This document shows, piece by piece, positions 1 through 64,000 of a DNA stretch of 64,000 nt; within the stretch, counting starts at the first letter, position 1; every line of letters starts with the position of its first letter. The notes beneath the pieces are model-generated. The model did no database searches. It saw only the letters and a program-made list of their open reading frames with translations, and was not told the DNA's origin. The stretch spans positions 2,046,001-2,110,000 of the forward strand of contig NZ_JAUHQA010000001.1 in assembly GCF_030418295.1 (NCBI RefSeq), written 5' to 3'. Source of the DNA: Demequina muriae (GTDB lineage: Bacteria > Actinomycetota > Actinomycetes > Actinomycetales > Demequinaceae). The position numbers were made by a program, and so were the translations under genes.

Positions 1-409
1 CGGGTTCGCCGTCGTAGTGTGCCCGGGCAAGCGTGCCGCGGGGGTCGTCCACCGCTGCATCGAGCACCCGGCGTCCGGCGGCGGCTGTCTGCTCGGGCAG
101 GTCGACCAACGTGAGCAGCACCGCATCGGTGCTGGACGTGGCTGCCGCCGCGAGCCCCACGCGCAGTGACGCCGCCTGGCCGTCCTGCCAATCGGTGGCG
201 ACCACAGGGAGGGCTCCGCGCGGGACCAAGGCGAGTGCCGCATCGGCCTCCGCTCCCAGCACGATGATCACCTCGCGGCACCCGGCGTCGTGAAGCGCGG
301 CGCACGCGATCTCGAGCCACGGCGTGCCGTCCTCGGTCCGGCGCAGCGCCTTGGGCCCGCCCGCGCGGCTTCCCGCTCCCGCGGCGAGTACGACTCCCGT
401 GACATCCAT
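1..409 (-). CDS. MocA/MobA-like nucleotidyltransferase (partial, C-terminus off window)
   Basis: Reading the minus strand from the ATG at 409 gives a protein that opens with a hydrophobic strand and the signature LAAGAGSRAGGPKAL, the nucleotide-binding loop of MobA/MocA-type NTP transferases. The frame stays open for 136 codons to the window edge, where LVDLPEQ resembles the metal-binding LxDxP region of the family. MocA adds CMP (MobA adds GMP) to molybdopterin. Next to uraD and in a region carrying xdhC and xanthine dehydrogenase, a role in making the cytosine-dinucleotide cofactor is the likeliest inference. A -10-like TAGGGT ends 6 bases before the ATG, so the mRNA is probably leaderless. 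The divergent uraD starts 22 bases away. Other sugar or nucleotide transferases of the fold cannot be excluded without the missing C-terminus. Confidence 0.8.
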   Translation of the reverse strand, partial: MDVTGVVLAAGAGSRAGGPKALRRTEDGTPWLEIACAALHDAGCREVIIVLGAEADAALALVPRGALPVVATDWQDGQAASLRVGLAAAATSSTDAVLLTLVDLPEQTAAAGRRVLDAAVDDPRGTLARAHYDGEP

Positions 410-431
410 GCCCCCACCCTACGATGGGGGC
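410..431. promoter_or_regulatory. Divergent overlapping -10 elements for mocA-like gene and uraD
   Basis: The 22-base gap between two divergent start codons holds TACGAT on the plus strand (420-425, six bases before the uraD ATG) and TAGGGT on the minus strand (421-416, six bases before the mocA-like ATG). The hexamers overlap by two bases, and there is no room for ribosome binding sites. Both transcripts are therefore probably leaderless and their promoters probably compete. This is inferred from sequence only. Confidence 0.55.
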
Positions 432-899
432 ATGCGGCTGGAACGGGATCGACTGTTGGAGTGCCTGCGCGTGGAGCGCTGGGCCGATGCGCTCGCCGGC
501 AAGAATTTTCAGACGGCCGATGCGCTGGTGGCGGCAGGCATCGACGCGGCCACTCCGCTCTCCGAGGCCGAGGTGGACGAGGCGCTCGCGGCGCACCCGC
601 GCATCGGCGACAGGGCCGAGGGCGAGGGAGCAGAGGCCGCGTTCTCGCGTGCCGAGCAGTCCGCGAGCCAGGACCCCGACGAGCAGCTCGAGGCGCGCCT
701 GCGCGAGGGCAACGCCGCGTATGAGGCGCGGTTCGGCCGGGTGTTCCTCATCCGGGCCGCCGGTCGGGATCGCCGGGAGATCCTCGAAGAGCTGGATCGC
801 CGGCTGATGAACGACCCCGGCGTCGAGACCGACGAGGTCGCCGAGCAGCTGCGGCAGATCGCCGCGCTGCGCTTGAAGCAGGTAGGGGAGGACGCATGA
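432..899 (+). CDS. uraD: 2-oxo-4-hydroxy-4-carboxy-5-ureidoimidazoline decarboxylase
   Basis: This 155-residue protein matches the OHCU decarboxylase family, which converts OHCU to (S)-allantoin in urate breakdown. The catalytic motif HPRIGD is at residues 55-60, and a helical N-terminus with WADAL/ALAGK-like text precedes it. Length fits the bacterial family. The ATG at 432 is chosen because TACGAT sits six bases upstream, in the leaderless arrangement seen at many genes here; in-frame upstream methionines would run into the divergent gene. It overlaps uraH by four bases (ATGA at 896-899), so the two are translationally coupled. A cytoplasmic role is expected, since no signal peptide is visible. 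Confidence 0.92.
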   Translation: MRLERDRLLECLRVERWADALAGKNFQTADALVAAGIDAATPLSEAEVDEALAAHPRIGDRAEGEGAEAAFSRAEQSASQDPDEQLEARLREGNAAYEARFGRVFLIRAAGRDRREILEELDRRLMNDPGVETDEVAEQLRQIAALRLKQVGEDA

Positions 900-1228
900 G
901 TCACGTCACCACACACGTGCTGGACGCGGTCCGCGGCACACCCGCAGCGGGAGTCTCCGTGACCCTGTCCGAGCGTAGAGGAGAGGGCTGGGAGCCGCTT
1001 GCCTCCGCGGTCACCGACGACGACGGGCGGGTGAGCGCGTTCGGGCCCGAACGCCTCGACGACGGCGTCTATCAGGTGCGCTTCGACACCGGGATGTACT
1101 TCTCGCACCTCAACGTCGAGACCTTCTACCCCGAGGTGGTCATCACGTTCGAGGTGGACGGCGGCGACCGCTATCACGTGCCTCTGCTGCTCAGCCCTTT
1201 CGCCTACTCGACGTACCGCGGCTCCTGA
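896..1228 (+). CDS. uraH: 5-hydroxyisourate hydrolase (transthyretin-like)
   Basis: The 110-residue protein starts with SHVTTHVLDAVRGTPA, the diagnostic N-terminal pattern of the family with the active-site His at residue 7, and ends with the diagnostic YRGS. It opens the ring of 5-hydroxyisourate, the uricase product, to give OHCU for UraD. It is coupled to uraD through an ATGA overlap. The uricase itself lies at 19230-20141, so the urate pathway is split across the window. Confidence 0.95.
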   Translation: MSHVTTHVLDAVRGTPAAGVSVTLSERRGEGWEPLASAVTDDDGRVSAFGPERLDDGVYQVRFDTGMYFSHLNVETFYPEVVITFEVDGGDRYHVPLLLSPFAYSTYRGS

Positions 1229-1268
1229 CACTCCCCGGCAGTCATCGCGGGGCGTGCCGCTGCACTAC

Positions 1269-1297
1269 TTGACAATCGATAGAAATCTATCGATTAT
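1269..1297 (+). promoter_or_regulatory. Promoter with embedded 22-bp operator for DUF2975-HTH operon
   Basis: A consensus -35 TTGACA (1269-1274) and a -10 GATTAT (1292-1297) are separated by 17 bases. The spacer is almost filled by a perfect inverted repeat with 10-base arms AATCGATAGA (1274-1283) and its complement (1286-1295) around two bases. The ATG at 1304 is six bases after the -10, implying a leaderless message. A repressor bound here would block RNA polymerase; the HTH protein encoded second in the operon is the obvious candidate. Confidence 0.75.
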
Positions 1298-1303
1298 CAA
1301 TAC

Positions 1304-1780
1304 ATGAACGCTCTTGTGCGCGGCACCCTCCGCCTGCTCCTCGTCCTGCTGTTCCTCGGAGCTGTCGGGGGCCAGGCGCTCGTGCCGCTCGCGGCTTCCG
1401 ACATGGGCGCGGAATACCCCGAGGTCGACCACCTCGTCCTGCCCTACACGATCGCCGGCATCGCGGCCATCGCCTGCTTCCAGGTCGTGATCGTGGTGGT
1501 GTGGAGGCTGCTCACGATGGTCGCGACGGGCGAGGTGTTCACCGCCAACGCGCTCCGTTGGGTCGAGGTCATCGCGTGGAGCGGAGCGATCGCCGCGCTG
1601 ATCTGCGTGGGCGTCGCCTCGCACATGATGGTCGCGGAGAACATCGGGGGGCCGCCGGCTCTCTTCCTGTGGATCGGCTCGTGGGTGGGAGGCACGGCCT
1701 TCGTGCTGCTGATGGTTGTCATGCGCGGGCTCCTCGCGGTGGCGATCGCGGACCGCAGCGAGCTGGCCGAGGTGATCTGA
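1304..1780 (+). CDS. DUF2975-type membrane protein
   Basis: This is a 158-residue protein with about four hydrophobic segments (roughly residues 7-27, 45-68, 87-110 and 118-150) and few charged residues between them. Size, topology and a downstream overlapping gene for a short HTH protein match the DUF2975/YozG-like two-gene modules of actinobacteria and firmicutes. The biochemical role of DUF2975 is not established. The start is set by the -10 hexamer six bases upstream. The ATGA overlap at 1777-1782 couples it to the regulator, suggesting a membrane protein and transcription factor acting as a pair. Confidence 0.7.
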   Translation: MNALVRGTLRLLLVLLFLGAVGGQALVPLAASDMGAEYPEVDHLVLPYTIAGIAAIACFQVVIVVVWRLLTMVATGEVFTANALRWVEVIAWSGAIAALICVGVASHMMVAENIGGPPALFLWIGSWVGGTAFVLLMVVMRGLLAVAIADRSELAEVI

Positions 1781-1998
1781 TGCCGATCGTCGTCGACATC
1801 GACGTCATGCTGGCGAGGCGCAAGATGTCCGTGGGGGATTTCGCCACCGCAGTCGGGATCACGCCAGCGAACGTCGCGGTGCTCAAGAATGGCCGGGCGA
1901 AGGCGATCCGATTCACGACCCTCGAGCGCATCTGCGAGGTGCTGGAGTGTCAGCCGGGCGACCTGCTGCGCTGGGAGGAGGCCGATGCGCGCGACTGA
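1780..1998 (+). CDS. Cro/CI-type HTH regulator, YozG-like
   Basis: The 72-residue protein is almost entirely one helix-turn-helix domain: VDIDVMLARRKMS, then FATAVGITPANVAVLKNG as the recognition region, then TLERICEVLECQPGDLL. This is the pattern of small Cro/CI-family regulators paired with DUF2975 proteins. The start overlaps the upstream stop by one base (TGATG). It probably binds the 22-bp palindrome at 1274-1295 and represses its own operon; that is inference from position. No ligand domain is present. Confidence 0.85.
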   Translation: MPIVVDIDVMLARRKMSVGDFATAVGITPANVAVLKNGRAKAIRFTTLERICEVLECQPGDLLRWEEADARD

Positions 1999-2049
1999 GC
2001 CCGCGCACCGGCCGGGAATCATGGACCGCCGTGCGGGGTTGGCCCCCAC

Positions 2050-2886
2050 ATGATTCCTTCAACGACACTCAATGACGGAACGACCATCCCCCAGCTGGGG
2101 TTCGGGACCTTTTTGGTGCCGCCCGAGGAGACCGCGGCCACCGTGGGCACGGCGCTCGAGGTGGGCTACCGGCACATCGACACGGCGCAGCTCTATGGGA
2201 ACGAAGCCGAGGTGGGCCAGGCGATTGCCGAGTCCGGTCTCGCGCGCGACGAGGTCTACCTCACGAGCAAGGTCGGCAACGGCGAGCACAAGCCCGATGA
2301 CGTCTACCGCTCCTTCGACGAGACGCTCGAGAAGCTGCGCGTCGACAAGCTCGACCTGTTCCTCATCCATTGGCCGCTGCCCACGCGTTACGACGGCGAC
2401 TTCGTGTCGACGTGGAAGGCGATGGTGGACCTGGTCCAGCAGGGGCGCCTCGCCTCGGCCGGCGTGTCCAACTTCCAGCCCGCCCACCTCGAGCGGATCA
2501 TCGGCGAGACAGGCGTCGCACCCGCGGTGAACCAGATCGAGGCGCACCCGTACTTCCGCAACGACGACGCCCGCAAGGCCTCACACGAGCACGCGATCGC
2601 CGTCGAGGCGTGGGGCCCGCTCGGCCAGGGCGCAGTGCTGAAGGACGAGACGGTGGGCGGCATCGCGGCGGCCATCGACCGCGCGCCGTCGCAGGTGATC
2701 CTGCGCTGGCATATCCAGCGCGGCGACATCATCTTCCCCAAGTCGATGCGCCGCGAGCGCATGGTGGAGAACTTCCAGATCTTCGACTTCGCGCTGACGG
2801 ACGAGCAGATGGCGCAGATCGATGCGCTCGACCGCGGCCCCGAGGGTCGCGTGGGCCCGGACCCGGACACGTTCGACAGGATCTAG
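2050..2886 (+). CDS. Aldo/keto reductase (AKR)
   Basis: The 278-residue protein has the full AKR signature set: GFGTF near residue 18, DTAQLYGNE (Asp44, Tyr49), TSKV (Lys74), LIHWP (His107), and IIFPKS near the C-terminus for NADPH phosphate binding. Asp44-Tyr49-Lys74-His107 form the catalytic tetrad, so the enzyme should be active as an NADPH-dependent carbonyl reductase. It resembles the 2,5-diketo-D-gluconate reductase/YtbE group, but substrate cannot be read from sequence. It stands alone on the plus strand, 51 bases after the HTH gene and followed by a strong hairpin. No clear ribosome binding site precedes the ATG. Confidence 0.92.
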   Translation: MIPSTTLNDGTTIPQLGFGTFLVPPEETAATVGTALEVGYRHIDTAQLYGNEAEVGQAIAESGLARDEVYLTSKVGNGEHKPDDVYRSFDETLEKLRVDKLDLFLIHWPLPTRYDGDFVSTWKAMVDLVQQGRLASAGVSNFQPAHLERIIGETGVAPAVNQIEAHPYFRNDDARKASHEHAIAVEAWGPLGQGAVLKDETVGGIAAAIDRAPSQVILRWHIQRGDIIFPKSMRRERMVENFQIFDFALTDEQMAQIDALDRGPEGRVGPDPDTFDRI

Positions 2887-2925
2887 CATCCGACGGGCCA
2901 GTGCGCTCGTGACGTGACGCGCCCA

Positions 2926-2953
2926 GGGGACCCGGCTGGCTGGCCGGGTCCCC
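2926..2953 (+). terminator. Stem-loop terminator after the AKR gene
   Basis: GGGGACCCGGC (2926-2936) pairs perfectly with GCCGGGTCCCC (2943-2953) around a six-base loop. There is only TT after the stem, typical of actinobacterial terminators without a T run. It sits 40 bases after the AKR stop and before the GGDEF promoter. Confidence 0.75.
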
Positions 2954-2982
2954 TTCGTGTGTGCGCACCCCGCGTGGTGTGG

Positions 2983-3029
2983 GTCACCGCGCTCTCCCCA
3001 CAGGATGTGCGCAAGCGTAGGTTGAGAGC
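2983..3029 (+). promoter_or_regulatory. Promoter of first GGDEF gene
   Basis: TAGGTT (3018-3023), within AGCGTAGGTT, lies six bases before the GTG start, and GTCACC (2983-2988) starts 35 bases upstream of the hexamer. The same two elements at exactly the same spacing precede the other two GGDEF genes. No housekeeping -35 is seen at the normal distance, so the GTCAC element may recruit an activator. Confidence 0.6.
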
Positions 3030-4298
3030 GTGCTCGATGACCAGACCATGCGCATCGTTCTCGGCGGCGTGACGCTGACGGTCCTCATCCTGTTCTATGT
3101 GGGCGTCTACCGGCCCACGCGATCCAGTTTCTCCGGATGGTGGACGCTTGCGCTGCTGTGCGCGGCCATCGCGCGTGCGCTCCTGCTGCTCAACGGCAGC
3201 GGCCTGCAGGTGGTCACGAACCCGGCATCGATCCTGCTCGCGGTGATCGGTGTCACCTGCGTGTGGTTCGCGACGCGGTCGCTGCGCCGTGAACGACTGC
3301 CGCGGTGGCTGCTCGGCGTGGCCCCCGTCGCCATCCTGGTGCCGAAGCTCGTCGAGGGTGCTGCTGGTGGGGTCCTGGCGGGGAATGGTCCGCTGTTCCT
3401 TTACATGTCCGTGATGTTCGGGGCGGGGACCGTGGAGACGTGGCTGGCGTGGAGAGCGCGGCGCGCTCTAGCCGAGCCCGCTCGCAATGGGGAGGCAGTG
3501 GTCGCTCTTCTGGTGACCGCCATTGCAGGAACCGTGTTCGCCACGTTCTACGTGCTCCGCGCGATCACCCACGTGGTGGAACGTCCGAGCAGCGGTGGCT
3601 TCGAGCTGACGGGGTTCACCGGCACGGACAGCATCGTCCTGCTGGTCTGTCTCGTGGGGGTCACGTTCAGCGTGTCGGCCGTGAGCTGGGACCAGCAGAC
3701 GCAGGAACTTCGTCGCCGCGCGATGCATGACGATCTCACCGGCCTCCTGGACCGTATGGAGTTCCGTCTGCAGGCCGAGCGTGCATTCGAGGACGCGCGG
3801 TCGAGCGGCCGGGGGGCAATGGTGGTGGTGGCCGATCTCGACCAGTTCAAGGCGGTCAACGACGTTCACGGCCATGCGGCGGGGGATGGCGCACTCGTAG
3901 CGTTCGCCACCGCACTGAAGGACTCCGTCCGCGCCGGAGAAGTGGCAGGACGGCAGGGTGGCGACGAGTTCGGCATGGTGCTCCTCGACGAGGACGACGC
4001 CGGTGCGTTGGCGCGTCTGAGGGCCATCGGCGACGCGTATGCCGCACATGCGAACAGCGTCGACTTCCCGCTCCCCACGGTGAGCTTTGGGTTTGCCTCA
4101 ATCGACGACGGCGATTCGCTCTGGGAGGTGTACGAGCGGGCGGACCTGGCGATGTACGTGGCCAAGGCAGACGGCCGCGACCGAGCGGTGAGGTACTCCG
4201 CCGACGTCGCCCTGCGGGAGAGGCGCGAGCCGAGTGCGCCGGTGACTTCGGACAGCGCGACTCCGGACAGCGCGCCTCCGGCAGCGGCGGTGCCGTGA
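3030..4298 (+). CDS. Membrane-bound GGDEF diguanylate cyclase, paralog 1
   Basis: The 422-residue protein has about seven hydrophobic segments in residues 8-216, then a cytoplasmic GGDEF domain. The metal/nucleotide region reads VVADLDQFKAVNDVHGHAAGD and the active-site loop is canonical GGDEF at residues 310-314. It should make c-di-GMP from two GTP. The inhibitory-site position reads RAGE rather than RxxD, so product inhibition may be altered. The C-terminus carries a low-complexity tail rich in Ser, Pro and Ala. The GTG start is fixed by the -10 hexamer six bases before it and by alignment with its two neighbours. No recognised periplasmic sensor domain is present; the membrane part is probably the sensor. 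Confidence 0.92.
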   Translation: MLDDQTMRIVLGGVTLTVLILFYVGVYRPTRSSFSGWWTLALLCAAIARALLLLNGSGLQVVTNPASILLAVIGVTCVWFATRSLRRERLPRWLLGVAPVAILVPKLVEGAAGGVLAGNGPLFLYMSVMFGAGTVETWLAWRARRALAEPARNGEAVVALLVTAIAGTVFATFYVLRAITHVVERPSSGGFELTGFTGTDSIVLLVCLVGVTFSVSAVSWDQQTQELRRRAMHDDLTGLLDRMEFRLQAERAFEDARSSGRGAMVVVADLDQFKAVNDVHGHAAGDGALVAFATALKDSVRAGEVAGRQGGDEFGMVLLDEDDAGALARLRAIGDAYAAHANSVDFPLPTVSFGFASIDDGDSLWEVYERADLAMYVAKADGRDRAVRYSADVALRERREPSAPVTSDSATPDSAPPAAAVP

Positions 4299-4355
4299 TG
4301 GCGGCCGATGCGTGCGTCGTCCGACATGCGTAGGTGACCCTGGTGCGTGGCGTGA

Positions 4356-4402
4356 GTCACCGGGTGCTCGTGTCGCGCCGCGCGTCAGCGTAGGTTAGGC
4401 GC
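4356..4402 (+). promoter_or_regulatory. Promoter of second GGDEF gene
   Basis: TAGGTT (4391-4396), within CAGCGTAGGTT, is six bases before the GTG at 4403, and GTCACC begins at 4356, 35 bases upstream. The GTCAC here is half of the palindrome GTGAGTCAC (4352-4360). This repeats the architecture of the neighbouring GGDEF promoters. Confidence 0.6.
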
Positions 4403-5650
4403 GTGCTCGACGATCAGACCATGCGCTTCGCGCTCGGTGCCGTGTCATTGACGGTGCTCGTGCTGTTCTACCTGGGCGTCTACCGGCCCACGCGGTCCGG
4501 CTTCTCCGCCTGGTGGAGCGTCTCGCTGCTGCTCGCCGGGTTGGCGATCCTGCTCCTCCTGTTCAACGACAGTCCCGTGCGGGCGGTGACCTATCCGATG
4601 TCGACCGCGCTCGCCGCGGCGGGGTCGACCTGCGTGTGGTTCGCGATGCGCTCGTTGCGGAGCCGGCGACTGCCGCGGTGGCTGCTCGCCGTCGGGCCGC
4701 TGGCGATCCTGGTCCCGGCGTCGATGGCGACACCTGATGAGAGCGGCATGGCGACCACGGGGCCTGTGTCCTTGTACATGGCGACGATGTTTATTGCGGG
4801 AGCGGCCGAGGCGTGGAAGGCGTGGCAGACGCGGCGCGTGAGCGCTGACGGCGAGCCGAACGCTGAGGCCCTGGTCGCGCTCCTCGTGATCGCCATCGCG
4901 GCCACCGCACTCGGCTCGTTCTACTCGCTCCGGTTCGTCATGCTGATGGTGGCGGGCCCGGACAGTGGGGCCTTCGAGCGCACGGCCGGCTCGGCCCCCG
5001 AGGACGTCACGCTGCTGGTCTGCATGGTGGCGGTGACGTTCAGCGTCTCGGCCGTGGGCTGGGATCAGCAGACCCGAACGCTGCGACGCCTGGCGATGAA
5101 GGACGACCTGACGGGGCTGTGGGGGAGGTCGGAGTTCCGTGCACAGGCCAAGCGCGCCATGGCCGGAGCGCAGGCCAGGGGAGAGGGCGCCCTCCTGGTG
5201 GTCGCGGACCTCGATCACTTCAAGGACATCAACGACACGCACGGCCACGCCGCGGGGGACAGCGCGCTGATGGTCTTCGCCGCGGTGGTGACGAGCCACC
5301 TCCGGCCAGAGGAGTGCGCGGGACGCCTGGGCGGCGAGGAGTTCGGCTTGGTCCTTCTCGACGTCGATGACGCCGATGCGCTGGTGCGTCTCCGCGCTCT
5401 CAGCGACGATTTCGCGTCACGGTCGACTCGGTTCGACTTCCCGCTTCCCACAGTCAGCTACGGCGTGGCCGGGCCCCGCGACGGCGACTCCGTGGACCAG
5501 GTCTTCGAGCAGGCCGACCAGGCGATGTACGTGGCCAAGGCGCAGGGCCGCGACCGGGCGGTGCGGTACACCGAGGAGATCGGCCGGCGGCCCAGCAACC
5601 TGCTGCGCCGGAGGCAGAGCGACCGCGAGGACGTGGCCGAGCCCCTCTAG
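4403..5650 (+). CDS. Membrane-bound GGDEF diguanylate cyclase, paralog 2
   Basis: The 415-residue protein is colinear with the upstream paralog: it opens MLDDQTMRFALGAVSLTVLV, has about seven membrane segments to residue 216, then a GGDEF domain with the active variant GGEEF at residues 310-314 and DLDHFKDINDTHGHAAGD upstream. The inhibitory position reads RPEE. It ends with a basic stretch (NLLRRRQSDR) shared with paralog 3 but not paralog 1, so paralogs 2 and 3 are the closer pair. It has its own promoter, so the gene may be expressed separately. It is predicted to make c-di-GMP at the membrane; the signal sensed is unknown. Confidence 0.92.
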   Translation: MLDDQTMRFALGAVSLTVLVLFYLGVYRPTRSGFSAWWSVSLLLAGLAILLLLFNDSPVRAVTYPMSTALAAAGSTCVWFAMRSLRSRRLPRWLLAVGPLAILVPASMATPDESGMATTGPVSLYMATMFIAGAAEAWKAWQTRRVSADGEPNAEALVALLVIAIAATALGSFYSLRFVMLMVAGPDSGAFERTAGSAPEDVTLLVCMVAVTFSVSAVGWDQQTRTLRRLAMKDDLTGLWGRSEFRAQAKRAMAGAQARGEGALLVVADLDHFKDINDTHGHAAGDSALMVFAAVVTSHLRPEECAGRLGGEEFGLVLLDVDDADALVRLRALSDDFASRSTRFDFPLPTVSYGVAGPRDGDSVDQVFEQADQAMYVAKAQGRDRAVRYTEEIGRRPSNLLRRRQSDREDVAEPL

Positions 5651-5691
5651 TCCGATGCCGTGCGCTCGCGTGCGGCGCCCGGGTGAGGTAC

Positions 5692-5738
5692 GTCACGCGC
5701 TCTGCGTGGCGTGCCCTACGTCAGCGTAGGTTGGCCCC
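5692..5738 (+). promoter_or_regulatory. Promoter of third GGDEF gene
   Basis: TAGGTT (5727-5732), within TCAGCGTAGGTT, is six bases before the ATG at 5739. GTCACG begins at 5692, again 35 bases upstream, and GTGA at 5683-5686 mirrors the TCAC. The conserved layout across three copies argues that both elements are functional. Confidence 0.6.
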
Positions 5739-6986
5739 ATGTTGGACGACGAGACCATGCGCATCGCCCTGGGTGCGGTGTCGCTGGTGGTTCTCCTGTT
5801 GTTCTACCTGGGCGTGTATCGGCCCACCCGGTCCAGTTTCTCCGGCTGGTGGACGCTGTCGCTGTTGAGCGCGGGCACCTCGAGCACGTTGCTGCTGTTC
5901 AACCGCGGCGAACTGGAGCTCGTCGTCAATTCCGGATCGATGGCGTTGGCTGCGGTCGGCGCCACGTGTGTGTGGTTCGCGACGCGGGCTCTGCGGCGTG
6001 AGCGGCTGCCGCGATGGATATTGGGCGTCGCGCCCGTCGCGATTCTGGTGTCAGCGGTCGGGTATGAGCCTGTCGGAGACACGTGGGTCGATCATGGCGC
6101 GCTCAGCCTCTACATGGCGGTGATGTTCGTCGCGACCGCTGTGGAGATGTGGATGGCGTGGAAGGCGCGGCGCGCCATGGCTCAGCACGCACTGAATCGT
6201 GAGGCACTCGTGGCGCTCCTGGTGATCGCCATCGCGGGGAGCGCCCTCGCAGCGTTCTACGTTCTGCGCACGGTGATGAACGTCGTCTTCGGACCGGCGA
6301 GCGATGCGTTTCAGATGGTCGTGGGTTCCAGTGCGGAAGACGCGCTCTTGCTGGTCTTCTTGGTGGCCGTCACGTTCAGTGTCTCGGCGATCGGGTGGGA
6401 TGAGCAGGCACACGACCTGCGGAGCCGGGCCATGCACGACGACCTCACCGGACTGCTGGGCCGGACGGAGTTCCGTGCTCAGGCCAAGGGCGCGCTGTCC
6501 GGAACGGAGTCCAGCGGGGAACGCGCGCTGCTGGTGGTGGCGGACCTGGACCACTTCAAGGACATCAACGACACCCATGGTCACGCCGCGGGGGATCGCG
6601 CGCTCATGGCCTTCGCTGCGGTGCTGACGGACCACCTCCGGCCAGGGGAGCGCGCGGGAAGGCTCGGCGGCGAGGAGTTCGGCTTGGTCCTCCTCGACGT
6701 GGATGACGCCGAGGCGCTGGTGCGGCTGCGCGCCATCAGCGACGACTTCGCGGCGCGAACGAGCACGTTCGACTTCCCGCTTCCCACGGTCAGCTACGGC
6801 TTCGCCGGGCCCCACGACGGTGTTCCGGGCGATCAGGTCTTCGAAGAGGCGGACCTGGCGATGTACGAGGCCAAGGCGCAGGGCCGCGACCGGGCCGTGC
6901 GGTACACCGAGCAGATCGGCCGGCGGCCCAGCAACCTGTTCCGCCGCAGACACGGCGACCAGGAGGACGCAGTCGAGCCCCTCTAG
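5739..6986 (+). CDS. Membrane-bound GGDEF diguanylate cyclase, paralog 3
   Basis: This 415-residue third copy is colinear with the others: N-terminus MLDDETMRIALGAVSLVVLL, about seven membrane segments, then a cyclase domain with GGEEF at residues 310-314. The inhibitory position reads RPGE. The C-terminal tail (NLFRRRHGD) matches paralog 2. The membrane halves diverge more than the catalytic halves by eye, as expected if each copy senses something different. It is convergent with the thiamine transporter operon, 23 bases from its ATPase gene. Diguanylate cyclase activity is predicted from intact catalytic motifs. Confidence 0.92.
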   Translation: MLDDETMRIALGAVSLVVLLLFYLGVYRPTRSSFSGWWTLSLLSAGTSSTLLLFNRGELELVVNSGSMALAAVGATCVWFATRALRRERLPRWILGVAPVAILVSAVGYEPVGDTWVDHGALSLYMAVMFVATAVEMWMAWKARRAMAQHALNREALVALLVIAIAGSALAAFYVLRTVMNVVFGPASDAFQMVVGSSAEDALLLVFLVAVTFSVSAIGWDEQAHDLRSRAMHDDLTGLLGRTEFRAQAKGALSGTESSGERALLVVADLDHFKDINDTHGHAAGDRALMAFAAVLTDHLRPGERAGRLGGEEFGLVLLDVDDAEALVRLRAISDDFAARTSTFDFPLPTVSYGFAGPHDGVPGDQVFEEADLAMYEAKAQGRDRAVRYTEQIGRRPSNLFRRRHGDQEDAVEPL

Positions 6987-7009
6987 ATCGACGCCGCACG
7001 CTCGCGTGC

Positions 7010-7837
7010 TCAGCAGTCGAGGGCGGCGAGCAGCGTGTCGCGGTCGTAGCGGTCGCCGGATCGCGCTCGAGACTCGTGCACCACCCGCCCCGGCCGGTCC
7101 GAGAGCACCACGATGCGGTCCGCGAGCATCATCGCCTCGTCGATGTCGTGCGTGACCAGCACCACCCCGGAGCCCGCGGCGGCCGGCTCCTCAGCGTCGA
7201 GAGCCGTGGCATCGGCGGCACGCTCGGTCAGACGGACCGACGCGAGCCAGGCGTTCATGCGCCGTCGGGTGACCGGGTCGAGCCCCCCGAACGGCTCGTC
7301 GAGCAGCAGCACGGGGCGCTCAGCGAGGCAGGTGCGGAGCAGCGCAAGACGCTGCCTCATCCCCCCTGACAGTTCGTGCGGCCAGGCCCGCTCGAACCCG
7401 CCGAGGCCGAACTCATCGAAGAGCCGCCGCGCCCGCGGGAGGGCCCGCTCCCGAGGGACCCCGGCCGCGATGGCACCCACCATCGCGTTCGGCAACGCCC
7501 GGCGCCACGGCAGCAGCCCATCTCGTTGAGGCATCCATGCCGTCGCCCGACGGCCACTCGCGTCCCGCGGCACGGCGATCTCGCCCGTGACTCGTGCACG
7601 TGGATCCAGCAGCCCCCCGAGCGCGCGCAGCAGCGTGGACTTGCCGCATCCGGAGGGCCCAAGGACGGCGACGAACTCGCCGTCCCCCATCGCGAGGTCC
7701 AGCCCATCCAGCACCTCGAGACCGCGCTCGCCGCGGCGCGACGGAGGGAAGGTGATGCTCAGGTCACGCACCGCCAGGACGGGCGCGGAGACCGACCCGG
7801 CCCGCGCATCGGCCGGGGTGACGGTGACGTCGGTCAT
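7010..7837 (-). CDS. ABC transporter ATP-binding protein of thiamine-pyrimidine importer (ThiZ-like)
   Basis: The 275-residue protein has Walker [13 protein letters not shown] signature LSGGMRQRL, Walker [12 protein letters not shown] and a switch His in VTHDIDEA, so it is a complete ATPase of the nitrate/sulfonate/thiamine-precursor import subfamily. Its ATG at 7837 overlaps the binding-protein stop (ATGA at 7834-7837), showing coupling. It is last in a four-gene minus-strand operon controlled by a TPP riboswitch. An insert rich in Ala/Asp/Glu sits between Walker B and the switch His (LTERAADATALDAEEPAAAG); the basic motifs are unaffected. Confidence 0.9.
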   Translation of the reverse strand: MTDVTVTPADARAGSVSAPVLAVRDLSITFPPSRRGERGLEVLDGLDLAMGDGEFVAVLGPSGCGKSTLLRALGGLLDPRARVTGEIAVPRDASGRRATAWMPQRDGLLPWRRALPNAMVGAIAAGVPRERALPRARRLFDEFGLGGFERAWPHELSGGMRQRLALLRTCLAERPVLLLDEPFGGLDPVTRRRMNAWLASVRLTERAADATALDAEEPAAAGSGVVLVTHDIDEAMMLADRIVVLSDRPGRVVHESRARSGDRYDRDTLLAALDC

Positions 7838-8862
7838 GGCTGCGAGGGCAGGAACGCGTTCGTCCACGCTCCGTCGACGTCGGGGTCGCCGTCGAGCATG
7901 TCGCCGTCCGTGAGCCACTGCGAGAACTCCGTCCAGGTCGATTCCTGCTGCACGCCCCAAGCGTCCGGAGACGCGGCGTACTCGTAGGCGAGCCACTGGG
8001 CGCTCGCGGTGACCAGCTCCTGGTCGAGCTCGGGAGCGACGTCCATGAGCGCATCGGCCGCGGCCTGGGGGTCCTCCATGGCTGTCGCGTACCCGCGCGC
8101 GGTGGTCTCGACGAACGCGCGGACCACCTCGGGCGAGCCGTCGATGGTCTCTCCGGTGGTGGCGAGCAGCGGCGTGTACCAGTCGGGGATGCAGTCGAAC
8201 CAGTCTCGGAAGGCGATGGTCGAGACGTCCAGGCCGTCGACCTCCCCAAGTCGCACCGTGTCCCAGGCGTCGAAGACCCACGCGGCATCGAACTCGTCCT
8301 GCGTGAGGCCGATGCGGAAGTCATTGCTCACCAGCGGCGCGTGTTCCACCAGCGCTGGGTCGCCGCCGTCGCATGCGACCAGGCTCGAGATGATCGTCTC
8401 CTCCAGGTCTGACCCGTATGAGCCGTAGCGCTTGCCCTCGAGGTCGCGCGGTCGGGTGATGCCGTCCTCTGCGAGCGAGAGCAGCGACGAGGTGTTGTGC
8501 TCGATGACGGTGGCGACGGACACCACGTCGGCCCCGGCGGCGCGGGCGGGGAGCAGCCCTTCCGCGACGGAGAACGCGAAGTCTGCCTGCCCGGCCGCGA
8601 TCAGCTGCAGGCCCGACGTCTCACCGGGCTCGATCACTGTGACGTCCAGCCCGGCGTCCTCGTACCAGCCGTTCTCCAGCGCGAGGTAGAGGCCGGAGTG
8701 GTTGGTGTTGGGCGTCCAGTCGAGCACCACCGTGACGGGGGTCGACTCGGCGGGGGAGTCGGTGGGAGCGATCGCTGCCGGGGCGCTGGAGCAGGCGGCG
8801 AGGGTGATGGCTGTGCCTGCGGCAAGGGCGGCGAGCGATGCGGTGCGGAACAGGGGGTTCAT
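7834..8862 (-). CDS. thiY: NMT1/ThiY-type substrate-binding lipoprotein for pyrimidine precursors of thiamine
   Basis: The 342-residue protein has a lipoprotein signal (hydrophobic residues 7-22, lipobox LAAC with Cys24) followed by the family hallmark LDWTPNTNHSGLYLALENGW. This matches ThiY-like proteins that bind formylaminopyrimidine/HMP precursors of thiamine. AGGAG lies seven bases before the ATG. The operon sits behind a TPP riboswitch, which supports the thiamine assignment over sulfonate or nitrate. It should deliver its ligand to the permease encoded upstream. The exact pyrimidine ligand is inferred from the family. Confidence 0.88.
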   Translation of the reverse strand: MNPLFRTASLAALAAGTAITLAACSSAPAAIAPTDSPAESTPVTVVLDWTPNTNHSGLYLALENGWYEDAGLDVTVIEPGETSGLQLIAAGQADFAFSVAEGLLPARAAGADVVSVATVIEHNTSSLLSLAEDGITRPRDLEGKRYGSYGSDLEETIISSLVACDGGDPALVEHAPLVSNDFRIGLTQDEFDAAWVFDAWDTVRLGEVDGLDVSTIAFRDWFDCIPDWYTPLLATTGETIDGSPEVVRAFVETTARGYATAMEDPQAAADALMDVAPELDQELVTASAQWLAYEYAASPDAWGVQQESTWTEFSQWLTDGDMLDGDPDVDGAWTNAFLPSQP

Positions 8863-8876
8863 GCGGATTCTCCTAG

Positions 8877-8900
8877 GTGTCGAGTGTCGAGTGTCGAGTG
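8877..8900. repeat. Heptamer tandem repeat GTGTCGA x3
   Basis: Three perfect copies of GTGTCGA (8877-8897) plus GTG lie in the 52-base gap between the permease and thiY-like genes, immediately upstream of the thiY ribosome binding site. Such arrays vary in length by slippage and could change spacing or mRNA structure between the two genes. Confidence 0.85.
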
Positions 8901-8914
8901 GTGGGCGAGGGCGG

Positions 8915-9685
8915 TCAGTGGCGCGCCACGGGGGCCCGCCACGGGGTGGCGACGCGCCTCAGCAGCGTGATCGCGGCGACCATGACTGCGGAAAGCAGCG
9001 CGATGAGCAGGATTCCGACGAAGATCTGATCGACGGCGTACGCCTTGCGGGAGCGCTGGATGAAGACGCCGATGCCGGACTCGCCCGCGAGGTATTCCGA
9101 TACCACCGCGGCGCCTACGGCGTAGGTGGCCGCGATGCGCAGGCCCGCAAGCGCACCCGGGATGGACGCGGGCAGTCGCACCAGCCACAGCTGGTGGGCA
9201 CGACCGCCACCGAGGCCGGCCACCGTGTCCGAGTACTCGGCGTCCACCTCGCGTATTGCCGCGGTGGCGGCGACCAGGACGGGGAAGAACACGGTGAGTG
9301 CGACCAGCACCACCTTGGAGGTGAGGCCGAAGCCCGCCCACAGGATCATCAGCGGCGCCAGCACGACCGTCGGGATGGTCTGGCTGAGCAGTACCACCGG
9401 CCGGGCGACGTGGCCGACGGAGGCCACGGCCGAGGTCAGCACGGCCAGCAGCCAGCCCAGTGCGGTGCCCAGGGCGAGCCCCAGCACCGCCTCGGTGGCG
9501 GTCGTCGCGATGTGCCGTCCGAGGGTGGGTGCCTGGTCGACGGCCGCGCTGACCACCTGGGAGGGGCTGGGCAGCACGAACTCGGGCAGCTCGCCCAGCC
9601 GCACCGATGCCTCCCAGGTGACCAGCAGCAGCACGACCGTGGCGGTGCCGATGAGGGCGGCGTGGCCTCGGCTGCCGCGCGTCAT
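8915..9685 (-). CDS. ABC transporter permease of thiamine-pyrimidine importer (ThiX-like)
   Basis: The 256-residue protein has about six hydrophobic segments and the inner-membrane permease loop EYSDTVAGLGGGRAHQLWLVRLPASIPGALAG (quoted elements EYSDT, GLGGG and LPASIPG), typical of the BPD transport family that partners NMT1-type binding proteins. Its ATG overlaps the stop of the thiamine-binding gene (ATGA at 9682-9685). Together with the ATPase at 7010 and binding protein at 7834 it forms a complete importer. Riboswitch control indicates repression when thiamine pyrophosphate is plentiful. Confidence 0.9.
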   Translation of the reverse strand: MTRGSRGHAALIGTATVVLLLVTWEASVRLGELPEFVLPSPSQVVSAAVDQAPTLGRHIATTATEAVLGLALGTALGWLLAVLTSAVASVGHVARPVVLLSQTIPTVVLAPLMILWAGFGLTSKVVLVALTVFFPVLVAATAAIREVDAEYSDTVAGLGGGRAHQLWLVRLPASIPGALAGLRIAATYAVGAAVVSEYLAGESGIGVFIQRSRKAYAVDQIFVGILLIALLSAVMVAAITLLRRVATPWRAPVARH

Positions 9686-9975
9686 CGGCGGTGCTTGCTC
9701 ACCAGATCCTGGACGCTCGGCCCGCGGTCACCGGCCGCGCCAGAGACCTTGATGACGGACAGGCAGCCTTCCGCTCCGGCAGCGATGGTGGACTCATGGA
9801 CCTGGCGCAGCAGGGCCCAGACCTGGTCGGGCGTGCCCTCGAACGTGGTGCCCATGCCGCCCACCTCGTAGGACAGGCCGGAGGCCTCGATGGTGGCGAT
9901 GGCCGCGTCGACGTGGGCGTAGCGGTCGTCGGGCGTGCCGACAGGGCGGGGAAGGACTTGGATCTCGGCGATCAC
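9682..9975 (-). CDS. MTH1187-family thiamine-binding protein
   Basis: The 97-residue protein starts IAEIQVLPRPVGTPD and contains LSYEVGGMGTTFEG, hallmarks of the MTH1187/YkoF-like family of small proteins reported to bind thiamine. It has no signal peptide and is probably cytoplasmic. The GTG at 9975 is chosen because AAGGAG lies seven bases upstream; a longer in-frame reading from 10017 lacks such a site. It is the first gene after the TPP riboswitch and is coupled to the permease. It may be a carrier or sensor for the imported vitamin. Confidence 0.87.
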   Translation of the reverse strand: MIAEIQVLPRPVGTPDDRYAHVDAAIATIEASGLSYEVGGMGTTFEGTPDQVWALLRQVHESTIAAGAEGCLSVIKVSGAAGDRGPSVQDLVSKHRR

Positions 9976-10097
9976 GGGTGACTCCTTGGCGTCGGACCTG
10001 GGGTCCGCACGGCGCACAGTCAGCCGTCGACGGCTCGTGAGGGCGAGTGCGCTCCAGGGCCACGGCAGGCCCCACGATGCTCACGCCCGTGCCGTCG

Positions 10098-10192
10098 ACA
10101 CGTCCTTACGCTGGCATTACCCAGGTCAAGTTCTCGGGTCGACGGCGCGCTGGTGGCCGTCCTCTCAGCTCGGTTGCCCCGAGCTCCCCGCG
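10098..10192 (-). promoter_or_regulatory. TPP riboswitch (thi box)
   Basis: Read on the minus strand, the segment begins GGGGAGCTCGGG, contains the invariant CTGAGAGGACGG (pyrimidine-sensor arm) and then ACCTGGGTAATGCCAGCG followed by TAAGGA (pyrophosphate-sensor arm). These are the conserved cores of the TPP aptamer in correct order and spacing. It lies about 120 bases upstream of the MTH1187-type gene, so thiamine pyrophosphate binding should switch off the four-gene importer. Whether it acts on transcription or translation is not clear from sequence. Confidence 0.95.
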
Positions 10193-10203
10193 TTTGCCCT
10201 TGC

Positions 10204-10233
10204 ATCGTAGCCACATCGCGGCGAGGAGGTCCA
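10204..10233 (-). promoter_or_regulatory. Probable promoter of the thiamine transporter operon
   Basis: On the minus strand TGGACC (10233-10228) and TACGAT (10209-10204) are 18 bases apart and end just before the riboswitch. They match 4 of 6 positions each to the -35 and -10 consensus. This would start transcription close to the aptamer's first base. Confidence 0.45.
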
Positions 10234-10301
10234 GGCGCAGCGGAGACCGGGGGCTCTGGGGCGGACGGCCGATGCGCGGGTCGCTCCGGCGCCGCGCCCG
10301 G

Positions 10302-11060
10302 CTAGCTGGCGAGCGCGCCGGAGAAGACCTGCCACGCCAGAGCGGTCTTGGCCACCAGGCTGAGGACGATGTAGGCGCGCTCGCCGCGCAGGTAGTTCGC
10401 CCATTTCCCCTTCGCGCGGTACTGCAGCCACTGCACCACCGCGAACGTGTTGAAGAACACGAACAGCGAGATGATGATCCCCCACACGAATCCGGGCACA
10501 GTCTCGTCGCTGGTGTTGCCGGGGCCGATGAGGTTGATCGCGATGATGAGCCACGGCACGATTCCCACCATGCTGCCGAAGATGAAGGGCAGCAGGTCGC
10601 CGTCGCCGGGAGTCGCATAGCGCTCCTGCAGCCAGCCGAACAGGATCATGCTGGCGTTGACGGTGAAGAGGCCGGCGAGCGCGGTGAACTCGGAGATGCC
10701 GTTGAGCTGCAGGATGAGCACGATCATGATCGATGACGACAGCGAGTACTCGACCCAGCGGAAGGTGTTCCGGTTCTCGCGAAGTCCCGCCGTGTAGCGC
10801 GGGAAGAACATCGGTGAGATCACGAGGAAGTGGAACACCGCAGAGAGCAGCAGGAACCCCGCCACCGCGTACCCGATGTTGATGTCGAGCAGAGTCACCG
10901 GTTCGCCGAACGCATCGGACCCGGGTGGGCCGTTGAGGTACGTCGCACGGACGGGCAGGGTGGCGTCGTTGGCGAGCGCCACGATGGCGACGAACGAGGC
11001 GAGGTGAAGCAGGCCGGCGATCAGGTTGAACGGGCGGAGCTTGGCGAGCGCGGTGTCCAT
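10302..11060 (-). CDS. Heliorhodopsin
   Basis: The 252-residue seven-helix protein carries the heliorhodopsin hallmarks: Lys238 in SLVAKTALAWQVF for the retinal Schiff base, Glu104 in RWVEYSLSSS as counterion, plus His19, His77 and Ser234. Each sits three or four positions before its equivalent in the prototype 48C12 protein (Lys241, Glu107, His23, His80, Ser237). Helix 3 begins RWVEYS, absent from type-1 rhodopsins, so this is not a proton or ion pump of the classical family. The start at 11060 is chosen because AGAGGG lies about five bases upstream; an in-frame ATG at 11075 has no such site. No retinal synthesis gene is in the window. Its function is unknown; light sensing or regulation of a partner is usually proposed. 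Confidence 0.95.
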   Translation of the reverse strand: MDTALAKLRPFNLIAGLLHLASFVAIVALANDATLPVRATYLNGPPGSDAFGEPVTLLDINIGYAVAGFLLLSAVFHFLVISPMFFPRYTAGLRENRNTFRWVEYSLSSSIMIVLILQLNGISEFTALAGLFTVNASMILFGWLQERYATPGDGDLLPFIFGSMVGIVPWLIIAINLIGPGNTSDETVPGFVWGIIISLFVFFNTFAVVQWLQYRAKGKWANYLRGERAYIVLSLVAKTALAWQVFSGALAS

Positions 11061-11227
11061 GATGTCCCTCTTCATTGAGCGGTGAACCGACCTGTTGTCC
11101 GCTCATAACCTCGCTGATAGCCGCCGCATTCCCGCCTCGCGTCACGGGTCGTCTGGGGGTTCTCCCCGAGACGAAGTCAGGGGAACGGTCATCCACGTGG
11201 GGGACGGGCGCGGCGGGGGCATCGCGG

Positions 11228-11239
11228 TAGGTTCGGACC
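11228..11239 (+). promoter_or_regulatory. -10 element of ABC-2 operon, leaderless
   Basis: TAGGTT (11228-11233) ends six bases before the ATG at 11240, the same hexamer and spacing as the three GGDEF genes. No GTCAC element is found 35 bases upstream here, so that element is not simply part of every TAGGTT promoter. Confidence 0.5.
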
Positions 11240-12160
11240 ATGCCCGCCATCGCCACGCAAGGCCTGACGAGGTCCTTCGGCCCCGTGACCGCGCTGTCAC
11301 AGCTCACCGTCGAGATGCCCACCGGGGTGGTAGGACTCGTGGGCGCCAACGGAGCCGGCAAGTCGACCTTCATCAAGATCCTTCTTGGTCTGCTTCCCCC
11401 CACGTCGGGGACTGCGACCGTCCTGGGATTGGACTGCCTCTCGGACGGTCTCAAGATCCGTGAGGTCGTGGGCTACATGCCGGAGAGCGAGTGCCTGCCG
11501 CCCGACGTCTCGGCCACCGAGTTCATCGTGCACATGGCGCGCATGTCCGGGCTGCCGACGGACGTGGCGCGGGAGCGCACCGCGGACACGCTGCGGCACG
11601 TGGGGCTGTACGAAGAGCGCTACCGTCCCATCGGCGGCTACTCCACGGGCATGCGCCAACGCGTCAAGCTCGCTCAGGCGCTCGTGCATGACCCCCAGCT
11701 GGTGCTGCTCGACGAACCCACCAATGGGCTCGACCCCGCGGGCCGCGACGACATGCTCGAGCTCATCCGGCGCATCAGCGCGGACTTCGGCATCTCCGTG
11801 GTCGTGACGTCGCATCTGCTGGGCGAGCTCGAGCGCATCGCCGATCACATCGTGTCCATCGAGGCGGGCGTGCTCCAGCACTCCACCTCCACGGCCGCGG
11901 CCACGGAGTTCAGCGGAATGATGCTGGTCGAGGTGACCGACCGCGGGCCGGAGGTGGTCGAGCGGCTCCACGCGCTCGGGGCCAAGGTGACCACCGGCGC
12001 TCAGGCCCACAGTTTCGTGGTGGCGATCAAGGACGAGCAGGTGCTCGACGACGTGCGTAGCGTGGTGGTGGACCTCGGGGTCGGCCTCATCCGCATGCAG
12101 CGCGGCCGTCACCACCTCACCGAGATGTTCTCGACGCCGCAGGAGGCGCTCCATGGCTGA
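11240..12160 (+). CDS. ABC-2 type transporter ATP-binding protein A
   Basis: The 306-residue ATPase has Walker A GANGAGKST, signature YSTGMRQRVKLAQAL, Walker B LVLLDEPTNGLD and a C-terminal extension of about 80 residues typical of drug/antibiotic or cell-envelope exporters (CcmA type). It is the first of four genes in the order ATPase, permease, ATPase, permease. It overlaps the next gene by eight bases. Substrate cannot be assigned; these systems export drugs, lipids or peptides, and some serve membrane maintenance. Confidence 0.9.
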   Translation: MPAIATQGLTRSFGPVTALSQLTVEMPTGVVGLVGANGAGKSTFIKILLGLLPPTSGTATVLGLDCLSDGLKIREVVGYMPESECLPPDVSATEFIVHMARMSGLPTDVARERTADTLRHVGLYEERYRPIGGYSTGMRQRVKLAQALVHDPQLVLLDEPTNGLDPAGRDDMLELIRRISADFGISVVVTSHLLGELERIADHIVSIEAGVLQHSTSTAAATEFSGMMLVEVTDRGPEVVERLHALGAKVTTGAQAHSFVVAIKDEQVLDDVRSVVVDLGVGLIRMQRGRHHLTEMFSTPQEALHG

Positions 12161-13091
12161 CCACACGCCGCCGCTCGGCGCCGCCCCCGGTGGCGCGGAG
12201 CCCGCCGCCCCGCAGTCTCAGGGCGTCATCCACGACATCGGCTTCCGGCACTACGACGGACCCCGCCTCGGCCGCGGCTGGATCGTCAGGTCGCTGCTCG
12301 TCGAGACCTTCCGGGGAGTGTTCGGCTTCGGCCGCCCGGCCAAGGCCAAGATCATGCCGTGGATCCTCGTGGGCATCCTGATGGCTCCGCCGCTGATCTT
12401 CGCGCTCATCGCGGTGCTGCTGGGGCTCGATGAGCTGCCGACGTCCTATACCGAGTACCTGCCGACCATGGGGTTCGTGGTGTCGCTGTTCGTCGCCAGC
12501 CGCGCTCCCTACTGCGTCTCCCGCGATCTTCGCCACGGCGTGATGCCGCTGTACCTGTCAAGGCCGATCCATCGCGACGACTACGTGCTCGCCAAGTTCG
12601 CGGGCATGGCGCTCGCACTGTTCTCTGTGCTGGCCGCCGCGCAGACCCTGTTGTTCGTCGGCGCTCTGCTGGCCAAGCTGCCGGTGGGCGCCCAGATCGT
12701 CGGCTACGCGCAGGGCCTCGTCGCGTCGGCCCTGGTCGCGCTGGTGCTCAGCGCCATCGGCCTCGTCCTCGCGGCGCTCACGCCTCGACGCGGGATGGGG
12801 GTGGCCGTGATCATCACGGCGCTCGTGGTGCTGGGCGGCGTCGGGACCGTTGTATCCACACTGCTGACCGAGAACGGGAGCGCGACCCTCGGCGGGTACC
12901 TCGCGGCGATCGACCCGTTCCTGCTGGTCGACGGCATCGCGGTGTCATGGTTCGGTGTGGACTCGGCGATCGGCCTCGACGCCGATCCCGGTCCTCTGGG
13001 CGGGCTGGTCTTCATGGTGTGGGCCGCCGCAATCGTCGCGGGCGGCATCGCTCTGCTGATGCGTCGCTACAGGAAGGTGGGCATCGCATGA
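12153..13091 (+). CDS. ABC-2 type permease A
   Basis: The 312-residue protein has a soluble N-terminus of about 65 residues (with HYDGPRLGRGW) and about six hydrophobic segments after residue 70. The loop CVSRDLRHGVMPLYLSRPIHRDDYVLAKF (quoted elements SRDLRHG, LSRPIHR, LAKF) is the ABC-2 family motif between helices 2 and 3. It overlaps both neighbours and pairs with the upstream or downstream ATPase. No lipoprotein or signal peptide is visible. Confidence 0.85.
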   Translation: MADHTPPLGAAPGGAEPAAPQSQGVIHDIGFRHYDGPRLGRGWIVRSLLVETFRGVFGFGRPAKAKIMPWILVGILMAPPLIFALIAVLLGLDELPTSYTEYLPTMGFVVSLFVASRAPYCVSRDLRHGVMPLYLSRPIHRDDYVLAKFAGMALALFSVLAAAQTLLFVGALLAKLPVGAQIVGYAQGLVASALVALVLSAIGLVLAALTPRRGMGVAVIITALVVLGGVGTVVSTLLTENGSATLGGYLAAIDPFLLVDGIAVSWFGVDSAIGLDADPGPLGGLVFMVWAAAIVAGGIALLMRRYRKVGIA

Positions 13092-13999
13092 GCACGCTTC
13101 AGCTGACGGGCGTCTCGCGCTGGTACGGCGACGTGGTGGCCGTCAACGACGTCACCATGACCGTCGGCCCCGGCGTGACCGGACTGCTCGGCCCCAACGG
13201 CGCCGGGAAGTCGACACTGATCTCGATGATGGGCGGGTTCCTTCCGCCCTCGGCGGGGACGGTCACGCTCGACGGCGCACCGGTGTGGCGAGACACCGAC
13301 GCCTACCGGTCCATCGGGTTGGTCCCGGAGACCGAGGCCATGTACGACATGATCTCGGGGTGGGAGTTCGTGCTCGCCAACGCGCGACTCCACGGGCTCG
13401 CTGACCCCGTCGCGGCCGCGCGTGCAGCTGTCGAGCAGGTGGACATGATGGACGCGAAGGACCGCGACATCTCCGGCTACTCGAAGGGCATGAAGCAGCG
13501 CATCAAGATGGCGACCGCGCTCGTTCACGACCCTGCCGTGCTGCTGCTCGACGAGCCCTTCAACGGCATGGACCCGCGCCAGCGCCTGCACCTCATGGAA
13601 CTGCTCCAGTCGCTCGCGGCACAGGGCCGCACCGTGCTGTTCAGCAGCCACATTCTCGAGGAAGTCGAGGAGATCGCCGGCACCATCGAGGTGATGGTCG
13701 CCGGCAGGCACGCGGCATCGGGGGACTTCCGGCGCATCCGCAAACTCATGACGCAGCGCCCGCACCAGTACACGATCCGCTCGAGCGACGACCGTGCGCT
13801 CGCGGCCGCCATCATCGCGGACGGTTCGGCGGACAGCGTCGACGTCTCGTCCGGATCGCTCGCCGTCCAGGCTGCGGACTTCGGGCGGTTCGTCGCGGCG
13901 CTGCCCCGCCTTGCGCAGGACGGCCAGGTGCGACTGCTGGAGGTCACACCCGCCGACGAATCTCTCGAGAGCGTGTTCGCGTACTTGGTGGCGCGATGA
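13088..13999 (+). CDS. ABC-2 type transporter ATP-binding protein B
   Basis: The 303-residue second ATPase has Walker A GPNGAGKST, signature YSKGMKQRIKMATAL and Walker B LLLDEPFNGMDPRQR, then FSSHILEEVE with the switch His. The start at 13088 overlaps the permease stop (ATGA). The two ATPases in the operon are only moderately alike, so the system may be two half-exporters or a heteromeric complex. Confidence 0.9.
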   Translation: MSTLQLTGVSRWYGDVVAVNDVTMTVGPGVTGLLGPNGAGKSTLISMMGGFLPPSAGTVTLDGAPVWRDTDAYRSIGLVPETEAMYDMISGWEFVLANARLHGLADPVAAARAAVEQVDMMDAKDRDISGYSKGMKQRIKMATALVHDPAVLLLDEPFNGMDPRQRLHLMELLQSLAAQGRTVLFSSHILEEVEEIAGTIEVMVAGRHAASGDFRRIRKLMTQRPHQYTIRSSDDRALAAAIIADGSADSVDVSSGSLAVQAADFGRFVAALPRLAQDGQVRLLEVTPADESLESVFAYLVAR

Positions 14000-14024
14000 C
14001 CGCGCACGGAATGGGGCCCACACG

Positions 14025-14753
14025 ATGAACGTCACCGTCATGCGACTCACCGCACGGGGACTGCTCGGACGGCGCCGGGCGCTGCTCCTGGTGATCCTGC
14101 CAGCGCTGCTGCTCGTGCTCGCTGCGCTCACCCGGTGGGCGTCCGACGGCTCGCCCAGCGCGTCCAGCATGCTGGCCAACGGCTTCGCCATGGGCACCTT
14201 GCTGCCGCTCATGTGCCTGCTGGTCGCCACCGGAGTCATCGGCGCCGAGATCGACGACGGCTCGATCGTCTACATGCTCGCCAAGCCACTCAAGCGCCGG
14301 GTGATCCTGTTTTCGAAGCTCGCCGTGGGCCTCGCCGCCGTCCTGCTGTTCGCGGTGCTCCCCATCATGGCGGCGGTGGCGATCGCCGGAGATGAGGGCG
14401 GTCAGCTCACGCTCGCCTTTGGCGTCTCCGCGGCGTTCGCCGCAGTCGCGTACACCGCCATCTTCGTGACGCTCGGCATCGTCACCCGCAACGCCGTGGT
14501 GTTCGGCCTGCTCTACGCCCTCCTATGGGAGACCGTGCTCGGCGGATACGTTCCCGGGATCCGCGCGGTGAGCGTGCGCCAATGGGCGCTGTCCGTAGGC
14601 GAGCAGATGCTCGGATCCCAGGCCGCCGAGTGGTCGTTCACATCCGAGGTGGGCATCGCGACCGGGCTGATCCTGCTCGCACTCACCACGGCGGGAGCCG
14701 TGTACCTGGGCGCGCGCAAGCTGAGCACGCTCACCCTGAACTCGGTCGACTGA
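14025..14753 (+). CDS. ABC-2 type permease B
   Basis: The 242-residue protein has about six membrane segments and the ABC-2 motif EIDDGSIVYMLAKPLKRR between the second and third. It starts 25 bases after the second ATPase and ends the operon. It is shorter than permease A because it lacks the soluble N-terminus. It probably pairs with ATPase B. The following hairpin terminates the operon. Confidence 0.85.
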   Translation: MNVTVMRLTARGLLGRRRALLLVILPALLLVLAALTRWASDGSPSASSMLANGFAMGTLLPLMCLLVATGVIGAEIDDGSIVYMLAKPLKRRVILFSKLAVGLAAVLLFAVLPIMAAVAIAGDEGGQLTLAFGVSAAFAAVAYTAIFVTLGIVTRNAVVFGLLYALLWETVLGGYVPGIRAVSVRQWALSVGEQMLGSQAAEWSFTSEVGIATGLILLALTTAGAVYLGARKLSTLTLNSVD

Positions 14754-14777
14754 CCGGGCCGCACCCAACCCGCCGAC

Positions 14778-14787
14778 CGCATCGGCC
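14778..14787 (-). repeat. Intergenic copy of the dispersed 10-mer
   Basis: One exact copy of CGCATCGGCC, the reverse complement of GGCCGATGCG, lies in the 118-base gap between permease B and pgi. It is one of 28 copies in the window, described under findings. Confidence 0.8.
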
Positions 14788-14819
14788 GCACGCCGTACGA
14801 GGAGCGACAGGCCCGTTGA

Positions 14820-14861
14820 CGCTCGAAGGGGCCCAGCCGGTTGGCTGGGCCCCTTCGAGCG
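14820..14861. terminator. Bidirectional terminator between the ABC-2 operon and pgi
   Basis: A perfect 19-bp stem (14820-14838 with 14843-14861) closes a four-base loop GGTT. It lies between convergent genes, 10 bases from the pgi stop, and can serve both strands. No T run follows. Confidence 0.85.
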
Positions 14862-14871
14862 TTGGTGTGCG

Positions 14872-16551
14872 CTAGTTGCGGTGCGCCTGGTAGTACTCGA
14901 TCAGCGACTGGGTCGAGGCGTCCTGGGCGGCGAATGCCCACTGGTCGCCCTCGACGGCGGGCGCGATCTGCACGGCGAGCTGCTTGCCGAGCTCCACGCC
15001 CCACTGGTCGAAGCTGTTGACGCCCCAGATCACGCCCTGCGTGAAGGTGATGTGCTCGTACAGCGCGATGAGCTGGCCGAGCACGGCGGGGGTGAGCGAC
15101 GGCGCGAAGATCGACGTGGTGGGCTTGTTGCCCGCGAACGTCCGTGCGGCCACCAGAGCGCCCGTGGTGCCCTCCTCCTCGACCTCCTCTGCGGTCTTGC
15201 CGAACGCCAGCGCCTTGGTCTGCGCGAGGAAGTTGGCGAGGAACAGGGCGTGGACGTCCTGGTCGCCGTCCTTGAGTTCGTACGCCGGGTTCACGACCGC
15301 GATGAAGTCCGCGGGGATGAGCGTCGTGCCCTGGTGAATGAGCTGGTAGAAGGCGTGCTGGCCGTTGGTGCCGGGCTCGCCCCAGAAGATCTCGCCGGTC
15401 TCGGTAGTCACAGGAGAGCCATCCCACCGCACCGACTTGCCGTTCGACTCCATGGTCAGCTGCTGCAGATAGGCAGGGAAGCGGTGGAGCTGCTGCGCAT
15501 AGGGCAGCACGGCGTGCGACTGCGCGCCCAGGAAGTTCACGTACCAGATGTTCAGCAGCCCCATGAGGACGGGGACGTTCTGCTCGAGCGGAGTCTCGGC
15601 GACGTGCCTGTCCACCGTGTGGAAGCCGTCGAGCAGCTCCCCGAACACGTCCGGTCCGAGCGCGATCGCGAGCGACAGACCGATGGCCGAGTCGACGCTG
15701 TAGCGGCCGCCCACCCAGTCCCAGAAGCCGAAGGCGTTCGTGGGGTCGATGCCGAATGCCTCCACCTTGTCGAGCGCGGTGGAGACGGCGACGAAGTGGT
15801 GCGCGACCGCATCGGCCCGCTTGTCATCGTCGGAGACGTCGACGCCCGCCTCGGCCAGCTGCTCCCAGAGCCAGGCGCGCGCCAGGCGCGCGTTGGTGAG
15901 CGTCTCGAGCGTGGTGAACGTCTTGGAGGCGACGATGAACAGCGTGGTCTCGGGGTCGAGGCCCTTGACCTTCTGGCCCATGTCGGTGGGGTCGATGTTG
16001 GAGACGAACCGCGCCGAGATGCCGGCGTTGGCGTAGGGCTCGAGCGCCTCGTAGACCATGACGGGCCCCAGGTCCGAGCCGCCGATGCCGATGTTGACGA
16101 TCGTCTCGACGCGCTTGCCGGTGACGCCGGTCCACTCGCCCGAGCGCACTCGGTCCGCGAACTCGTTGACGCGACCCAGCACCTCCTGGACGTCCTCGTC
16201 GATGTTCTGGCCGTCGACGACCAACTCGGGTGTCGCATCGGCCGGGCGGCGAAGCGCGGTGTGCAGCACGGCGCGGTCCTCGGTGGTGTTGATGTGCTCA
16301 CCCGCGAGCATGGCCTGGTAGCGGGTGAGGACTCCGGTCTCGTCTGCTAGCTTGACCAGCGACGCGATGACCTCGTCGGTGACGAGGTTCTTGGACAGGT
16401 CGACGTGGAGATCGCCCAGGGGGAGGCTCATGCGGCCTACGCGGCCCGCGTCGGCGGCGAACCAGCCGCGCAGGTCGGGCGCGAAGTCGCGCTGGTGGGC
16501 CTCGAGCTCGGCCCAGGCGGAAGTGGCGGTGGCATCAATGGGTGAGTTCAC
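14872..16551 (-). CDS. pgi: Glucose-6-phosphate isomerase
   Basis: The 559-residue protein matches the family length and motifs: [47 protein letters not shown] and the C-terminal [14 protein letters not shown]. It interconverts glucose-6-phosphate and fructose-6-phosphate in the cytosol. The GTG at 16551 is preferred because TAGCCT ends seven bases upstream (leaderless layout); the frame is open further upstream but that extension resembles no Pgi. It is monocistronic and shares its terminator with the convergent ABC-2 operon. Confidence 0.97.
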
Positions 16552-16630
16552 GCCTCCCAGGCTAGTGCCGTTCGGAGGCTGCGTCACCGGGACGGTGTGC
16601 CCAGCCGATCCGCTCGGTCCTTCGCCCCAC

Positions 16631-16678
16631 GAGTGCATGAGTGCAAGAACTCGCCCCGGACTGTGGGCTCATGCACTC
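16631..16678. repeat. Inverted repeat GAGTGCATGAG between pgi and a hypothetical gene
   Basis: GAGTGCATGAG (16631-16641) and CTCATGCACTC (16668-16678) form perfect 11-base arms separated by 26 bases. It lies upstream of pgi and downstream of the 16699 gene on the minus strand. It could be a weak terminator with a long loop or a pair of half-sites for a regulator. Confidence 0.6.
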
Positions 16679-16698
16679 ACAGCGCGCACGGGCACTCG

Positions 16699-16977
16699 CT
16701 ACGCGCTGCCGAACTGAGCGTCGATGCGTTCCGGCCAGTCCGCATCGGCGAGATTCGCGCGGTCGAGCAGGTCGCGCCAGTCGTCGCGCGCGTGCTCAAT
16801 GGCGTCGTCGAACAGGCTGAGGTTGCCGCGCGCTGCGATCAGGACGCCGGCGTGGAGTCGCTCGGGGTCGACACCGGTGCCCACCGGAAGGCGCTCGAGG
16901 CGGCTCTGCACTCCGGGTGCCGATGCGCGGAACGCCTCGACCAGGTGCTCGCGAATGCGATCGGTGATGACGGCCAT
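16699..16977 (-). CDS. Hypothetical protein, 92 residues
   Basis: A small soluble protein beginning MAVITDRIREHLVEAFRASA, with a helical, acidic composition (IEHARDDWRDLLDRANL) and no signal or membrane segment. I do not recognise a characterised family, though the codon usage is ordinary for the region and the frame is intact. It lies upstream of pgi on the same strand, separated by 147 bases including an inverted repeat. Function is not assigned. Confidence 0.65.
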   Translation of the reverse strand: MAVITDRIREHLVEAFRASAPGVQSRLERLPVGTGVDPERLHAGVLIAARGNLSLFDDAIEHARDDWRDLLDRANLADADWPERIDAQFGSA

Positions 16978-17046
16978 GAGCGCGATTGTTCCACGTGGGC
17001 GAGGCGACTCTCAGCGTCCACCAGGTGACGCGGACCCGTCGGAACC

Positions 17047-17691
17047 GACACTAAGCGCCCACGGGGACGCTAAGGCGGAGACGTGGACGGCACGCGGGTC
17101 GCCTCGTGGTCTCGCAGCACGATCGAGATACCGTGACAGGGATGACCTCTGACTCGCGCACCTGGACGCGGATCTCACTCACCCACCTCGGCGCATGGAT
17201 CGGCGGCTTCGCGGCCGCCTTCGCGGTCTACATCGTGGCGGTGTGGGTAGGCGGCGGTACCGTCACATTCCTTGAGATCGCCTGGACGCTGCTGTGGTTC
17301 GGCCCGCTGATGGTCGTCGCGGCGGTGGTCCTCTGCGCCATTGAGCTGCTGCTCCTGGGCGCAATGCGGAAGGCGGTCGGCCTGCCGTTGGTCGCGAAGG
17401 CCGCGATTCCCGCGGTGGCTGTCTACTGCGCCGGCACGGCGATGCTCATCGGCATCGTGACGGCGCTGAACCCGACGCCCGAGGCGCCGCCGGTGGAGGA
17501 GGAGGGGCCCGTGGAACTGGCGATGTATGCCGACCTCCGCGAGCACACGGAGCGCTTCCACACCCGTGACCTCAGCGGTGCGTATGTCGCCAGTGCGGCG
17601 CTCGCGACTGTTCCGGCGGCGGCGGTCTTCGTGAGCCACTTCGTGTTCTTCAGGCGGATCCGTAGCGAGCGACACTGAGTGCCCACGAGGA
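17047..17691. repeat. Imperfect direct repeats flanking a membrane-protein gene
   Basis: GACACTAAGCGCCCACGGGG (from 17047) and GACACTGAGTGCCCACGAGG (from 17671) match at 17 of 20 positions and bracket the gene at 17142-17678; the second copy contains that gene's stop codon. Both are followed by GACGC within a few bases. This may be a remnant of insertion or duplication. Confidence 0.5.
17142..17678 (+). CDS. Hypothetical four-helix membrane protein
   Basis: The 178-residue protein has hydrophobic segments near residues 12-36, 45-68, 80-105 and 143-163, with an acidic extracellular or cytoplasmic loop (PEAPPVEEEGPVELAM) before the last. No family is recognised. The ATG at 17142 is chosen because TACCGT ends seven bases upstream; an in-frame GTG at 17106 lies before that promoter. 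It is convergent with guaD. Confidence 0.7.
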   Translation: MTSDSRTWTRISLTHLGAWIGGFAAAFAVYIVAVWVGGGTVTFLEIAWTLLWFGPLMVVAAVVLCAIELLLLGAMRKAVGLPLVAKAAIPAVAVYCAGTAMLIGIVTALNPTPEAPPVEEEGPVELAMYADLREHTERFHTRDLSGAYVASAALATVPAAAVFVSHFVFFRRIRSERH

Positions 17692-17710
17692 GACGCGGGC
17701 CCGTTGCCGG

Positions 17711-17771
17711 CGTCAACCAGTGCCGGACAGCACGTCGAGACGTCGCGTAGACGTCAATGAGTGCCGGACAG
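17711..17771. repeat. Pair of 20-base repeats at 41-base spacing
   Basis: CGTCAACCAGTGCCGGACAG (17711-17730) and CGTCAATGAGTGCCGGACAG (17752-17771) differ at two positions and start 41 bases apart, with a 21-base unrelated spacer. A second pair sharing the core GAGTGCCGGACAG at the same period is found in reverse orientation at 32537-32596. Both pairs are intergenic and sit just past gene ends. Confidence 0.8.
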
Positions 17772-17787
17772 GGGGTAGGGAGGAGGG

Positions 17788-19218
17788 TCAGTCGGGGTCG
17801 AGGCCTGGCGTCACGACCTCCTGGCCCTGCACGTAGACCCCGGCGATCGCGGGCTGGCGCAGGCCCATGAGCAGCGTGAACAGCTCCTCGAGCGTCGCCT
17901 CCGCCTCGTCGTCGGAGCGGATGCCCATGGTGAGCATGCCGTCCAGCGGCTCCCAGCGGGACTTCTCGATGAGCAGGAAGTCCGCCTCCTTGCCCACGTC
18001 GAGGTTGCCGAACGCGTGCTCCATGTCGAGCGCACGGGCACCGGCAAGGGTCGCGGCGAAGAGCAGCTCGGCCGGGTGCAGCGCGGTGCCGGCGTCGCCC
18101 TCCTCGGAGATGTGGACCTTGTAGCAGTCGCCCGCCACACGGGAGATCAGCCACTCGTCGCCCGCGCCGATGTCCGTGCCGAGCGCCACGTTGACTCCGG
18201 CGTCCATGGTCGCCTGCCACGGCATCGTTCCCGAGCCCAGGAACAGCTGTGAGGTGGGGCAGTGGGCGATCGATGTGCCGGTCTCCGCCATGCGGGCGAG
18301 CTCGCGCGGCTGCGAGTGCACCGCATGCGCCAGCGATGAGCGCCGGCCAAGCAGCGTGCGCCCGCCCTCGCGCGATCCGCTCAGGAACCTGCCGTCGTAC
18401 GTGTCCAGGTACGTCTCGACTCCGTAGGTCGCCAGCACCGCGGCGATCTCGCCGTCGCCCTTGCGGTTGTTCTCGTTCAGGTGGCTGTGGAAGTACACGC
18501 CGCGCATGCGCGCCTCGTCGTAGAGCTCGCCGAGCGCGCCGAGAGTCTGCGCTGTGACCGACAGGGAGAAGCGCGGCACGATCGCGACCTGCACGCGCGC
18601 GGTGCGCGGGTCGCCCGTGTCGACGGCGTGCCAGTGGTTGATCTCCTTCGCCACCAGGTCGATCGCCGTCTTCTCGTCGGTGATGAGTGCCGATGCGGCG
18701 TCGGGGCCCACGGTCTGGATGCCGCGGCCGGACACGACGCGCAGTCCCGAGGCGAGCGTCTCGCGGTACAGCGCGTCCTGCGCCACGGGGAAGGCGCTGC
18801 CGAACACCATCGCGGCGGTCGTTCCCGCAGCGATGCGGCGGCGCGTGAAGTATCGGGCCGCGCGCCCGGCGAACTCGGGGTCCGCGTACTGCGTCTCGGT
18901 GGGGAAGATGCAGTGGTCGAGCCACTCGAGCAGCTGGCCGCCGCCGTGGGCTGCGGTCGCATACGACTGCGGGTAGTGGACGTGCGAGTCCACGAACCCG
19001 GGGATCAGGTAGTCGGCCCGCGTGACGGGTGCACCTGCGTGTTCGGCGGGCAGGTCCGCCCACGGTCCGACCCACGCGATCTCGCCGTGGTCTCCGCTCA
19101 CCACCAGCGCGCCGTCGGGGATCGACACCAGCGCCTGGGTCACGTCCTGTTGCGCAGGAGAGCCGGCGATGTGGAAGAGGTGCGCGCGGAAGATGCGCGT
19201 GCCGGGGATGTGAGTCAT
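17788..19218 (-). CDS. guaD: Guanine deaminase
   Basis: The 476-residue amidohydrolase has the GuaD metal motif PGFVDSHVHYPQ, then FHSHLNENN, AHCPTSQLFLGSG and LGTDIGAGDEW, giving the His/Asp ligands of the catalytic metal. It hydrolyses guanine to xanthine and ammonia in the cytosol. The start at 19218 gives a normal length; the frame continues upstream into the uricase gene but without homology. It lies 11 bases after the uricase gene on the same strand, so they are probably co-transcribed. Its product is the substrate of the xanthine dehydrogenase at 23943. Confidence 0.94.
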   Translation of the reverse strand: MTHIPGTRIFRAHLFHIAGSPAQQDVTQALVSIPDGALVVSGDHGEIAWVGPWADLPAEHAGAPVTRADYLIPGFVDSHVHYPQSYATAAHGGGQLLEWLDHCIFPTETQYADPEFAGRAARYFTRRRIAAGTTAAMVFGSAFPVAQDALYRETLASGLRVVSGRGIQTVGPDAASALITDEKTAIDLVAKEINHWHAVDTGDPRTARVQVAIVPRFSLSVTAQTLGALGELYDEARMRGVYFHSHLNENNRKGDGEIAAVLATYGVETYLDTYDGRFLSGSREGGRTLLGRRSSLAHAVHSQPRELARMAETGTSIAHCPTSQLFLGSGTMPWQATMDAGVNVALGTDIGAGDEWLISRVAGDCYKVHISEEGDAGTALHPAELLFAATLAGARALDMEHAFGNLDVGKEADFLLIEKSRWEPLDGMLTMGIRSDDEAEATLEELFTLLMGLRQPAIAGVYVQGQEVVTPGLDPD

Positions 19219-19229
19219 GCCGTCACCGC

Positions 19230-20141
19230 TCAGACGAGCCCGGTGTACGGGGTCCATGCGGGACCTGCGTCGGGCGCATCGTCCCGGATCGCGCTGGCCT
19301 GGATGAGGCCGTACGGGCGGTCGTCGGCGTGGAAGACCTCGCCGTGGTTCTCGATGCCGAACCGTCCCAGGTCGTACTCGAAGTGGTGCTTGTTGGGCGC
19401 GGACAGGCGCACCTCGACCACCGCGGGCACCGACTCGAGCACCGCAGTGCCCATCGCGTACAGGGTCTGCTGAAGCGCGAGCGAGTGCTGAGTGGCGAAG
19501 GTCGACGTCAGCGCGTGCTTGATCGCGGCGTAGGTCGCGTTCCAGTCCACCTCGGTGCCGTCGAATCGCCACTTGGCGTTCAGGGCGGTCGCCATCACGC
19601 GGTCGTGAGTGGGCTCGAGCACCGTGAACTCGTCCTCGAGGAAGCCGTGGAACTCGCTGCCGGTGGACTTGAGGATCACCAGGTCCTTGAGTCCTCCCGT
19701 CACCCAGGTGCGGCGCGCATCGGCCGTCCCGGACACGGTGACCGACGCGGTCCTGACCTCCTGGCCCGAGCGCACCCACGTGTGGTCATGGCCCGCGCCC
19801 GTGCCGTCGGCGTCCACGCGCGTCCAGTCGTAGCGCTCGACCTCGACGCGTGCCTCGCGCACGGGCTCCACATCGTCGACGAAGTGCGTGGCCAAGGCGA
19901 GGGCATAGGCCTCGATCGACTCGAGTCCGATGGTCTTGGCGTAGGCGTAGGCCGTCTGCTTCTGGGTATCCGTTGGCAGCACGGCGCCCTGGTCGCCGGT
20001 CAGGTGCGCTGCGTCGAAGTCGCCGCGCAGGCAGGTCGAGACGTTGACGTCCGCGATCGTGTGGCGAGCGGTGTCGCGCACGATGCGCACGATGCGGTTC
20101 TCCGCCTTGCCGTACTGATGGTCGCCCAGAATGATCGCCAT
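19230..20141 (-). CDS. Urate oxidase (uricase)
   Basis: The 303-residue cofactor-free uricase starts MAIILGDHQYGKAENRIVRI with the catalytic Lys in YGKAE, and contains DFDAAHLTGD, LVILKSTGSEFHGFLEDEFT and the C-terminal LSAPNKHHFEYDL. It oxidises urate to 5-hydroxyisourate and H2O2; the product is taken by UraH at 896. AAAGG lies eight bases before the ATG at 20141, which is preferred over an in-frame start 15 bases upstream. It heads a two-gene unit with guaD. The end GLV is short and not a typical peroxisomal SKL, as expected for a bacterium. Confidence 0.96.
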   Translation of the reverse strand: MAIILGDHQYGKAENRIVRIVRDTARHTIADVNVSTCLRGDFDAAHLTGDQGAVLPTDTQKQTAYAYAKTIGLESIEAYALALATHFVDDVEPVREARVEVERYDWTRVDADGTGAGHDHTWVRSGQEVRTASVTVSGTADARRTWVTGGLKDLVILKSTGSEFHGFLEDEFTVLEPTHDRVMATALNAKWRFDGTEVDWNATYAAIKHALTSTFATQHSLALQQTLYAMGTAVLESVPAVVEVRLSAPNKHHFEYDLGRFGIENHGEVFHADDRPYGLIQASAIRDDAPDAGPAWTPYTGLV

Positions 20142-20259
20142 GGTCACGCCTTTCACGAGTGCGGGCGTGGTGGCACGCCTGCCGATCCCCTCACGTTAGC
20201 CATTCCGAGTTTCGGTGGCGTTTCGCGGGCGATCCGCTGTTCGCCCTGGGGCGTCGGGA

Positions 20260-21636
20260 CTAGGGCTGGTCGACGGCCGCCGCGCCCTGGACGGCGAGCG
20301 CTGGCCGCGCGATCAAGCGGCCCGCCAGTGGCGCGTCGGGCACGGCCGGGTGCACCTGCGCGCCGCCCACCCACGTGCGCGTCACCTGTCCCGTGAGAGT
20401 GCGACCGTCGAACGCCGACACCTTGTTGCGGTGCTGCAGGTCCGCGGCGTCGACGGTCCACGCGCGGCCCGGCGCGAACGCCACGACGTCCCCGCGGGCG
20501 CCCTCACGGATCGTGCCCTTGTCCTCGAGCCCCACGAAAGCCGCCGGCTTGGACGTCAGCCACGACAGCGCCGTCTCGAGCGGGATGCCGCGCGTCGCGG
20601 CGCCGCTGGTCACCGCCGCGAGCATCACCTGCAGTCCCGAGATGCCTCCCCACGCGCGGCCGAAGTCGCCGTCCGCCCCCACCTTGAGCTCGGCGGTCGC
20701 CGGGGAGTGGTCGGAGGCGACGAAGTCGATGGTGCCGTCCACCAGCGCGCCCCACAGCGCTTCGCGGTTGTCCTCGTCGCGCACCGGCGGGCAGCACTTG
20801 AACTCGGTCGCGCCGTCCGGGATGTGGTCGGCGTCGAACGTCAGGTAATGCGGGCAGGTCTCGACCGTCAGCTGGAGGCCTTCGGCCTTGGCGCCGCGGA
20901 TCTGATTGAGCGCAGCGGCGGAGCTGAGGTGCAGGATGTGCGCACGGCCGCCGGTCGCACGGAGCGCCGAGATGATGGTCGCGATCGCGCTAGTCTCGGA
21001 CGCGTCGGGCCGCGAGGCGACGAAGTCTTCGTAATAGCGGCTGCCGGCGTACCTCTCCAGGCGTGCCGGGTCCTCCGCGTGGACGATCACCATGCCGCCG
21101 AACCGGGCGGTCTCGGCGAGTGCCGCGCGCAGCTGCGCTGCGGAGAGGTGCGGGAACTCGTCGACCCCGGACGGCGACAGGAACGCCTTGAAGCCGAACA
21201 CACCGGCGTCGTGCAGAGGCTCGAGCGCTCCCAGCGAGGCGGGGATCGCGCCGCCCCAGAACCCGACGTCCACGGCGGCGTTCTCCGCAGCTGCCGCGCG
21301 CTTGGCGTCCAAGGCGGCGACCGTGGTGGTGGGCGGGATCGAGTTGAGGGGCATGTCGATGATGGTCGTCACGCCGCCGGCCGCCGCGGCGCGGGTCGCC
21401 GTCGCGAATCCCTCCCAATGGGTGCGTCCCGGCTCGTTGACGTGCACGTGGGTGTCGACCACGCCGGGGATCAGCACCTCGTCCGTCGCGAGAGACACGG
21501 TCTGGGTCGCGCTCCACTCCGCGTGACGAGGACCGATGCGCGCGACGATGCCGTCCTTCACTCCCACGGCGGCGCGCTTCCAGGTGCCGTCGATCAGGAC
21601 GCGGTCGCCGCGCACCACGAGGTCGAAGTCCGTCAT
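20260..21636 (-). CDS. allB: Allantoinase
   Basis: The 458-residue protein belongs to the dihydroorotase/allantoinase branch: GVVDTHVHVNEPGRTHWEGF (metal His and the allantoinase-type EPGRT), GFKAFLS (candidate carbamylated Lys), HAEDP, HILHLSS, and VASDHSP. It hydrolyses allantoin to allantoate. The ATG at 21636 follows TACCCT by six bases, so a leaderless start is likely. It has its own promoter and 118 bases separate it from uricase. No allantoate amidohydrolase was found in the window. Confidence 0.93.
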   Translation of the reverse strand: MTDFDLVVRGDRVLIDGTWKRAAVGVKDGIVARIGPRHAEWSATQTVSLATDEVLIPGVVDTHVHVNEPGRTHWEGFATATRAAAAGGVTTIIDMPLNSIPPTTTVAALDAKRAAAAENAAVDVGFWGGAIPASLGALEPLHDAGVFGFKAFLSPSGVDEFPHLSAAQLRAALAETARFGGMVIVHAEDPARLERYAGSRYYEDFVASRPDASETSAIATIISALRATGGRAHILHLSSAAALNQIRGAKAEGLQLTVETCPHYLTFDADHIPDGATEFKCCPPVRDEDNREALWGALVDGTIDFVASDHSPATAELKVGADGDFGRAWGGISGLQVMLAAVTSGAATRGIPLETALSWLTSKPAAFVGLEDKGTIREGARGDVVAFAPGRAWTVDAADLQHRNKVSAFDGRTLTGQVTRTWVGGAQVHPAVPDAPLAGRLIARPALAVQGAAAVDQP

Positions 21637-21771
21637 GGCGTGAGGGTACGGCCTGGATGTTGCGCGCGCGTGTCCAAGCGGTGACGCACTGACGTTGCGC
21701 TGGCGCGATCCGCGTCGCATGGCCGACACTGTGGTCAGCGAGCACGGACTCGCGGGGACGGAGCCTCGGCG

Positions 21772-22869
21772 GTGACGATCACTCGAGAGCAGGCGTTGTC
21801 GTGGCGGCTCGGGCGGCACTTCCTGACGACGCCCGCGGAGTCCGCCGTGGCAGTCGTGGACCGGCTCGGTGCCGTGCCGGCGATCTCGGGTGACCCGGAC
21901 CTCGCGATTCGGGCGCGGCTCGGCTCCTCGGAACCGGGGGTGGCGGCGTTGGCGCGGCGCGAGGGGGAGCTGATGCTGACCTACGCCTACCGGGGTGCGA
22001 CGCACCTCATGACTCCGCGCACGGCCGGGGTGGCGATGGCCCTCCGCGCCTCGAGCCGTATGTGGGAGCGCGCGTCGTGGGTGAGCTACTACGGCCTCGA
22101 GCCCGCCGACTGGCCGGACCTGCGCGCCGCCGTTCGGGAGGCGCTCGCGGCGGGTCCTCTGTCACGCGACGAGATCGCGACCGAGGTGACCAGGATCGCG
22201 CGGTTCTCTCACCTGCGGCCGGCCTTCATGAAGCCGGATGACGCGTTCCTGAAGCCCTTCGCGTGGCAGGGGGACATGTGCTTCGGCCCGGGCCGCGACG
22301 GCGTGGTGACCTATCAGCGGCCCGATGCGCTGGCGGGCTGGGAGGGACTCCCCCCTCTCGAGGTCGCCGGCCCTGCGGCCGTCATGGCGTACCTGGGCGC
22401 GTACGGACCCGCGCACGTGAGCCGCCTCCACTACTGGCTGGGCGAGGGTCTCGGCGCCGCCAAACGGAGCATCGCCGCGTGGGTGGCGGGGCTCGACGCC
22501 GAGCTTGTGACGGTGGAGGTCGATGGCGAGCCGATGCTGTGCGCGGGCGAGCATGTGGGGGAGCTCCGGTCCCACCATGGCGACACGTCGGTGGTGCTGC
22601 TGCCTGGCTACGACCAGTGGGTCCTCGGACCCGGCACGGCCGACCCGGTGGTGGTGCCGCCAGAGCGCCGTCAGGCCGTCACCCGGGGGGCGAGCGTGGT
22701 GCTGCACTCCGGAAGGGTCGCTGGCACGTGGCGGGCAGAGCGCGACAGCCTCGCCGTCGTCTGGTTCCCGGAGGCGGGCGACATCCCCCGTGCCGAGCTG
22801 GGGGCGGCCACGCGCAGGCTCGGGTCGCTCCTCGGGCGTGACTTCGCGGTCGACCTCGACGCGTCCTGA
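21772..22869 (+). CDS. Winged-helix DNA-binding domain protein (HTH_42, AlkZ/YcaQ-like)
   Basis: The 365-residue protein matches the winged-helix superfamily that includes Streptomyces AlkZ and E. coli YcaQ: N-terminal REQALSWRLGRHFL, the central RGATHLMTPR, HVSRLHYWLG, and a C-terminal LLPGYDQWVLGPG with GTW. AlkZ-type members are DNA glycosylases for alkylated or crosslinked bases; family members elsewhere have unknown roles. The characteristic QxQ motif (QAQ/QSR) of proven glycosylases is not obvious, so activity is uncertain. It begins with GTG and lies between the purine genes. Confidence 0.8.
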   Translation: MTITREQALSWRLGRHFLTTPAESAVAVVDRLGAVPAISGDPDLAIRARLGSSEPGVAALARREGELMLTYAYRGATHLMTPRTAGVAMALRASSRMWERASWVSYYGLEPADWPDLRAAVREALAAGPLSRDEIATEVTRIARFSHLRPAFMKPDDAFLKPFAWQGDMCFGPGRDGVVTYQRPDALAGWEGLPPLEVAGPAAVMAYLGAYGPAHVSRLHYWLGEGLGAAKRSIAAWVAGLDAELVTVEVDGEPMLCAGEHVGELRSHHGDTSVVLLPGYDQWVLGPGTADPVVVPPERRQAVTRGASVVLHSGRVAGTWRAERDSLAVVWFPEAGDIPRAELGAATRRLGSLLGRDFAVDLDAS

Positions 22870-22927
22870 CGCGGACTCGCCTCCGAGCCGCAACGCGCGC
22901 GAAACGTCCGCCGCCTAGATTGGGCTC

Positions 22928-23917
22928 ATGCTGGACATCGCCGCCGAGCTCGAGCGGGTGCTCGAGGCCGGCCATCGGGTGGGAGTCGTCACGGTCGCAG
23001 CCGTGCACGGCTCCGCGCCTCGCGCCGTCGGGTCCGCGATGGCGGTGACCGATGACGGCCAGGTGATCGGCGCCATCTCGGGTGGCTGCGTGGAGTCCGA
23101 GGCGCACGCGCTCGCCTCGGCCGTTCTCGACGGCGATGCCGCGCCCGCCGCGACCCTGGGGCTGTCCGACGACGACGCGCTCGCGGCAGGTCTGTCCTGC
23201 GGCGGCCATCTCTCGGTGATTGCGACGGTGCTCACGCCGGCCGATGCGGAGGTGCGTGAGCAGCTGCGCGCGGCTGTGGGCGGCGCAGCGGCCGCGTTGG
23301 ATCTCGCGCTCGCCGAGGGCACGGTCTCGACCACGATCGCCGCCGATGACGTCGCCACCCGGCTGGAGGACGGCGTGCTCCACCTGAGGCGCCCTGCAGC
23401 ACCGCGACTGATCATCGTGGGCGCCGTCGACTTCTCGTCAGCGCTCGCCACTGCCGCGCGCCCGCTCGGCTATCGCATCACCGTGGTCGATGCGCGCCCG
23501 GCGTTCGCCACGGCCGCACGCCACCCCGATGCGCACGAGGTGATCCGTGCCTGGCCAGGGGAGTACCTGGCAGGCACTGACGTGGGTCCCCGTGACGTGA
23601 TCTGCGTCCTCACGCACGAGGAACGGTTCGACATCCCCGCCCTGGCCGCTGCGCTTGCGACCGACGCCGCGTACGTGGGCGCCATGGGCTCGCGTCGCAC
23701 CGACGTGCGCCGGCGCGAGCTGCTGCGCGAGGCCGGCGTCGACCCAGAGGCACTCGCACGCCTGCGCAGCCCCATCGGCCTGGACCTCGGCGCGGTGACT
23801 CCCGCGGAGACCGCGATCTCGATCGTCGCCGAGATCGTCGCCGATGCGCGTGCGAGTCAAGCGCCGCGGCTCAGCGAGACCGTGGGTCCGATCCACGCGG
23901 GCGCCGCCCTCGCCTGA
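22928..23917 (+). CDS. xdhC: XdhC-family molybdenum cofactor insertion/sulfuration protein
   Basis: The 329-residue protein shows both XdhC domains: N-terminal GSAPRAVGSAMAV and ISGGCVE, and a C-terminal Rossmann-like part with LIIVGAVDFSSALA, YVGAMGSRRT and PIGLDLGAVTPAETAISIVAEI. XdhC binds molybdenum cofactor, promotes its sulfuration and inserts it into xanthine dehydrogenase. TAGATT ends six bases before the ATG, implying a leaderless transcript. It is convergent with the XDH gene, 25 bases away, so the two are linked in function but not in one transcript. Confidence 0.94.
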   Translation: MLDIAAELERVLEAGHRVGVVTVAAVHGSAPRAVGSAMAVTDDGQVIGAISGGCVESEAHALASAVLDGDAAPAATLGLSDDDALAAGLSCGGHLSVIATVLTPADAEVREQLRAAVGGAAAALDLALAEGTVSTTIAADDVATRLEDGVLHLRRPAAPRLIIVGAVDFSSALATAARPLGYRITVVDARPAFATAARHPDAHEVIRAWPGEYLAGTDVGPRDVICVLTHEERFDIPALAAALATDAAYVGAMGSRRTDVRRRELLREAGVDPEALARLRSPIGLDLGAVTPAETAISIVAEIVADARASQAPRLSETVGPIHAGAALA

Positions 23918-23942
23918 TCCGAGCTCCTCGCGGTGGGTGCGG

Positions 23943-26708
23943 TCAGTCCGCGGTGGCCGCCAGCCGCCACACGCGGTCACGGGACATCGGCAGCGCATAC
24001 GGTCGCGTGCCGAGGGCCCGCCGGATCGCATTCGCCAGCGCGGGCGCCACGGGGTTGTACGGCGACTCCGACATCGACTTCGCGCCATAGGGGCCCAGCT
24101 CGTCGGACGTCGAGGCGAACAGCACCTCCGTGCGAGGCACGTCCGCCATCTGCGGTACCCGGTACTGCCGGAAGGCGGGGTTCTCCACCGCACCGTCCGG
24201 GTCGATCATGACCTCTTCGTACAGTGCCGAGCCGATGCCCTGCGCGACGCCGCCCTCGATCTGACCGCGGCACTGCTCGGGGTTCATCACGGTGCCCGCG
24301 TCCGCCGACTGCACGGACCGCAGGATCCGCACCTCCCCGGTGTCACGGTTCACGGCGACGCGGAACGCCTGCACGTTGAACGACACGGATCGCACGTACT
24401 GATCCAGGGAGGACTCGGCGCGCGCCGCGCCGTCAACCGAGTGCGCCGCGTCGACGGCGGCGACCGCCACTTCCCACGGGGCCGTCCTGCCCAGGCCCCG
24501 TACGCCGTCGGCCTGGAGAGAGCAGTCGCTCGCCTCGGCGCCCAGCACGCGCGCCCCGGCCGCGATCAGCGCCTCGCGTAGCTCGAGACATGCCGCGTGC
24601 AGCGCCTTGCCCGCGACGGTGATGCCCGTCGATCCGAATGCGCCCGAGTCGTACGTGGTCGCGTCGGTGTCGGAGTGAGTCAGCACCACCTGGTCGCGTG
24701 GCACGCCCATGACCTCGGACACGATCTGGGAGTGCACGGTGATGGACCCGTTGCCGAACTCCGCGGTGCCGATGCCCACGCGATACACGCCGTCCGACCC
24801 CACGCTCACGGACGCCACGGCACGGTGACCGCGTGGCGGCAGCGTCGCAATCATCGAGGCCGCCATGCCCTCGCCGATCGACCACGCCGGACCGTCGGGC
24901 GCAGTGACGTCATCGGGGGCGGCGAGACCCGTGCGCGCCTGCTCGAGGCACTCATCGAGCCCATACGAGCCGAACACCATGTCGTCGTCAGGGGCGCCCG
25001 CCACCACGAACGGGTCGCCGGGCCGTGCGGCGTTGAGGCGCCGCAGCTCGAACGGGTCCATGTCCAGCTCGAGTGCGAGCTCGTCGAGCGCCGACTCGAT
25101 GCCGAAGATCACCTGCCCCAGCCCGTACCCGCGGAACGCGCCCGAGGGAACGTTGTTGGTGTAGACCGCCTCGGCGTCGAGCCGCTTCGCGGGCACCCGA
25201 TAGATCGCGATGGATTCGTGGCAGCCATGGAACAGCACGCCGGCGGCGTGGTTGCCGTACGCGCCGGTGTCGCTGAGCACGTCCACCGCCAGCGCTGTCA
25301 GCCGTCCCGAGGCATCCGCGCCGGCCTGCACCGAGACCCGGAACGGGTGGCGCACCGCTGTCCGCGTGAACTCCTCGTCGCGAGTCATCTCGTAGGCCAC
25401 GGGTCGCCCCACGGCCAGCGTCGCGATCGCCGTGATGTCCTCGGTGAACATCTCCTGCTTGCCGCCGAACCCACCGCCCACTCGCGCCGTGAACACCCGC
25501 ACGGTGGCCGGTTCACGGCCCAGCAGCCGTGCGAGTTCATCGCGCACCAGGAACGGCACCTGTGAGCTGGTGCGCACCGTGAGCCGACCGTCGTCCGCGA
25601 CCCACGCGATCGAGCCGTGGGTCTCGAGCTGAGCGTGCGTCACTCGTGAGGTGGTCCACGTGCCCGATGCGGTCACGGCCGAGGCGTCCAGGGCCGACTC
25701 CACATCGCCCACCTCGCTGTGGGCCTGGGCGACGACGTTCCTCCCGGCGTCCGCGACGCGTTCCGATGGCGTGCGGTCGGGGTGCAGCAACGGTGCGCCA
25801 GGGGCGCGTGCCGCCTCCGGGTCGAGCACCGCGGGCAGCACCTCGTAGTCGACGCGGACGACGCGCGCCGCCTCGCGTGCGATCCGGGCGCTCTCCGCCA
25901 CCACCGCCGCGACTCGCTGGCCGATGAACCGCACCGTGTCGTCGAGCACGCGGGTGTCGTCCGCATCGTCCGTGCGGTGCTCGTGCCGCGCCGTCGAGAA
26001 CCGGCCCTGCGGCACGTCCTCGTGGGTGAGTACGGCGAGCACGCCCTCCATCGCCAGCGCCGCGGAGGCGTCGATCGCGACGATGCGCGCATGGGCGTGG
26101 GGCGATCCCACCACGGCGAGGTGCGCGGTGCCCTCGGGAAGCTCGTCGAACGTGAAGGGCTCGCGACCCTGCACCACGCGCCTCGCGGCCGGGGGAGAGG
26201 CCGCGGCCCCGACCCCTTCGACCCCGACCCGCGCATCGGCCGTGCGCACCAGGCCGCGCTCGCACCCGCCGCAGCCCTCGCGCGCATCGCCGCAGTGCTG
26301 GATCGCGTCCTGGATCGCGCGGTACCCGGTGCAGCGACACAGGTTGCCGCGCATCTGGCGCGCGAGGTCATCCGTCTGGTCCTCGGTGAGTGCCGACGCC
26401 GCCACGACCATGCCAGGAGTGCAGAAGCCGCACTGGAACCCGAAGTGGTCCACGAAGGACTCCTGCATCGCGCTGAGCTCGTCGTCGGGGGCGAGCCCGG
26501 CCGCCGTCGTCACCTCGCTTTCCATGGCACGGAAGGCCGGCGTGAGGCACGAGTGCACCGCCGTGCCGTCCACCAGCACGGTGCAGGCGCCGCAGTCACC
26601 CGAGTCGCAGCCCTTCTTGACGGCCGTGTGCCCCTCCTCGCGCAGGAATGTCCGCAGGCACTGACCGGGCGCCGGCGTTCCCGTGATCTCATCGCCGTCG
26701 ACCCTCAT
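23943..26708 (-). CDS. Xanthine dehydrogenase-type Mo/Fe-S protein, fused 2Fe-2S and molybdopterin subunits
   Basis: A single 921-residue frame combines an N-terminal iron-sulfur part (residues 1-160) with the molybdopterin catalytic part (about 190-921). The first cluster motif is [16 protein letters not shown] with a later HSC; the second is CGFCTPGM with LCRCTGY. The Mo part has [20 protein letters not shown] and a C-terminal [19 protein letters not shown] with the likely catalytic Glu. A short Cys-rich linker (GCGGCERGL) lies between. FAD binding is on a separate gene overlapping at 26705. In the usual three-gene XDH the Fe-S and Mo parts are separate. With guaD, xdhC and uricase nearby, xanthine to urate is the likely reaction; other purine or aldehyde oxidations are possible. 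Confidence 0.92.
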
Positions 26709-27511
26709 GGCACGAGCTCCTCGCGCACCTCGGCCAGCAGCACCGCGCTCACCTGGCGCCGCCAGTCCGCCGTCCCGAGGGGGTCGGTGTAGTAGCCGTC
26801 GGCGCCGCGCACATCGGCGTCCAGCGTGGCCGCCGGCGGCAGCGTCGGGTACCGCAGCACCGTGGGGGTGAGCGTCGCGGCGGTGATGACGAACGTGCAG
26901 GCGCCGTCCGCATCGCGCCTCCCGGTCAGCAGCGCTCCGGAGCGCCCGTGCTGCGCCAGCGCGATGCGGCGATGGGCCGTGCGCGCCCCCAGGGCCGATG
27001 CAGGGAACAGGATGTCCCGCAGCACCTCGGTCGCGGCGAGCGCGGTCGTGCCATTGCCCGTGGGCAGGTCCGCGACAGGAACCACACGCTCGGTGCCGTC
27101 GGCGCTCCAGATCGTCGCCGTGGCATCCAGCGTCGCGGCGAGCGCGACCATGGACGAGGCGGCGTAGGAACGCACGATGTTGCCCCCGACGGTGGCGGCC
27201 GCGCGCACCTTGGCGCTCGCGAGCAGGGACTCGGCGCACTGGCCGAACAGCGCCGCCGCGGGGAAGGTCGCGGCGCCCGCCCATCGCTCGAGCGCACCGA
27301 TGGTGGTCATCGCGCCGATGCGCAGGCCGCCCTCGGCGGTCATCGCGAGCTCGTCCCAGCCCAGCGCGGAGAGATCGACGAGGCCGGTGACGCCCGGCTG
27401 GTCCTCGGAGAACAGCCACGTGCCCCCGGCAAGGTAGCGCTCGCCAGGGACCAGAGCGAGGTCCGCGCGCGAGCGCGCCACCCTCACCCCCTGAACCGCC
27501 GTCAGATCCAC
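26705..27511 (-). CDS. FAD-binding subunit of xanthine dehydrogenase
   Basis: The 268-residue protein matches CoxM/XdhB FAD subunits: [15 protein letters not shown] near the N-terminus and [21 protein letters not shown], the FAD pyrophosphate loop. It passes electrons from the Fe-S clusters to NAD. The GTG at 27511 gives the usual family N-terminus ([12 protein letters not shown]) and has AAGG eight bases upstream; an ATG at 27547 would add 12 residues. The stop overlaps the start of the Mo/Fe-S gene (ATGA), so the two subunits are made together. Confidence 0.88.
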
Positions 27512-27673
27512 GTCTCCACCTTCTCCTGAACCCCGTGCCCCGGCCATCGCATCGGCCGTGCTCCTGACGAATCTGCCACGAGTGTGACGCCTCCTCTCGC
27601 CATTCGGCGGGAAATTTACGTCCGCGAAACACCAGGGGATCGGTGGCGGAAACAGCCCGGTCGTAGTGTCCAG
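27512..27673. other. Divergent intergenic region between XDH FAD subunit and ABC importer
   Basis: No gene is supported in these 162 bases. They hold one copy of CGCATCGGCC (27548-27557), which would fall inside the FAD subunit if its longer start is used, and TAGTGT at 27664-27669, a possible -10 for the importer leader that follows. A regulator shared by both sides is possible but no clear palindrome was found. Confidence 0.5.
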
Positions 27674-27757
27674 CGCAGTGACACCCCAGGGAGGGGGAGC
27701 CCGCTGCTGATGGCGAGCGGGACACTGCGCCCCGGGGCTCTGGGGCGCGTCACTGTG
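27674..27757 (+). promoter_or_regulatory. Structured 5' leader, candidate cis-regulatory RNA
   Basis: CGCAGTGAC (27674-27682) pairs with GTCACTGTG (27749-27757) as a closing helix (one G-U). It encloses CCCC/GGGG (27684-27687 with 27693-27696), CCCGCT/AGCGGG (27700-27705 with 27716-27721) and GCGCCCC/GGGGCGC (27727-27733 with 27742-27748). The fourth helix stacks directly on the closing one. The ribosome binding site AAGGAG follows nine bases later. This multi-branch fold resembles a riboswitch in form but matches no class whose consensus I recognise. Confidence 0.5.
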
Positions 27758-27772
27758 GACGAAGGAGCATTC

Positions 27773-28876
27773 ATGTCCCTGCTTGTTGAGGCATTCGGTT
27801 CACGTGCCAAGCGGATGGCCGCCACCGCCGTCGCAGCCGCCGCCGCACTGTCGCTCGCGGCCTGCGCGTCGGGTTCATCCGACGAGGGCTCCGCGACGCC
27901 TGACGCGTCGGGCACGGCCCCCGCGGAGGCGGCATCGTACGGAGACATCTCCGTCCAGCTGTCGTGGATCAAGAACGAAGAGTTCGCAGGCGAGTTCTTC
28001 GCGGACTCGAAGGGGTACTACACGGAGGCCGGTTTCGACACGGTGAACCTGGTGCCTGGACCGTCGACCGGAGTCGCCGAGCTCGTGTCGGGAACCGTTG
28101 ACGTGGCGCTGTCCGATGCGGTCTCGATCGGCGCAGGCATCGGCAACGAGGGCGCACCGCTCAAGATCATCGGCGCGACGTACCAGAAGAACCCGTTCAC
28201 GGTGCTGTCGCTGGCCGATGGTGGCAACATCCTGACCCCAGCGGACCTCATCGGCAAGCGCATCGGCGTCCAGGACTCGAACACCGCCCTGTTCAACGCG
28301 CTGCTGGCCGCCAACGACATCAGCCCGGACGAGCTCGAGATCGTCCCGGTGCAGTACGACCCGGCCCCTCTGATCTCGGGAGAGGTCGACGGTTTCATCG
28401 CGTACCTCACCAACGAGTCGCTCATCGTGGAGAGCGAAGGCTATGCCACGGCGAACCTTCCCTTCGCCGACAACGGGCTGCCGTTCGTCGCCGAGACCTT
28501 CACGGTGACCGACGACGCGATCGCGAACGACCGCGAGATGCTCAAGGCGTTCCTGGTGGCGGAGATCAAGGGCTGGACCGACGCGGTCAACGACCCGGCG
28601 GAGGGCTCGCGCCTGGCCGTCGAGGAGTACGGCGTGGATCTGGAGCTCAACCCCGAGGTCTCGGCGCTGGGGTCGACCACCCAGGCGGAGCAGCTGGTGG
28701 TCTCGCCGGACACCGAGGAGTTCGGTCTGTTCGCCATCACCGAGTCGCTTCAGGAGGAGACCATCGCGTCGCTCGCCGGAGCGGGCATCGAGGTGAGCGC
28801 GGCGGACCTGTTCGACATGTCGCTGCTCGCCGAGGTGTACGAGGAGTACCCCGAGCTCGTGGACTACGCGGGCTGA
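27773..28876 (+). CDS. NMT1/RibY-like substrate-binding lipoprotein
   Basis: The 367-residue protein has a lipoprotein signal with lipobox SLAAC and a binding-protein domain starting ISVQLSWIKNEEFAGEFFADSKGYY, typical of NMT1-type periplasmic proteins for sulfonates, pyrimidines, riboflavin or related ligands. AAGGAG lies six bases before the ATG at 27773. It heads a four-gene importer (binding protein, ATPase, two permeases) directly beside the XDH genes. A purine, allantoin or related ligand is the natural guess, but riboflavin (XDH needs FAD) is also possible; neither is shown by sequence. Confidence 0.85.
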   Translation: MSLLVEAFGSRAKRMAATAVAAAAALSLAACASGSSDEGSATPDASGTAPAEAASYGDISVQLSWIKNEEFAGEFFADSKGYYTEAGFDTVNLVPGPSTGVAELVSGTVDVALSDAVSIGAGIGNEGAPLKIIGATYQKNPFTVLSLADGGNILTPADLIGKRIGVQDSNTALFNALLAANDISPDELEIVPVQYDPAPLISGEVDGFIAYLTNESLIVESEGYATANLPFADNGLPFVAETFTVTDDAIANDREMLKAFLVAEIKGWTDAVNDPAEGSRLAVEEYGVDLELNPEVSALGSTTQAEQLVVSPDTEEFGLFAITESLQEETIASLAGAGIEVSAADLFDMSLLAEVYEEYPELVDYAG

Positions 28877-28897
28877 TCGACCGGACGCCTGACTGAT

Positions 28898-29716
28898 ATG
28901 ACACGCACGAGCGAGGCCGGTGCCCAGGGGACCACCCTGGGCACCGGCCTGCACATCGACGGCCTCAGCAAGGTCTTCACCACGCGCAGCGGCCCGGTGG
29001 CCGCGCTGCAGGACGCTCACATCAGCACCGAGCAGGGAAGCCTGCTCGCCCTGCTGGGGCCCTCCGGGTGCGGCAAGTCCACGATTCTGCGCATCCTCGC
29101 GGGTCTCGAGGAGCCCACCTCGGGCACCATCCGCGTGGACGGACGTTCGCCCGAGGATCTGCGCGCCTACAACGAGCTCGGCATCGCGTTCCAGGACGCC
29201 GCCCTGCTGCCGTGGCGGTCGGTGCGCAAGAACATTCGCCTGCCGTTCGAGGTCGCAGGCGTCAGCGTCGATGAGGACTACATCTCGGAGCTGATCGCTC
29301 TGGTGGGCCTCACGGGCTTCGAGAAGGCCAAGCCTGCGCAGCTATCCGGCGGCATGCGCCAGCGCGTGTCGATCGCGCGCTCCCTGGTGCTCAAGCCGTC
29401 GGTGCTGCTGCTCGACGAGCCCTTCGGCGCACTCGACGACATGACGCGTCAACGGCTCAACATGGAGCTGATGAGGATCCTGGCCGCGAAGCCGGCTACG
29501 ACGCTGCTCGTCACGCACGGCATCACGGAGGCGATCTTCCTCGCGGACCAGGTCGCTGTCATGAGCCCGCGGCCGGGACGCGTCAAGGAGATCATCGACA
29601 TCGACCTGCCGCGGCCGCGCACCCCCGAGATTCAGCGCACCCCTGAGTTCCACGCCTACGTGGATCACGCCTCCGACCTGCTCTTCGGCGCGGGCGGCGC
29701 GGCGCAGGACGACTGA
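28898..29716 (+). CDS. ABC importer ATP-binding protein
   Basis: The 272-residue ATPase has Walker [11 protein letters not shown]-loop [10 protein letters not shown], signature [15 protein letters not shown] and Walker [13 protein letters not shown], matching the nitrate/taurine/riboflavin importer subfamily. It starts 22 bases after the binding-protein gene. Its end lies in a 20-base tandem duplication that also contains the next start codon. It is the only ATPase for two permeases, so it is probably a homodimer driving a heterodimeric channel. Confidence 0.92.
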
Positions 29717-29738
29717 TGTCAGCGCAGGACGACTGATG
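29702..29738 (+). repeat. 20-base tandem duplication at a gene junction
   Basis: GCGCAGGACGACTGATG occurs at 29702-29718 and again at 29722-29738, separated by TCA. Each copy carries a TGATG stop-start. The first gives a six-codon frame (MSAQDD then stop) that ends at the second copy, where the permease starts. The duplication thus inserts a tiny reinitiation frame between the ATPase and permease genes. Confidence 0.85.
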
Positions 29739-30533
29739 CCGCGGTCGCTGCCGGCGTGGGCGACCAGCCTCATCGGCGCCGTGGCCATCGTGGCGCTCTG
29801 GTGGCTGCTGTCCGTGACCGTGCTGTCGAGCGTCGGCTCGAGCGGCGCACCCGCGATCCCCGGGCCAGGGGAAGTGCTCGCCAGCTATGCCGAGTCCGGC
29901 TGGGAGTCCTACTGGCGCAACTTCTCGGTGACGCTCTCCGAGGCCGCGTGGGGGTATCTGTGGGGCAACGGACTGGCGCTGCTGCTCGCCGCCGTGGTGC
30001 TGGTGCTGCCGCGCCTGGAGACCGTCGCGATGCAGCTCGCCGTGATCTCGTACTGCATCCCCATCGTCGCGATCGGCCCGCTGCTGCTGCTCATCCTCGG
30101 CGTCCCCACGGCCGGCGAACCGTCCTCGACCGCGGTCTTCCTTGCGGCCATGAGCGTGTTCTTCACCTCCGTGGTGGGCACGATGCTGGGGCTCAAGTCC
30201 GCAGACCGCGCGAGCCTCGACATGGTCGCGGTGTACGGCGGCGGGCGCCTGATGCAGTTGCGGAAGGTGCGCGTGATCGCGGCGCTGCCCGCGACCCTCA
30301 CCGCGCTGCAGATCGCGGTGCCGGCTGCGTTCCTGGGCGCGATCCTCGGCGAGTACCTGGGCAAGGTCGAGGTGGGCATCGGCCCCGCGATGGTGATCGC
30401 GCAGCAGTCCTTGAACGCGCCGCGCGTGTGGGCCATCGCGCTCGCCTCCGGTGCCGTGGCGCTCATCGCGTACGTCGCGGTGGGGATGGTGGCGCGCATG
30501 GCGGCGCCGTGGGCGAAGGGGAGCGCGGCATGA
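29736..30533 (+). CDS. ABC importer permease 1
   Basis: The 265-residue protein has about six membrane segments and the permease loop GLKSADRASLDMVAVYGGGRLMQLRKVRVIAALP (quoted elements MVAVYGGG and LRKVRV), typical of NMT1-partner permeases. Its start overlaps a TGATG in the duplicated junction, implying translational reinitiation. It overlaps permease 2 by four bases. Confidence 0.88.
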   Translation: MPRSLPAWATSLIGAVAIVALWWLLSVTVLSSVGSSGAPAIPGPGEVLASYAESGWESYWRNFSVTLSEAAWGYLWGNGLALLLAAVVLVLPRLETVAMQLAVISYCIPIVAIGPLLLLILGVPTAGEPSSTAVFLAAMSVFFTSVVGTMLGLKSADRASLDMVAVYGGGRLMQLRKVRVIAALPATLTALQIAVPAAFLGAILGEYLGKVEVGIGPAMVIAQQSLNAPRVWAIALASGAVALIAYVAVGMVARMAAPWAKGSAA

Positions 30534-31399
30534 CCGACGTCGTCGTCATCGACCCGCGGCAGACCGTCGACCTCGCCACGACCATGCGCTCCGAGGCCCG
30601 TGCGGCCACGGTCCGGGCGCTGCGCTCGTCCTTGCTCACGTTCGGCGCGACCATCGTCACGGTGCTGATCCTGTGGCAGGGATCGCTGATCGTCTTCGGG
30701 CTCTCGCCTTATGTGGCCAAGGGGCCCGTCGACGTGTGGCGGTACCTCGTGACCGAACCGGATGCCGCCGCCAACCGCGCGGAGCTCGGAGCGAACCTCG
30801 CGGTGACGCTGGGCGATGCGGTGATCGGATTCATCGCCGGCCTTGTCATCGCCATCGTGGTGGCGGTGGTGTTCCAGTTGTCCAAGGGCGTCGAGGCGGC
30901 GCTCATGCCGATCGCGCTGCTGCTGCGCACGGTCCCGCTGATCGCGTTCGCCCCCGTGGTCATCCTCATCTTCGGCCGCGGGGTGTGGACCACGGCCGTG
31001 ATGGGAGGCATCGTCGTCCTGTTCCCGGCGCTCGTGAACATCGCCTACGGACTGTCGTCCGCGTCGCCGCAGATGCTCGACGTGGTCAAGGTCTACGGCG
31101 GGTCGTCGCTCACGGCGCTGCGCAAGATCGCCATGCCGGCGTCGCTGCCCGCGTTCTTCGCCGCCGTGCGCATCTCCGTGCCAGGCGCCATCACGGGCGC
31201 GCTGCTCGCCGAGTGGCTCGCCACCGGCGGCGGCATCGGCGGAGTCATCAACGGCTACTACGCGCAGGCGAGATTCACGGATATGTGGGCGTCAGTGGTG
31301 GTGGTCACCGCGGTGTCGCTGGTGCTCTACAACGTCATCCAGATCGTCGAGAACACGGTGCTGGCCCGCATGGGGATGGGGCAGACGACGCAGATGTAG
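30530..31399 (+). CDS. ABC importer permease 2
   Basis: The 289-residue protein has an N-terminal cytoplasmic stretch of about 40 residues and about six membrane segments, with the permease loop MLDVVKVYGGSSLTALRKIAMPASLP. It is homologous to permease 1 but not a recent copy. Two different permeases with one ATPase resemble the RibX/ThiX-type heteromeric importers. The start overlaps the previous stop (ATGA at 30530-30533). A hairpin follows the gene. Confidence 0.9.
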   Translation: MTDVVVIDPRQTVDLATTMRSEARAATVRALRSSLLTFGATIVTVLILWQGSLIVFGLSPYVAKGPVDVWRYLVTEPDAAANRAELGANLAVTLGDAVIGFIAGLVIAIVVAVVFQLSKGVEAALMPIALLLRTVPLIAFAPVVILIFGRGVWTTAVMGGIVVLFPALVNIAYGLSSASPQMLDVVKVYGGSSLTALRKIAMPASLPAFFAAVRISVPGAITGALLAEWLATGGGIGGVINGYYAQARFTDMWASVVVVTAVSLVLYNVIQIVENTVLARMGMGQTTQM

Positions 31400-31427
31400 C
31401 GAGGGTCGCGCACGGACTGAGGGGTCC

Positions 31428-31470
31428 CACAGCGCCCAGGCCGGTCCCCCCGACTGTCCTGGGCGCTGTG
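31428..31470. terminator. Hairpin between convergent importer operon and threonine dehydratase gene
   Basis: CACAGCGCCCAGG (31428-31440) pairs perfectly with CCTGGGCGCTGTG (31458-31470) around a 17-base loop. It lies 28 bases past the permease stop and 34 bases past the convergent gene's stop, so it can end both transcripts. Confidence 0.75.
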
Positions 31471-31503
31471 ATGCGCCCATCCAATCGGAGTTCGCGCCGA
31501 CTA

Positions 31504-32478
31504 TCAAATCGTTTCGACGATGGGGGCGCGTCCCACGGCGGGCATCACGACATTCGCCCCGCACAGCACCACGCCGATGCGCGATCCCGGCTCCGGCACC
31601 CAGCGTCCGGTGAGCAGCGCGGCGAAGGGGGCGGCGACGCCCGGCTCGACGACCACGCGCAGCAGCCGCCACAGCCGGGCCTGCGCGTCCAGGACCTCAT
31701 CGTCGGTCAGCACGACCGACTCGGCCTTCGCCCGGGAGAGGGCGGCCCACGGCACGTCGCCGATGCGCCGAGCGCCCAGGTGGTCCGCCGCCACCCCGGA
31801 CACGGGAACGGTCACCGGCTCTCCGGCCTCGACGGCGGCCGCGTAGGACGCGGTGCCGACGGTCTCGCAGCCGATGATGCGCATCCGATCCCCGCACCAG
31901 GCCGCAGCGCCGCCGGCGAGCCCGCCGCCGCCGATGGCGAGCATCATCGCGTCGAGGGCACGGCCTGAGCTTGCCCGGGAGTCCTCGTCGAACTCCATCG
32001 CGACGGTGCCGGCACCGGCCATCACCACCGGATCGTCGAAGGCCTCGATGCTGGTGGCGTCGTGCTCGGCGAGGTACTCCGCCGCGGCGTCGAGGGCATC
32101 GCCGTAGGAGACCCCGATCGAGTGGACCTGCGCGTCGAGGCTCAGGAGCCGCTCGACCTTGGAGGGGTTGGCGGTGGTGGGAACGAAGATGTGGGCCTCA
32201 TGGCCGAACTCGCGGGCGGCGTAGGCGACGGCCGCGCCGTGGTTGCCGCCCGAGGCCGCGACGATCCCGGCGGGCGCGATGGGCTGCGTCGCGACGTAGT
32301 GGGTTGCGCCACGGGCCTTGAACGCCCCTGTCACCTGCAGGAACTCGAGCTTGAACACCAGGGTGGCGTCGATGCCGAGCGTCTCTCCTGGGATCTCGAT
32401 GATCGGAGTGTGGCGCACGTGGGCGGCGATGGCCTCGCCCGCGCGCGCGATGTCGTCAGCGGTCGGAATCGTGGTCAC
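31504..32478 (-). CDS. Threonine/serine dehydratase-like PLP enzyme
   Basis: The 324-residue fold-type II PLP enzyme has the Schiff-base Lys54 in VTGAFKARGA, SGGNHGAAVAYAA for phosphate/substrate binding and AIGGGGLAGGAAAW as the glycine loop. It lacks the C-terminal ACT regulatory domain of biosynthetic IlvA, so it fits catabolic dehydratases or racemases (TdcB/serine racemase-like). The GTG at 32478 is the best start: HTPIIEIP falls at the usual place, and CAGACT, a weak -10, lies six bases upstream. The precise amino acid substrate is not readable. Confidence 0.88.
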   Translation of the reverse strand: MTTIPTADDIARAGEAIAAHVRHTPIIEIPGETLGIDATLVFKLEFLQVTGAFKARGATHYVATQPIAPAGIVAASGGNHGAAVAYAAREFGHEAHIFVPTTANPSKVERLLSLDAQVHSIGVSYGDALDAAAEYLAEHDATSIEAFDDPVVMAGAGTVAMEFDEDSRASSGRALDAMMLAIGGGGLAGGAAAWCGDRMRIIGCETVGTASYAAAVEAGEPVTVPVSGVAADHLGARRIGDVPWAALSRAKAESVVLTDDEVLDAQARLWRLLRVVVEPGVAAPFAALLTGRWVPEPGSRIGVVLCGANVVMPAVGRAPIVETI

Positions 32479-32536
32479 TCCACCAGTCTGCCGTGCCGAG
32501 CGGCGAATCGCCCAGGACCCGCGCATCGGCCGCACT

Positions 32537-32596
32537 CTGTCCGGCACTCACGGACCCCTACGGATGGCTTCAACCCGCTGTCCGGCACTCACGGAC
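32537..32596. repeat. Pair of 19-base repeats at 41-base spacing
   Basis: CTGTCCGGCACTCACGGAC occurs identically at 32537-32555 and 32578-32596, again 41 bases apart, in the gap between the dehydratase and M15 genes. The complement of its first 13 bases is GAGTGCCGGACAG, the core of the pair at 17711-17771. A dispersed 10-mer copy (32522-32531) adjoins it. Confidence 0.85.
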
Positions 32597-32608
32597 GGAT
32601 CCCGCCGC

Positions 32609-33499
32609 TCAACCACCCTCTGCCGAGAAGTGCATCCAGTCCTCGCGGCCGTCCCAGTGGCCGCCCCAGGTCCAGCCGATCTCCTCGAACGCGTCGTAGA
32701 CCACGCTGGGGTCGTAGATCATCCCGTCGCGCTTCCACTCGCGGTCCTTGTACGACTCGGCGAGCTCGGGGAACAGCTCCTCGCCCTTGTAGTACGGGTT
32801 GTGGAACGGGTTGATGTCGACCGCGAGCCCCTTGGAGTGCTCGGACCACACGGTCGCGGCGCCCACCACGCGCCGGCACCAGAAGGCGCTCGTGACGTTC
32901 TGGTCGCCGGTGGGCGGGGACAGGTGCTCCTCGAGGGAGATCACGCGCATCTCCTCGATCGGGAAGCGCGCGTCGTAGATCTTCTCGAACGCGCCCACCA
33001 CCTCTTCGGCACGGTCGCGGTGGATCAGCATCTCGCCCGTGTGCGGCTCCTGGTCGAAGCCCCAGTAGGTCATGGTGATGTAGCGGAGCTCATCCAGACC
33101 GATGGGGCACTCGCGGCGCCAGGACGAGCGCGCCGCGACGTCATCCGGCACCTCGGTGATCTCGTACGCGAACTCCTCGGACTCGGGGTCGGGAAGCCAC
33201 GGGCGCGGGGCGAGCTGACGGTCCTGCAGCTCCTCCGGGGTGGGCTTGCGCTGCCCCAGGTTGTCCTCCTGGATCGCGAGGGGGATGGTGCCGAGCCATA
33301 TCGGTCGCGCGTAGAGATCGTCGTGGTCATCGCGGTCCGGCTGCTCGGAGACCACCGGCTCGGGCTCCGGCTCGGGGGTCGCCGTCGCTGTGGTCACGGC
33401 CTCGACGGTGACCGTCGGCGTGGGGGAGGGCGACAGGACGGAGCAGCCGCCGAGGGCGACGGCGGCAGCGAGGGTCAGGAGGGCAAGACGAGAAGGCAC
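32609..33499 (-). CDS. M15-family D-alanyl-D-alanine carboxypeptidase-like lipoprotein
   Basis: The 296-residue protein starts with a short lipoprotein signal (hydrophobic residues 4-15, lipobox LGGC), a Thr/Pro/Glu-rich linker to about residue 60, and a C-terminal M15C-type peptidase domain. The zinc residues are visible in WSEHSKGLAVDINPF (His and Asp) and DWMHF (His). Such enzymes trim peptidoglycan peptides outside the membrane. The GTG at 33499 lies six bases after TATCCT, indicating a leaderless transcript and placing the signal peptide at the start. It is divergent from ligA. Confidence 0.88.
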   Translation of the reverse strand: MPSRLALLTLAAAVALGGCSVLSPSPTPTVTVEAVTTATATPEPEPEPVVSEQPDRDDHDDLYARPIWLGTIPLAIQEDNLGQRKPTPEELQDRQLAPRPWLPDPESEEFAYEITEVPDDVAARSSWRRECPIGLDELRYITMTYWGFDQEPHTGEMLIHRDRAEEVVGAFEKIYDARFPIEEMRVISLEEHLSPPTGDQNVTSAFWCRRVVGAATVWSEHSKGLAVDINPFHNPYYKGEELFPELAESYKDREWKRDGMIYDPSVVYDAFEEIGWTWGGHWDGREDWMHFSAEGG

Positions 33500-33576
33500 C
33501 GCACCAGGATACGGGGGCGAGGAGGGGCCTGGCGAGGGCCGATGCTCGCGCCACGGGTGTCGGACCTGCGTGGTGA

Positions 33577-35703
<2,127 letters not shown>

Positions 35704-35784
35704 GCCCTGCCGCCGCCCCGCTCGCGCCCGCGGATGGTGGGCTACATTGGATTCAGCCCGCACGCAGGTCGTCCAAGGAGTGTC

Positions 35785-36336
35785 ATGGCCCAGACCATCC
35801 GCATCGTCGATCCCAGCGAGTCCAGCCGGCTCACGGAGATCGGGCAGCTGACCGCGTTGGCGTACCTGGCGGACGGGCTCGTCGACCAGGCGCACCCGTA
35901 CATCCCGCAGCTCAAGGACGCTCACGCCCGCGCCGAAGACGCCCTGCTGCTCATGATGGCCGACGGCGAGAAGGGTGAGGGCCCGGTCGTGGGCACCATC
36001 ACGGTGGTGCCGCCTGGATCGAGCTTCGTCGAGCTCGCGCAGGGCGACGAGTTCGAGTTGCGCATGCTGGCGGTGTCACCCATCGAGCGGGGGCGCGGCA
36101 TCGGCCAGACGCTCACGCGCGCGGCGATGGATCTGGCCGTCGAGAAGGGCGCCTCGCGCATCGTGCTGTCGACCATGGAGTCCATGCACGTCGCGCACCG
36201 CCTCTACGAGCGCATGGGGTTCACGCGCCGCGAGGACCTCGACTGGACCGTGATCGACAACGCCGACGGCAGCGTCTCCAAGGTCTCGGAGGCCGAAGGC
36301 GGCATTCGCCTCATCGGCTACTCCTGGGAGCCCTGA
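35785..36336 (+). CDS. GNAT-family N-acetyltransferase
   Basis: The 183-residue protein has the GNAT core: LRMLAVSPIERGRGIGQTLTRAAMDLA (acetyl-CoA loop with RGRGIG) followed by MHVAHRLYERMGFTRREDLDW. The substrate, protein or small molecule, is unknown. AAGGAG lies four bases before the ATG at 35785, favouring it over an in-frame ATG 51 bases upstream. It lies between ligA and gatC but has its own ribosome binding site. Confidence 0.9.
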   Translation: MAQTIRIVDPSESSRLTEIGQLTALAYLADGLVDQAHPYIPQLKDAHARAEDALLLMMADGEKGEGPVVGTITVVPPGSSFVELAQGDEFELRMLAVSPIERGRGIGQTLTRAAMDLAVEKGASRIVLSTMESMHVAHRLYERMGFTRREDLDWTVIDNADGSVSKVSEAEGGIRLIGYSWEP

Positions 36337-36445
36337 GCCGCCACCCGCGCACCGACGCGAACCCGGTGGGGGAGAGCGCGGCCAGCCGGGCAGGCGGCCG
36401 ATGCGCGGGGGAGACGGCGTGCGCGCCGCCACTACACTCGGGGGC

Positions 36446-36742
36446 ATGTCTCTTGAACGCGCAGACGTGGCGCGCCTCGCGGCGCTCGCACGCATCGACA
36501 TGACCGACGAGGACCTCGACCGGCTGGGTGGTCAGCTGAACGACATCGTGGACTCGGTGGCCAAGGTCGCCGAGGTCGCTGGCGAGGACGTCCCCGCCAC
36601 CAGCCACCCCATCCCGATGTCCAACGTGCACCGCCCGGACGTGGTCCGTCCCTCGCTGTCGCAGGAGGCAGCGCTGTCCGGCGCGCCGGAGGCCGAGGAC
36701 GGCCGATTCCGCGTTCCCCAGATCCTGGGGGAGGAGGCATGA
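36446..36742 (+). CDS. gatC: Asp/Glu-tRNA(Asn/Gln) amidotransferase subunit C
   Basis: The 98-residue protein matches Gat[21 protein letters not shown] at the start, [11 protein letters not shown], and the C-terminal LRPD-like [33 protein letters not shown]. It stabilises GatA/GatB in the complex that amidates mischarged Glu-tRNA(Gln) or Asp-tRNA(Asn). TACACT (36433-36438) ends seven bases before the ATG, indicating a leaderless operon start. It overlaps gatA by four bases. Confidence 0.95.
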
Positions 36743-38250
36743 CCGCCCCTCACGACTGGACCCGCCTGAGCGCGGCGCAGATGGCCGCGGCCATGAAGGC
36801 AGGCGAGGTGACCTCCGTCGAGCTCACCCAGGCCCACCTCGACCGCATCGCCGCCGTGGATGGCGATGTCCACGCGTTCCTTCACATCAACACCGAGGGC
36901 GCACTCGCCACGGCCCGCGAGGTCGACGAGGCCCGCGCCGCCGGAGAGGACCTGCCGCCGCTCGCGGGCGTCCCCATCGCGATCAAGGACATCCTCGTCA
37001 CCCAGGGCATGCCCACGACGGCCGGCTCGCGCATCCTCGAGGGATGGGAACCGCCGTACGACGCGACGGTGACCCGCAAGGTCCGCGAGGCGCGCATGCC
37101 GATCCTCGGCAAGACCAACATGGACGAGTTCGCGATGGGCTCGTCGACCGAGCACTCGGGGTTCGGTCCCACTCGCAACCCGTGGGACCTCGACCGCATC
37201 CCCGGTGGTTCGGGCGGTGGCTCCGCGGCCTCGATCGCCGCGTGGGAGGCCCCGCTCGCCATCGGCTCCGACACCGGCGGCTCGATCCGCCAGCCCGCCT
37301 CCGTGACTGGCACCGTGGGGGTCAAGCCCACCTACGGCGGGGTGTCTCGCTACGGCGCGATCGCTCTCGCCAGCTCACTGGACCAGCTCGGCCCGTGCGC
37401 GCGCACCGTCGAGGACGCCGCGATGCTTCACGAGGTCATGGGCGGTCACGACCCGATGGACGCGACCAGCCTCAACGAGCCCGTCCCCGGCTGCGTCGAC
37501 GCCGCGCGTCAGGGACGCGAGAGCGACCTCTCAGGCGTGCGCGTGGGCGTCATCAAGGAGCTCTCGGGCGACGGCTATCAGGCCGGTGTCGAGCAGCGAT
37601 TCGAGGAGGGACTCGACAAGCTCCGCGCCCTCGGTGCCGAGGTCGTCGAGGTGTCCTGCCCGTCCTTCGAGTACGCCCTCGCGGCGTACTACCTGATCCT
37701 GCCGTCGGAGGCCTCGTCCAACCTGGCGAAGTTCGACTCGGTGCGCTTCGGCATGCGCGTCGAGAAGGGAAACATCGAGCGCACCATGGGGGCGACCCGT
37801 GCGGAGGGCTTCGGTGACGAGGTCAAGCGCCGCATCATCCTCGGCACCTATGCGTTGAGCGCCGGCTACTACGACGCGTACTACGGCTCGGCGCAGAAGG
37901 TCCGCACGCTCATCCAGCGCGACTTCGCGGCCGCCTTCGAGAAGGCGGACGTGCTGGTGAGCCCCACGACGCCCACCACGCCGTTCAAGCTCGGCGAGCG
38001 CATCGACGACCCGCTGGCGATGTACCTCAACGACGTCGCCACCATCCCCGCCAACCTCGCGGGCATTCCTGGCATGTCGCTGCCCTCGGGCACGGCACCC
38101 GAGGACGGGCTCCCCGCGGGGTTCCAGATCCTCGCCCCCGCACATGAGGACGCGCGGCTCTACCGCATCGGCGCCGCGCTCGAGAAGGCGCTCGCCGAGG
38201 ACTGGGGCGGCCCGTTGGCTGCGCAGGCCCCCGAGCTGGAGGTGGCTTAA
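36739..38250 (+). CDS. gatA: Asp/Glu-tRNA(Asn/Gln) amidotransferase subunit A
   Basis: The 503-residue amidase-signature protein has [10 protein letters not shown] (catalytic Lys), [13 protein letters not shown] and [12 protein letters not shown] (Ser-cisSer-Lys triad), and the family's [10 protein letters not shown]. It releases ammonia from glutamine for GatB. The start overlaps gatC (ATGA) and the stop codon TAA directly abuts the gatB start codon, so the three subunits are coupled. Confidence 0.97.
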
Positions 38251-39768
38251 GTGACCGCGCTGACGTACGAGCAGGCCATGGAGCAGTTCGACCCGGTGTT
38301 CGGCATCGAGGTCCACGTCGAGCTCAACACCAAGACCAAGATGTTCTGTGGCTGCGCGAACGAGTTCGGGGCCGAGCCCAACACTCAGGTGTGCCCGGTG
38401 TGCTTGGGCCTCCCGGGGTCCATGCCTGTGACCAACGAGAAGGCGGTCGAGTCCGCGATCCGGCTGGGCCTGTCGCTCGGCTGCCAGATCCGCGAATCGA
38501 GCCGCTTCGCCCGCAAGAACTACTTCTACCCGGACCTGGCGAAGGACTACCAGATCTCCCAGTACGACGAGCCCACCTGCTTCGAGGGCAGCCTCGACGT
38601 GGTGCTCGACGACGGCACCGTCGTGACCATCGGCATCGAGCGCGCCCACATCGAGGAGGACGCCGGCAAGAACACCCACGTGGGTGGCACCGGTGGAATC
38701 CAGGGCGCGAGCCACTCGCTCGTCGACTACAACCGCGGCGGCGTCCCGCTGGTCGAGATCGTCACCAAGCCCATCACGGGCGCGGGTGCGCGCACCGCTG
38801 AGGTCGCCCGCGCGTATGTCGCGACCATCCGCGACATCGTGAAGGCGCTCGGGATCTCCGATGGCCGCATGGAGCAGGGCTCGGTGCGCGCCGACGTGAA
38901 CCTGTCGCTGCGACCCAAGGCCGCTCCTGGTGAGGACCAGAACGCCGTGCCGTTCGGCAAGAGAAGCGAGACCAAGAACGTCAACTCGCTGCGTGCCATC
39001 GAGCGCTCCATCCATCACGAGGCCTCGCGCCAGGCTGGGCTGCTGCTCGCCGGCGAGCCCGTCGTGCAGGAGACCCGTCACTGGCACGAGGACACCGGCT
39101 CGACGACGCCCGGGCGATCCAAGGAGGAGGCGGAGGACTACCGCTACTTCCCTGAGCCCGACCTGCTGCCGGTCGAGCCGAGCCGGGAGTGGGTCGAGGA
39201 GCTGCGCGGCACGCTGCCCGAGCACCCCGCCAAGATGCGGGCCCGCCTCAAGGAGGACTGGGGCTTCAGCGATCTCGAGATGCGCGACGCGGTCAACGCC
39301 GATGCGCTGGACCTCATCACCGCGACCGTCGCCGCGGGCGCCACGCCCCAGGCGGCGCGCAAGTGGTGGATGGGCGAGCTCGCGCGGACCGCGAACGACC
39401 GCGACGTGGCGATGCGCGACCTCCCCGTTACGCCCGCCCACGTCGCCGAGCTGCAGGGACTGGTCGACGAGGGCCGCATCAACGACAAGCTGGCTCGCCA
39501 GGTGCTCGAGGGCGTGCTGGCAGGCGAGGGGTCGCCCGCGGACGTGGTCGCTGCTCGAGGCCTCGAGGTGGTCTCTGACGACTCGGCGCTCGAGAAGGCC
39601 GTGGACGAGGCGCTCGCCGCACAGCCCGACGTGCTGGAGAAGATCCAGAGCGGCAAGGTGCAGGCGGCCGGCGCGATCGTGGGGGCCGTCATGAAGGCCA
39701 CCCGGGGTCAGGCCGATGCGGGGCGGGTGCGGGAGATCATTCTCCAGCGGGCAGGCGTCGAGGGCTGA
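38251..39768 (+). CDS. gatB: Asp/Glu-tRNA(Asn/Gln) amidotransferase subunit B
   Basis: The 505-residue protein shows GatB motifs: [17 protein letters not shown] with the zinc cysteines CGC and [12 protein letters not shown], then [18 protein letters not shown], and the C-terminal Yqey/tRNA-binding domain (about 345-505). It phosphorylates and amidates the mischarged tRNA using ammonia from GatA. It begins with GTG at the base after the gatA stop. It is the last gene of the operon. Confidence 0.97.
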
Positions 39769-40024
39769 CGCAGGCAGCAGTCACACCCCGGGCACGCGTG
39801 CCCGCGGGTGGTTGCCCGCATGCGCGCGTGCGTCCGGTGAGCACTCACCTGAGGCATCGAAATGCGTAGCGTTAACATTTCGCGCCGGTGCTCGTGATTC
39901 TCCTTTGGTCACGATCCCGTAACGGTGGCGCTCTGACACTGCGGACCCGTCGCGCCAGCGATATGTTTGCGAAGTCAACATAGTGTGACGTTTGCGATGC
40001 GAGAGCCTGACAAAGGAGTGAGGT
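39769..40024. other. Regulatory gap between gatB and the chvE operon
   Basis: No gene is supported in these 256 bases. They hold a 14-base palindrome GGGCACGCGTGCCC (39790-39803, possible terminator core), GGTGAGCACTCACC (39836-39849), arms CGAAATG/CATTTCG (39858-39864 and 39876-39882), TATGTT/AACATA (39962-39967 and 39977-39982), and a direct repeat GTTTGCGA (39965-39972 and 39990-39997). The local A+T is higher than in flanking genes. The dyads suggest binding of one or more sugar-responsive regulators. Confidence 0.6.
39858..39882. promoter_or_regulatory. Candidate operator upstream of the chvE operon
   Basis: Perfect seven-base arms CGAAATG and CATTTCG enclose 11 bases that include GTTAAC. 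The site is 167-143 bases upstream of the small leader ORF. Form and setting fit a regulator of sugar uptake, but its identity is unknown. Confidence 0.4.
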
Positions 40025-40219
40025 ATGACAACAGCATCTGTGACCAGGGGGGTTGACCCAGTGCTGGAAGACGCCTCGTTCGATACTCCCCACTCCTCCG
40101 GCGGCAGCATCATCCGCACGTTCATCTGCTCGGGGAGCGCGACGCCGCGGTCCCCGAGAGTGAACGAGCGCCACCGCACGGTGCCGATCGGCACTCAAGG
40201 AAGGAAGTTCTACGCATGA
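40025..40219 (+). CDS. Small ORF (64 residues) leading into chvE
   Basis: AAAGGAG lies six bases before the ATG, a better ribosome binding site than most here, and the frame ends with TGA overlapping the chvE start (ATGA at 40216-40219). The 64-residue product (MTTASVTRGVDPVLEDASF...) has no recognised domain, no signal peptide and average composition. The precise stop-start overlap suggests translational coupling: either a real small protein or a leader whose translation controls chvE. It could also be fortuitous, since chvE has its own AAGGAAGGAAG upstream. Confidence 0.45.
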   Translation: MTTASVTRGVDPVLEDASFDTPHSSGGSIIRTFICSGSATPRSPRVNERHRTVPIGTQGRKFYA

Positions 40220-41349
40220 TCAAGAGGAACAGGCTTGCGCTCGTCGCGGGCTTCAGCGCTTTGGCGCTTTCACTCGCTGCATGTTCGTCGGCGGAGGAGA
40301 CGCCTGAGGCGGACTCCACGTCCGGAGGCGCCCCGGCCGCGTCAGACGAATGCAACGTGGGCATTGCGATGCCCACGCGCTCACTCGAACGCTGGATCAA
40401 TGACGGTGAAGGCCTCAAGGCGCGCCTTGAGGAGAACGGCTGCACCGTCGACCTGCAGTACGCAGACAACGAGACCGACCAGCAGATCTCACAGCTGCAG
40501 AACATGATCGCCAACGGTTCGAACATCCTGGTGATCGCCGCCATCGATGGGACCACACTTGGGCCGGTGCTCCAGACGGCCGGCGACGCCGATGCGACCG
40601 TGATCGCCTACGACCGCCTGATCCTCGAGTCGGAGAATGTGGACTACTACGCCACGTTCGACAACTACTCGGTGGGCACCCTCCAGGGTGAGTACATCGA
40701 GTCGGAGCTCGGCCTCGCGAACGGTGATGGTCCGTACAACTTCGAGCCCTTCGCCGGAAGCCCGGACGACAACAACGCACGGTTCTTCTTCGCCGGCGCG
40801 TGGGACGTCCTGAGCGAGTACGTCGACAGCGGACAGCTCGTCGTGCCGTCGAACAAGGCTCCGGCCTCCGTCGACGACTGGCAGTCCATCGGCATCCTTG
40901 GTTGGGGCTCCGATGACGCTCAGGCCGAGATGGAGAACCGTCTCAGCTCGTTCTACGCCGGCGGCGAGAAGGTCGATGTGGTGCTCTCGCCCAACGACTC
41001 CCTCGCGGTGGGCATCGCCCAGGCCCTGCGCACCTCCGGCTACACCGCCGACGACTTCCCGATCCTCACGGGTCAGGACGGCGACAAGGCCGCAGTGACG
41101 CAGATCCTCGCGGGCGAGCAGTCCATGACGGTCTGGAAGGACACCCGTCTTCTCGGCGAGCGCGTCGAGACGATGATCATGTCCATCCTTGCGGGCGAGG
41201 AGCCGGAGGTGAACGACACCGAGACGTACGACAACGGCGTCAAGGTCGTTCCTTCGTACCTCATCACCCCTGAGGTCGTGACGGCGGACGACGTGCAGTC
41301 GAAGCTGATCGACTCGGGCTTCCTCCAGCCCGCGGACGTGGGCCTGTAA
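40216..41349 (+). CDS. chvE: ChvE-type multiple-sugar binding lipoprotein
   Basis: The 377-residue protein has a lipoprotein signal (lipobox SLAAC) and a PBP1-type sugar-binding domain resembling ChvE/XylF: CNVGIAMPTRSLERWINDGEGL, QYADNETDQQISQLQNMIANG, VIAYDRLI, and VLSPNDSLAVGIAQAL. ChvE homologs bind glucose, galactose, arabinose or xylose outside the cell. It heads the gene set with GguA and GguB, 78 bases before the ATPase. The nearby xylan operon makes xylose or arabinose a reasonable ligand guess. Confidence 0.93.
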   Translation: MIKRNRLALVAGFSALALSLAACSSAEETPEADSTSGGAPAASDECNVGIAMPTRSLERWINDGEGLKARLEENGCTVDLQYADNETDQQISQLQNMIANGSNILVIAAIDGTTLGPVLQTAGDADATVIAYDRLILESENVDYYATFDNYSVGTLQGEYIESELGLANGDGPYNFEPFAGSPDDNNARFFFAGAWDVLSEYVDSGQLVVPSNKAPASVDDWQSIGILGWGSDDAQAEMENRLSSFYAGGEKVDVVLSPNDSLAVGIAQALRTSGYTADDFPILTGQDGDKAAVTQILAGEQSMTVWKDTRLLGERVETMIMSILAGEEPEVNDTETYDNGVKVVPSYLITPEVVTADDVQSKLIDSGFLQPADVGL

Positions 41350-41428
41350 GTCTCCACCGACGGTGGTGGTCGTCGCTCGCGGCGGCCGCCACCGTCTGCC
41401 CACTGTGGGCGCTATGGGAAGGAACACT

Positions 41429-42958
41429 GTGTCGGATCTCATCCTGAAGATGACGGACATCGTGAAGGAGTTCTCCGGGGTGCGTGCACTCGACGGCGTC
41501 TCCCTCGATGTTCGCCGTGGCGAGGTGCATGGCATCTGCGGCGAGAACGGCGCCGGCAAGTCGACGCTGATGAAGGTGCTGTCGGGCGTGTACCCGCACG
41601 GCCACTTCGAGGGTCAGATCGAGTTCGACGGCGAGCCGGTCGAGTTCCGTTCGATCAACGACTCCGAGCACACCGGAATCGTCATCATTCACCAGGAGCT
41701 GGCGCTCTCCCCGTACCTGTCGATCGCCGAGAACATCTTTCTCGGCAACGAACGCGCGTCGCGCGGCGTCATCGACTGGCACGAGACCAACGAGCGGGCG
41801 CAGGAGCTCCTGAAGCGAGTCGGCCTCAACGAGGAGGTGACGACCCAGGTCCTCCATCTCGGCGTGGGCAAGCAGCAACTCGTCGAGATCGCGAAGGCGC
41901 TCTCGAAGGACGTCAAACTCCTCATCCTCGATGAGCCGACGGCCGCGCTCAACGACGATGACTCTGCGCACCTCCTGGACCTGATCAGGGGCCTGAGGGA
42001 CGAGGGCATCACCAGCATCATCATCTCGCACAAGCTTGCGGAGATCCGCGCGGTCGCGGACACGATCACGGTGATCCGTGACGGCGAGACCGTCGACGAC
42101 TTCAGCATGTCCGACGAGGACAACTCGGAGGGCCGTCTCATCCGCTCCATGGTGGGTCGCCCGCTGGACAGCCTCTTCCCACCGCGAACGCCGGACATCG
42201 GCGAGGAGGTGTTCCGCGTCGAGAACTGGAACGCCTTCCACCCTGTCGACACCGGCCGCCAGGTCGTGAAGGACGCGTCGTTCTACGTCCGGGCGGGCGA
42301 GGTGGTGGGCTTCGCGGGTCTGATGGGCGCCGGGCGCACCGAGCTCGCCATGAGCCTCTTCGGCCGCCAATACGGCGCGCACGTCTCGGGACGGGTCCTG
42401 AAGCACGGCAAGGAGATCTCGACGCGGTCGGTGAACGATGCGATCGCCAACGGCGTCGCGTACGTCACCGAGGACCGCAAGCGGTACGGCCTGAACCTCA
42501 TCGCGACGATCGCCGCCAACATCACGGGCGCGAACCTCCGTGGTGTGTCGGACTACGGCGTCATCGATCTGCATGAGGAGATCGAGGTGGCCGAGGAGTA
42601 CCGGAGGTCGCTCAACATCAAGACGGACTCGGTCAGCCGCGTCGTCGGCACCCTGTCGGGCGGGAACCAGCAGAAGGTCGTGCTGTCCAAGTGGCTCAAC
42701 ACGACGCCTGACGTGCTGATCCTCGACGAACCCACGCGGGGCGTCGACGTGGGGGCGAAGTACGAGATCTACGGGATCATCAACAAGCTCGCCGCCCAGG
42801 GCAAGGCGATCGTGGTGATCTCGTCCGAGCTCCCGGAGCTGCTGGGGCTCTCCGATCGCATCTACACCATCTCTGAGGGCCGCGTCACGGGAGATGTGCT
42901 TCGCAAGGACGCAACACAGGAACGACTGATGCAACTCATGACGGTAGGAGAGAACTGA
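41429..42958 (+). CDS. gguA: Sugar ABC transporter ATPase (GguA/MmsA-like, two ATPase domains)
   Basis: The 509-residue protein has two ABC domains in tandem as in RbsA/XylG: first with GENGAGKST, LHLGVGKQQLVEIAKAL and LLILDEPTAAL; second with the degenerate Walker A GLMGAGRTE, LSGGNQQKVVLSKWL and LILDEPTRGVD. TEDRKRYGLNL is typical of the MmsA/GguA group. The GTG at 41429 is chosen for the GGAAGGA about five bases upstream. It energises uptake of the ChvE ligand. Confidence 0.95.
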   Translation: MSDLILKMTDIVKEFSGVRALDGVSLDVRRGEVHGICGENGAGKSTLMKVLSGVYPHGHFEGQIEFDGEPVEFRSINDSEHTGIVIIHQELALSPYLSIAENIFLGNERASRGVIDWHETNERAQELLKRVGLNEEVTTQVLHLGVGKQQLVEIAKALSKDVKLLILDEPTAALNDDDSAHLLDLIRGLRDEGITSIIISHKLAEIRAVADTITVIRDGETVDDFSMSDEDNSEGRLIRSMVGRPLDSLFPPRTPDIGEEVFRVENWNAFHPVDTGRQVVKDASFYVRAGEVVGFAGLMGAGRTELAMSLFGRQYGAHVSGRVLKHGKEISTRSVNDAIANGVAYVTEDRKRYGLNLIATIAANITGANLRGVSDYGVIDLHEEIEVAEEYRRSLNIKTDSVSRVVGTLSGGNQQKVVLSKWLNTTPDVLILDEPTRGVDVGAKYEIYGIINKLAAQGKAIVVISSELPELLGLSDRIYTISEGRVTGDVLRKDATQERLMQLMTVGEN

Positions 42959-42960
42959 CG

Positions 42961-44163
42961 ATGTCCGAGCCATCTACCAAGAAAGCGGCCGAGAAGCGCA
43001 AGTCCTCGGTCGGTGTCAGTGCGCGCGACTACGGCCTGCTCAGTGCCCTCGTCGTCATCGTGGCGCTGTTCCAGTTCTGGTTCACCGACGGAAAGCTCCT
43101 GCTGCCCGCGAACTTCAACAACCTGATCAGCCAGAACGCCTACGTGGTGATTCTCGCGATCGGCATGGTGATGGTCATCATCGCCGGCCACATCGACCTG
43201 TCGGTGGGATCGCTCGTCGCCATGATCGGTGCAGTCTCGGCGATCGCGATCAGCGAGTGGGGCCAGCCGGTGTGGGTCTCCATCCTCGTGTCGCTGCTGG
43301 TCGGCGCGGTCGTGGGTGCGTGGCAGGGCTTCTGGGTGGCATTCGTCCGTGTGCCAGCGTTCATCGTCACGTTGGCGGGCATGCTGATCTACCGCGGCCT
43401 GGCCATCGTGTTCCTGACCGGCGGCACGATCGGCGGCCTGCCCCAGGGATACGTGGCCATCGGCGCGGGATGGATTCCCGACTGGCTCGGCACGGTCAAC
43501 GAACTCGACGTCCTGACGCTGCTGATCGGCGCGTTCGGCGCCGTCGGCTACGCGGTCTCCCAGCTGAGGGCTCGCACCAAGCTCAGGGCGCGCGGCCTGC
43601 CGCGCGAGTCGATGCCGCTCTTCGTCGGCAAGATCGTCCTGATCTCCGGAGCGATGCTGTTCTTTGCGTACCTGCTCGCCCAGCACAACGGCACGCCGTA
43701 CGTGCTGATCCTGCTCGGCGTGCTCGTGCTCGCGTACTCGTTCATCCTCAACCGCACGGTGTTCGGTCGCCACATCTACGCGATGGGCGGCAACCGCTTC
43801 GCCGCGATGATGTCCGGCGTCAAGACCAAGTGGGTGGACTTCTTCATCTTCGTCAACATCGGCGTCCTCGCCGCCATCGCGGCGGTGGTGACCACGTCGC
43901 GCGCGGGTGCGGCGCAGTCCGGCGCGGGCAACTTCTACGAGCTGGACGCGATCGCTGCGGTCTTCATCGGAGGTGCGGCGGTCCAGGGCGGCGTGGGCAG
44001 GGTGTCGGGTGCCGTGATCGGCGCGCTCGTGATGGGGGTGCTGAACCAGGGGCTGTCCATCATGGGCATCGACTCCGCGTGGCAGCAGGTCATCAAGGGC
44101 CTGGTGCTCCTGGCGGCAGTGGCGTTCGACGTGGTCAACCGGCGCCGTTCCGGAGCCGCCTGA
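42961..44163 (+). CDS. gguB: Sugar ABC transporter permease (GguB-like)
   Basis: The 400-residue protein has about ten membrane segments and the motifs GHIDLSVGSLVAMIGA and YAMGGNRFAAMMSGV of RbsC/XylH-type permeases. It starts two bases after the ATPase stop and ends the operon. Its length is typical of GguB, which is longer than RbsC. Confidence 0.95.
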   Translation: MSEPSTKKAAEKRKSSVGVSARDYGLLSALVVIVALFQFWFTDGKLLLPANFNNLISQNAYVVILAIGMVMVIIAGHIDLSVGSLVAMIGAVSAIAISEWGQPVWVSILVSLLVGAVVGAWQGFWVAFVRVPAFIVTLAGMLIYRGLAIVFLTGGTIGGLPQGYVAIGAGWIPDWLGTVNELDVLTLLIGAFGAVGYAVSQLRARTKLRARGLPRESMPLFVGKIVLISGAMLFFAYLLAQHNGTPYVLILLGVLVLAYSFILNRTVFGRHIYAMGGNRFAAMMSGVKTKWVDFFIFVNIGVLAAIAAVVTTSRAGAAQSGAGNFYELDAIAAVFIGGAAVQGGVGRVSGAVIGALVMGVLNQGLSIMGIDSAWQQVIKGLVLLAAVAFDVVNRRRSGAA

Positions 44164-44241
44164 GCCGCCGCGTGAACCGTCTGAGCCGCCTGTCCAGCGG
44201 CGAGGACTGCAGTCGCGCGGCAATGCCAGACGAATGACCGC

Positions 44242-44273
44242 TTGACCTTCCAGTTGACTGGAAGGTTTACGGT
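44242..44273 (+). promoter_or_regulatory. CueR/MerR-type promoter of the copper ATPase
   Basis: TTGACC (44242-44247) and TACGGT (44268-44273) are 20 bases apart, the over-long spacing of MerR-activated promoters. The spacer contains perfect arms ACCTTCCAGT (44245-44254) and ACTGGAAGGT (44257-44266) around two bases, the CueR-type ACCTTCC/GGAAGGT operator. Copper-dependent activation is expected. No cueR gene is adjacent, so the regulator is elsewhere. Confidence 0.85.
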
Positions 44274-44303
44274 GAGGGGACGTTCTCCTACCAGGAGGTC
44301 CCC

Positions 44304-46340
44304 ATGGAACATCAGCAGCACGCACAGCACACGGCGCACCAGCAGCACCAGCAGCACCACGGCACGGACCATTCGGGCCACGCCGACATGTTCCGCCGGC
44401 TGTTCTGGTGGAACCTGGTCATCGCCGTTCCGGTGATCGCGACCAGCCAGATGGTCGAGCACTGGTTCGGCTACGATCTGCCCGGCACCGTGTGGATCCC
44501 TCCGCTGCTCGGGTCAGTGATCTTCGTATGGGGCGGCTGGCCGTTCCTGTCGATGGCGTGGCGGGACGAGATCACGTCGCGCCGGCCCGGCATGATGACG
44601 CTGATCTCGCTCGCCATCACGGTCGCCTTCCTCGCGTCGGCAGGCGCGACCCTCGGCCTCGGCGACCTCGACTTCTGGTGGGAGCTCGCGGCGCTCATCG
44701 TCGTGATGCTCCTGGGCCACTGGCAGGAGATGAAGGCGGTGGGACAGGCGCGGGGCGCGCTCCAAGCGCTCGCCGAGCTGCTGCCGGACGACGCCGAGCG
44801 AGTCGTCGACGGCGACGCCACCGAGACCGTTCCGATCTCCGATCTTGGTGAAGGCGACGTGGTGGTGGTCCGCCCGGGCGGCCGCATCCCGGCGGACGGA
44901 ACGATCCTGCGGGGAGACGCTGCCGTCGATGAGTCGCTGATGACGGGTGAGTCCGCTCCCGTCGCCAAGCACGCGGACGATGCGGTCGTCGCGGGCACCG
45001 TGGCGACCGACGGCTCGCTGAGGATCCGAGTCACGGCCACGGGGGAGGGCACCGCCCTGGCCGGCGTCCAGCGCATGGTGCAGTCCGCGCAGGAATCGCG
45101 CTCCGGAACGCGGCGACTGGCCGACCGCGCGGCTGCATGGCTGTTCTGGATCGCGCTCGTCGTCGCCGCCCTGACCTTCATCGTGACCGCGATCGTCGAT
45201 GACCCTGCGACCGGTCTGACGCGGGCCGTCTCCGTGCTGGTGATCGCCTGCCCCCACGCGCTGGGCCTGGCGATCCCCCTGGTGATCGCCATCGGCACCT
45301 CCTCGAGCGCCCAGCACGGGATCCTGATCAAGGACACCCAGGCGCTCGAGGCGATGCGCACGGTGGACACGGTGCTGTTCGACAAGACCGGGACGCTGAC
45401 CGAGGGATCCCACGTGGTGACGGATTCCGCGGCGGTCTCCGACGGTCAGCTGGATCGAGTGCTCGCGCTCGCGGCGGCGGCCGAACGCGACTCCGAGCAC
45501 CCCGTGGGTCGCGCCGTCATGGCTGCCGCCGCGGACCGTGGCATCGAGGTCCCCTCTGCGGACAGCGTCCAGACCGTGCCAGGGAAGGGCGTGCGTGCGG
45601 TCGTCGACGGTCACGAGGTGGCGGTGGGAGGACCCGCACTGCTGGCCGATCTCGGCGTGTCGGAACCCGAGTCGCTGGCGCGGGCGACGGCTCCGTGGCA
45701 CGAGCGCGGCGGCGCTGTGCTCCACGTGGTGGTCGATGCCGAGGTGGTGGGCGCCTTCACGACCGCGGACCCGGTGCGAGACGAGTCTCGCGCCACCGTC
45801 GATGCGCTCCATGCCAGGGGCATCGCGGTCGCGCTCGTCACGGGCGACTCGCAGGCCGTGGCCGATGCGGTCGCCCACGACCTGGGGATCGACGAGGTCT
45901 TCGCCCAGGTGCTTCCGGGCGACAAGGACGACGCCGTGGGCAGGCTGCAGAGCCAGGGCAAGAAGGTCGCCATGGTCGGGGACGGCGTCAATGACGCACC
46001 GGCGCTCGCCCGCGCGGACGTGGGCCTGGCGATCGGCGCCGGCACTGATGTGGCGATGGAGGCCGCGGGCGTGGTGCTCGCGAGCTCCGACCCGCGCGGC
46101 GTGCTGTCGGTGATCGACCTGTCGCGAGCGTCGTATCGGAAGATGCGCCAGAACCTGGTGTGGGCCACGGGCTACAACGTGATCGCCATTCCGGTGGCGG
46201 CCGGCGCCTTCGCGTGGGCGGGAGTCACGATGCCACCGGCTGCGGCGGCGATCGCGATGAGCCTGTCGACCATCGTGGTGGCGGCGAATGCGCAGTTGCT
46301 GCGCCGCGTCAGCCTCCGCCCCGAGGACGCGACGCGGTGA
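44304..46340 (+). CDS. copB: CopB-type (P1B-3, CPH motif) copper-translocating ATPase
   Basis: The 678-residue P-type ATPase has a His-rich N-terminus (nine His in the first 26 residues) instead of a CXXC metal-binding domain, the TGE loop (TGESAPV), the transmembrane metal site CPH at 316-318, the phosphorylated Asp360 in DKTGTLT, HP in SEHPVGR, and GDGVNDAPAL. CPH plus His-rich tail marks the CopB group, which exports copper or silver. AGGAGG lies five bases before the ATG. The CueR-type promoter upstream supports a copper defence role. It is convergent with the LacI gene. Confidence 0.95.
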   Translation: MEHQQHAQHTAHQQHQQHHGTDHSGHADMFRRLFWWNLVIAVPVIATSQMVEHWFGYDLPGTVWIPPLLGSVIFVWGGWPFLSMAWRDEITSRRPGMMTLISLAITVAFLASAGATLGLGDLDFWWELAALIVVMLLGHWQEMKAVGQARGALQALAELLPDDAERVVDGDATETVPISDLGEGDVVVVRPGGRIPADGTILRGDAAVDESLMTGESAPVAKHADDAVVAGTVATDGSLRIRVTATGEGTALAGVQRMVQSAQESRSGTRRLADRAAAWLFWIALVVAALTFIVTAIVDDPATGLTRAVSVLVIACPHALGLAIPLVIAIGTSSSAQHGILIKDTQALEAMRTVDTVLFDKTGTLTEGSHVVTDSAAVSDGQLDRVLALAAAAERDSEHPVGRAVMAAAADRGIEVPSADSVQTVPGKGVRAVVDGHEVAVGGPALLADLGVSEPESLARATAPWHERGGAVLHVVVDAEVVGAFTTADPVRDESRATVDALHARGIAVALVTGDSQAVADAVAHDLGIDEVFAQVLPGDKDDAVGRLQSQGKKVAMVGDGVNDAPALARADVGLAIGAGTDVAMEAAGVVLASSDPRGVLSVIDLSRASYRKMRQNLVWATGYNVIAIPVAAGAFAWAGVTMPPAAAAIAMSLSTIVVAANAQLLRRVSLRPEDATR

Positions 46341-46390
46341 CCGCCGCCACTGTGCGCATCGGCCGTTCGGTGCTCGCGCCTGGCTGACTG

Positions 46391-47431
46391 TCAGGCGGCC
46401 GCACGCATGGGCGCTGACGTCGACGCGCGGAGCGTGAGCGACGTCGGCAGCTCGAGACGCCCGGACGGAGCGCGGCCCTCGTAGGCGATCTGGGCGGCCG
46501 CGCGGATCGCCGCGCGAGCCATCTGCTCGAGCGGCTGGCGCACCGTCGTGAGCGGCGGCTGCAGCCATTCGGACAGGATGACGTCGTCGAACCCCACGAC
46601 GGACAGGTCCTCGGGGATGCGAAGGTGGCGCTCGCGGGCGGCCGTGTAGACGCCCGATGCAGTCTGGTCCGTGCCGGCGAAGATCGCCGTGGGGCGGCGG
46701 GACATCCCCAGCATGCGCCGCGCGGACGCGAGGCCGGAGGCCGGCATGAAGTCCCCGTAGTCCTGGAGGTGTGGGTCGAGCGGGATCCCATGGCGCCGAT
46801 GCGCGTCCCGGTAGCCTTCGAGCCTGTCCTCGGAGCACCGGACGCCTTGCGGTCCTGTCACGATGCCGATGCGTCGGTGGCCGAGCCGGAACAGGTGCTC
46901 GGTGGCCATGCGGCCGCCCGCGCGGTTGGCGGCGGCGACCGTCGGCATGTTCCCGGGGGCGGAGCCGACGGGATCGACGAGCACGACAGGGGTGTGCAGG
47001 CGCCCCAGTTCGGCCGCGGCGCCTTCCGAGAGCTCGGAGACGACGATCACGACCGCGTCGGTGCGACGGCTCGCGAGGTGCTGGATCCAGCGGCGGTTGC
47101 CGACCGATCGCCCATGCGTCGAGGTCAGCACGATGCTGGCGCCCGCCCTCATCGCCTCCGTCTCCGCGCCCTGGATGAGCGGCATCGCCCAGATCGGATC
47201 GAGGTCGCGCAGCACGAAGTCGATGAGTCCCACGCGCTGTCGCTGCGCGGTGCCGCGACGCTGATACCCGTGCTCGTCCAGCAGTGCCTGGACCGCGGCG
47301 CGGGTCTCATCGGAGACGCCCGTCCGACCGTTGAGCACACGCGAGACGGTCGGCATGGAGACGCCGGCTTCCTCCGCGATCTGCGAGATCGTGACCCGGG
47401 GTGATCGACGTCGTTGTCGGTCGGAGGTCAT
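46391..47431 (-). CDS. LacI-family regulator of the xylan operon (distal)
   Basis: The 346-residue regulator begins with a LacI HTH (VTISQIAEEAGVSMPTVSRVLNGRTGVSDETR) and a PBP1-type sensor domain ending QPLEQMARAAIRA. It is the last gene of the minus-strand xylan operon, eight bases after the GH10 gene, so its own level rises with the operon. The sensed sugar is probably a xylan product. It is a separate protein from the divergent LacI at 54489. Confidence 0.9.
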   Translation of the reverse strand: MTSDRQRRRSPRVTISQIAEEAGVSMPTVSRVLNGRTGVSDETRAAVQALLDEHGYQRRGTAQRQRVGLIDFVLRDLDPIWAMPLIQGAETEAMRAGASIVLTSTHGRSVGNRRWIQHLASRRTDAVVIVVSELSEGAAAELGRLHTPVVLVDPVGSAPGNMPTVAAANRAGGRMATEHLFRLGHRRIGIVTGPQGVRCSEDRLEGYRDAHRRHGIPLDPHLQDYGDFMPASGLASARRMLGMSRRPTAIFAGTDQTASGVYTAARERHLRIPEDLSVVGFDDVILSEWLQPPLTTVRQPLEQMARAAIRAAAQIAYEGRAPSGRLELPTSLTLRASTSAPMRAAA

Positions 47432-47439
47432 CGTGGCAC

Positions 47440-48702
47440 CTACTCCAGCGCCACGCGCAGGGGAGCGGTGGCGCCCCGTTCGAGGTGAAGCTCGGCGCTG
47501 CGACCGCCGTGCGAGACGCGGTAGTCACCAGCGAAGCCGCGCACGTGCACTCGACCGTCCGCGTCGGTTCTCATGTCCGTGGGGTGCGTCCACCACTCGC
47601 TCTTGATGAGCCCCACCAGGGCGTCGAAGGCGGGCTTGGCCGTTCCGTCGCGCCTCAGCAGCCCGGCCGGAGCGCCCAGCCAGGCGCCCTCGTCCGTCAG
47701 GCCCCAATAGGTGATCGACTCCACGGCCGGGTGGGAGACGAGCGTGCGGTAGTGGCGCACCACTTCGTCCGCCTGGCGGGCCTCGCCTTCGGGCGTCGAC
47801 GGCCAGTCGTCCACCACGTAGTCGTTGAGGTCGACGATGTGGGCGGGCATGAGGTCGCCAGAGACGAGAGTGGTCTCCGTCATCTGCAGCGGCAGCCCGA
47901 ACCTCGCGAACCGCTCGAGGATGTCCCACACGGCCTCCTCGCCGCGGTACCCCTGGTGCATGTGGGTCTGCAGGCCGATGGCGTCGATCTCGATGCCCGC
48001 GTCGAGACACTCCTCGATGAGGCGCTCGTAATCGGCGGACAGGTCGAAGTCGTTGAGGACGAGCCTGGCGTGCGGATTGCCCTCGCGTGCCGACTCGAAC
48101 GCGAGGCGCACCATCTCGATGCGTCCCTTGGACTGAGCCAGCCGGGTGACGGCGTTGTGCTCGGCCGTGAACACGGGGAGGATCACTGCCTCGTTGATCG
48201 CGTCCCAGAGGTCCACCACGCCGGCGAATGCGCGGGTCTCGCGCGTGATGCGCGCACGCATGACCGATTCGGCCGCGACGTCGTCGAGGTCGAGCAGCCA
48301 TTCGGGCGCCAGCGTGTGCCACAGCAGCGGGTGGCCCTTGACGGCGACCCCCCGGTCCACGAACCATTGCGCGGCACGGCGAAGCCGGTCGGTGTCAGGG
48401 GCGCCCTGGCGGGGCTCGAAGCCCCGCCAGTAGAACGGCAGCGTGGTGGCGTTGTACAGCTCGAGGTACTTCTCGGCCAGCAGGGGGGCCGATGCGGCGG
48501 AGGCTCCGCCGAACAGGTGCGTGCCCGCCTCGCCGTCGCCGCCGATCCACTCGATCAGGTCGAACCCGATGTTGCCGAAGGCGAAGTCGTGGCGCGTCTG
48601 CTCCACCGTGATCACCGCATCGGCGAGAGGGACGCCGCCACCGTCGGTGACGGTCACCGTCCCCTCGCCCATGCGGTGGTCGACGTCGTGGACAGGTGTC
48701 AT
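47440..48702 (-). CDS. GH10 endo-1,4-beta-xylanase, no signal peptide
   Basis: The 420-residue protein has the GH10 barrel with acid/base Glu171 in LWDAINEAV and nucleophile Glu276 in QMTETTL, plus KGHPLLWHT and GLQTHMHQG. An N-terminal beta module of about 45 residues (GTVTVTDGGGVPLADAVITV) precedes the barrel, as in the intracellular xylanase group. No signal peptide or carbohydrate-binding module is present, so it should cleave imported xylooligosaccharides inside the cell. Its ATG overlaps the GH3 stop (ATGA at 48699-48702). Confidence 0.92.
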   Translation of the reverse strand: MTPVHDVDHRMGEGTVTVTDGGGVPLADAVITVEQTRHDFAFGNIGFDLIEWIGGDGEAGTHLFGGASAASAPLLAEKYLELYNATTLPFYWRGFEPRQGAPDTDRLRRAAQWFVDRGVAVKGHPLLWHTLAPEWLLDLDDVAAESVMRARITRETRAFAGVVDLWDAINEAVILPVFTAEHNAVTRLAQSKGRIEMVRLAFESAREGNPHARLVLNDFDLSADYERLIEECLDAGIEIDAIGLQTHMHQGYRGEEAVWDILERFARFGLPLQMTETTLVSGDLMPAHIVDLNDYVVDDWPSTPEGEARQADEVVRHYRTLVSHPAVESITYWGLTDEGAWLGAPAGLLRRDGTAKPAFDALVGLIKSEWWTHPTDMRTDADGRVHVRGFAGDYRVSHGGRSAELHLERGATAPLRVALE

Positions 48703-51002
48703 ACGACCCTCGTCGTGGTCCAGCGGGCCGATGCGGTGGTGACAGGGTGAGCGTCGCCCACCAGCGTGAGGCTCGCCTCTGCGAAACGCTCCTCGCTGGT
48801 GCCGGTCCAGAGTTCGATGGCGCCGGGCTCGACCACCCTCGTGAACGAGCGATCCGAGAACGCGAGACGCGTGGTCGGCACGGTGAACTCCACTCGCGCG
48901 CTCTCGCCGGGGCCGAGAGCCACCCGGTGGTAGCCCACGAGCTGAGCGACGGGCCGGGTGATGGATCCCACGACGTCGTGTGCGTACAGCTGCACGACGT
49001 CCTCGCCGTGACGGTCGCCGGTGTTCGTCACCGTGACCGCAGCGACGATCTCGCCGTCGGTCGGAGCGTCGGACGTTTCGAGACTCTCGTGCGCGAACGT
49101 CGTGTACGACAGCCCGTGGCCGAAGCACGCCGCAGGGCCGGTGGAGAGGTTGGTCACCTCGCCATCGCCGCCGAGCTTGGGGTGCAGGTACGAGTACGGC
49201 TGAGCGCCCACCGACCGCGGCAGCGTCACGGGCAGGCGGCCGGAGGGGTTGACCCGTCCGGACAGCACCCGTGCGATCGCGCCGGAGCCCTCTTCACCCG
49301 GGAAGAAGGCCTGGACGACCGCCGCGCAGCGCTCGATGGCCCACGACACCGCGTACGGGCGTCCGGTGAGCATCACCAGCACGACGGGGGTGCCGGTGTC
49401 GAGGATCGCCTCGACCAGGTCACGCTGCACGCCGGGGAGCTCGAGATCGTCGCGGTCGCAGCCTTCGCCGACGGTGCCGCGGCCGAAGAGGCCGGCCTCG
49501 TCGCCGACTACCACGATCGCCGTGTCGGCCTCGAGTGCGATCGTGACCGCCTCGTCGAAGCCGGAGCGGTCGTCGTCGTCGATGCCGCAGCCCTGAGCGG
49601 CGAGCACCGTGCCGGCGAACTCCTCGCGGATGCCCTCCAGCACCGACGGCGCCTCGAAGCCCAGCTCGACGCCTGGGCGCTGTGACAGCACGTGGTTGGC
49701 GAACGAGTAGCACCCGAAGAGCGCCGCGAACGTGTCCGCGTTGGGGCCGATGACGCCCACCACCTGACGCTCGTCCGTGGCATCGAGGGGCAGCGCGCCG
49801 TCGTTCGAGACGAGCACCACCGACTTCTCCGCCAGCTCCCTGGCCACCTCGCGGTGAGCGGGGGAGTCGAGGTCGACGCCCGTGGGCGGGTCCTCCTCGA
49901 ACGTGGCGTCGAGCAGACCCAGGCGCTCCTTCTGCGCCAGGGCGCGCTCGGCGGCGCGGTCGACGTGCGCGATGTCCGCGACCCCGGACTCGAGCGCGGC
50001 CTTGAGTGGCGCCAGGTAGGCGTCGCCCGTGGGCAGCTCGATGTCGACGCCGGCGGCCAGTGCCTGCGCCGCCGCGTCGCCCAGATCCGCGGCCACCCCG
50101 TGGAGGAGGTGCAGGAAGGCGACGCCGAAGTAGTCGGCGACGACGACGCCGGTGAAGCCCCATTCGTCGCGGAGCTTGGTGGTGAGCAGTTCCGGGTCGG
50201 CCGCGACGGGGAGGCCGTCGATCTCTGCGTACGAGTGCATGATCGAGTGCACGCCGCCGTCGAGCACCGCCATCTCGAACGGGATGAGCAGGGCGTCCTG
50301 CAGCTCGCGTCGACCCGCGTGGACGGGAGCGAAGTTGCGTCCCGCACGCGAGGCCGAGTAGCCCACGAAGTGCTTGAGCGTCGCATCGACGCCCTCGGAC
50401 TGGAGCCCGCGCACGTACGACGTGCCGACGGTGCCCACGAGGTACGGGTCCTCGGCGATGCACTCCTCGACGCGTCCCCACCGGACGTCACGGATGACGT
50501 CAAGCACCGGGGCGAGGCCCTGGTGAATGCCGAGGGCGTGCATCGAGCCGCCGATCAGCGACCCCATGCGCTCGACGAGCGCGTGATCGAACGCGGCTCC
50601 CCATGCCAGTGGCGTGGGGAACGTGGCGGCCTTCCATGCCGCCAGTCCGGTGAGGCACTCCTCGTGGACGAGCGCCGGGATTCCCGGCCGCGTGTCCGTC
50701 ACCAGCGACCGCTGCCGCTTCCACAGGTACGCGGCCCGCTCGTCGGGATCGACGGGGTTGGTGCCGTAGACCCGAGTCAGGTGGCCGAGGCCGTGCGCCA
50801 TCGCATCGTCCAGCTTGCCCGTGCTGGCGAGTTCGCCCTGGAGCGGGGCGACGGAGTCGCCCTCTTCGCCCTCCCAGAAGCCGACGATCTGCGCCAGCTT
50901 CTCGTCCAGCGACATCTCCGCGACGATCGCACGCACCCGAGGACTGATGCCCTCCGGGCGTTCGCCGGCGCGCGGGGGCGCGCTGATGAAATTGGTGCTC
51001 AT
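48699..51002 (-). CDS. GH3 beta-glycosidase (beta-xylosidase/beta-glucosidase)
   Basis: The 767-residue protein has the GH3 N-terminal barrel with the likely nucleophile Asp290 in GVVVADYFG, the KHFVGYSASRAGRN region, the C-terminal alpha/beta domain and a fibronectin III-like end (THTGDR-type VTVTNTGDRHGEDVVQLYAHD). It lacks a signal peptide. It likely releases xylose or glucose from short imported oligosaccharides. AAGGGG lies eight bases before the ATG at 51002; a second ATG at 51008 overlaps the upstream stop (TAATG) and would add two residues. Confidence 0.92.
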   Translation of the reverse strand: MSTNFISAPPRAGERPEGISPRVRAIVAEMSLDEKLAQIVGFWEGEEGDSVAPLQGELASTGKLDDAMAHGLGHLTRVYGTNPVDPDERAAYLWKRQRSLVTDTRPGIPALVHEECLTGLAAWKAATFPTPLAWGAAFDHALVERMGSLIGGSMHALGIHQGLAPVLDVIRDVRWGRVEECIAEDPYLVGTVGTSYVRGLQSEGVDATLKHFVGYSASRAGRNFAPVHAGRRELQDALLIPFEMAVLDGGVHSIMHSYAEIDGLPVAADPELLTTKLRDEWGFTGVVVADYFGVAFLHLLHGVAADLGDAAAQALAAGVDIELPTGDAYLAPLKAALESGVADIAHVDRAAERALAQKERLGLLDATFEEDPPTGVDLDSPAHREVARELAEKSVVLVSNDGALPLDATDERQVVGVIGPNADTFAALFGCYSFANHVLSQRPGVELGFEAPSVLEGIREEFAGTVLAAQGCGIDDDDRSGFDEAVTIALEADTAIVVVGDEAGLFGRGTVGEGCDRDDLELPGVQRDLVEAILDTGTPVVLVMLTGRPYAVSWAIERCAAVVQAFFPGEEGSGAIARVLSGRVNPSGRLPVTLPRSVGAQPYSYLHPKLGGDGEVTNLSTGPAACFGHGLSYTTFAHESLETSDAPTDGEIVAAVTVTNTGDRHGEDVVQLYAHDVVGSITRPVAQLVGYHRVALGPGESARVEFTVPTTRLAFSDRSFTRVVEPGAIELWTGTSEERFAEASLTLVGDAHPVTTASARWTTTRVV

Positions 51003-51007
51003 CGTCA

Positions 51008-51895
51008 TTACCCCTTCACCGCGCCAGAGAGTCCGTCGACGATGCGCTTCTCCATCATGAGGAAGAACACCAGTGCGGGGATCATGGCCAGGAAGGTGTA
51101 GGCCATGATGCCCGCGAAGTTCGCGGCATTCTGGCCCTGGAACTGAGTCACGCCGAGGGGCAGCGTCGTGGGCGCGTCGCGTCCTGTGAGCATGACCAAC
51201 GGCAGCAGGTACGCGTTCCACGAACCGAGGAACGCGAGCACGCCCACGGTCACCATGCCGGGTCGCGCCAGCGGCAGGACCATGCGGAAGAAGAAGCCCA
51301 CCCGCGTGAGTCCATCCATGAACGACGCCTCTTCGAGCTCGTCCGGCAGCGCCGCGAGGAACGGGCGCATGATGATGACCGTCACCGGCAGCGCGAAGGC
51401 GATCTGCGGAATGATCAGACCCCACATGCCGCCCAGCCCCAGGTCCTGCAGCAGCAGGAACAGCGGGAAGATCGCGACGGTGAGGGGGAACATCAGCCCA
51501 GCGGTGAACATCAGGAACACGCCCTCGCGGCCACGGAACGAGTACCGGGCCAGCGGGTACGCCGCCATGGTGCCGAACAGCACCACGCCGGCCGTGGTCG
51601 CGATGGAGATGATCGCCGAGTTGAGCGTGAACTCCCAGAAGGTGGATCCCGTGAGGATGTCCCAGTAGTTCTGCCACACCCACGGGTTCGGCAGGCCGGT
51701 CGGGTCTTCGGCGATCTGGCCGTTGGTGCGGAACCCGCCCAGACCCAGGAAGAGAATGGGGCCGAGCGTGAGTCCCACCGCGATGAGGGCCACGAAGATC
51801 GTGACGTAGATCGACGAGTCGCCTCCAAGCCTGGTGCGAGCGCGTGACTGGCTCGACCGGCGCTTCTTGACGTCGTCCTTGACTGCGGTGGCCAT
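51008..51895 (-). CDS. Sugar ABC transporter permease (MalG/AraQ-like)
   Basis: The 295-residue protein has six membrane segments and the inner loop ELEEASFMDGLTRVGFFFRMVLPLARPGM (the EAA motif with DG and LP). A basic N-terminus (VKKRRSSQSRARTR) lies in the cytoplasm. The ATG at 51895 is chosen because GGGGG lies six bases upstream and it follows the previous stop directly. It pairs with the permease at 51897. Confidence 0.93.
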   Translation of the reverse strand: MATAVKDDVKKRRSSQSRARTRLGGDSSIYVTIFVALIAVGLTLGPILFLGLGGFRTNGQIAEDPTGLPNPWVWQNYWDILTGSTFWEFTLNSAIISIATTAGVVLFGTMAAYPLARYSFRGREGVFLMFTAGLMFPLTVAIFPLFLLLQDLGLGGMWGLIIPQIAFALPVTVIIMRPFLAALPDELEEASFMDGLTRVGFFFRMVLPLARPGMVTVGVLAFLGSWNAYLLPLVMLTGRDAPTTLPLGVTQFQGQNAANFAGIMAYTFLAMIPALVFFLMMEKRIVDGLSGAVKG

Positions 51896-51896
51896 G

Positions 51897-52949
51897 TCAG
51901 GCCCCCTTTCCGGCACGAGCACCGTTGTCACGGCGCATGACGATCGTCATGTACGTGATCGCGGCGACCATGGAGAAGATGAACATGATGATCGCGAGGG
52001 CGGAGGCGTAGCCACCGTCGTTGCGCTGCGTGCCGATGTCGACCATCAGCGTCGCGATGGTGGAGTACTGGCCAGTCGAGCCGCCCTTGTTGAGCACCCA
52101 GGCCATGTCGAACAGCTGGATCGAGCCGATGATCGACAGGAACGCCCAGACGCGGACGGTGGGGCCGATCAGGGGGATGTTGATGCGCCACTGCACCTGC
52201 CACCAGCTCGCGCCGTCGATCGACGCGGCCTCTTGAAGCTCCGGCGGCACGCCGGACAGGCCTGCCAGGAACAAGATGATCGCCAGGCCGATGTACTTCC
52301 ACGACACGATGAAGAAGAACGTCCAGAAGCCCGCCTGTGGATCCTCGAGCCACCCTCCTGCGGGATCGGAGATCCCTATCGCCGCCAGCATCTCCGTCAC
52401 GGGACCGCGAGGGTCGAGCAGCATGAGCCACATCAGGCCCGCGACGACCTCGCTGAGGACGTAGGGCGCGAAGATGATGAGTCGCACGCTCGAGCGGCCG
52501 GGGAACTTGCGGTTCAGCACCAGCGCGATGATCATCGCGATCGGCAGCTGCACGAGCATGGACAGCGCGATGATCTGCGCGTTGTTGCCCACGGCATTCC
52601 AGAACGGCTGTGCGTACGCCTTCCAGAAGATCTCTTTGGTCTCGGGGTCGGTGCCGCCCATGAGAGCGCGGGTGTAGTTGTCGAATCCGATGAACTCCGC
52701 GAGCTCGAACGGCTGGCGGGAGTCCCACTTGTAGAGGCTGTAACGCGCGGCCATGATCATCGGGAAGATCACGAAGACCAGGAAGAGCAGCAGGGCGGGG
52801 CCGACGAAGATGACGATCTCGAGCCACTTGCGGCGGCGGTCGCGGCGGGGGTTGTATGCGGCGGGGGTGACAGGGGTGGACCCCGCCACCGATGCCTTGG
52901 CATCGGTGGCGGGGCCCGTTCCCGTACCCGAGGCCTCTAGTGCAGTCAC
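51897..52949 (-). CDS. Sugar ABC transporter permease (MalF/AraP-like)
   Basis: The 350-residue protein has an N-terminal tail of about 40 residues, about six membrane segments and the EAA loop LQEAASIDGASWWQVQWRINIPLIGPT. It starts with GTG; GAGG lies about eight bases upstream. The first 25 codons contain a 16-bp perfect hairpin (52881-52914). It forms the channel with the downstream permease. No ATPase is encoded in this operon, as is common for actinobacterial sugar importers that share MsiK/MsmX. Confidence 0.93.
   Translation of the reverse strand: MTALEASGTGTGPATDAKASVAGSTPVTPAAYNPRRDRRRKWLEIVIFVGPALLLFLVFVIFPMIMAARYSLYKWDSRQPFELAEFIGFDNYTRALMGGTDPETKEIFWKAYAQPFWNAVGNNAQIIALSMLVQLPIAMIIALVLNRKFPGRSSVRLIIFAPYVLSEVVAGLMWLMLLDPRGPVTEMLAAIGISDPAGGWLEDPQAGFWTFFFIVSWKYIGLAIILFLAGLSGVPPELQEAASIDGASWWQVQWRINIPLIGPTVRVWAFLSIIGSIQLFDMAWVLNKGGSTGQYSTIATLMVDIGTQRNDGGYASALAIIMFIFSMVAAITYMTIVMRRDNGARAGKGA
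52881..52914 (-). other. Intragenic 16-bp hairpin at the 5' end of the permease gene
   Basis: CCCCGCCACCGATGCC (52881-52896) and its exact complement (52899-52914) are separated by two bases, within codons about 12-23 of the permease. Translation reads through an Ala/Thr/Asp-rich tail. Placed 47-81 bases after the end of the binding-protein gene plus gap, such a stem can protect the binding-protein mRNA or partly stop transcription, giving more binding protein than permease. Confidence 0.7.
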
Positions 52950-52995
52950 CAGGGAGCCTCGCTTTCTTGGGATCAGGGGGTCGGGTGGATGAGTC

Positions 52996-54354
52996 CTACT
53001 CGGTCAGGGCGGCGGCGGTCATGAGATCCACCACGTCCTGAGCCTCACCGGTGCCGGCGAAGATGCTGACGATTCCGTCATTCATCGCGCCGCCGACGTT
53101 GGTGCCGAAGGAGGTGTCCAGCCAGAGCTGGACGTACTCAGCGTTACCGGCCACCTGGGCCAGCTCGACCAGCACCGGGTTGGTCACGGCGTCTGCCGCG
53201 GCCGGTGCGACGGGCAGGGCGCCCGTGGCCTCGGTGAACTCCATCTGGTTCGCGTCGCTCACGATGAACGACAGGAAGTCAGCGCACTCCGGCGGAGCGT
53301 CGACGTAGCAGGAGAAGCCGTCGCCGCCGCCGAGGGCAGCGCTCGGGTCACCGTTGCCGCCGTCAGTCGCGGGCATCGGGAACCAGCCGAGGTCATCCTG
53401 CAGCGCAGCGATGCCCTCGTCGGTGCCGTCCGTGAAGCCTTCGTACACGAAGACGTTCCACTGGCCCATGAGTTCCATGGCCGCGTCACCGGAGGCGACG
53501 AGTCCAGCAGAGGACGTCGCACCCGTCTGGGCGACCGTGGAGATGAACTGGTCCTGGAACGGCTCGGTGCCGAGGAACTCCTCGAGCTGCTCGCCAGCCT
53601 GGACCCAGCACGGGTCCGAGAAGTCACGGTCGACGCCTGCGGCCGCCATGACGTCCTGCGAGCACGAGCGCAGAGCGAAGTTGTACCACCAGTGCGCAGC
53701 GGGCCATCCGTCAGCAGCACCCACCGCAATGGGGGTGATGTCCGCGTCCTTGAGCGCCTGCACCGCGGCGTTGAGCTCGTCCATGGTGGCGGGCTCTTCA
53801 GTGATCCCGGCCTCCTCGAAGAGAGACTCGCGGTACCAGATGCCCTCGACGCCGAACGTGAAGGGCAGGCCGTAGGTCGACCCCTCGTGCTGCCACGGAG
53901 AGACACCGCCGCCGAGGCGTTCGATGTCGTCCGCAAGCGTCTCCGACAGATCCTGGACGTAGCCGGACTCGACCTGGCTCGCCAGCTCGCCGCCGCCCCA
54001 CGCCTGGAAGAGGTCAGGAGCGTCCCCGGACTGCAGTGCAAGCGGGATGCGCGTGCGCTGCAGGTCCTCGTTCTGGACCTGCTCGATCTCGATGGTCACG
54101 TGCGGGTTCTCCGCCGTGTAGGCGTCGGCAACGGTCTGCCAGTAGTCGCCCAGGGCGTTCTCCCCGTTGTCGCCCGCAACCGCGTTGTGCCACCAGGTGA
54201 GGGTGACCGGCTCCGCACTCTGCTCCGCCTCACCGTTGGTGGGGGAATCAGTGGGATCCGTGGTTTCGCCGTCTCCGCTGCTGCAAGCAGCCAGCAGGAG
54301 AGCGGCAGATGTGGTGAATGCCGCGAAGGCACCCAATCGTCGCATGTTCGCCAT
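52996..54354 (-). CDS. Sugar-binding lipoprotein of xylan-operon ABC importer
   Basis: The 452-residue protein has a lipoprotein signal (lipobox LLAAC) and a family-1 solute-binding domain: PVTLTWWHNAV, VADAYTAENPHVTIEIEQ, QVESGYVQDLSETL, and GVEGIWYRESLFEEAGI. It binds an oligosaccharide outside the membrane for the two permeases. AGGAC lies five bases before the ATG at 54354. It heads the six-gene minus-strand operon ending with LacI at 46391. Xylooligosaccharide is the most likely ligand given the GH10 and GH3 partners. Confidence 0.93.
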   Translation of the reverse strand: MANMRRLGAFAAFTTSAALLLAACSSGDGETTDPTDSPTNGEAEQSAEPVTLTWWHNAVAGDNGENALGDYWQTVADAYTAENPHVTIEIEQVQNEDLQRTRIPLALQSGDAPDLFQAWGGGELASQVESGYVQDLSETLADDIERLGGGVSPWQHEGSTYGLPFTFGVEGIWYRESLFEEAGITEEPATMDELNAAVQALKDADITPIAVGAADGWPAAHWWYNFALRSCSQDVMAAAGVDRDFSDPCWVQAGEQLEEFLGTEPFQDQFISTVAQTGATSSAGLVASGDAAMELMGQWNVFVYEGFTDGTDEGIAALQDDLGWFPMPATDGGNGDPSAALGGGDGFSCYVDAPPECADFLSFIVSDANQMEFTEATGALPVAPAAADAVTNPVLVELAQVAGNAEYVQLWLDTSFGTNVGGAMNDGIVSIFAGTGEAQDVVDLMTAAALTE

Positions 54355-54395
54355 GTCCTGTCCTTTCGATCTTCGTTGACCAGCTGAACACGGGA

Positions 54396-54425
54396 ACTAT
54401 GACACCCGGCTCGCTACGGTGTCAA
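54396..54425 (-). promoter_or_regulatory. Promoter of the xylan/xylooligosaccharide operon
   Basis: On the minus strand a consensus TTGACA (54425-54420) and CATAGT (54401-54396) are 18 bases apart. The start codon of the binding protein is 42 bases downstream. The -35 overlaps the palindrome at 54424-54443. Confidence 0.7.
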
Positions 54426-54443
54426 TCGTTATGGATAACGTTT
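54424..54443. promoter_or_regulatory. LacI-type operator in the divergent xylan-operon promoter region
   Basis: CGTTATGGATAACG (54427-54440) has perfect six-base arms around GG, extended by AA/TT outside one mismatch. It touches the -35 of the minus-strand operon and lies 46 bases upstream of the divergent lacI start. A repressor here would block the operon and could control its own gene. Either LacI protein in this cluster could bind it. Confidence 0.7.
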
Positions 54444-54488
54444 TAGTCACAACGAGGTTGCAGTCCGTCGGCGCGGTAGCATCAGCCC

Positions 54489-55508
54489 ATGGAACCCGCT
54501 CCTCGCGTCAAGATGGCAGACGTCGCCGCGAAGGCGGGCGTCTCCGTCGCGACCGTGTCCAAAGTGGTGAACGGCCGCTACGGCGTGGCCAAGGACACGG
54601 TGGAGCTCGTGCAGGGCGTCATCAACGACATGGGCTACGAGTCCAACCTCATCGCCGCATCCCTGCGCAGCCACACGAGCAACGTGCTCGGCATCCTGGT
54701 GCCGGACTTCGAGCCCTTCAGTGCTGAGCTCCTCAAGGGCGCCGCGCTCGGCGCCCGCGGAAGCGGCTACGAGCTCCTGTCGCACTCGGGAGGCGACCAG
54801 CACGGCTGGGAGCGCCGCTCGCTGTCACGCCTGGGCGGCACGCTGATCGCCGGTGCCGTGCTCGTCACCCCCACCGTGCTCGACGCCCGCACCATCGTGC
54901 CCGCGGTCGCGGTCGACCCCCACTTCGGGCCGTCGTCGATGCCCACCATCGACGCCGACTCGTACTCGGGCGCCAAGCAGGCGACCGAGCACCTGATCTC
55001 GCTGGGGCACCGCCGCATCGCCTTCCTCGGTGGCCGCTCCGAGCTGGACTCCGCCCACCTGCGCGAGGCCGGCTACCGCGACTCCATGGAGGAGGCGGGC
55101 GTCCCCGTGGATCCGTCGCTCGTGCGCGAGTCCCGCTACGCGCCCGACCGCGCCGCCGAGATCACCCGCGACCTGCTCGAGCTGCCCGATCGCCCCACCG
55201 CGATCTTCGCCGCGAACGACGTGACGGCGATTCGCGCGATGGAGGTCGCCCACGAGTACGGGCTCAGCGTTCCCGAGGACGTGTCGGTGGTGGGCTTCGA
55301 CGACATCCCCGAGGCATCCCTCGCGGTGCCGCAGCTCACGACCGTGCGCCAGCCCATGCAGGCGATGGGCCGTGCCGCGATGGAGATGCTGCTGGACATC
55401 ATCAACGGCGTCGAGCGCGAGACTCACGTGCGGATGTCGACCGAGCTGGTCGTCCGCGGCAGCACCGCGCCCCCGCCCGCCACGGTGCGCCCCGCCTCCA
55501 TCCCCTGA
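54489..55508 (+). CDS. LacI-family regulator divergent from the xylan operon
   Basis: The 339-residue protein has a LacI HTH (MADVAAKAGVSVATVSKVVNGRYGVAKDT) and a sensor domain with IGHRRIAFLGG-like SLGHRRIAFLGGRSE and VPEDVSVVGFDDIPEA. The ATG at 54489 follows TAGCAT (54477-54482) by six bases, so the message is probably leaderless. Position next to the operator and binding-protein promoter makes it the best candidate repressor of the operon. The inducer is unknown. Confidence 0.92.
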   Translation: MEPAPRVKMADVAAKAGVSVATVSKVVNGRYGVAKDTVELVQGVINDMGYESNLIAASLRSHTSNVLGILVPDFEPFSAELLKGAALGARGSGYELLSHSGGDQHGWERRSLSRLGGTLIAGAVLVTPTVLDARTIVPAVAVDPHFGPSSMPTIDADSYSGAKQATEHLISLGHRRIAFLGGRSELDSAHLREAGYRDSMEEAGVPVDPSLVRESRYAPDRAAEITRDLLELPDRPTAIFAANDVTAIRAMEVAHEYGLSVPEDVSVVGFDDIPEASLAVPQLTTVRQPMQAMGRAAMEMLLDIINGVERETHVRMSTELVVRGSTAPPPATVRPASIP

Positions 55509-55538
55509 CCAGGGCGCGCGGGGTGAAAGACTGGCCGC

Positions 55539-56489
55539 ATGATCACCGTCGCTGTCCCACACCAAAGAATCGCCGATGCGCTCGGGGAGCTCGGCGATGA
55601 CGCCCGGGTCATCGTCTGGGACCCCACCTCCGGCCCCGTCCCCGAGGATGAGCGCGAGCGCGTCACCATCGCGTGCATTCCGCACCTGTCCGGTGGCAAG
55701 GCCGTCTACGACCGCATCGCCGAGTGCCCTGACCTGAGGGTGATCCAGATCCCCTCCGCCGGCTACGAGCACGCCGCTCCGTTCGTGCCGGCCGGAAAGA
55801 AGCTCGCGAACGCCAGGGGAGTGCACGACTCGCGGACCGCAGAGATGGCGCTTGCCCTCGCGCTCGCGAGCCAGCGGCGCCTGCCGCAGTTCTGGGATGC
55901 GCAGTCACGTGGCACGTGGGATGCGGATGTCTACGCCCCGTCGCTCGCGGACCGCCGGTGCCTCGTCATCGGCTACGGCAGCATCGGCGCTGCGCTGGGG
56001 GCGCGCCTGCGTGCGTGCGAGGCCCAGGTGACCGGCGTGGCGAGGTCGGCGCGGACCGCGCCCGACGGCACCGACGTGCGCGCGATCGACGACCTGCCGG
56101 CGCTCCTGCCGGACGCCGAGATCGTGTTCCTCGTCACTCCGCTCACCGAGCAGACCGAGGGCCTGGTCGACGCCGACTTCCTGGCGGCGCTGCCTGACGA
56201 TGCGCTGGTGGTCAACGTGGGCCGCGGCAAGGTCGTGAACACCGAGGCGCTGCTGGGCGAGCTCCAGGCGGGACGGCTGCGTGCGGCGCTGGACGTGACG
56301 GACCCCGAGCCGCTTCCCGACGGCCACCCGCTGTTCTCCGCGCCCGGGTGCATCGTCGTCCCGCACGTCGCCGGCTTCGCGCTGCTCACCGACAAGCGCT
56401 ACATCGCGCTGGTGCGCAAGCAGGTCGAGGCGGTGCGCCACGGGGACGACCCGGTCAACTTCGTCATGATGGGCGCGTTCCCCGCCTGA
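55539..56489 (+). CDS. D-isomer-specific 2-hydroxyacid dehydrogenase family protein
   Basis: The 316-residue protein has the NAD-binding motif GYGSIG (145-150) and the catalytic Arg229 (NVGRG), Glu257 (DPEP) and His276 (PHVAG). It should reduce a 2-ketoacid to a D-hydroxyacid or the reverse. It is closest in pattern to the phosphoglycerate dehydrogenase/glyoxylate reductase branch but lacks the SerA regulatory domain. It lies 30 bases after the lacI gene. The substrate is not readable. Confidence 0.92.
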   Translation: MITVAVPHQRIADALGELGDDARVIVWDPTSGPVPEDERERVTIACIPHLSGGKAVYDRIAECPDLRVIQIPSAGYEHAAPFVPAGKKLANARGVHDSRTAEMALALALASQRRLPQFWDAQSRGTWDADVYAPSLADRRCLVIGYGSIGAALGARLRACEAQVTGVARSARTAPDGTDVRAIDDLPALLPDAEIVFLVTPLTEQTEGLVDADFLAALPDDALVVNVGRGKVVNTEALLGELQAGRLRAALDVTDPEPLPDGHPLFSAPGCIVVPHVAGFALLTDKRYIALVRKQVEAVRHGDDPVNFVMMGAFPA

Positions 56490-56492
56490 GGG

Positions 56493-56864
56493 TCACGTCC
56501 CCGAGGAGTCCATGTCCTTCCATTCGATCCACGCCTCGATGAGGGCGTTGATCTCGTCGCGATGCTCCTCGGCCTCGGCGATCGACACGATCTTCATAGC
56601 GCGAGCCTCGGGCCCGTTGCCTACGAGGCTCGGGAAGTGGCCGGGAATCAGCGCGCCCTGATGGAACATGAGGGTCGCGTAGTGCGTGGACTTGGGGAAG
56701 AAGCTCGCGATGTTGCCCTTGTAGACGAAGGTGGGCGTGGACCACTTGAGGCACTCGCTCACGCGGTCGTCGCTCGCCAGGATGATCTGCCGGATGCGCT
56801 GCACGACGTCCTTCATCGGATTGTCGTAGTGGCCCATCCACCGGTCGACCTCGTCCCTCCGCAT
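56493..56864 (-). CDS. DUF1801 (YdhG-like) protein
   Basis: The 123-residue protein fits the YdhG/DUF1801 fold: VVQRIRQIILASDDRVSECLKWSTPTFVYKGNIASF and the conserved SFFPKSTHYATLMFHQG. It is small and soluble; the family's function is not known. TAGCGT ends seven bases before the ATG at 56864, implying its own leaderless promoter within 10 bases of the photolyase stop. Confidence 0.85.
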   Translation of the reverse strand: MRRDEVDRWMGHYDNPMKDVVQRIRQIILASDDRVSECLKWSTPTFVYKGNIASFFPKSTHYATLMFHQGALIPGHFPSLVGNGPEARAMKIVSIAEAEEHRDEINALIEAWIEWKDMDSSGT

Positions 56865-56874
56865 GGTGTCGACG

Positions 56875-58209
56875 CTACCGCTGGACGCGGGCCTTCGCGC
56901 GCCGGTTGAGCTCCAAAGCCCGCTCGCGCTCGACCTTGTGGTCGACCATCGGTGCTGGGTAGGCGGGGGTGTCCAGCTCTGGCACCCAGCGTTCGACGTA
57001 GCGTCGATGCGGGTCGAACTTGCCCGCCTGCGTCTCCGGATTGAAGACCCGGAAGTACGGGGAGGCGTCCCGGCCGGTGCCGGCCACCCACTGCCAGTTG
57101 AGCTGGTTCTGCGCATGGTCGTAGTCCACGAGCGCTCGCCTGAAGTAGTCGGCGCCGCGCTGCCACGGCAGGTGGAGGTCCTTCACCAGGAAGCTCGCGA
57201 CCACCATGCGCACGCGGTTGTGCATCCATCCCGTGGAGGCGAGCTGCCGCATTCCGGCATCCACGAGCGGGAAGCCCGTGCGGCCGTCACGCCACGCGAC
57301 GAAGGCCGCGTCGGCCTCCGCGCCGGTCGCCCAGTCGTCCTCCAGGACCACGGTCGAGAGCGACTCGCGCCGCGCCTGCGGCTCGTGCCACAGGGTGTCG
57401 GCATGGAACTCGCGCCAGGCGATCTCGGACTCGAAGGTGCGGGCCGCCGGGTGGTCCACGGCGCCGGTGAGCGCGAGCACGGTACGCGGGTGCACGAGCC
57501 CGAACGCCAACGCGCTCGACAGGCGGGACGTGGAGTCGAGGTCGGGGCGATCGCGCTCGTCTCCGTAGTGCTCGACTCTGTCGTCGACGAAGGCCTCGAG
57601 GTCCTCCCGTACGCGGCGCTCGCGGAACTCCTCGGTGCGCTCGAGGGGATCCTCCGCGTCGGCGTGTGCGGCGATCTGGTCGAGGTCGGCGTCGGCCGAG
57701 TCCCTCGGGAGGCGCACGAAGGCGTCGGCATCGGCGGGGGCGGCGGGGGAGCGCCAGCCGTGCTCGCGCCACGCGCCGCGATACGGCGTGAAGACCCGGT
57801 ACGGGGTGCCGTCTCCCTTGGTCACGCGCCCGGGCGCCACGGCATAGGGAGAGCCGATCATGCGCAGCTCGCGGCCGTCGGCCTCGAGAGCCGCGGCGAC
57901 GTGCTTCTGCTCGCGCACGCCGGACGGCGTGTACTCCTGCGACGCCCAGACCGCCGTCGCATCGGCCTGCCGGGCGGCTGCGAGGACCGCATCGGCCGCC
58001 TCGCCCCGGCGCACCGCGAGGGCGCCGCCCGTGTCCTCGCGCAGCGACCACAGCACGCGCGCCAGGTGAGCGCGGCGTCGGCCCGACCAGAAGTGCAGGG
58101 CCGGCGTCCACGCGAAGACGGCCGCCGCCGGGCTGCCTTCCTGGGCGGAGAGCAGCGCGGGGTTGTCGTCGAGGCGCAGGTCGCGGCGGGCCCACCAGAG
58201 ATGCGTCAT
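56875..58209 (-). CDS. phrB: Deoxyribodipyrimidine photolyase (class I)
   Basis: The 444-residue protein has the N-terminal photolyase domain (WWARRDLRLDDNPAL) and the FAD-binding domain with WREFHADTLWHEP, TGFPLVDAGMRQL, TGWMHNRVRMVVASFLVKDL, and the DNA/FAD-site DYDHAQNQLNWQWVAGTG. It repairs UV pyrimidine dimers using light. The ATG at 58209 is chosen over a GTG nine bases upstream. It is preceded on the same strand by an FMN reductase and a terminator hairpin, so it has its own promoter. Confidence 0.95.
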   Translation of the reverse strand: MTHLWWARRDLRLDDNPALLSAQEGSPAAAVFAWTPALHFWSGRRRAHLARVLWSLREDTGGALAVRRGEAADAVLAAARQADATAVWASQEYTPSGVREQKHVAAALEADGRELRMIGSPYAVAPGRVTKGDGTPYRVFTPYRGAWREHGWRSPAAPADADAFVRLPRDSADADLDQIAAHADAEDPLERTEEFRERRVREDLEAFVDDRVEHYGDERDRPDLDSTSRLSSALAFGLVHPRTVLALTGAVDHPAARTFESEIAWREFHADTLWHEPQARRESLSTVVLEDDWATGAEADAAFVAWRDGRTGFPLVDAGMRQLASTGWMHNRVRMVVASFLVKDLHLPWQRGADYFRRALVDYDHAQNQLNWQWVAGTGRDASPYFRVFNPETQAGKFDPHRRYVERWVPELDTPAYPAPMVDHKVERERALELNRRAKARVQR

Positions 58210-58222
58210 GCCAGGCACAACG

Positions 58223-58258
58223 CAGCACGGCCGCCGGGCAATCCCGGCGGCCGTGCTG
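58223..58258 (-). terminator. Terminator after the FMN reductase gene
   Basis: A perfect 16-bp stem (58223-58238 with 58243-58258) closes a CAAT loop. It lies just upstream of phrB and 89 bases after the reductase stop, so it most likely terminates the reductase transcript. Confidence 0.75.
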
Positions 58259-58347
58259 TGATGAGGCGTCGTGCGTTCTACGTGGTGCTCATGACCACTC
58301 TCGGAGCGATCATGCGTCCTGCGTGGTCGGCACGCCCATGCGACGTG

Positions 58348-58914
58348 TCAGACGTTCGCGTTCATGCGCGCGTGCGACTGGACATGGTCCACCGCCGCGT
58401 TGACGAAGCCGCCGAGGACAGCCGCCTGAGCGTCGTCCTGGAGCGATCCATCGTGGCCGAAGGCGGCCGGGTTGAAGTGGAAGAACGTCTCGGGCTGACC
58501 CAGCGTGGGCGCCGAGAAGTGCGCGAGGATGTTACGCAGGTGCTGCTGCGCCATCGCGGTGCCGGTGGTGCCGATCGACGCGCCCATGATGGCGACGGGC
58601 TTGCCGGTGAAGGAGTTCTGACCCCAGGGACGCGAGGCCCAGTCGAGGGCGTTCTTGAGTGCGCCCGGGATGGAGCGCGAGTACTCGGGGGTGACGATGA
58701 TCAGACCATCGACGTCCTCGATGGACTGCTTCCACTCGGTGGCCACGTCGGGCCAGTTGCCGTCGAGCTCGTAGTTGTAGATGGGCAGCGCGGTGAGGTC
58801 CAGGTGGACGAACTCAACGCTCTGGTCGTCGGCGAGCGTGGGGAGCACGGTCGCGACCTTCTTGTTGATGGAGCTTTCGGCTACGGAGCCGACGATGATA
58901 CCGATGCGAGTCAT
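58348..58914 (-). CDS. NAD(P)H-dependent FMN/quinone reductase
   Basis: The 188-residue flavodoxin-like protein has GIIVGSVAESSINKKVA (FMN phosphate loop), IIVTPEYSRSIPGALKNALDWA and GKPVAIMGASIGTTGTAMAQQHLR, the NADPH-dependent FMN reductase/azoreductase pattern. It probably reduces quinones or azo/chromate compounds. AAGGA lies six bases before the ATG. An imperfect palindrome upstream (58981-59002) may bind its regulator. Confidence 0.93.
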   Translation of the reverse strand: MTRIGIIVGSVAESSINKKVATVLPTLADDQSVEFVHLDLTALPIYNYELDGNWPDVATEWKQSIEDVDGLIIVTPEYSRSIPGALKNALDWASRPWGQNSFTGKPVAIMGASIGTTGTAMAQQHLRNILAHFSAPTLGQPETFFHFNPAAFGHDGSLQDDAQAAVLGGFVNAAVDHVQSHARMNANV

Positions 58915-58980
58915 GGTGTGTCCTTGTCGTGGGGTTCGGATGGTCATGGCTGTCGGCAACGATGGCGACACCTGACCAAC

Positions 58981-59002
58981 AATAGATGATCTTTCAACTA
59001 TT
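58981..59002. promoter_or_regulatory. Candidate operator upstream of the FMN reductase
   Basis: AATAG and CTATT end a 22-base dyad in which TGA and TCA are also mirrored. It is 67-88 bases before the reductase start, in A+T-rich sequence. The form resembles MarR/HxlR-type operators of oxidative or quinone-responsive reductases. Confidence 0.5.
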
Positions 59003-59047
59003 CCCGCACGACGAACTTCTGTGGGTGATCTCACCCCTCCACGCAGA

Positions 59048-59091
59048 CCGGCCGATGCGGTCGTCACCCAGGTGACGACCGCATCGGCCGG
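59048..59091 (-). terminator. 44-bp palindrome, terminator after the TipAL-like gene
   Basis: Arms of 21 bases (59048-59068 and 59071-59091) are exact complements around CA. Each arm contains one copy of GGCCGATGCG. It lies 17 bases past the MerR-gene stop, so it probably ends that transcript. Confidence 0.75.
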
Positions 59092-59107
59092 AGGGAGCGG
59101 GCGGGCG

Positions 59108-59878
59108 CTAGAGGCGCGTGTCCGCGTAGACCTCCGCGCCATCGCGCAACAGCTGGGCGGCTCCGGGGGCGACCTCGTCGTAGTGGGAGCGGAACCGCTC
59201 GTCGTCGACGTACATCTGGGTGAGGCCTCGGTAGGCGTCGGCGTCGGGGGTCCAGATCACGCTCACCCACGCGTGGTGCCGGGCGATCACGTCCTGGACC
59301 TCGGGGCTGTCGGGCGCCAGGTGGACCCGCACGGCAGCGCCGAGGGCCTCGACGATCTCGCGATCCGTCTGCATATGACGGCGCTTGCCGTCCTCGCCGA
59401 GCTTCTCCCACTGGGCGTTCGAGGCGTCGACGGTGGCGTCGCCCCAGCGCTCGCGGGCCTCGGGCTCATATTGCGTGTGGTCGAAGCCGTCGAACAGTTG
59501 GTCGGTGGTCATGGTCTTTCCTTTCTCGAGTGAGTCGATGGTGCGAGCGACCGTGGCGGCCAGTCGCGCGTAGCGGTCGCGCTCGGCGGTGAGGCCGGCG
59601 TGGTGGTCGCGCAGCTGCGCGATGGTCTCGGCGGGGTCGTGTGCGTCGACGATGCGCCTGATCCGGTCGAGGCCGGTGCCGAGTTCCCGCAGCACGAGGA
59701 TGTGCTGGAGGCGGAGCAGTTCGGGACGGGCGTAGTGGCGCCGGCCGTCTGCGCTCGTCCAGGCGGGGGTCAGCAGGCCGATGCTGTCGTAGTGGCGCAG
59801 GGTCCGGCTCGTCACCCCGGTGAGGCGGGCGAGCTGGGCGATGTCGAGGGCGCCGTCAGTGGTGTCTGTCGTGGTCAT
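59108..59878 (-). CDS. MerR-family regulator with TipAS effector domain
   Basis: The 256-residue protein starts with a MerR HTH (DIAQLARLTGVTSRTLRHYDSIGLLTPAWTS...GRRHYARPELLRLQHI), a coiled dimer helix (about 78-112) and a TipAS antibiotic-recognition domain (about 120-256; EPEARERWGDATVDASNAQWEKL). TipAL-type regulators bind thiopeptides or other ligands and activate their own gene. The ATG at 59878 is six bases after TACAGT in a MerR-type promoter. No Cys suited to covalent thiopeptide capture is obvious, so the ligand may differ. Confidence 0.92.
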   Translation of the reverse strand: MTTTDTTDGALDIAQLARLTGVTSRTLRHYDSIGLLTPAWTSADGRRHYARPELLRLQHILVLRELGTGLDRIRRIVDAHDPAETIAQLRDHHAGLTAERDRYARLAATVARTIDSLEKGKTMTTDQLFDGFDHTQYEPEARERWGDATVDASNAQWEKLGEDGKRRHMQTDREIVEALGAAVRVHLAPDSPEVQDVIARHHAWVSVIWTPDADAYRGLTQMYVDDERFRSHYDEVAPGAAQLLRDGAEVYADTRL

Positions 59879-59884
59879 GTCTCG

Positions 59885-59915
59885 ACTGTAGAAGTTGACG
59901 CTGCGTCAATGTCAA
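59885..59915 (-). promoter_or_regulatory. MerR-type self-activated promoter
   Basis: On the minus strand TTGACA (59915-59910) and TACAGT (59890-59885) are 19 bases apart, typical of MerR activation. The spacer contains the palindrome TTGACGCAGCGTCAA (59909-59895). The ATG is six bases past the -10, so the message is leaderless. The regulator's own gene is downstream. Confidence 0.85.
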
Positions 59916-59984
59916 GCCCCGTCTTTGCGACTGGTGCGCTCGGAGGCCGGCCGGCACGGCTCCCGCACCGTCGGGGCAGACGCC

Positions 59985-60028
59985 CGAGGGCCCGGGGGCC
60001 GGTCGTGTGACCGGCCCCCGGGCCCTCG
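59985..60028 (-). terminator. Strong terminator after the beta-propeller gene
   Basis: A 20-bp perfect stem (59985-60004 with 60009-60028) closes GTGT. It lies 21 bases past the minus-strand stop at 60050. Confidence 0.8.
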
Positions 60029-60049
60029 CGGTTGGATGAGCGCGCAGGC

Positions 60050-61801
60050 TCAGCGGCGGCCCTTGCCCTTGCCCTGGCCCTTGCCGCCGGGGGCGACGTC
60101 GATGTCGAACAGCGTCGTGGTCCCCGAGACCTCGCTCGCGACTGCCAGCAGGGGCGAGCCGGTGGGCGAGTCCTGGGCCTCGATGAAGGCAAGGCCCTCA
60201 GGGCCGAGGTCGCCCGCCTCGGGCGACTCGGGGTCCGCAGCGAAGTCGCGGTTGTTGACGTAGGTCACGAACGTCGTCTTGGCGGGCACGGTGATGTCAT
60301 AGACCATGATGCCGCCCACGCGCTCAAGGCCCACGAACGCGAAGGTGCGCGAGCCGATTCGTCCGGTAGTGACGGCCTCCGGCTCGGGGCCCTTGGCATC
60401 AGAACGGCTGTCGAACGTCGACTCGTCGTTGTCGGAGTTGAAGTGCGCGGGCGCCACCTGTGCGGTGATGGTCTCGAAGTCGTCGCCCGAGTCGAACACG
60501 CGCTTGCCGTCCGTGGACCAGATCGAGAAGGACCGCGCGCCGAAGCTGTAGAGCGTCTCGTAGCACGAGCCGTCGTCGCTCAGGCCCGATGCGGTGCTGA
60601 CGTCGAGGCGTCCGAGCACCGAGTCCTCGAGCTGCGCCTCGGTCAGCACGCCATCGCACACGGGCGGGATGCCGTCGTCGCCCAGGTCCTTGATGCGGGC
60701 GGGCTCCTCGTAATCCCCGAACTCGCGGGCGTCGCCCTCGTTCGCGGTGACGAGGTACGTCCGTCCACGCGAGGAGTAGGAGGCGATCGCATCGGGCATG
60801 TAGAGGCCCATCACCGGGACGGTGCCGATCGAGATGGCGCCCTCGTCGTCGTAGGCGCTCGGGCCGTCCTCGTCCGAGGCGTCCATCCCGCTGCCCTCGA
60901 TCGAGTGGTCCTTGGCACCCAGCGGAAGGATGTCGGTGACGGTCGCAGAGGCCAGGTCCACGACGGCGATCGCGTTGTTCTCCTGCAGCGTCACGTAGGC
61001 GGTGCGGGACTTGGTGTCCACGGTGGCGTACTCGGGCTCGAGACCACGGGAGACGGGCATGTCAGCGCCGTCGATGCCGGCGAAGATGCGCACGCCGGCC
61101 GGCAGTGCGTCCTCGAACTCGTGGAAGTCTGCGGTGGCGACGTCCTGCTGCGACGGCGCGCCCAGTTTCTTGGGCAGGTCGACAACGCTGATCGAACCCT
61201 CGGGGTCCACGTCGTAGTCGGCTGAGGGCTCGCCCTCGTTCGCGACCACGGCGCGCTTGCCGTTCGGGGTGATCGTCACCATGTCCGGCAGCGCACCGGC
61301 GCGCACCGCGCCCAGTTCGGCGCCGTCCGCGTCGAAGAACGCCAGCCAGCCATCGTCGGTCTTGTGAGGAGCCTCGACCGCCACCGCCACGAGGCCGTCC
61401 GAGCGCACGTCGACGGAATTGGCGACGGCGCCGGCGGGGATGGTGGAGCCGTCCGCCGATGCGAGGCCGGCTGCGGACAGGGTGAACAGCTGGACGGGAG
61501 CGGTCGCGTCCGACACGTCGAGCACGCGGATGTCGCCCGCGTTCGCGTCAACCGTGAACAAGCGCTGGGTGCCGGCGTGGAACGCGACGATCTCCGCCGC
61601 GGACTCGTCGAAGACGCCGGTGTCGTGGCTGCCGATGGGCGTGAGGGTCACGGTGCTGTCGCCGGTGGCGACGAGCGGCTCGTCGATCACGGCGGCGGTG
61701 GCCGGGACGGCGAGCACGGCGCCGAGGGCGACGGTGGCGCCGGCGGCTGCGCAGGACGCCACGAGGCGGGCGCGCGGTGATGATGCGGTGCTGAGGGGCA
61801 C
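60050..61801 (-). CDS. Exported choice-of-anchor I family beta-propeller protein
   Basis: The 583-residue protein has a signal peptide (about residues 1-36, ending PATAA) and LVIVD/propeller-like repeats: ITPNGKRAVVANEGEPSADYDVDPEGSISVVDL and the family hallmark YLVTANEGDAREFGDYEEPARI. It matches choice-of-anchor I proteins often described as alkaline-phosphatase-associated; activity is unproven. The GTG at 61801 has GGAGG seven bases upstream. The C-terminus ends GGKGQGKGKGRR instead of a clear anchor, which may bind anionic polymers. Confidence 0.9.
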   Translation of the reverse strand: MPLSTASSPRARLVASCAAAGATVALGAVLAVPATAAVIDEPLVATGDSTVTLTPIGSHDTGVFDESAAEIVAFHAGTQRLFTVDANAGDIRVLDVSDATAPVQLFTLSAAGLASADGSTIPAGAVANSVDVRSDGLVAVAVEAPHKTDDGWLAFFDADGAELGAVRAGALPDMVTITPNGKRAVVANEGEPSADYDVDPEGSISVVDLPKKLGAPSQQDVATADFHEFEDALPAGVRIFAGIDGADMPVSRGLEPEYATVDTKSRTAYVTLQENNAIAVVDLASATVTDILPLGAKDHSIEGSGMDASDEDGPSAYDDEGAISIGTVPVMGLYMPDAIASYSSRGRTYLVTANEGDAREFGDYEEPARIKDLGDDGIPPVCDGVLTEAQLEDSVLGRLDVSTASGLSDDGSCYETLYSFGARSFSIWSTDGKRVFDSGDDFETITAQVAPAHFNSDNDESTFDSRSDAKGPEPEAVTTGRIGSRTFAFVGLERVGGIMVYDITVPAKTTFVTYVNNRDFAADPESPEAGDLGPEGLAFIEAQDSPTGSPLLAVASEVSGTTTLFDIDVAPGGKGQGKGKGRR

Positions 61802-62092
61802 GAGGTTCCTCCGAGTTTCGGGTGCTCCCGACGGCGTCACTCGCGCCGGGAACGGCTGAGTCGAACAGGGGCCCGGCTCGCACCCCGGATCGCGGTGAGG
61901 AACTGGGCTGGGGTCAACGTATCGACGCGAACGGGACAAATGCGCCACGGAACGATGACGCCTGGGTGAACGTCTGATGACGGCGTCGCATCTGCCCCGG
62001 CATGGCCTTGAAAGTTGACACAGCGTCAACTTCAGGCCGCGTTTTCCCTCCTGTGCCGCGGCCGACGCATCGGCCGTCCTAGACTCCGGACT
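61802..62092. other. Divergent gap between the propeller gene and ilvD
   Basis: No gene is supported in these 291 bases. They hold the MerR-like palindrome at 62012-62032, one dispersed 10-mer (62066-62075) and the ilvD -10 TAGACT (62080-62085), which ends seven bases before the ATG. Confidence 0.6.
62012..62032. promoter_or_regulatory. Second copy of the TipAL-type operator
   Basis: Perfect arms AAGTTGAC (62012-62019) and GTCAACTT (62025-62032) enclose ACAGC. The core TTGACACAGCGTCAA matches the MerR-gene operator TTGACGCAGCGTCAA at 14 of 15 positions. It is 61-81 bases before ilvD and 211 before the divergent propeller gene. No convincing -10 follows at the MerR distance on either strand. 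Confidence 0.65.
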
Positions 62093-63790
62093 ATGACGAC
62101 GACGCCTGACATGAAGCCCCGCTCCCGCCAAGTCACCGACGGACTGGAGGCCACCGCGTCGCGCGGCATGCTCCGCGCCGTCGGCATGGGCGACGACGAC
62201 TGGGTCAAGCCCCAGATCGGCATCGCGAGCTCGTGGAACGAGATCACGCCGTGCAACCTGTCGCTGCAGCGCCTCGCGCAGGCATCGAAGGAGGGCGTGC
62301 ACGCCGGCGGCGGGTACCCGCTCGAGTTCGGCACCATCTCCGTCTCCGACGGCATCTCGATGGGCCACGAGGGCATGCACTTCTCGCTCGTGTCTCGCGA
62401 CGTGATCGCGGACTCGGTCGAGGTGGTGATGAGCGCCGAGCGCCTGGACGGCTCCGTCTTGTTGGCAGGCTGCGACAAGTCCCTGCCCGGAATGCTGATG
62501 GCGGCCGCGCGGCTCGATCTCGCATCGGTGTTCTTGTATGCGGGGTCGATCATGCCCGGCCACGTGAAGCTGTCGGACGGCACCGAGAAGGACGTCACCG
62601 TCATCGACGCGTTCGAGGCGGTGGGCGCGTGCGCTCGCGGGCTGATGTCGGAGGAGGACAGGCTCGCGATCGAGAAGGCGATCTGCCCCGGAGAGGGCGC
62701 GTGCGGCGGCATGTTCACCGCGAACACGATGGCGTCCGTGGGCGAGGCCCTTGGAATGTCGGTTCCCGGATCGGCATCGCCGCCCAGCGCCGACCGCCGC
62801 CGCGACATGTACGCGCGCAAGTCCGGCGAGGCCGTGGTGCAGATGCTTCGGCAGGGGATCACCGCCCGCGACATCATGACCAAGGAGGCGTTCGAAAACG
62901 CGATCGCCGTGGTCATGGCCTTCGGCGGCTCGACCAATGCGGTGCTTCACCTGCTGGCGATCGCTCACGAGGCGGACGTGGACCTGACCCTCGACGACTT
63001 CTCCCGCGTGGCCGCCAAGGTGCCGCACCTGGGCGACCTCAAGCCCTTCGGCCAGTTCGTGATGAACGACGTGGACCGCGTGGGCGGAGTGCCCGCCGTG
63101 ATGAACACGCTGCTGCAGGCGGGGCTCATGCACGGCGACGTGATGACCGTGACCGGCAAGACGCTCGCCGAGAACATGGAGGACCTCAAGCCGGAGAAGA
63201 TCGACGGCCGCGTGGTGCGCGCGCTGAACAACCCCATTCACAAGACCGGCGGCATCACGATCCTCAAGGGATCGCTGGCGCCCGAGGGCGCGGTCGTGAA
63301 GTCGGCAGGCTTCGACGACTCGGTATTCACCGGCACGGCGCGCGTGTTCGACCGTGAGCGCGCGGCTCTGGATGCGCTCGCGGATGGGACGATCACCGCT
63401 GGCGACGTGGTGGTGATTCGCTACGAGGGGCCCAAGGGCGGGCCCGGGATGCGCGAGATGCTCGCCATCACGGCCGCCATCAAGGGCGCGGGCCTGGGCA
63501 AGGACGTGCTGCTGGTCACCGATGGCCGCTTCTCGGGTGGCACCACCGGCCTGTGCGTGGGCCACATGGCGCCCGAGGCTGTGGACGGCGGTCCCATCGC
63601 GTTCGTGCGCGACGGCGACCAGATCACGCTCGACGTGGAGAACGGCCTGCTGAACCTCGACGTCTCCGAGGAGGAGCTCGCCGCCCGTCGTGAGGGCTGG
63701 GCGCCGCTGCCTCCCGTCTACACGAAGGGCGTGCTCGCCAAGTACGCGAAGCTCGTGCAGTCGGCCTCGCGCGGCGCGGTGCTCGAGTAA
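62093..63790 (+). CDS. ilvD: Dihydroxy-acid dehydratase
   Basis: The 565-residue protein has all IlvD motifs: [47 protein letters not shown] (Fe-S cysteines), and the C-terminal [21 protein letters not shown]. It dehydrates dihydroxy acids in valine, leucine and isoleucine synthesis. The start at 62093 lies seven bases after TAGACT, giving a leaderless message; upstream in-frame codons do not match the family. It is monocistronic here. Confidence 0.97.
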
Positions 63791-64000
63791 GCGTTCCTCG
63801 AGGTGGGGGACCCGCACGGCCCTGACGTCCCCGCTCCTCACGCAAGTGTCGAGTCTTGGTCGTTGTGGGCGGCAGATCTGCACGGAATTCGACACGTACC
63901 GGAATGGTGCGGTGCGAGCCCGTGGGCCGGCGGGGTGGGCAGGTGCGTGGGCGCTATCAGGCGGAACACGGGCCGATGCGGGGGAGCGGCCGGAAGCCAC
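63791..64000. other. Terminal intergenic stretch
   Basis: No gene is supported. GTGTCGA (63847-63853) and TCGACAC (63889-63895) form an inverted repeat, GGGGAC/GTCCCC (63806-63811, 63827-63832) a weak hairpin after ilvD, and GGCCGATGCG occurs at 63971-63980. Confidence 0.5.

Follow-up and report, generated by a model that had tools for sequence, protein, structure and literature searches.

Two described heliorhodopsins bear most closely on the protein analyzed here. The heliorhodopsin of Demequina lutea (DlHeR), named also in PMC9385722, was expressed in Escherichia coli and gave a pigment with an absorption maximum at 550 nm (PMC7807009). It comes from the same genus as our protein and from a different named species. 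The 48C12 heliorhodopsin, with structures 6su3 and 6su4 in the PDB, aligns with our protein over nearly the full length with one gap. As for partners, a heliorhodopsin binds glutamine synthetase (PMC9529153), and that of Ornithinimicrobium raises the activity of the exporter OmrDE (PMC11109279). In the latter paper 38.6% of 448 heliorhodopsins are predicted to share an operon, so a heliorhodopsin alone in its operon is common. Glutaredoxin and other redox neighbors have already been reported for the family, with GGDEF domains among the less frequent neighbors (PMC8612252).

The stretch of DNA analyzed here (the window) comprises 64,000 nucleotides of Demequina muriae. The features that enter the comparison are as follows, with positions counted from the first letter of the window:

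10302..11060, minus strand: heliorhodopsin of 252 amino acids, apparently a solitary gene (PF18761, NF038020, match to PDB 48C12, key residues)
11240..12160, plus strand: ABC ATPase 1 of a divergent cassette (PF00005, E 9e-27)
12153..13091, plus strand: ABC-2 permease 1 of the cassette (PF12679, E 1e-7)
13079..13999, plus strand: ABC ATPase 2 of the cassette, start approximate (PF00005, E 4e-26)
14025..14753, plus strand: ABC-2 permease 2, in the cassette of 12/12 genomes (PF12730, E 1e-8)
14872..16638, minus strand: phosphoglucose isomerase, regional landmark (PF00342, E 1e-200)
3030-4298, 4403-5650 and 5739-6986, plus strand: three tandem membrane GGDEF proteins, possible signaling partners (PF00990, E ~1e-32 to 1e-31)
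7010..7864, minus strand: ABC ATPase of the thiamine operon, bystander, start approximate (PF00005, E 2e-22)
7834..8862, minus strand: NMT1/THI5-like substrate-binding protein, bystander (PF09084, E 2e-57)
8915..9685, minus strand: ABC permease of the thiamine operon, bystander (PF00528, E 5e-26)
9682..10017, minus strand: thiamine-binding protein, bystander, start uncertain (PF01910, E 2e-15; TIGR00106, 36.9 bits, below the cut-off of 54.7)
10086..10200, minus strand: TPP riboswitch in front of the thiamine operon, likewise a bystander (RF00059)

The window protein matches PF18761 in a Pfam profile search with 318 bits (threshold 26.7, E 4e-95, positions 1-242 of 242) and NCBIfam NF038020 over its full length with 326 bits (cut-off 100), and its best solved relative in a PDB search is the 48C12 heliorhodopsin, with 343 bits. 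These matches bear out the identity given in an earlier note on this DNA, which had named assignment to another 7-TM family by a profile search as a possible refutation; the search assigned the protein to heliorhodopsin (PF18761). His19, His77, Glu104, Ser234 and Lys238 align with H23, H80, E107, S237 and K241 of 48C12, with an offset of 4 residues before the single gap and 3 after it, and both the five residues and the constant offset of 3 to 4 from the prototype had been read correctly. In an alignment of the window protein, 48C12 and the closest relatives found, all five are invariant in the rows that carry a letter (88 rows; 87 for the lysine). By alignment to 48C12, S234 and K238 form the SxxxK of helix 7, E104 is the glutamate counterion of helix 3, and the GPPG turn of the A-B loop that marks the 48C12 group lies at residues 44 to 47. 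The two proteins thus share the Schiff-base lysine, the counterion glutamate, both histidines, the serine and the GPPG turn, and they differ at Ser22 (Gln26 in 48C12) and Trp211 (Tyr214). Judged from its sequence, this is a true 48C12-type heliorhodopsin.

The loops contain 12 lysines and arginines on the inside and 1 on the outside, with loop borders drawn by hand, a pattern that by the positive-inside rule, the sole basis used here, fits an inverted topology with a cytoplasmic N terminus. Q145, Q210 and A237 are present, with position 210 placed by the constant offset; the corresponding residues are conserved among heliorhodopsins with absorption above 550 nm (PMC7807009). The mechanical open reading frame starts at 11075, but the ATG at 11060 is preceded by a GAGG ribosome site, and none of the seven relatives whose alignment reaches residue 1 has a start codon at the place of 11075. 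Because the ribosome site and all seven relatives agree, the gene start is placed at 11060, and the span of 10302 to 11060 given earlier is correct. A block like TTCACCGCTCAACG is found on the minus strand at 11073-11086, 13 to 26 bases upstream of this start. It is common, with changes, to several Demequina genomes and is perhaps a regulatory site. Four pairs of close homologues gave dN values of 0.026 to 0.081 and dS values of 0.37 to 0.80 (dN/dS, ~0.07 to 0.12), and the heliorhodopsin is under strong purifying selection.

Within the Demequinaceae, heliorhodopsin occurs in 11 of 47 genomes (9/44 in Demequina, 2/2 in a second genus and 0/1 in a third). On a quick tree built from four proteins, which covers 45 genomes and omits G045 and G046 because markers are missing there, its presence changes at least seven times, so that its distribution in the family is patchy. 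Identity to the window protein is as low as 53 to 56% for the heliorhodopsins of G032, G044 and G045. One assembly, G036, holds a full heliorhodopsin together with a second, partial copy at a contig end (L107:5254-5505, L106:54-806); the sequences share 72% and 77% identity with the window protein and represent either two copies or mixed strains. Neighboring genes differ among the 11 mapped Demequinaceae loci. The heliorhodopsin gene sits in a plastic stretch near the gene for phosphoglucose isomerase, which has a match in 40/47 family genomes, and its neighbors, including the thiamine operon, change between species.

The reading that we consider probable is that of an ordinary 48C12-type heliorhodopsin, encoded by a solitary gene in a plastic neighborhood and working as a retinal-binding green-light sensor that tunes a partner, with retinal that is external or comes from an unidentified enzyme. 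It draws on the family assignment, the conserved residues, the charge pattern, the changing neighbors, the selection on the gene and the lack of a match to two known retinal-forming families; from these we infer the transcript structure, retinal binding, color, sensing and partner. All-trans retinal would be bound to Lys238 with Glu104 as counterion, and green light would be absorbed near 550 nm. With its N terminus inside the cell, the protein would dimerize and, through its cytoplasmic loops, touch and modulate a partner protein; for other heliorhodopsins, such partners have been described in glutamine synthetase and an ABC exporter. Since the gene appears to be solitary, this partner would not be fixed by an operon. 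Retinal would be either imported from outside the cell or made by the enzyme postulated above.

One neighbor that recalls a described partner is the ABC-2 cassette, whose first ATPase gene starts 179 bp from the heliorhodopsin start in divergent orientation. By analogy with Ornithinimicrobium and OmrDE (PMC11109279), the heliorhodopsin might be a light-dependent regulator of this cassette (11240-14753), a proposal that we regard as rather unlikely. The O. cerasi pair is likewise actinobacterial and likewise joins a heliorhodopsin to an adjoining ABC transporter. OmrDE is, however, of a different build, a heterodimer whose subunits each combine membrane and ATPase domains, and the neighbors studied there are encoded in the same operon (PMC11109279), whereas the window cassette is divergent, of ABC-2 type, and has separate ATPases and permeases. 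A shared operon of heliorhodopsin and exporter was not found here, as the genes are divergent and their linkage is not conserved. A search with the first permease matched 12/47 genomes, and these comprise 8/11 heliorhodopsin genomes versus 4/36 heliorhodopsin-less ones (Fisher p 0.0002, uncorrected); in all 12 the four cassette genes occur together. In four of the eight genomes with both, the cassette lies within 2.5 kb of the heliorhodopsin, in two arrangements. Against this, a Pagel test on the 45-genome tree gave a likelihood ratio of 5.6 (chi-square p 0.23), which 12 of 102 simulations equaled or exceeded once runs in which one of the traits occupied under 3 or over 25 tips had been discarded; the independent pairs are too few to decide the matter. 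The co-occurrence is strong in raw counts and is not significant once ancestry is allowed for. The genes are also not close in G012 (1.4 Mb), G032 (another contig) and G044 (33 kb), while in G045, which has both, the contigs are too short to give a distance. In G039 the cassette has been retained together with its flanks, but no heliorhodopsin was found beside it, up to the point where the contig ends, or anywhere else among the contigs, and the heliorhodopsin genomes G001, G026 and G036 have no permease match. No cassette was found in 15 isomerase regions of heliorhodopsin-less genomes, which gave only ATPase matches of 36 to 37%. Permease relatives were found near none of 77 further heliorhodopsin loci, of which 46 are at least 10 kb long and one, L011, is itself from the Demequinaceae. 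The cassette is a neighbor that may matter after all.

The same may be said of the membrane GGDEF proteins, which are encoded at 3 of the 11 heliorhodopsin loci of the family. The three in the window carry a GGDEF/GGEEF motif and hydrophobic segments, and their cluster lies 3.3 kb from the heliorhodopsin; Demequina aestuarii has three such genes as well, at 4.6 kb. In another Demequina, G032 (L100:9982-12058), the gene directly downstream of a different heliorhodopsin (53% identity), beginning after 82 bp and sharing its strand, encodes a related membrane GGDEF protein (37% identity) with an intact motif, possibly in an operon. These arrangements raise the possibility that a membrane diguanylate cyclase receives its signal from the heliorhodopsin and that light would thereby set cyclic di-GMP, with the proteins at 3030-6986 as the window partners. 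GGDEF genes occur at 3/11 Demequinaceae loci versus 0/22 other Demequinaceae stretches (Fisher p 0.03), where the 22 are 15 heliorhodopsin-less isomerase regions and 7 cassette regions (3 from heliorhodopsin genomes), fetched for other reasons and not random. However, the window and D. aestuarii are sisters, and counting them once leaves two events (2/10 versus 0/22, p 0.09). In addition, the window genes are on the opposite strand beyond the thiamine operon, and such genes are absent at 8/11 Demequinaceae loci and at all 77 others. In favor of the idea, GGDEF domains are on record as less frequent heliorhodopsin neighbors (PMC8612252). We judge such signaling to be quite unlikely. The broader proposal, a Demequina heliorhodopsin that serves as the light input of cyclic di-GMP through diguanylate cyclases and takes its retinal from uptake or from a not-yet-known enzyme, is likewise put forward with little confidence. 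Among 80 relatives, the commonest neighbor cluster is a glutaredoxin, found at 14 of the 80 loci, always on the same strand and in 10 cases within 150 bp. It was found at none of the four Demequinaceae loci among these 80, many of which are short contigs.

The earlier note had seen no retinal-producing gene in the window, and this is now supported genome-wide, as none was found by the Blh and RPE65 models. The Blh family model matched 0/47 family genomes; elsewhere it matched 2 of 30 heliorhodopsin genomes reached through their loci (3 of the 30 being Demequina). An RPE65-type oxygenase is present in one of the 47, G041 (L097, G041:C44:15872-17242), which has no heliorhodopsin, and in 13/27 heliorhodopsin genomes from other loci; neither family was found in 12/27, mostly metagenome-assembled genomes that may be incomplete. 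A type-1 rhodopsin matched in 0/47 genomes, in a search run without a positive control, so that this absence is weaker. The search for carotenoid genes that the earlier note had proposed found lycopene-cyclase domains and, with the Blh and RPE65 models, no carotenoid cleavage gene. Above cut-offs, the carotenoid cluster of the window genome contains a crtI-family desaturase, two proteins with lycopene-cyclase domains and a prenyltransferase, while crtE- and crtB-like genes are indicated by matches below cut-off and by position. This is the C50 arrangement (PMC7734400), and the carotenoid genes look C50-type. The lycopene-cyclase domain is present in 44/47 genomes, each time accompanied by the prenyltransferase (44/44), and is missing in the three heliorhodopsin genomes G036, whose assembly is 85% complete, G044 and G045. 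The last two, which make up the second genus, thus have heliorhodopsin with no match to a lycopene-cyclase domain, which makes their retinal still harder to account for.

The sequence of the window genome thus shows none of the known ways of making retinal from carotenoid, because Blh matches 0/47 genomes, RPE65 is found in no heliorhodopsin genome of the family and the carotenoid genes are C50-like. It might be concluded that the protein functions in the absence of retinal or that the opsin is decaying, and the missing Blh and RPE65 matches and the C50-like cluster speak for this. Against it stand the invariance of Lys238 and its partner residues, the dN/dS of ~0.07 to 0.12 and the precedent of Aurantimicrobium minutum, which has similar carotenoid genes and neither blh nor diox1, yet makes retinal (PMC7734400). 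A. minutum resembles the window genome as an actinobacterium with a rhodopsin, C50 carotenoid genes and neither of these genes; it differs in having a type-1 proton pump as its rhodopsin and in the detection of retinal in its cells (PMC7734400). Other actinobacteria are presumed to take up retinal: most Luna-1 genomes have no blh and would rely on an external supply (PMC12422013). A retinal-free or decaying protein is very unlikely.

Movement of ions in light, as reported for a viral heliorhodopsin (precedent cited through PMC11109279), is highly improbable for the window protein, which belongs to the 48C12 group and not to the viral group; moreover, PMC8612252 states that as of 2021 heliorhodopsins had not been seen to pump ions.

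The earlier note had also looked for functional clues in a photolyase gene 46 kb away and in the next operon on the same strand. The photolyase domain is present at 57745-58200 on the minus strand, 46.7 kb from the heliorhodopsin. Photolyase matches occur in 44/47 family genomes (weak or fragmentary in G011, G012 and G035), with none in the heliorhodopsin-bearing G045, and the link was rejected on these grounds. The thiamine-precursor import operon and its riboswitch are likewise real (RF00059, PF01910, PF00528, PF09084). The covariance-model search scored the riboswitch at 59.5 bits against a gathering threshold of 54.3 over the full model (1-105), and it begins 102 bp after the heliorhodopsin stop codon on the same strand; for the ATPase, no specific NCBIfam model scored above cut-off among the best 25 matches listed. 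Among the 11 mapped Demequinaceae loci, however, the operon directly follows heliorhodopsin only in the window genome. An aldo/keto reductase gene intervenes in D. aestuarii, the operon lies ~3 kb upstream of heliorhodopsin in G034, and in D. activiva (G001) the two are on separate contigs. A close NMT1-like protein (at least 63% identity; three further weak matches of 35 to 37% not counted) is present in 4/11 heliorhodopsin genomes versus 10/36 heliorhodopsin-less ones (Fisher p 0.71), and the riboswitch precedes the thiamine operon also in the heliorhodopsin-less G003 and G016. Relatives of the thiamine-binding protein, the permease or the NMT1 protein occur near none of the 77 further loci, so that the comparison of homologues' neighbors that had been proposed beforehand gave no conserved link to thiamine import. 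By their titles, none of the publications found to name both heliorhodopsin and thiamine concerns a link. On inspection by eye, a promoter-like pair lies upstream of the riboswitch and would be the operon's own promoter, but a promoter consensus scan of 9900-11400 found no site. A tie of heliorhodopsin to thiamine precursor import, for example through cotranscription and the TPP riboswitch, is thus extremely improbable despite the shared strand and short distance; the link was rejected, and the thiamine neighbor looks accidental.

One heliorhodopsin of this genus, that of D. lutea, had been measured before, and the window protein is a new member of this known kind. With the thiamine link removed as a false lead, two testable leads remain, and the remaining interest lies in the source of the retinal and in the weak hint of a diguanylate cyclase partner. 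The heliorhodopsin is kept under purifying selection despite the lack of a Blh or RPE65 match in the heliorhodopsin genomes of the family. At least three heliorhodopsin-bearing members are recorded as NBRC strains, so the questions of retinal supply and of a GGDEF partner are both open to experiment.
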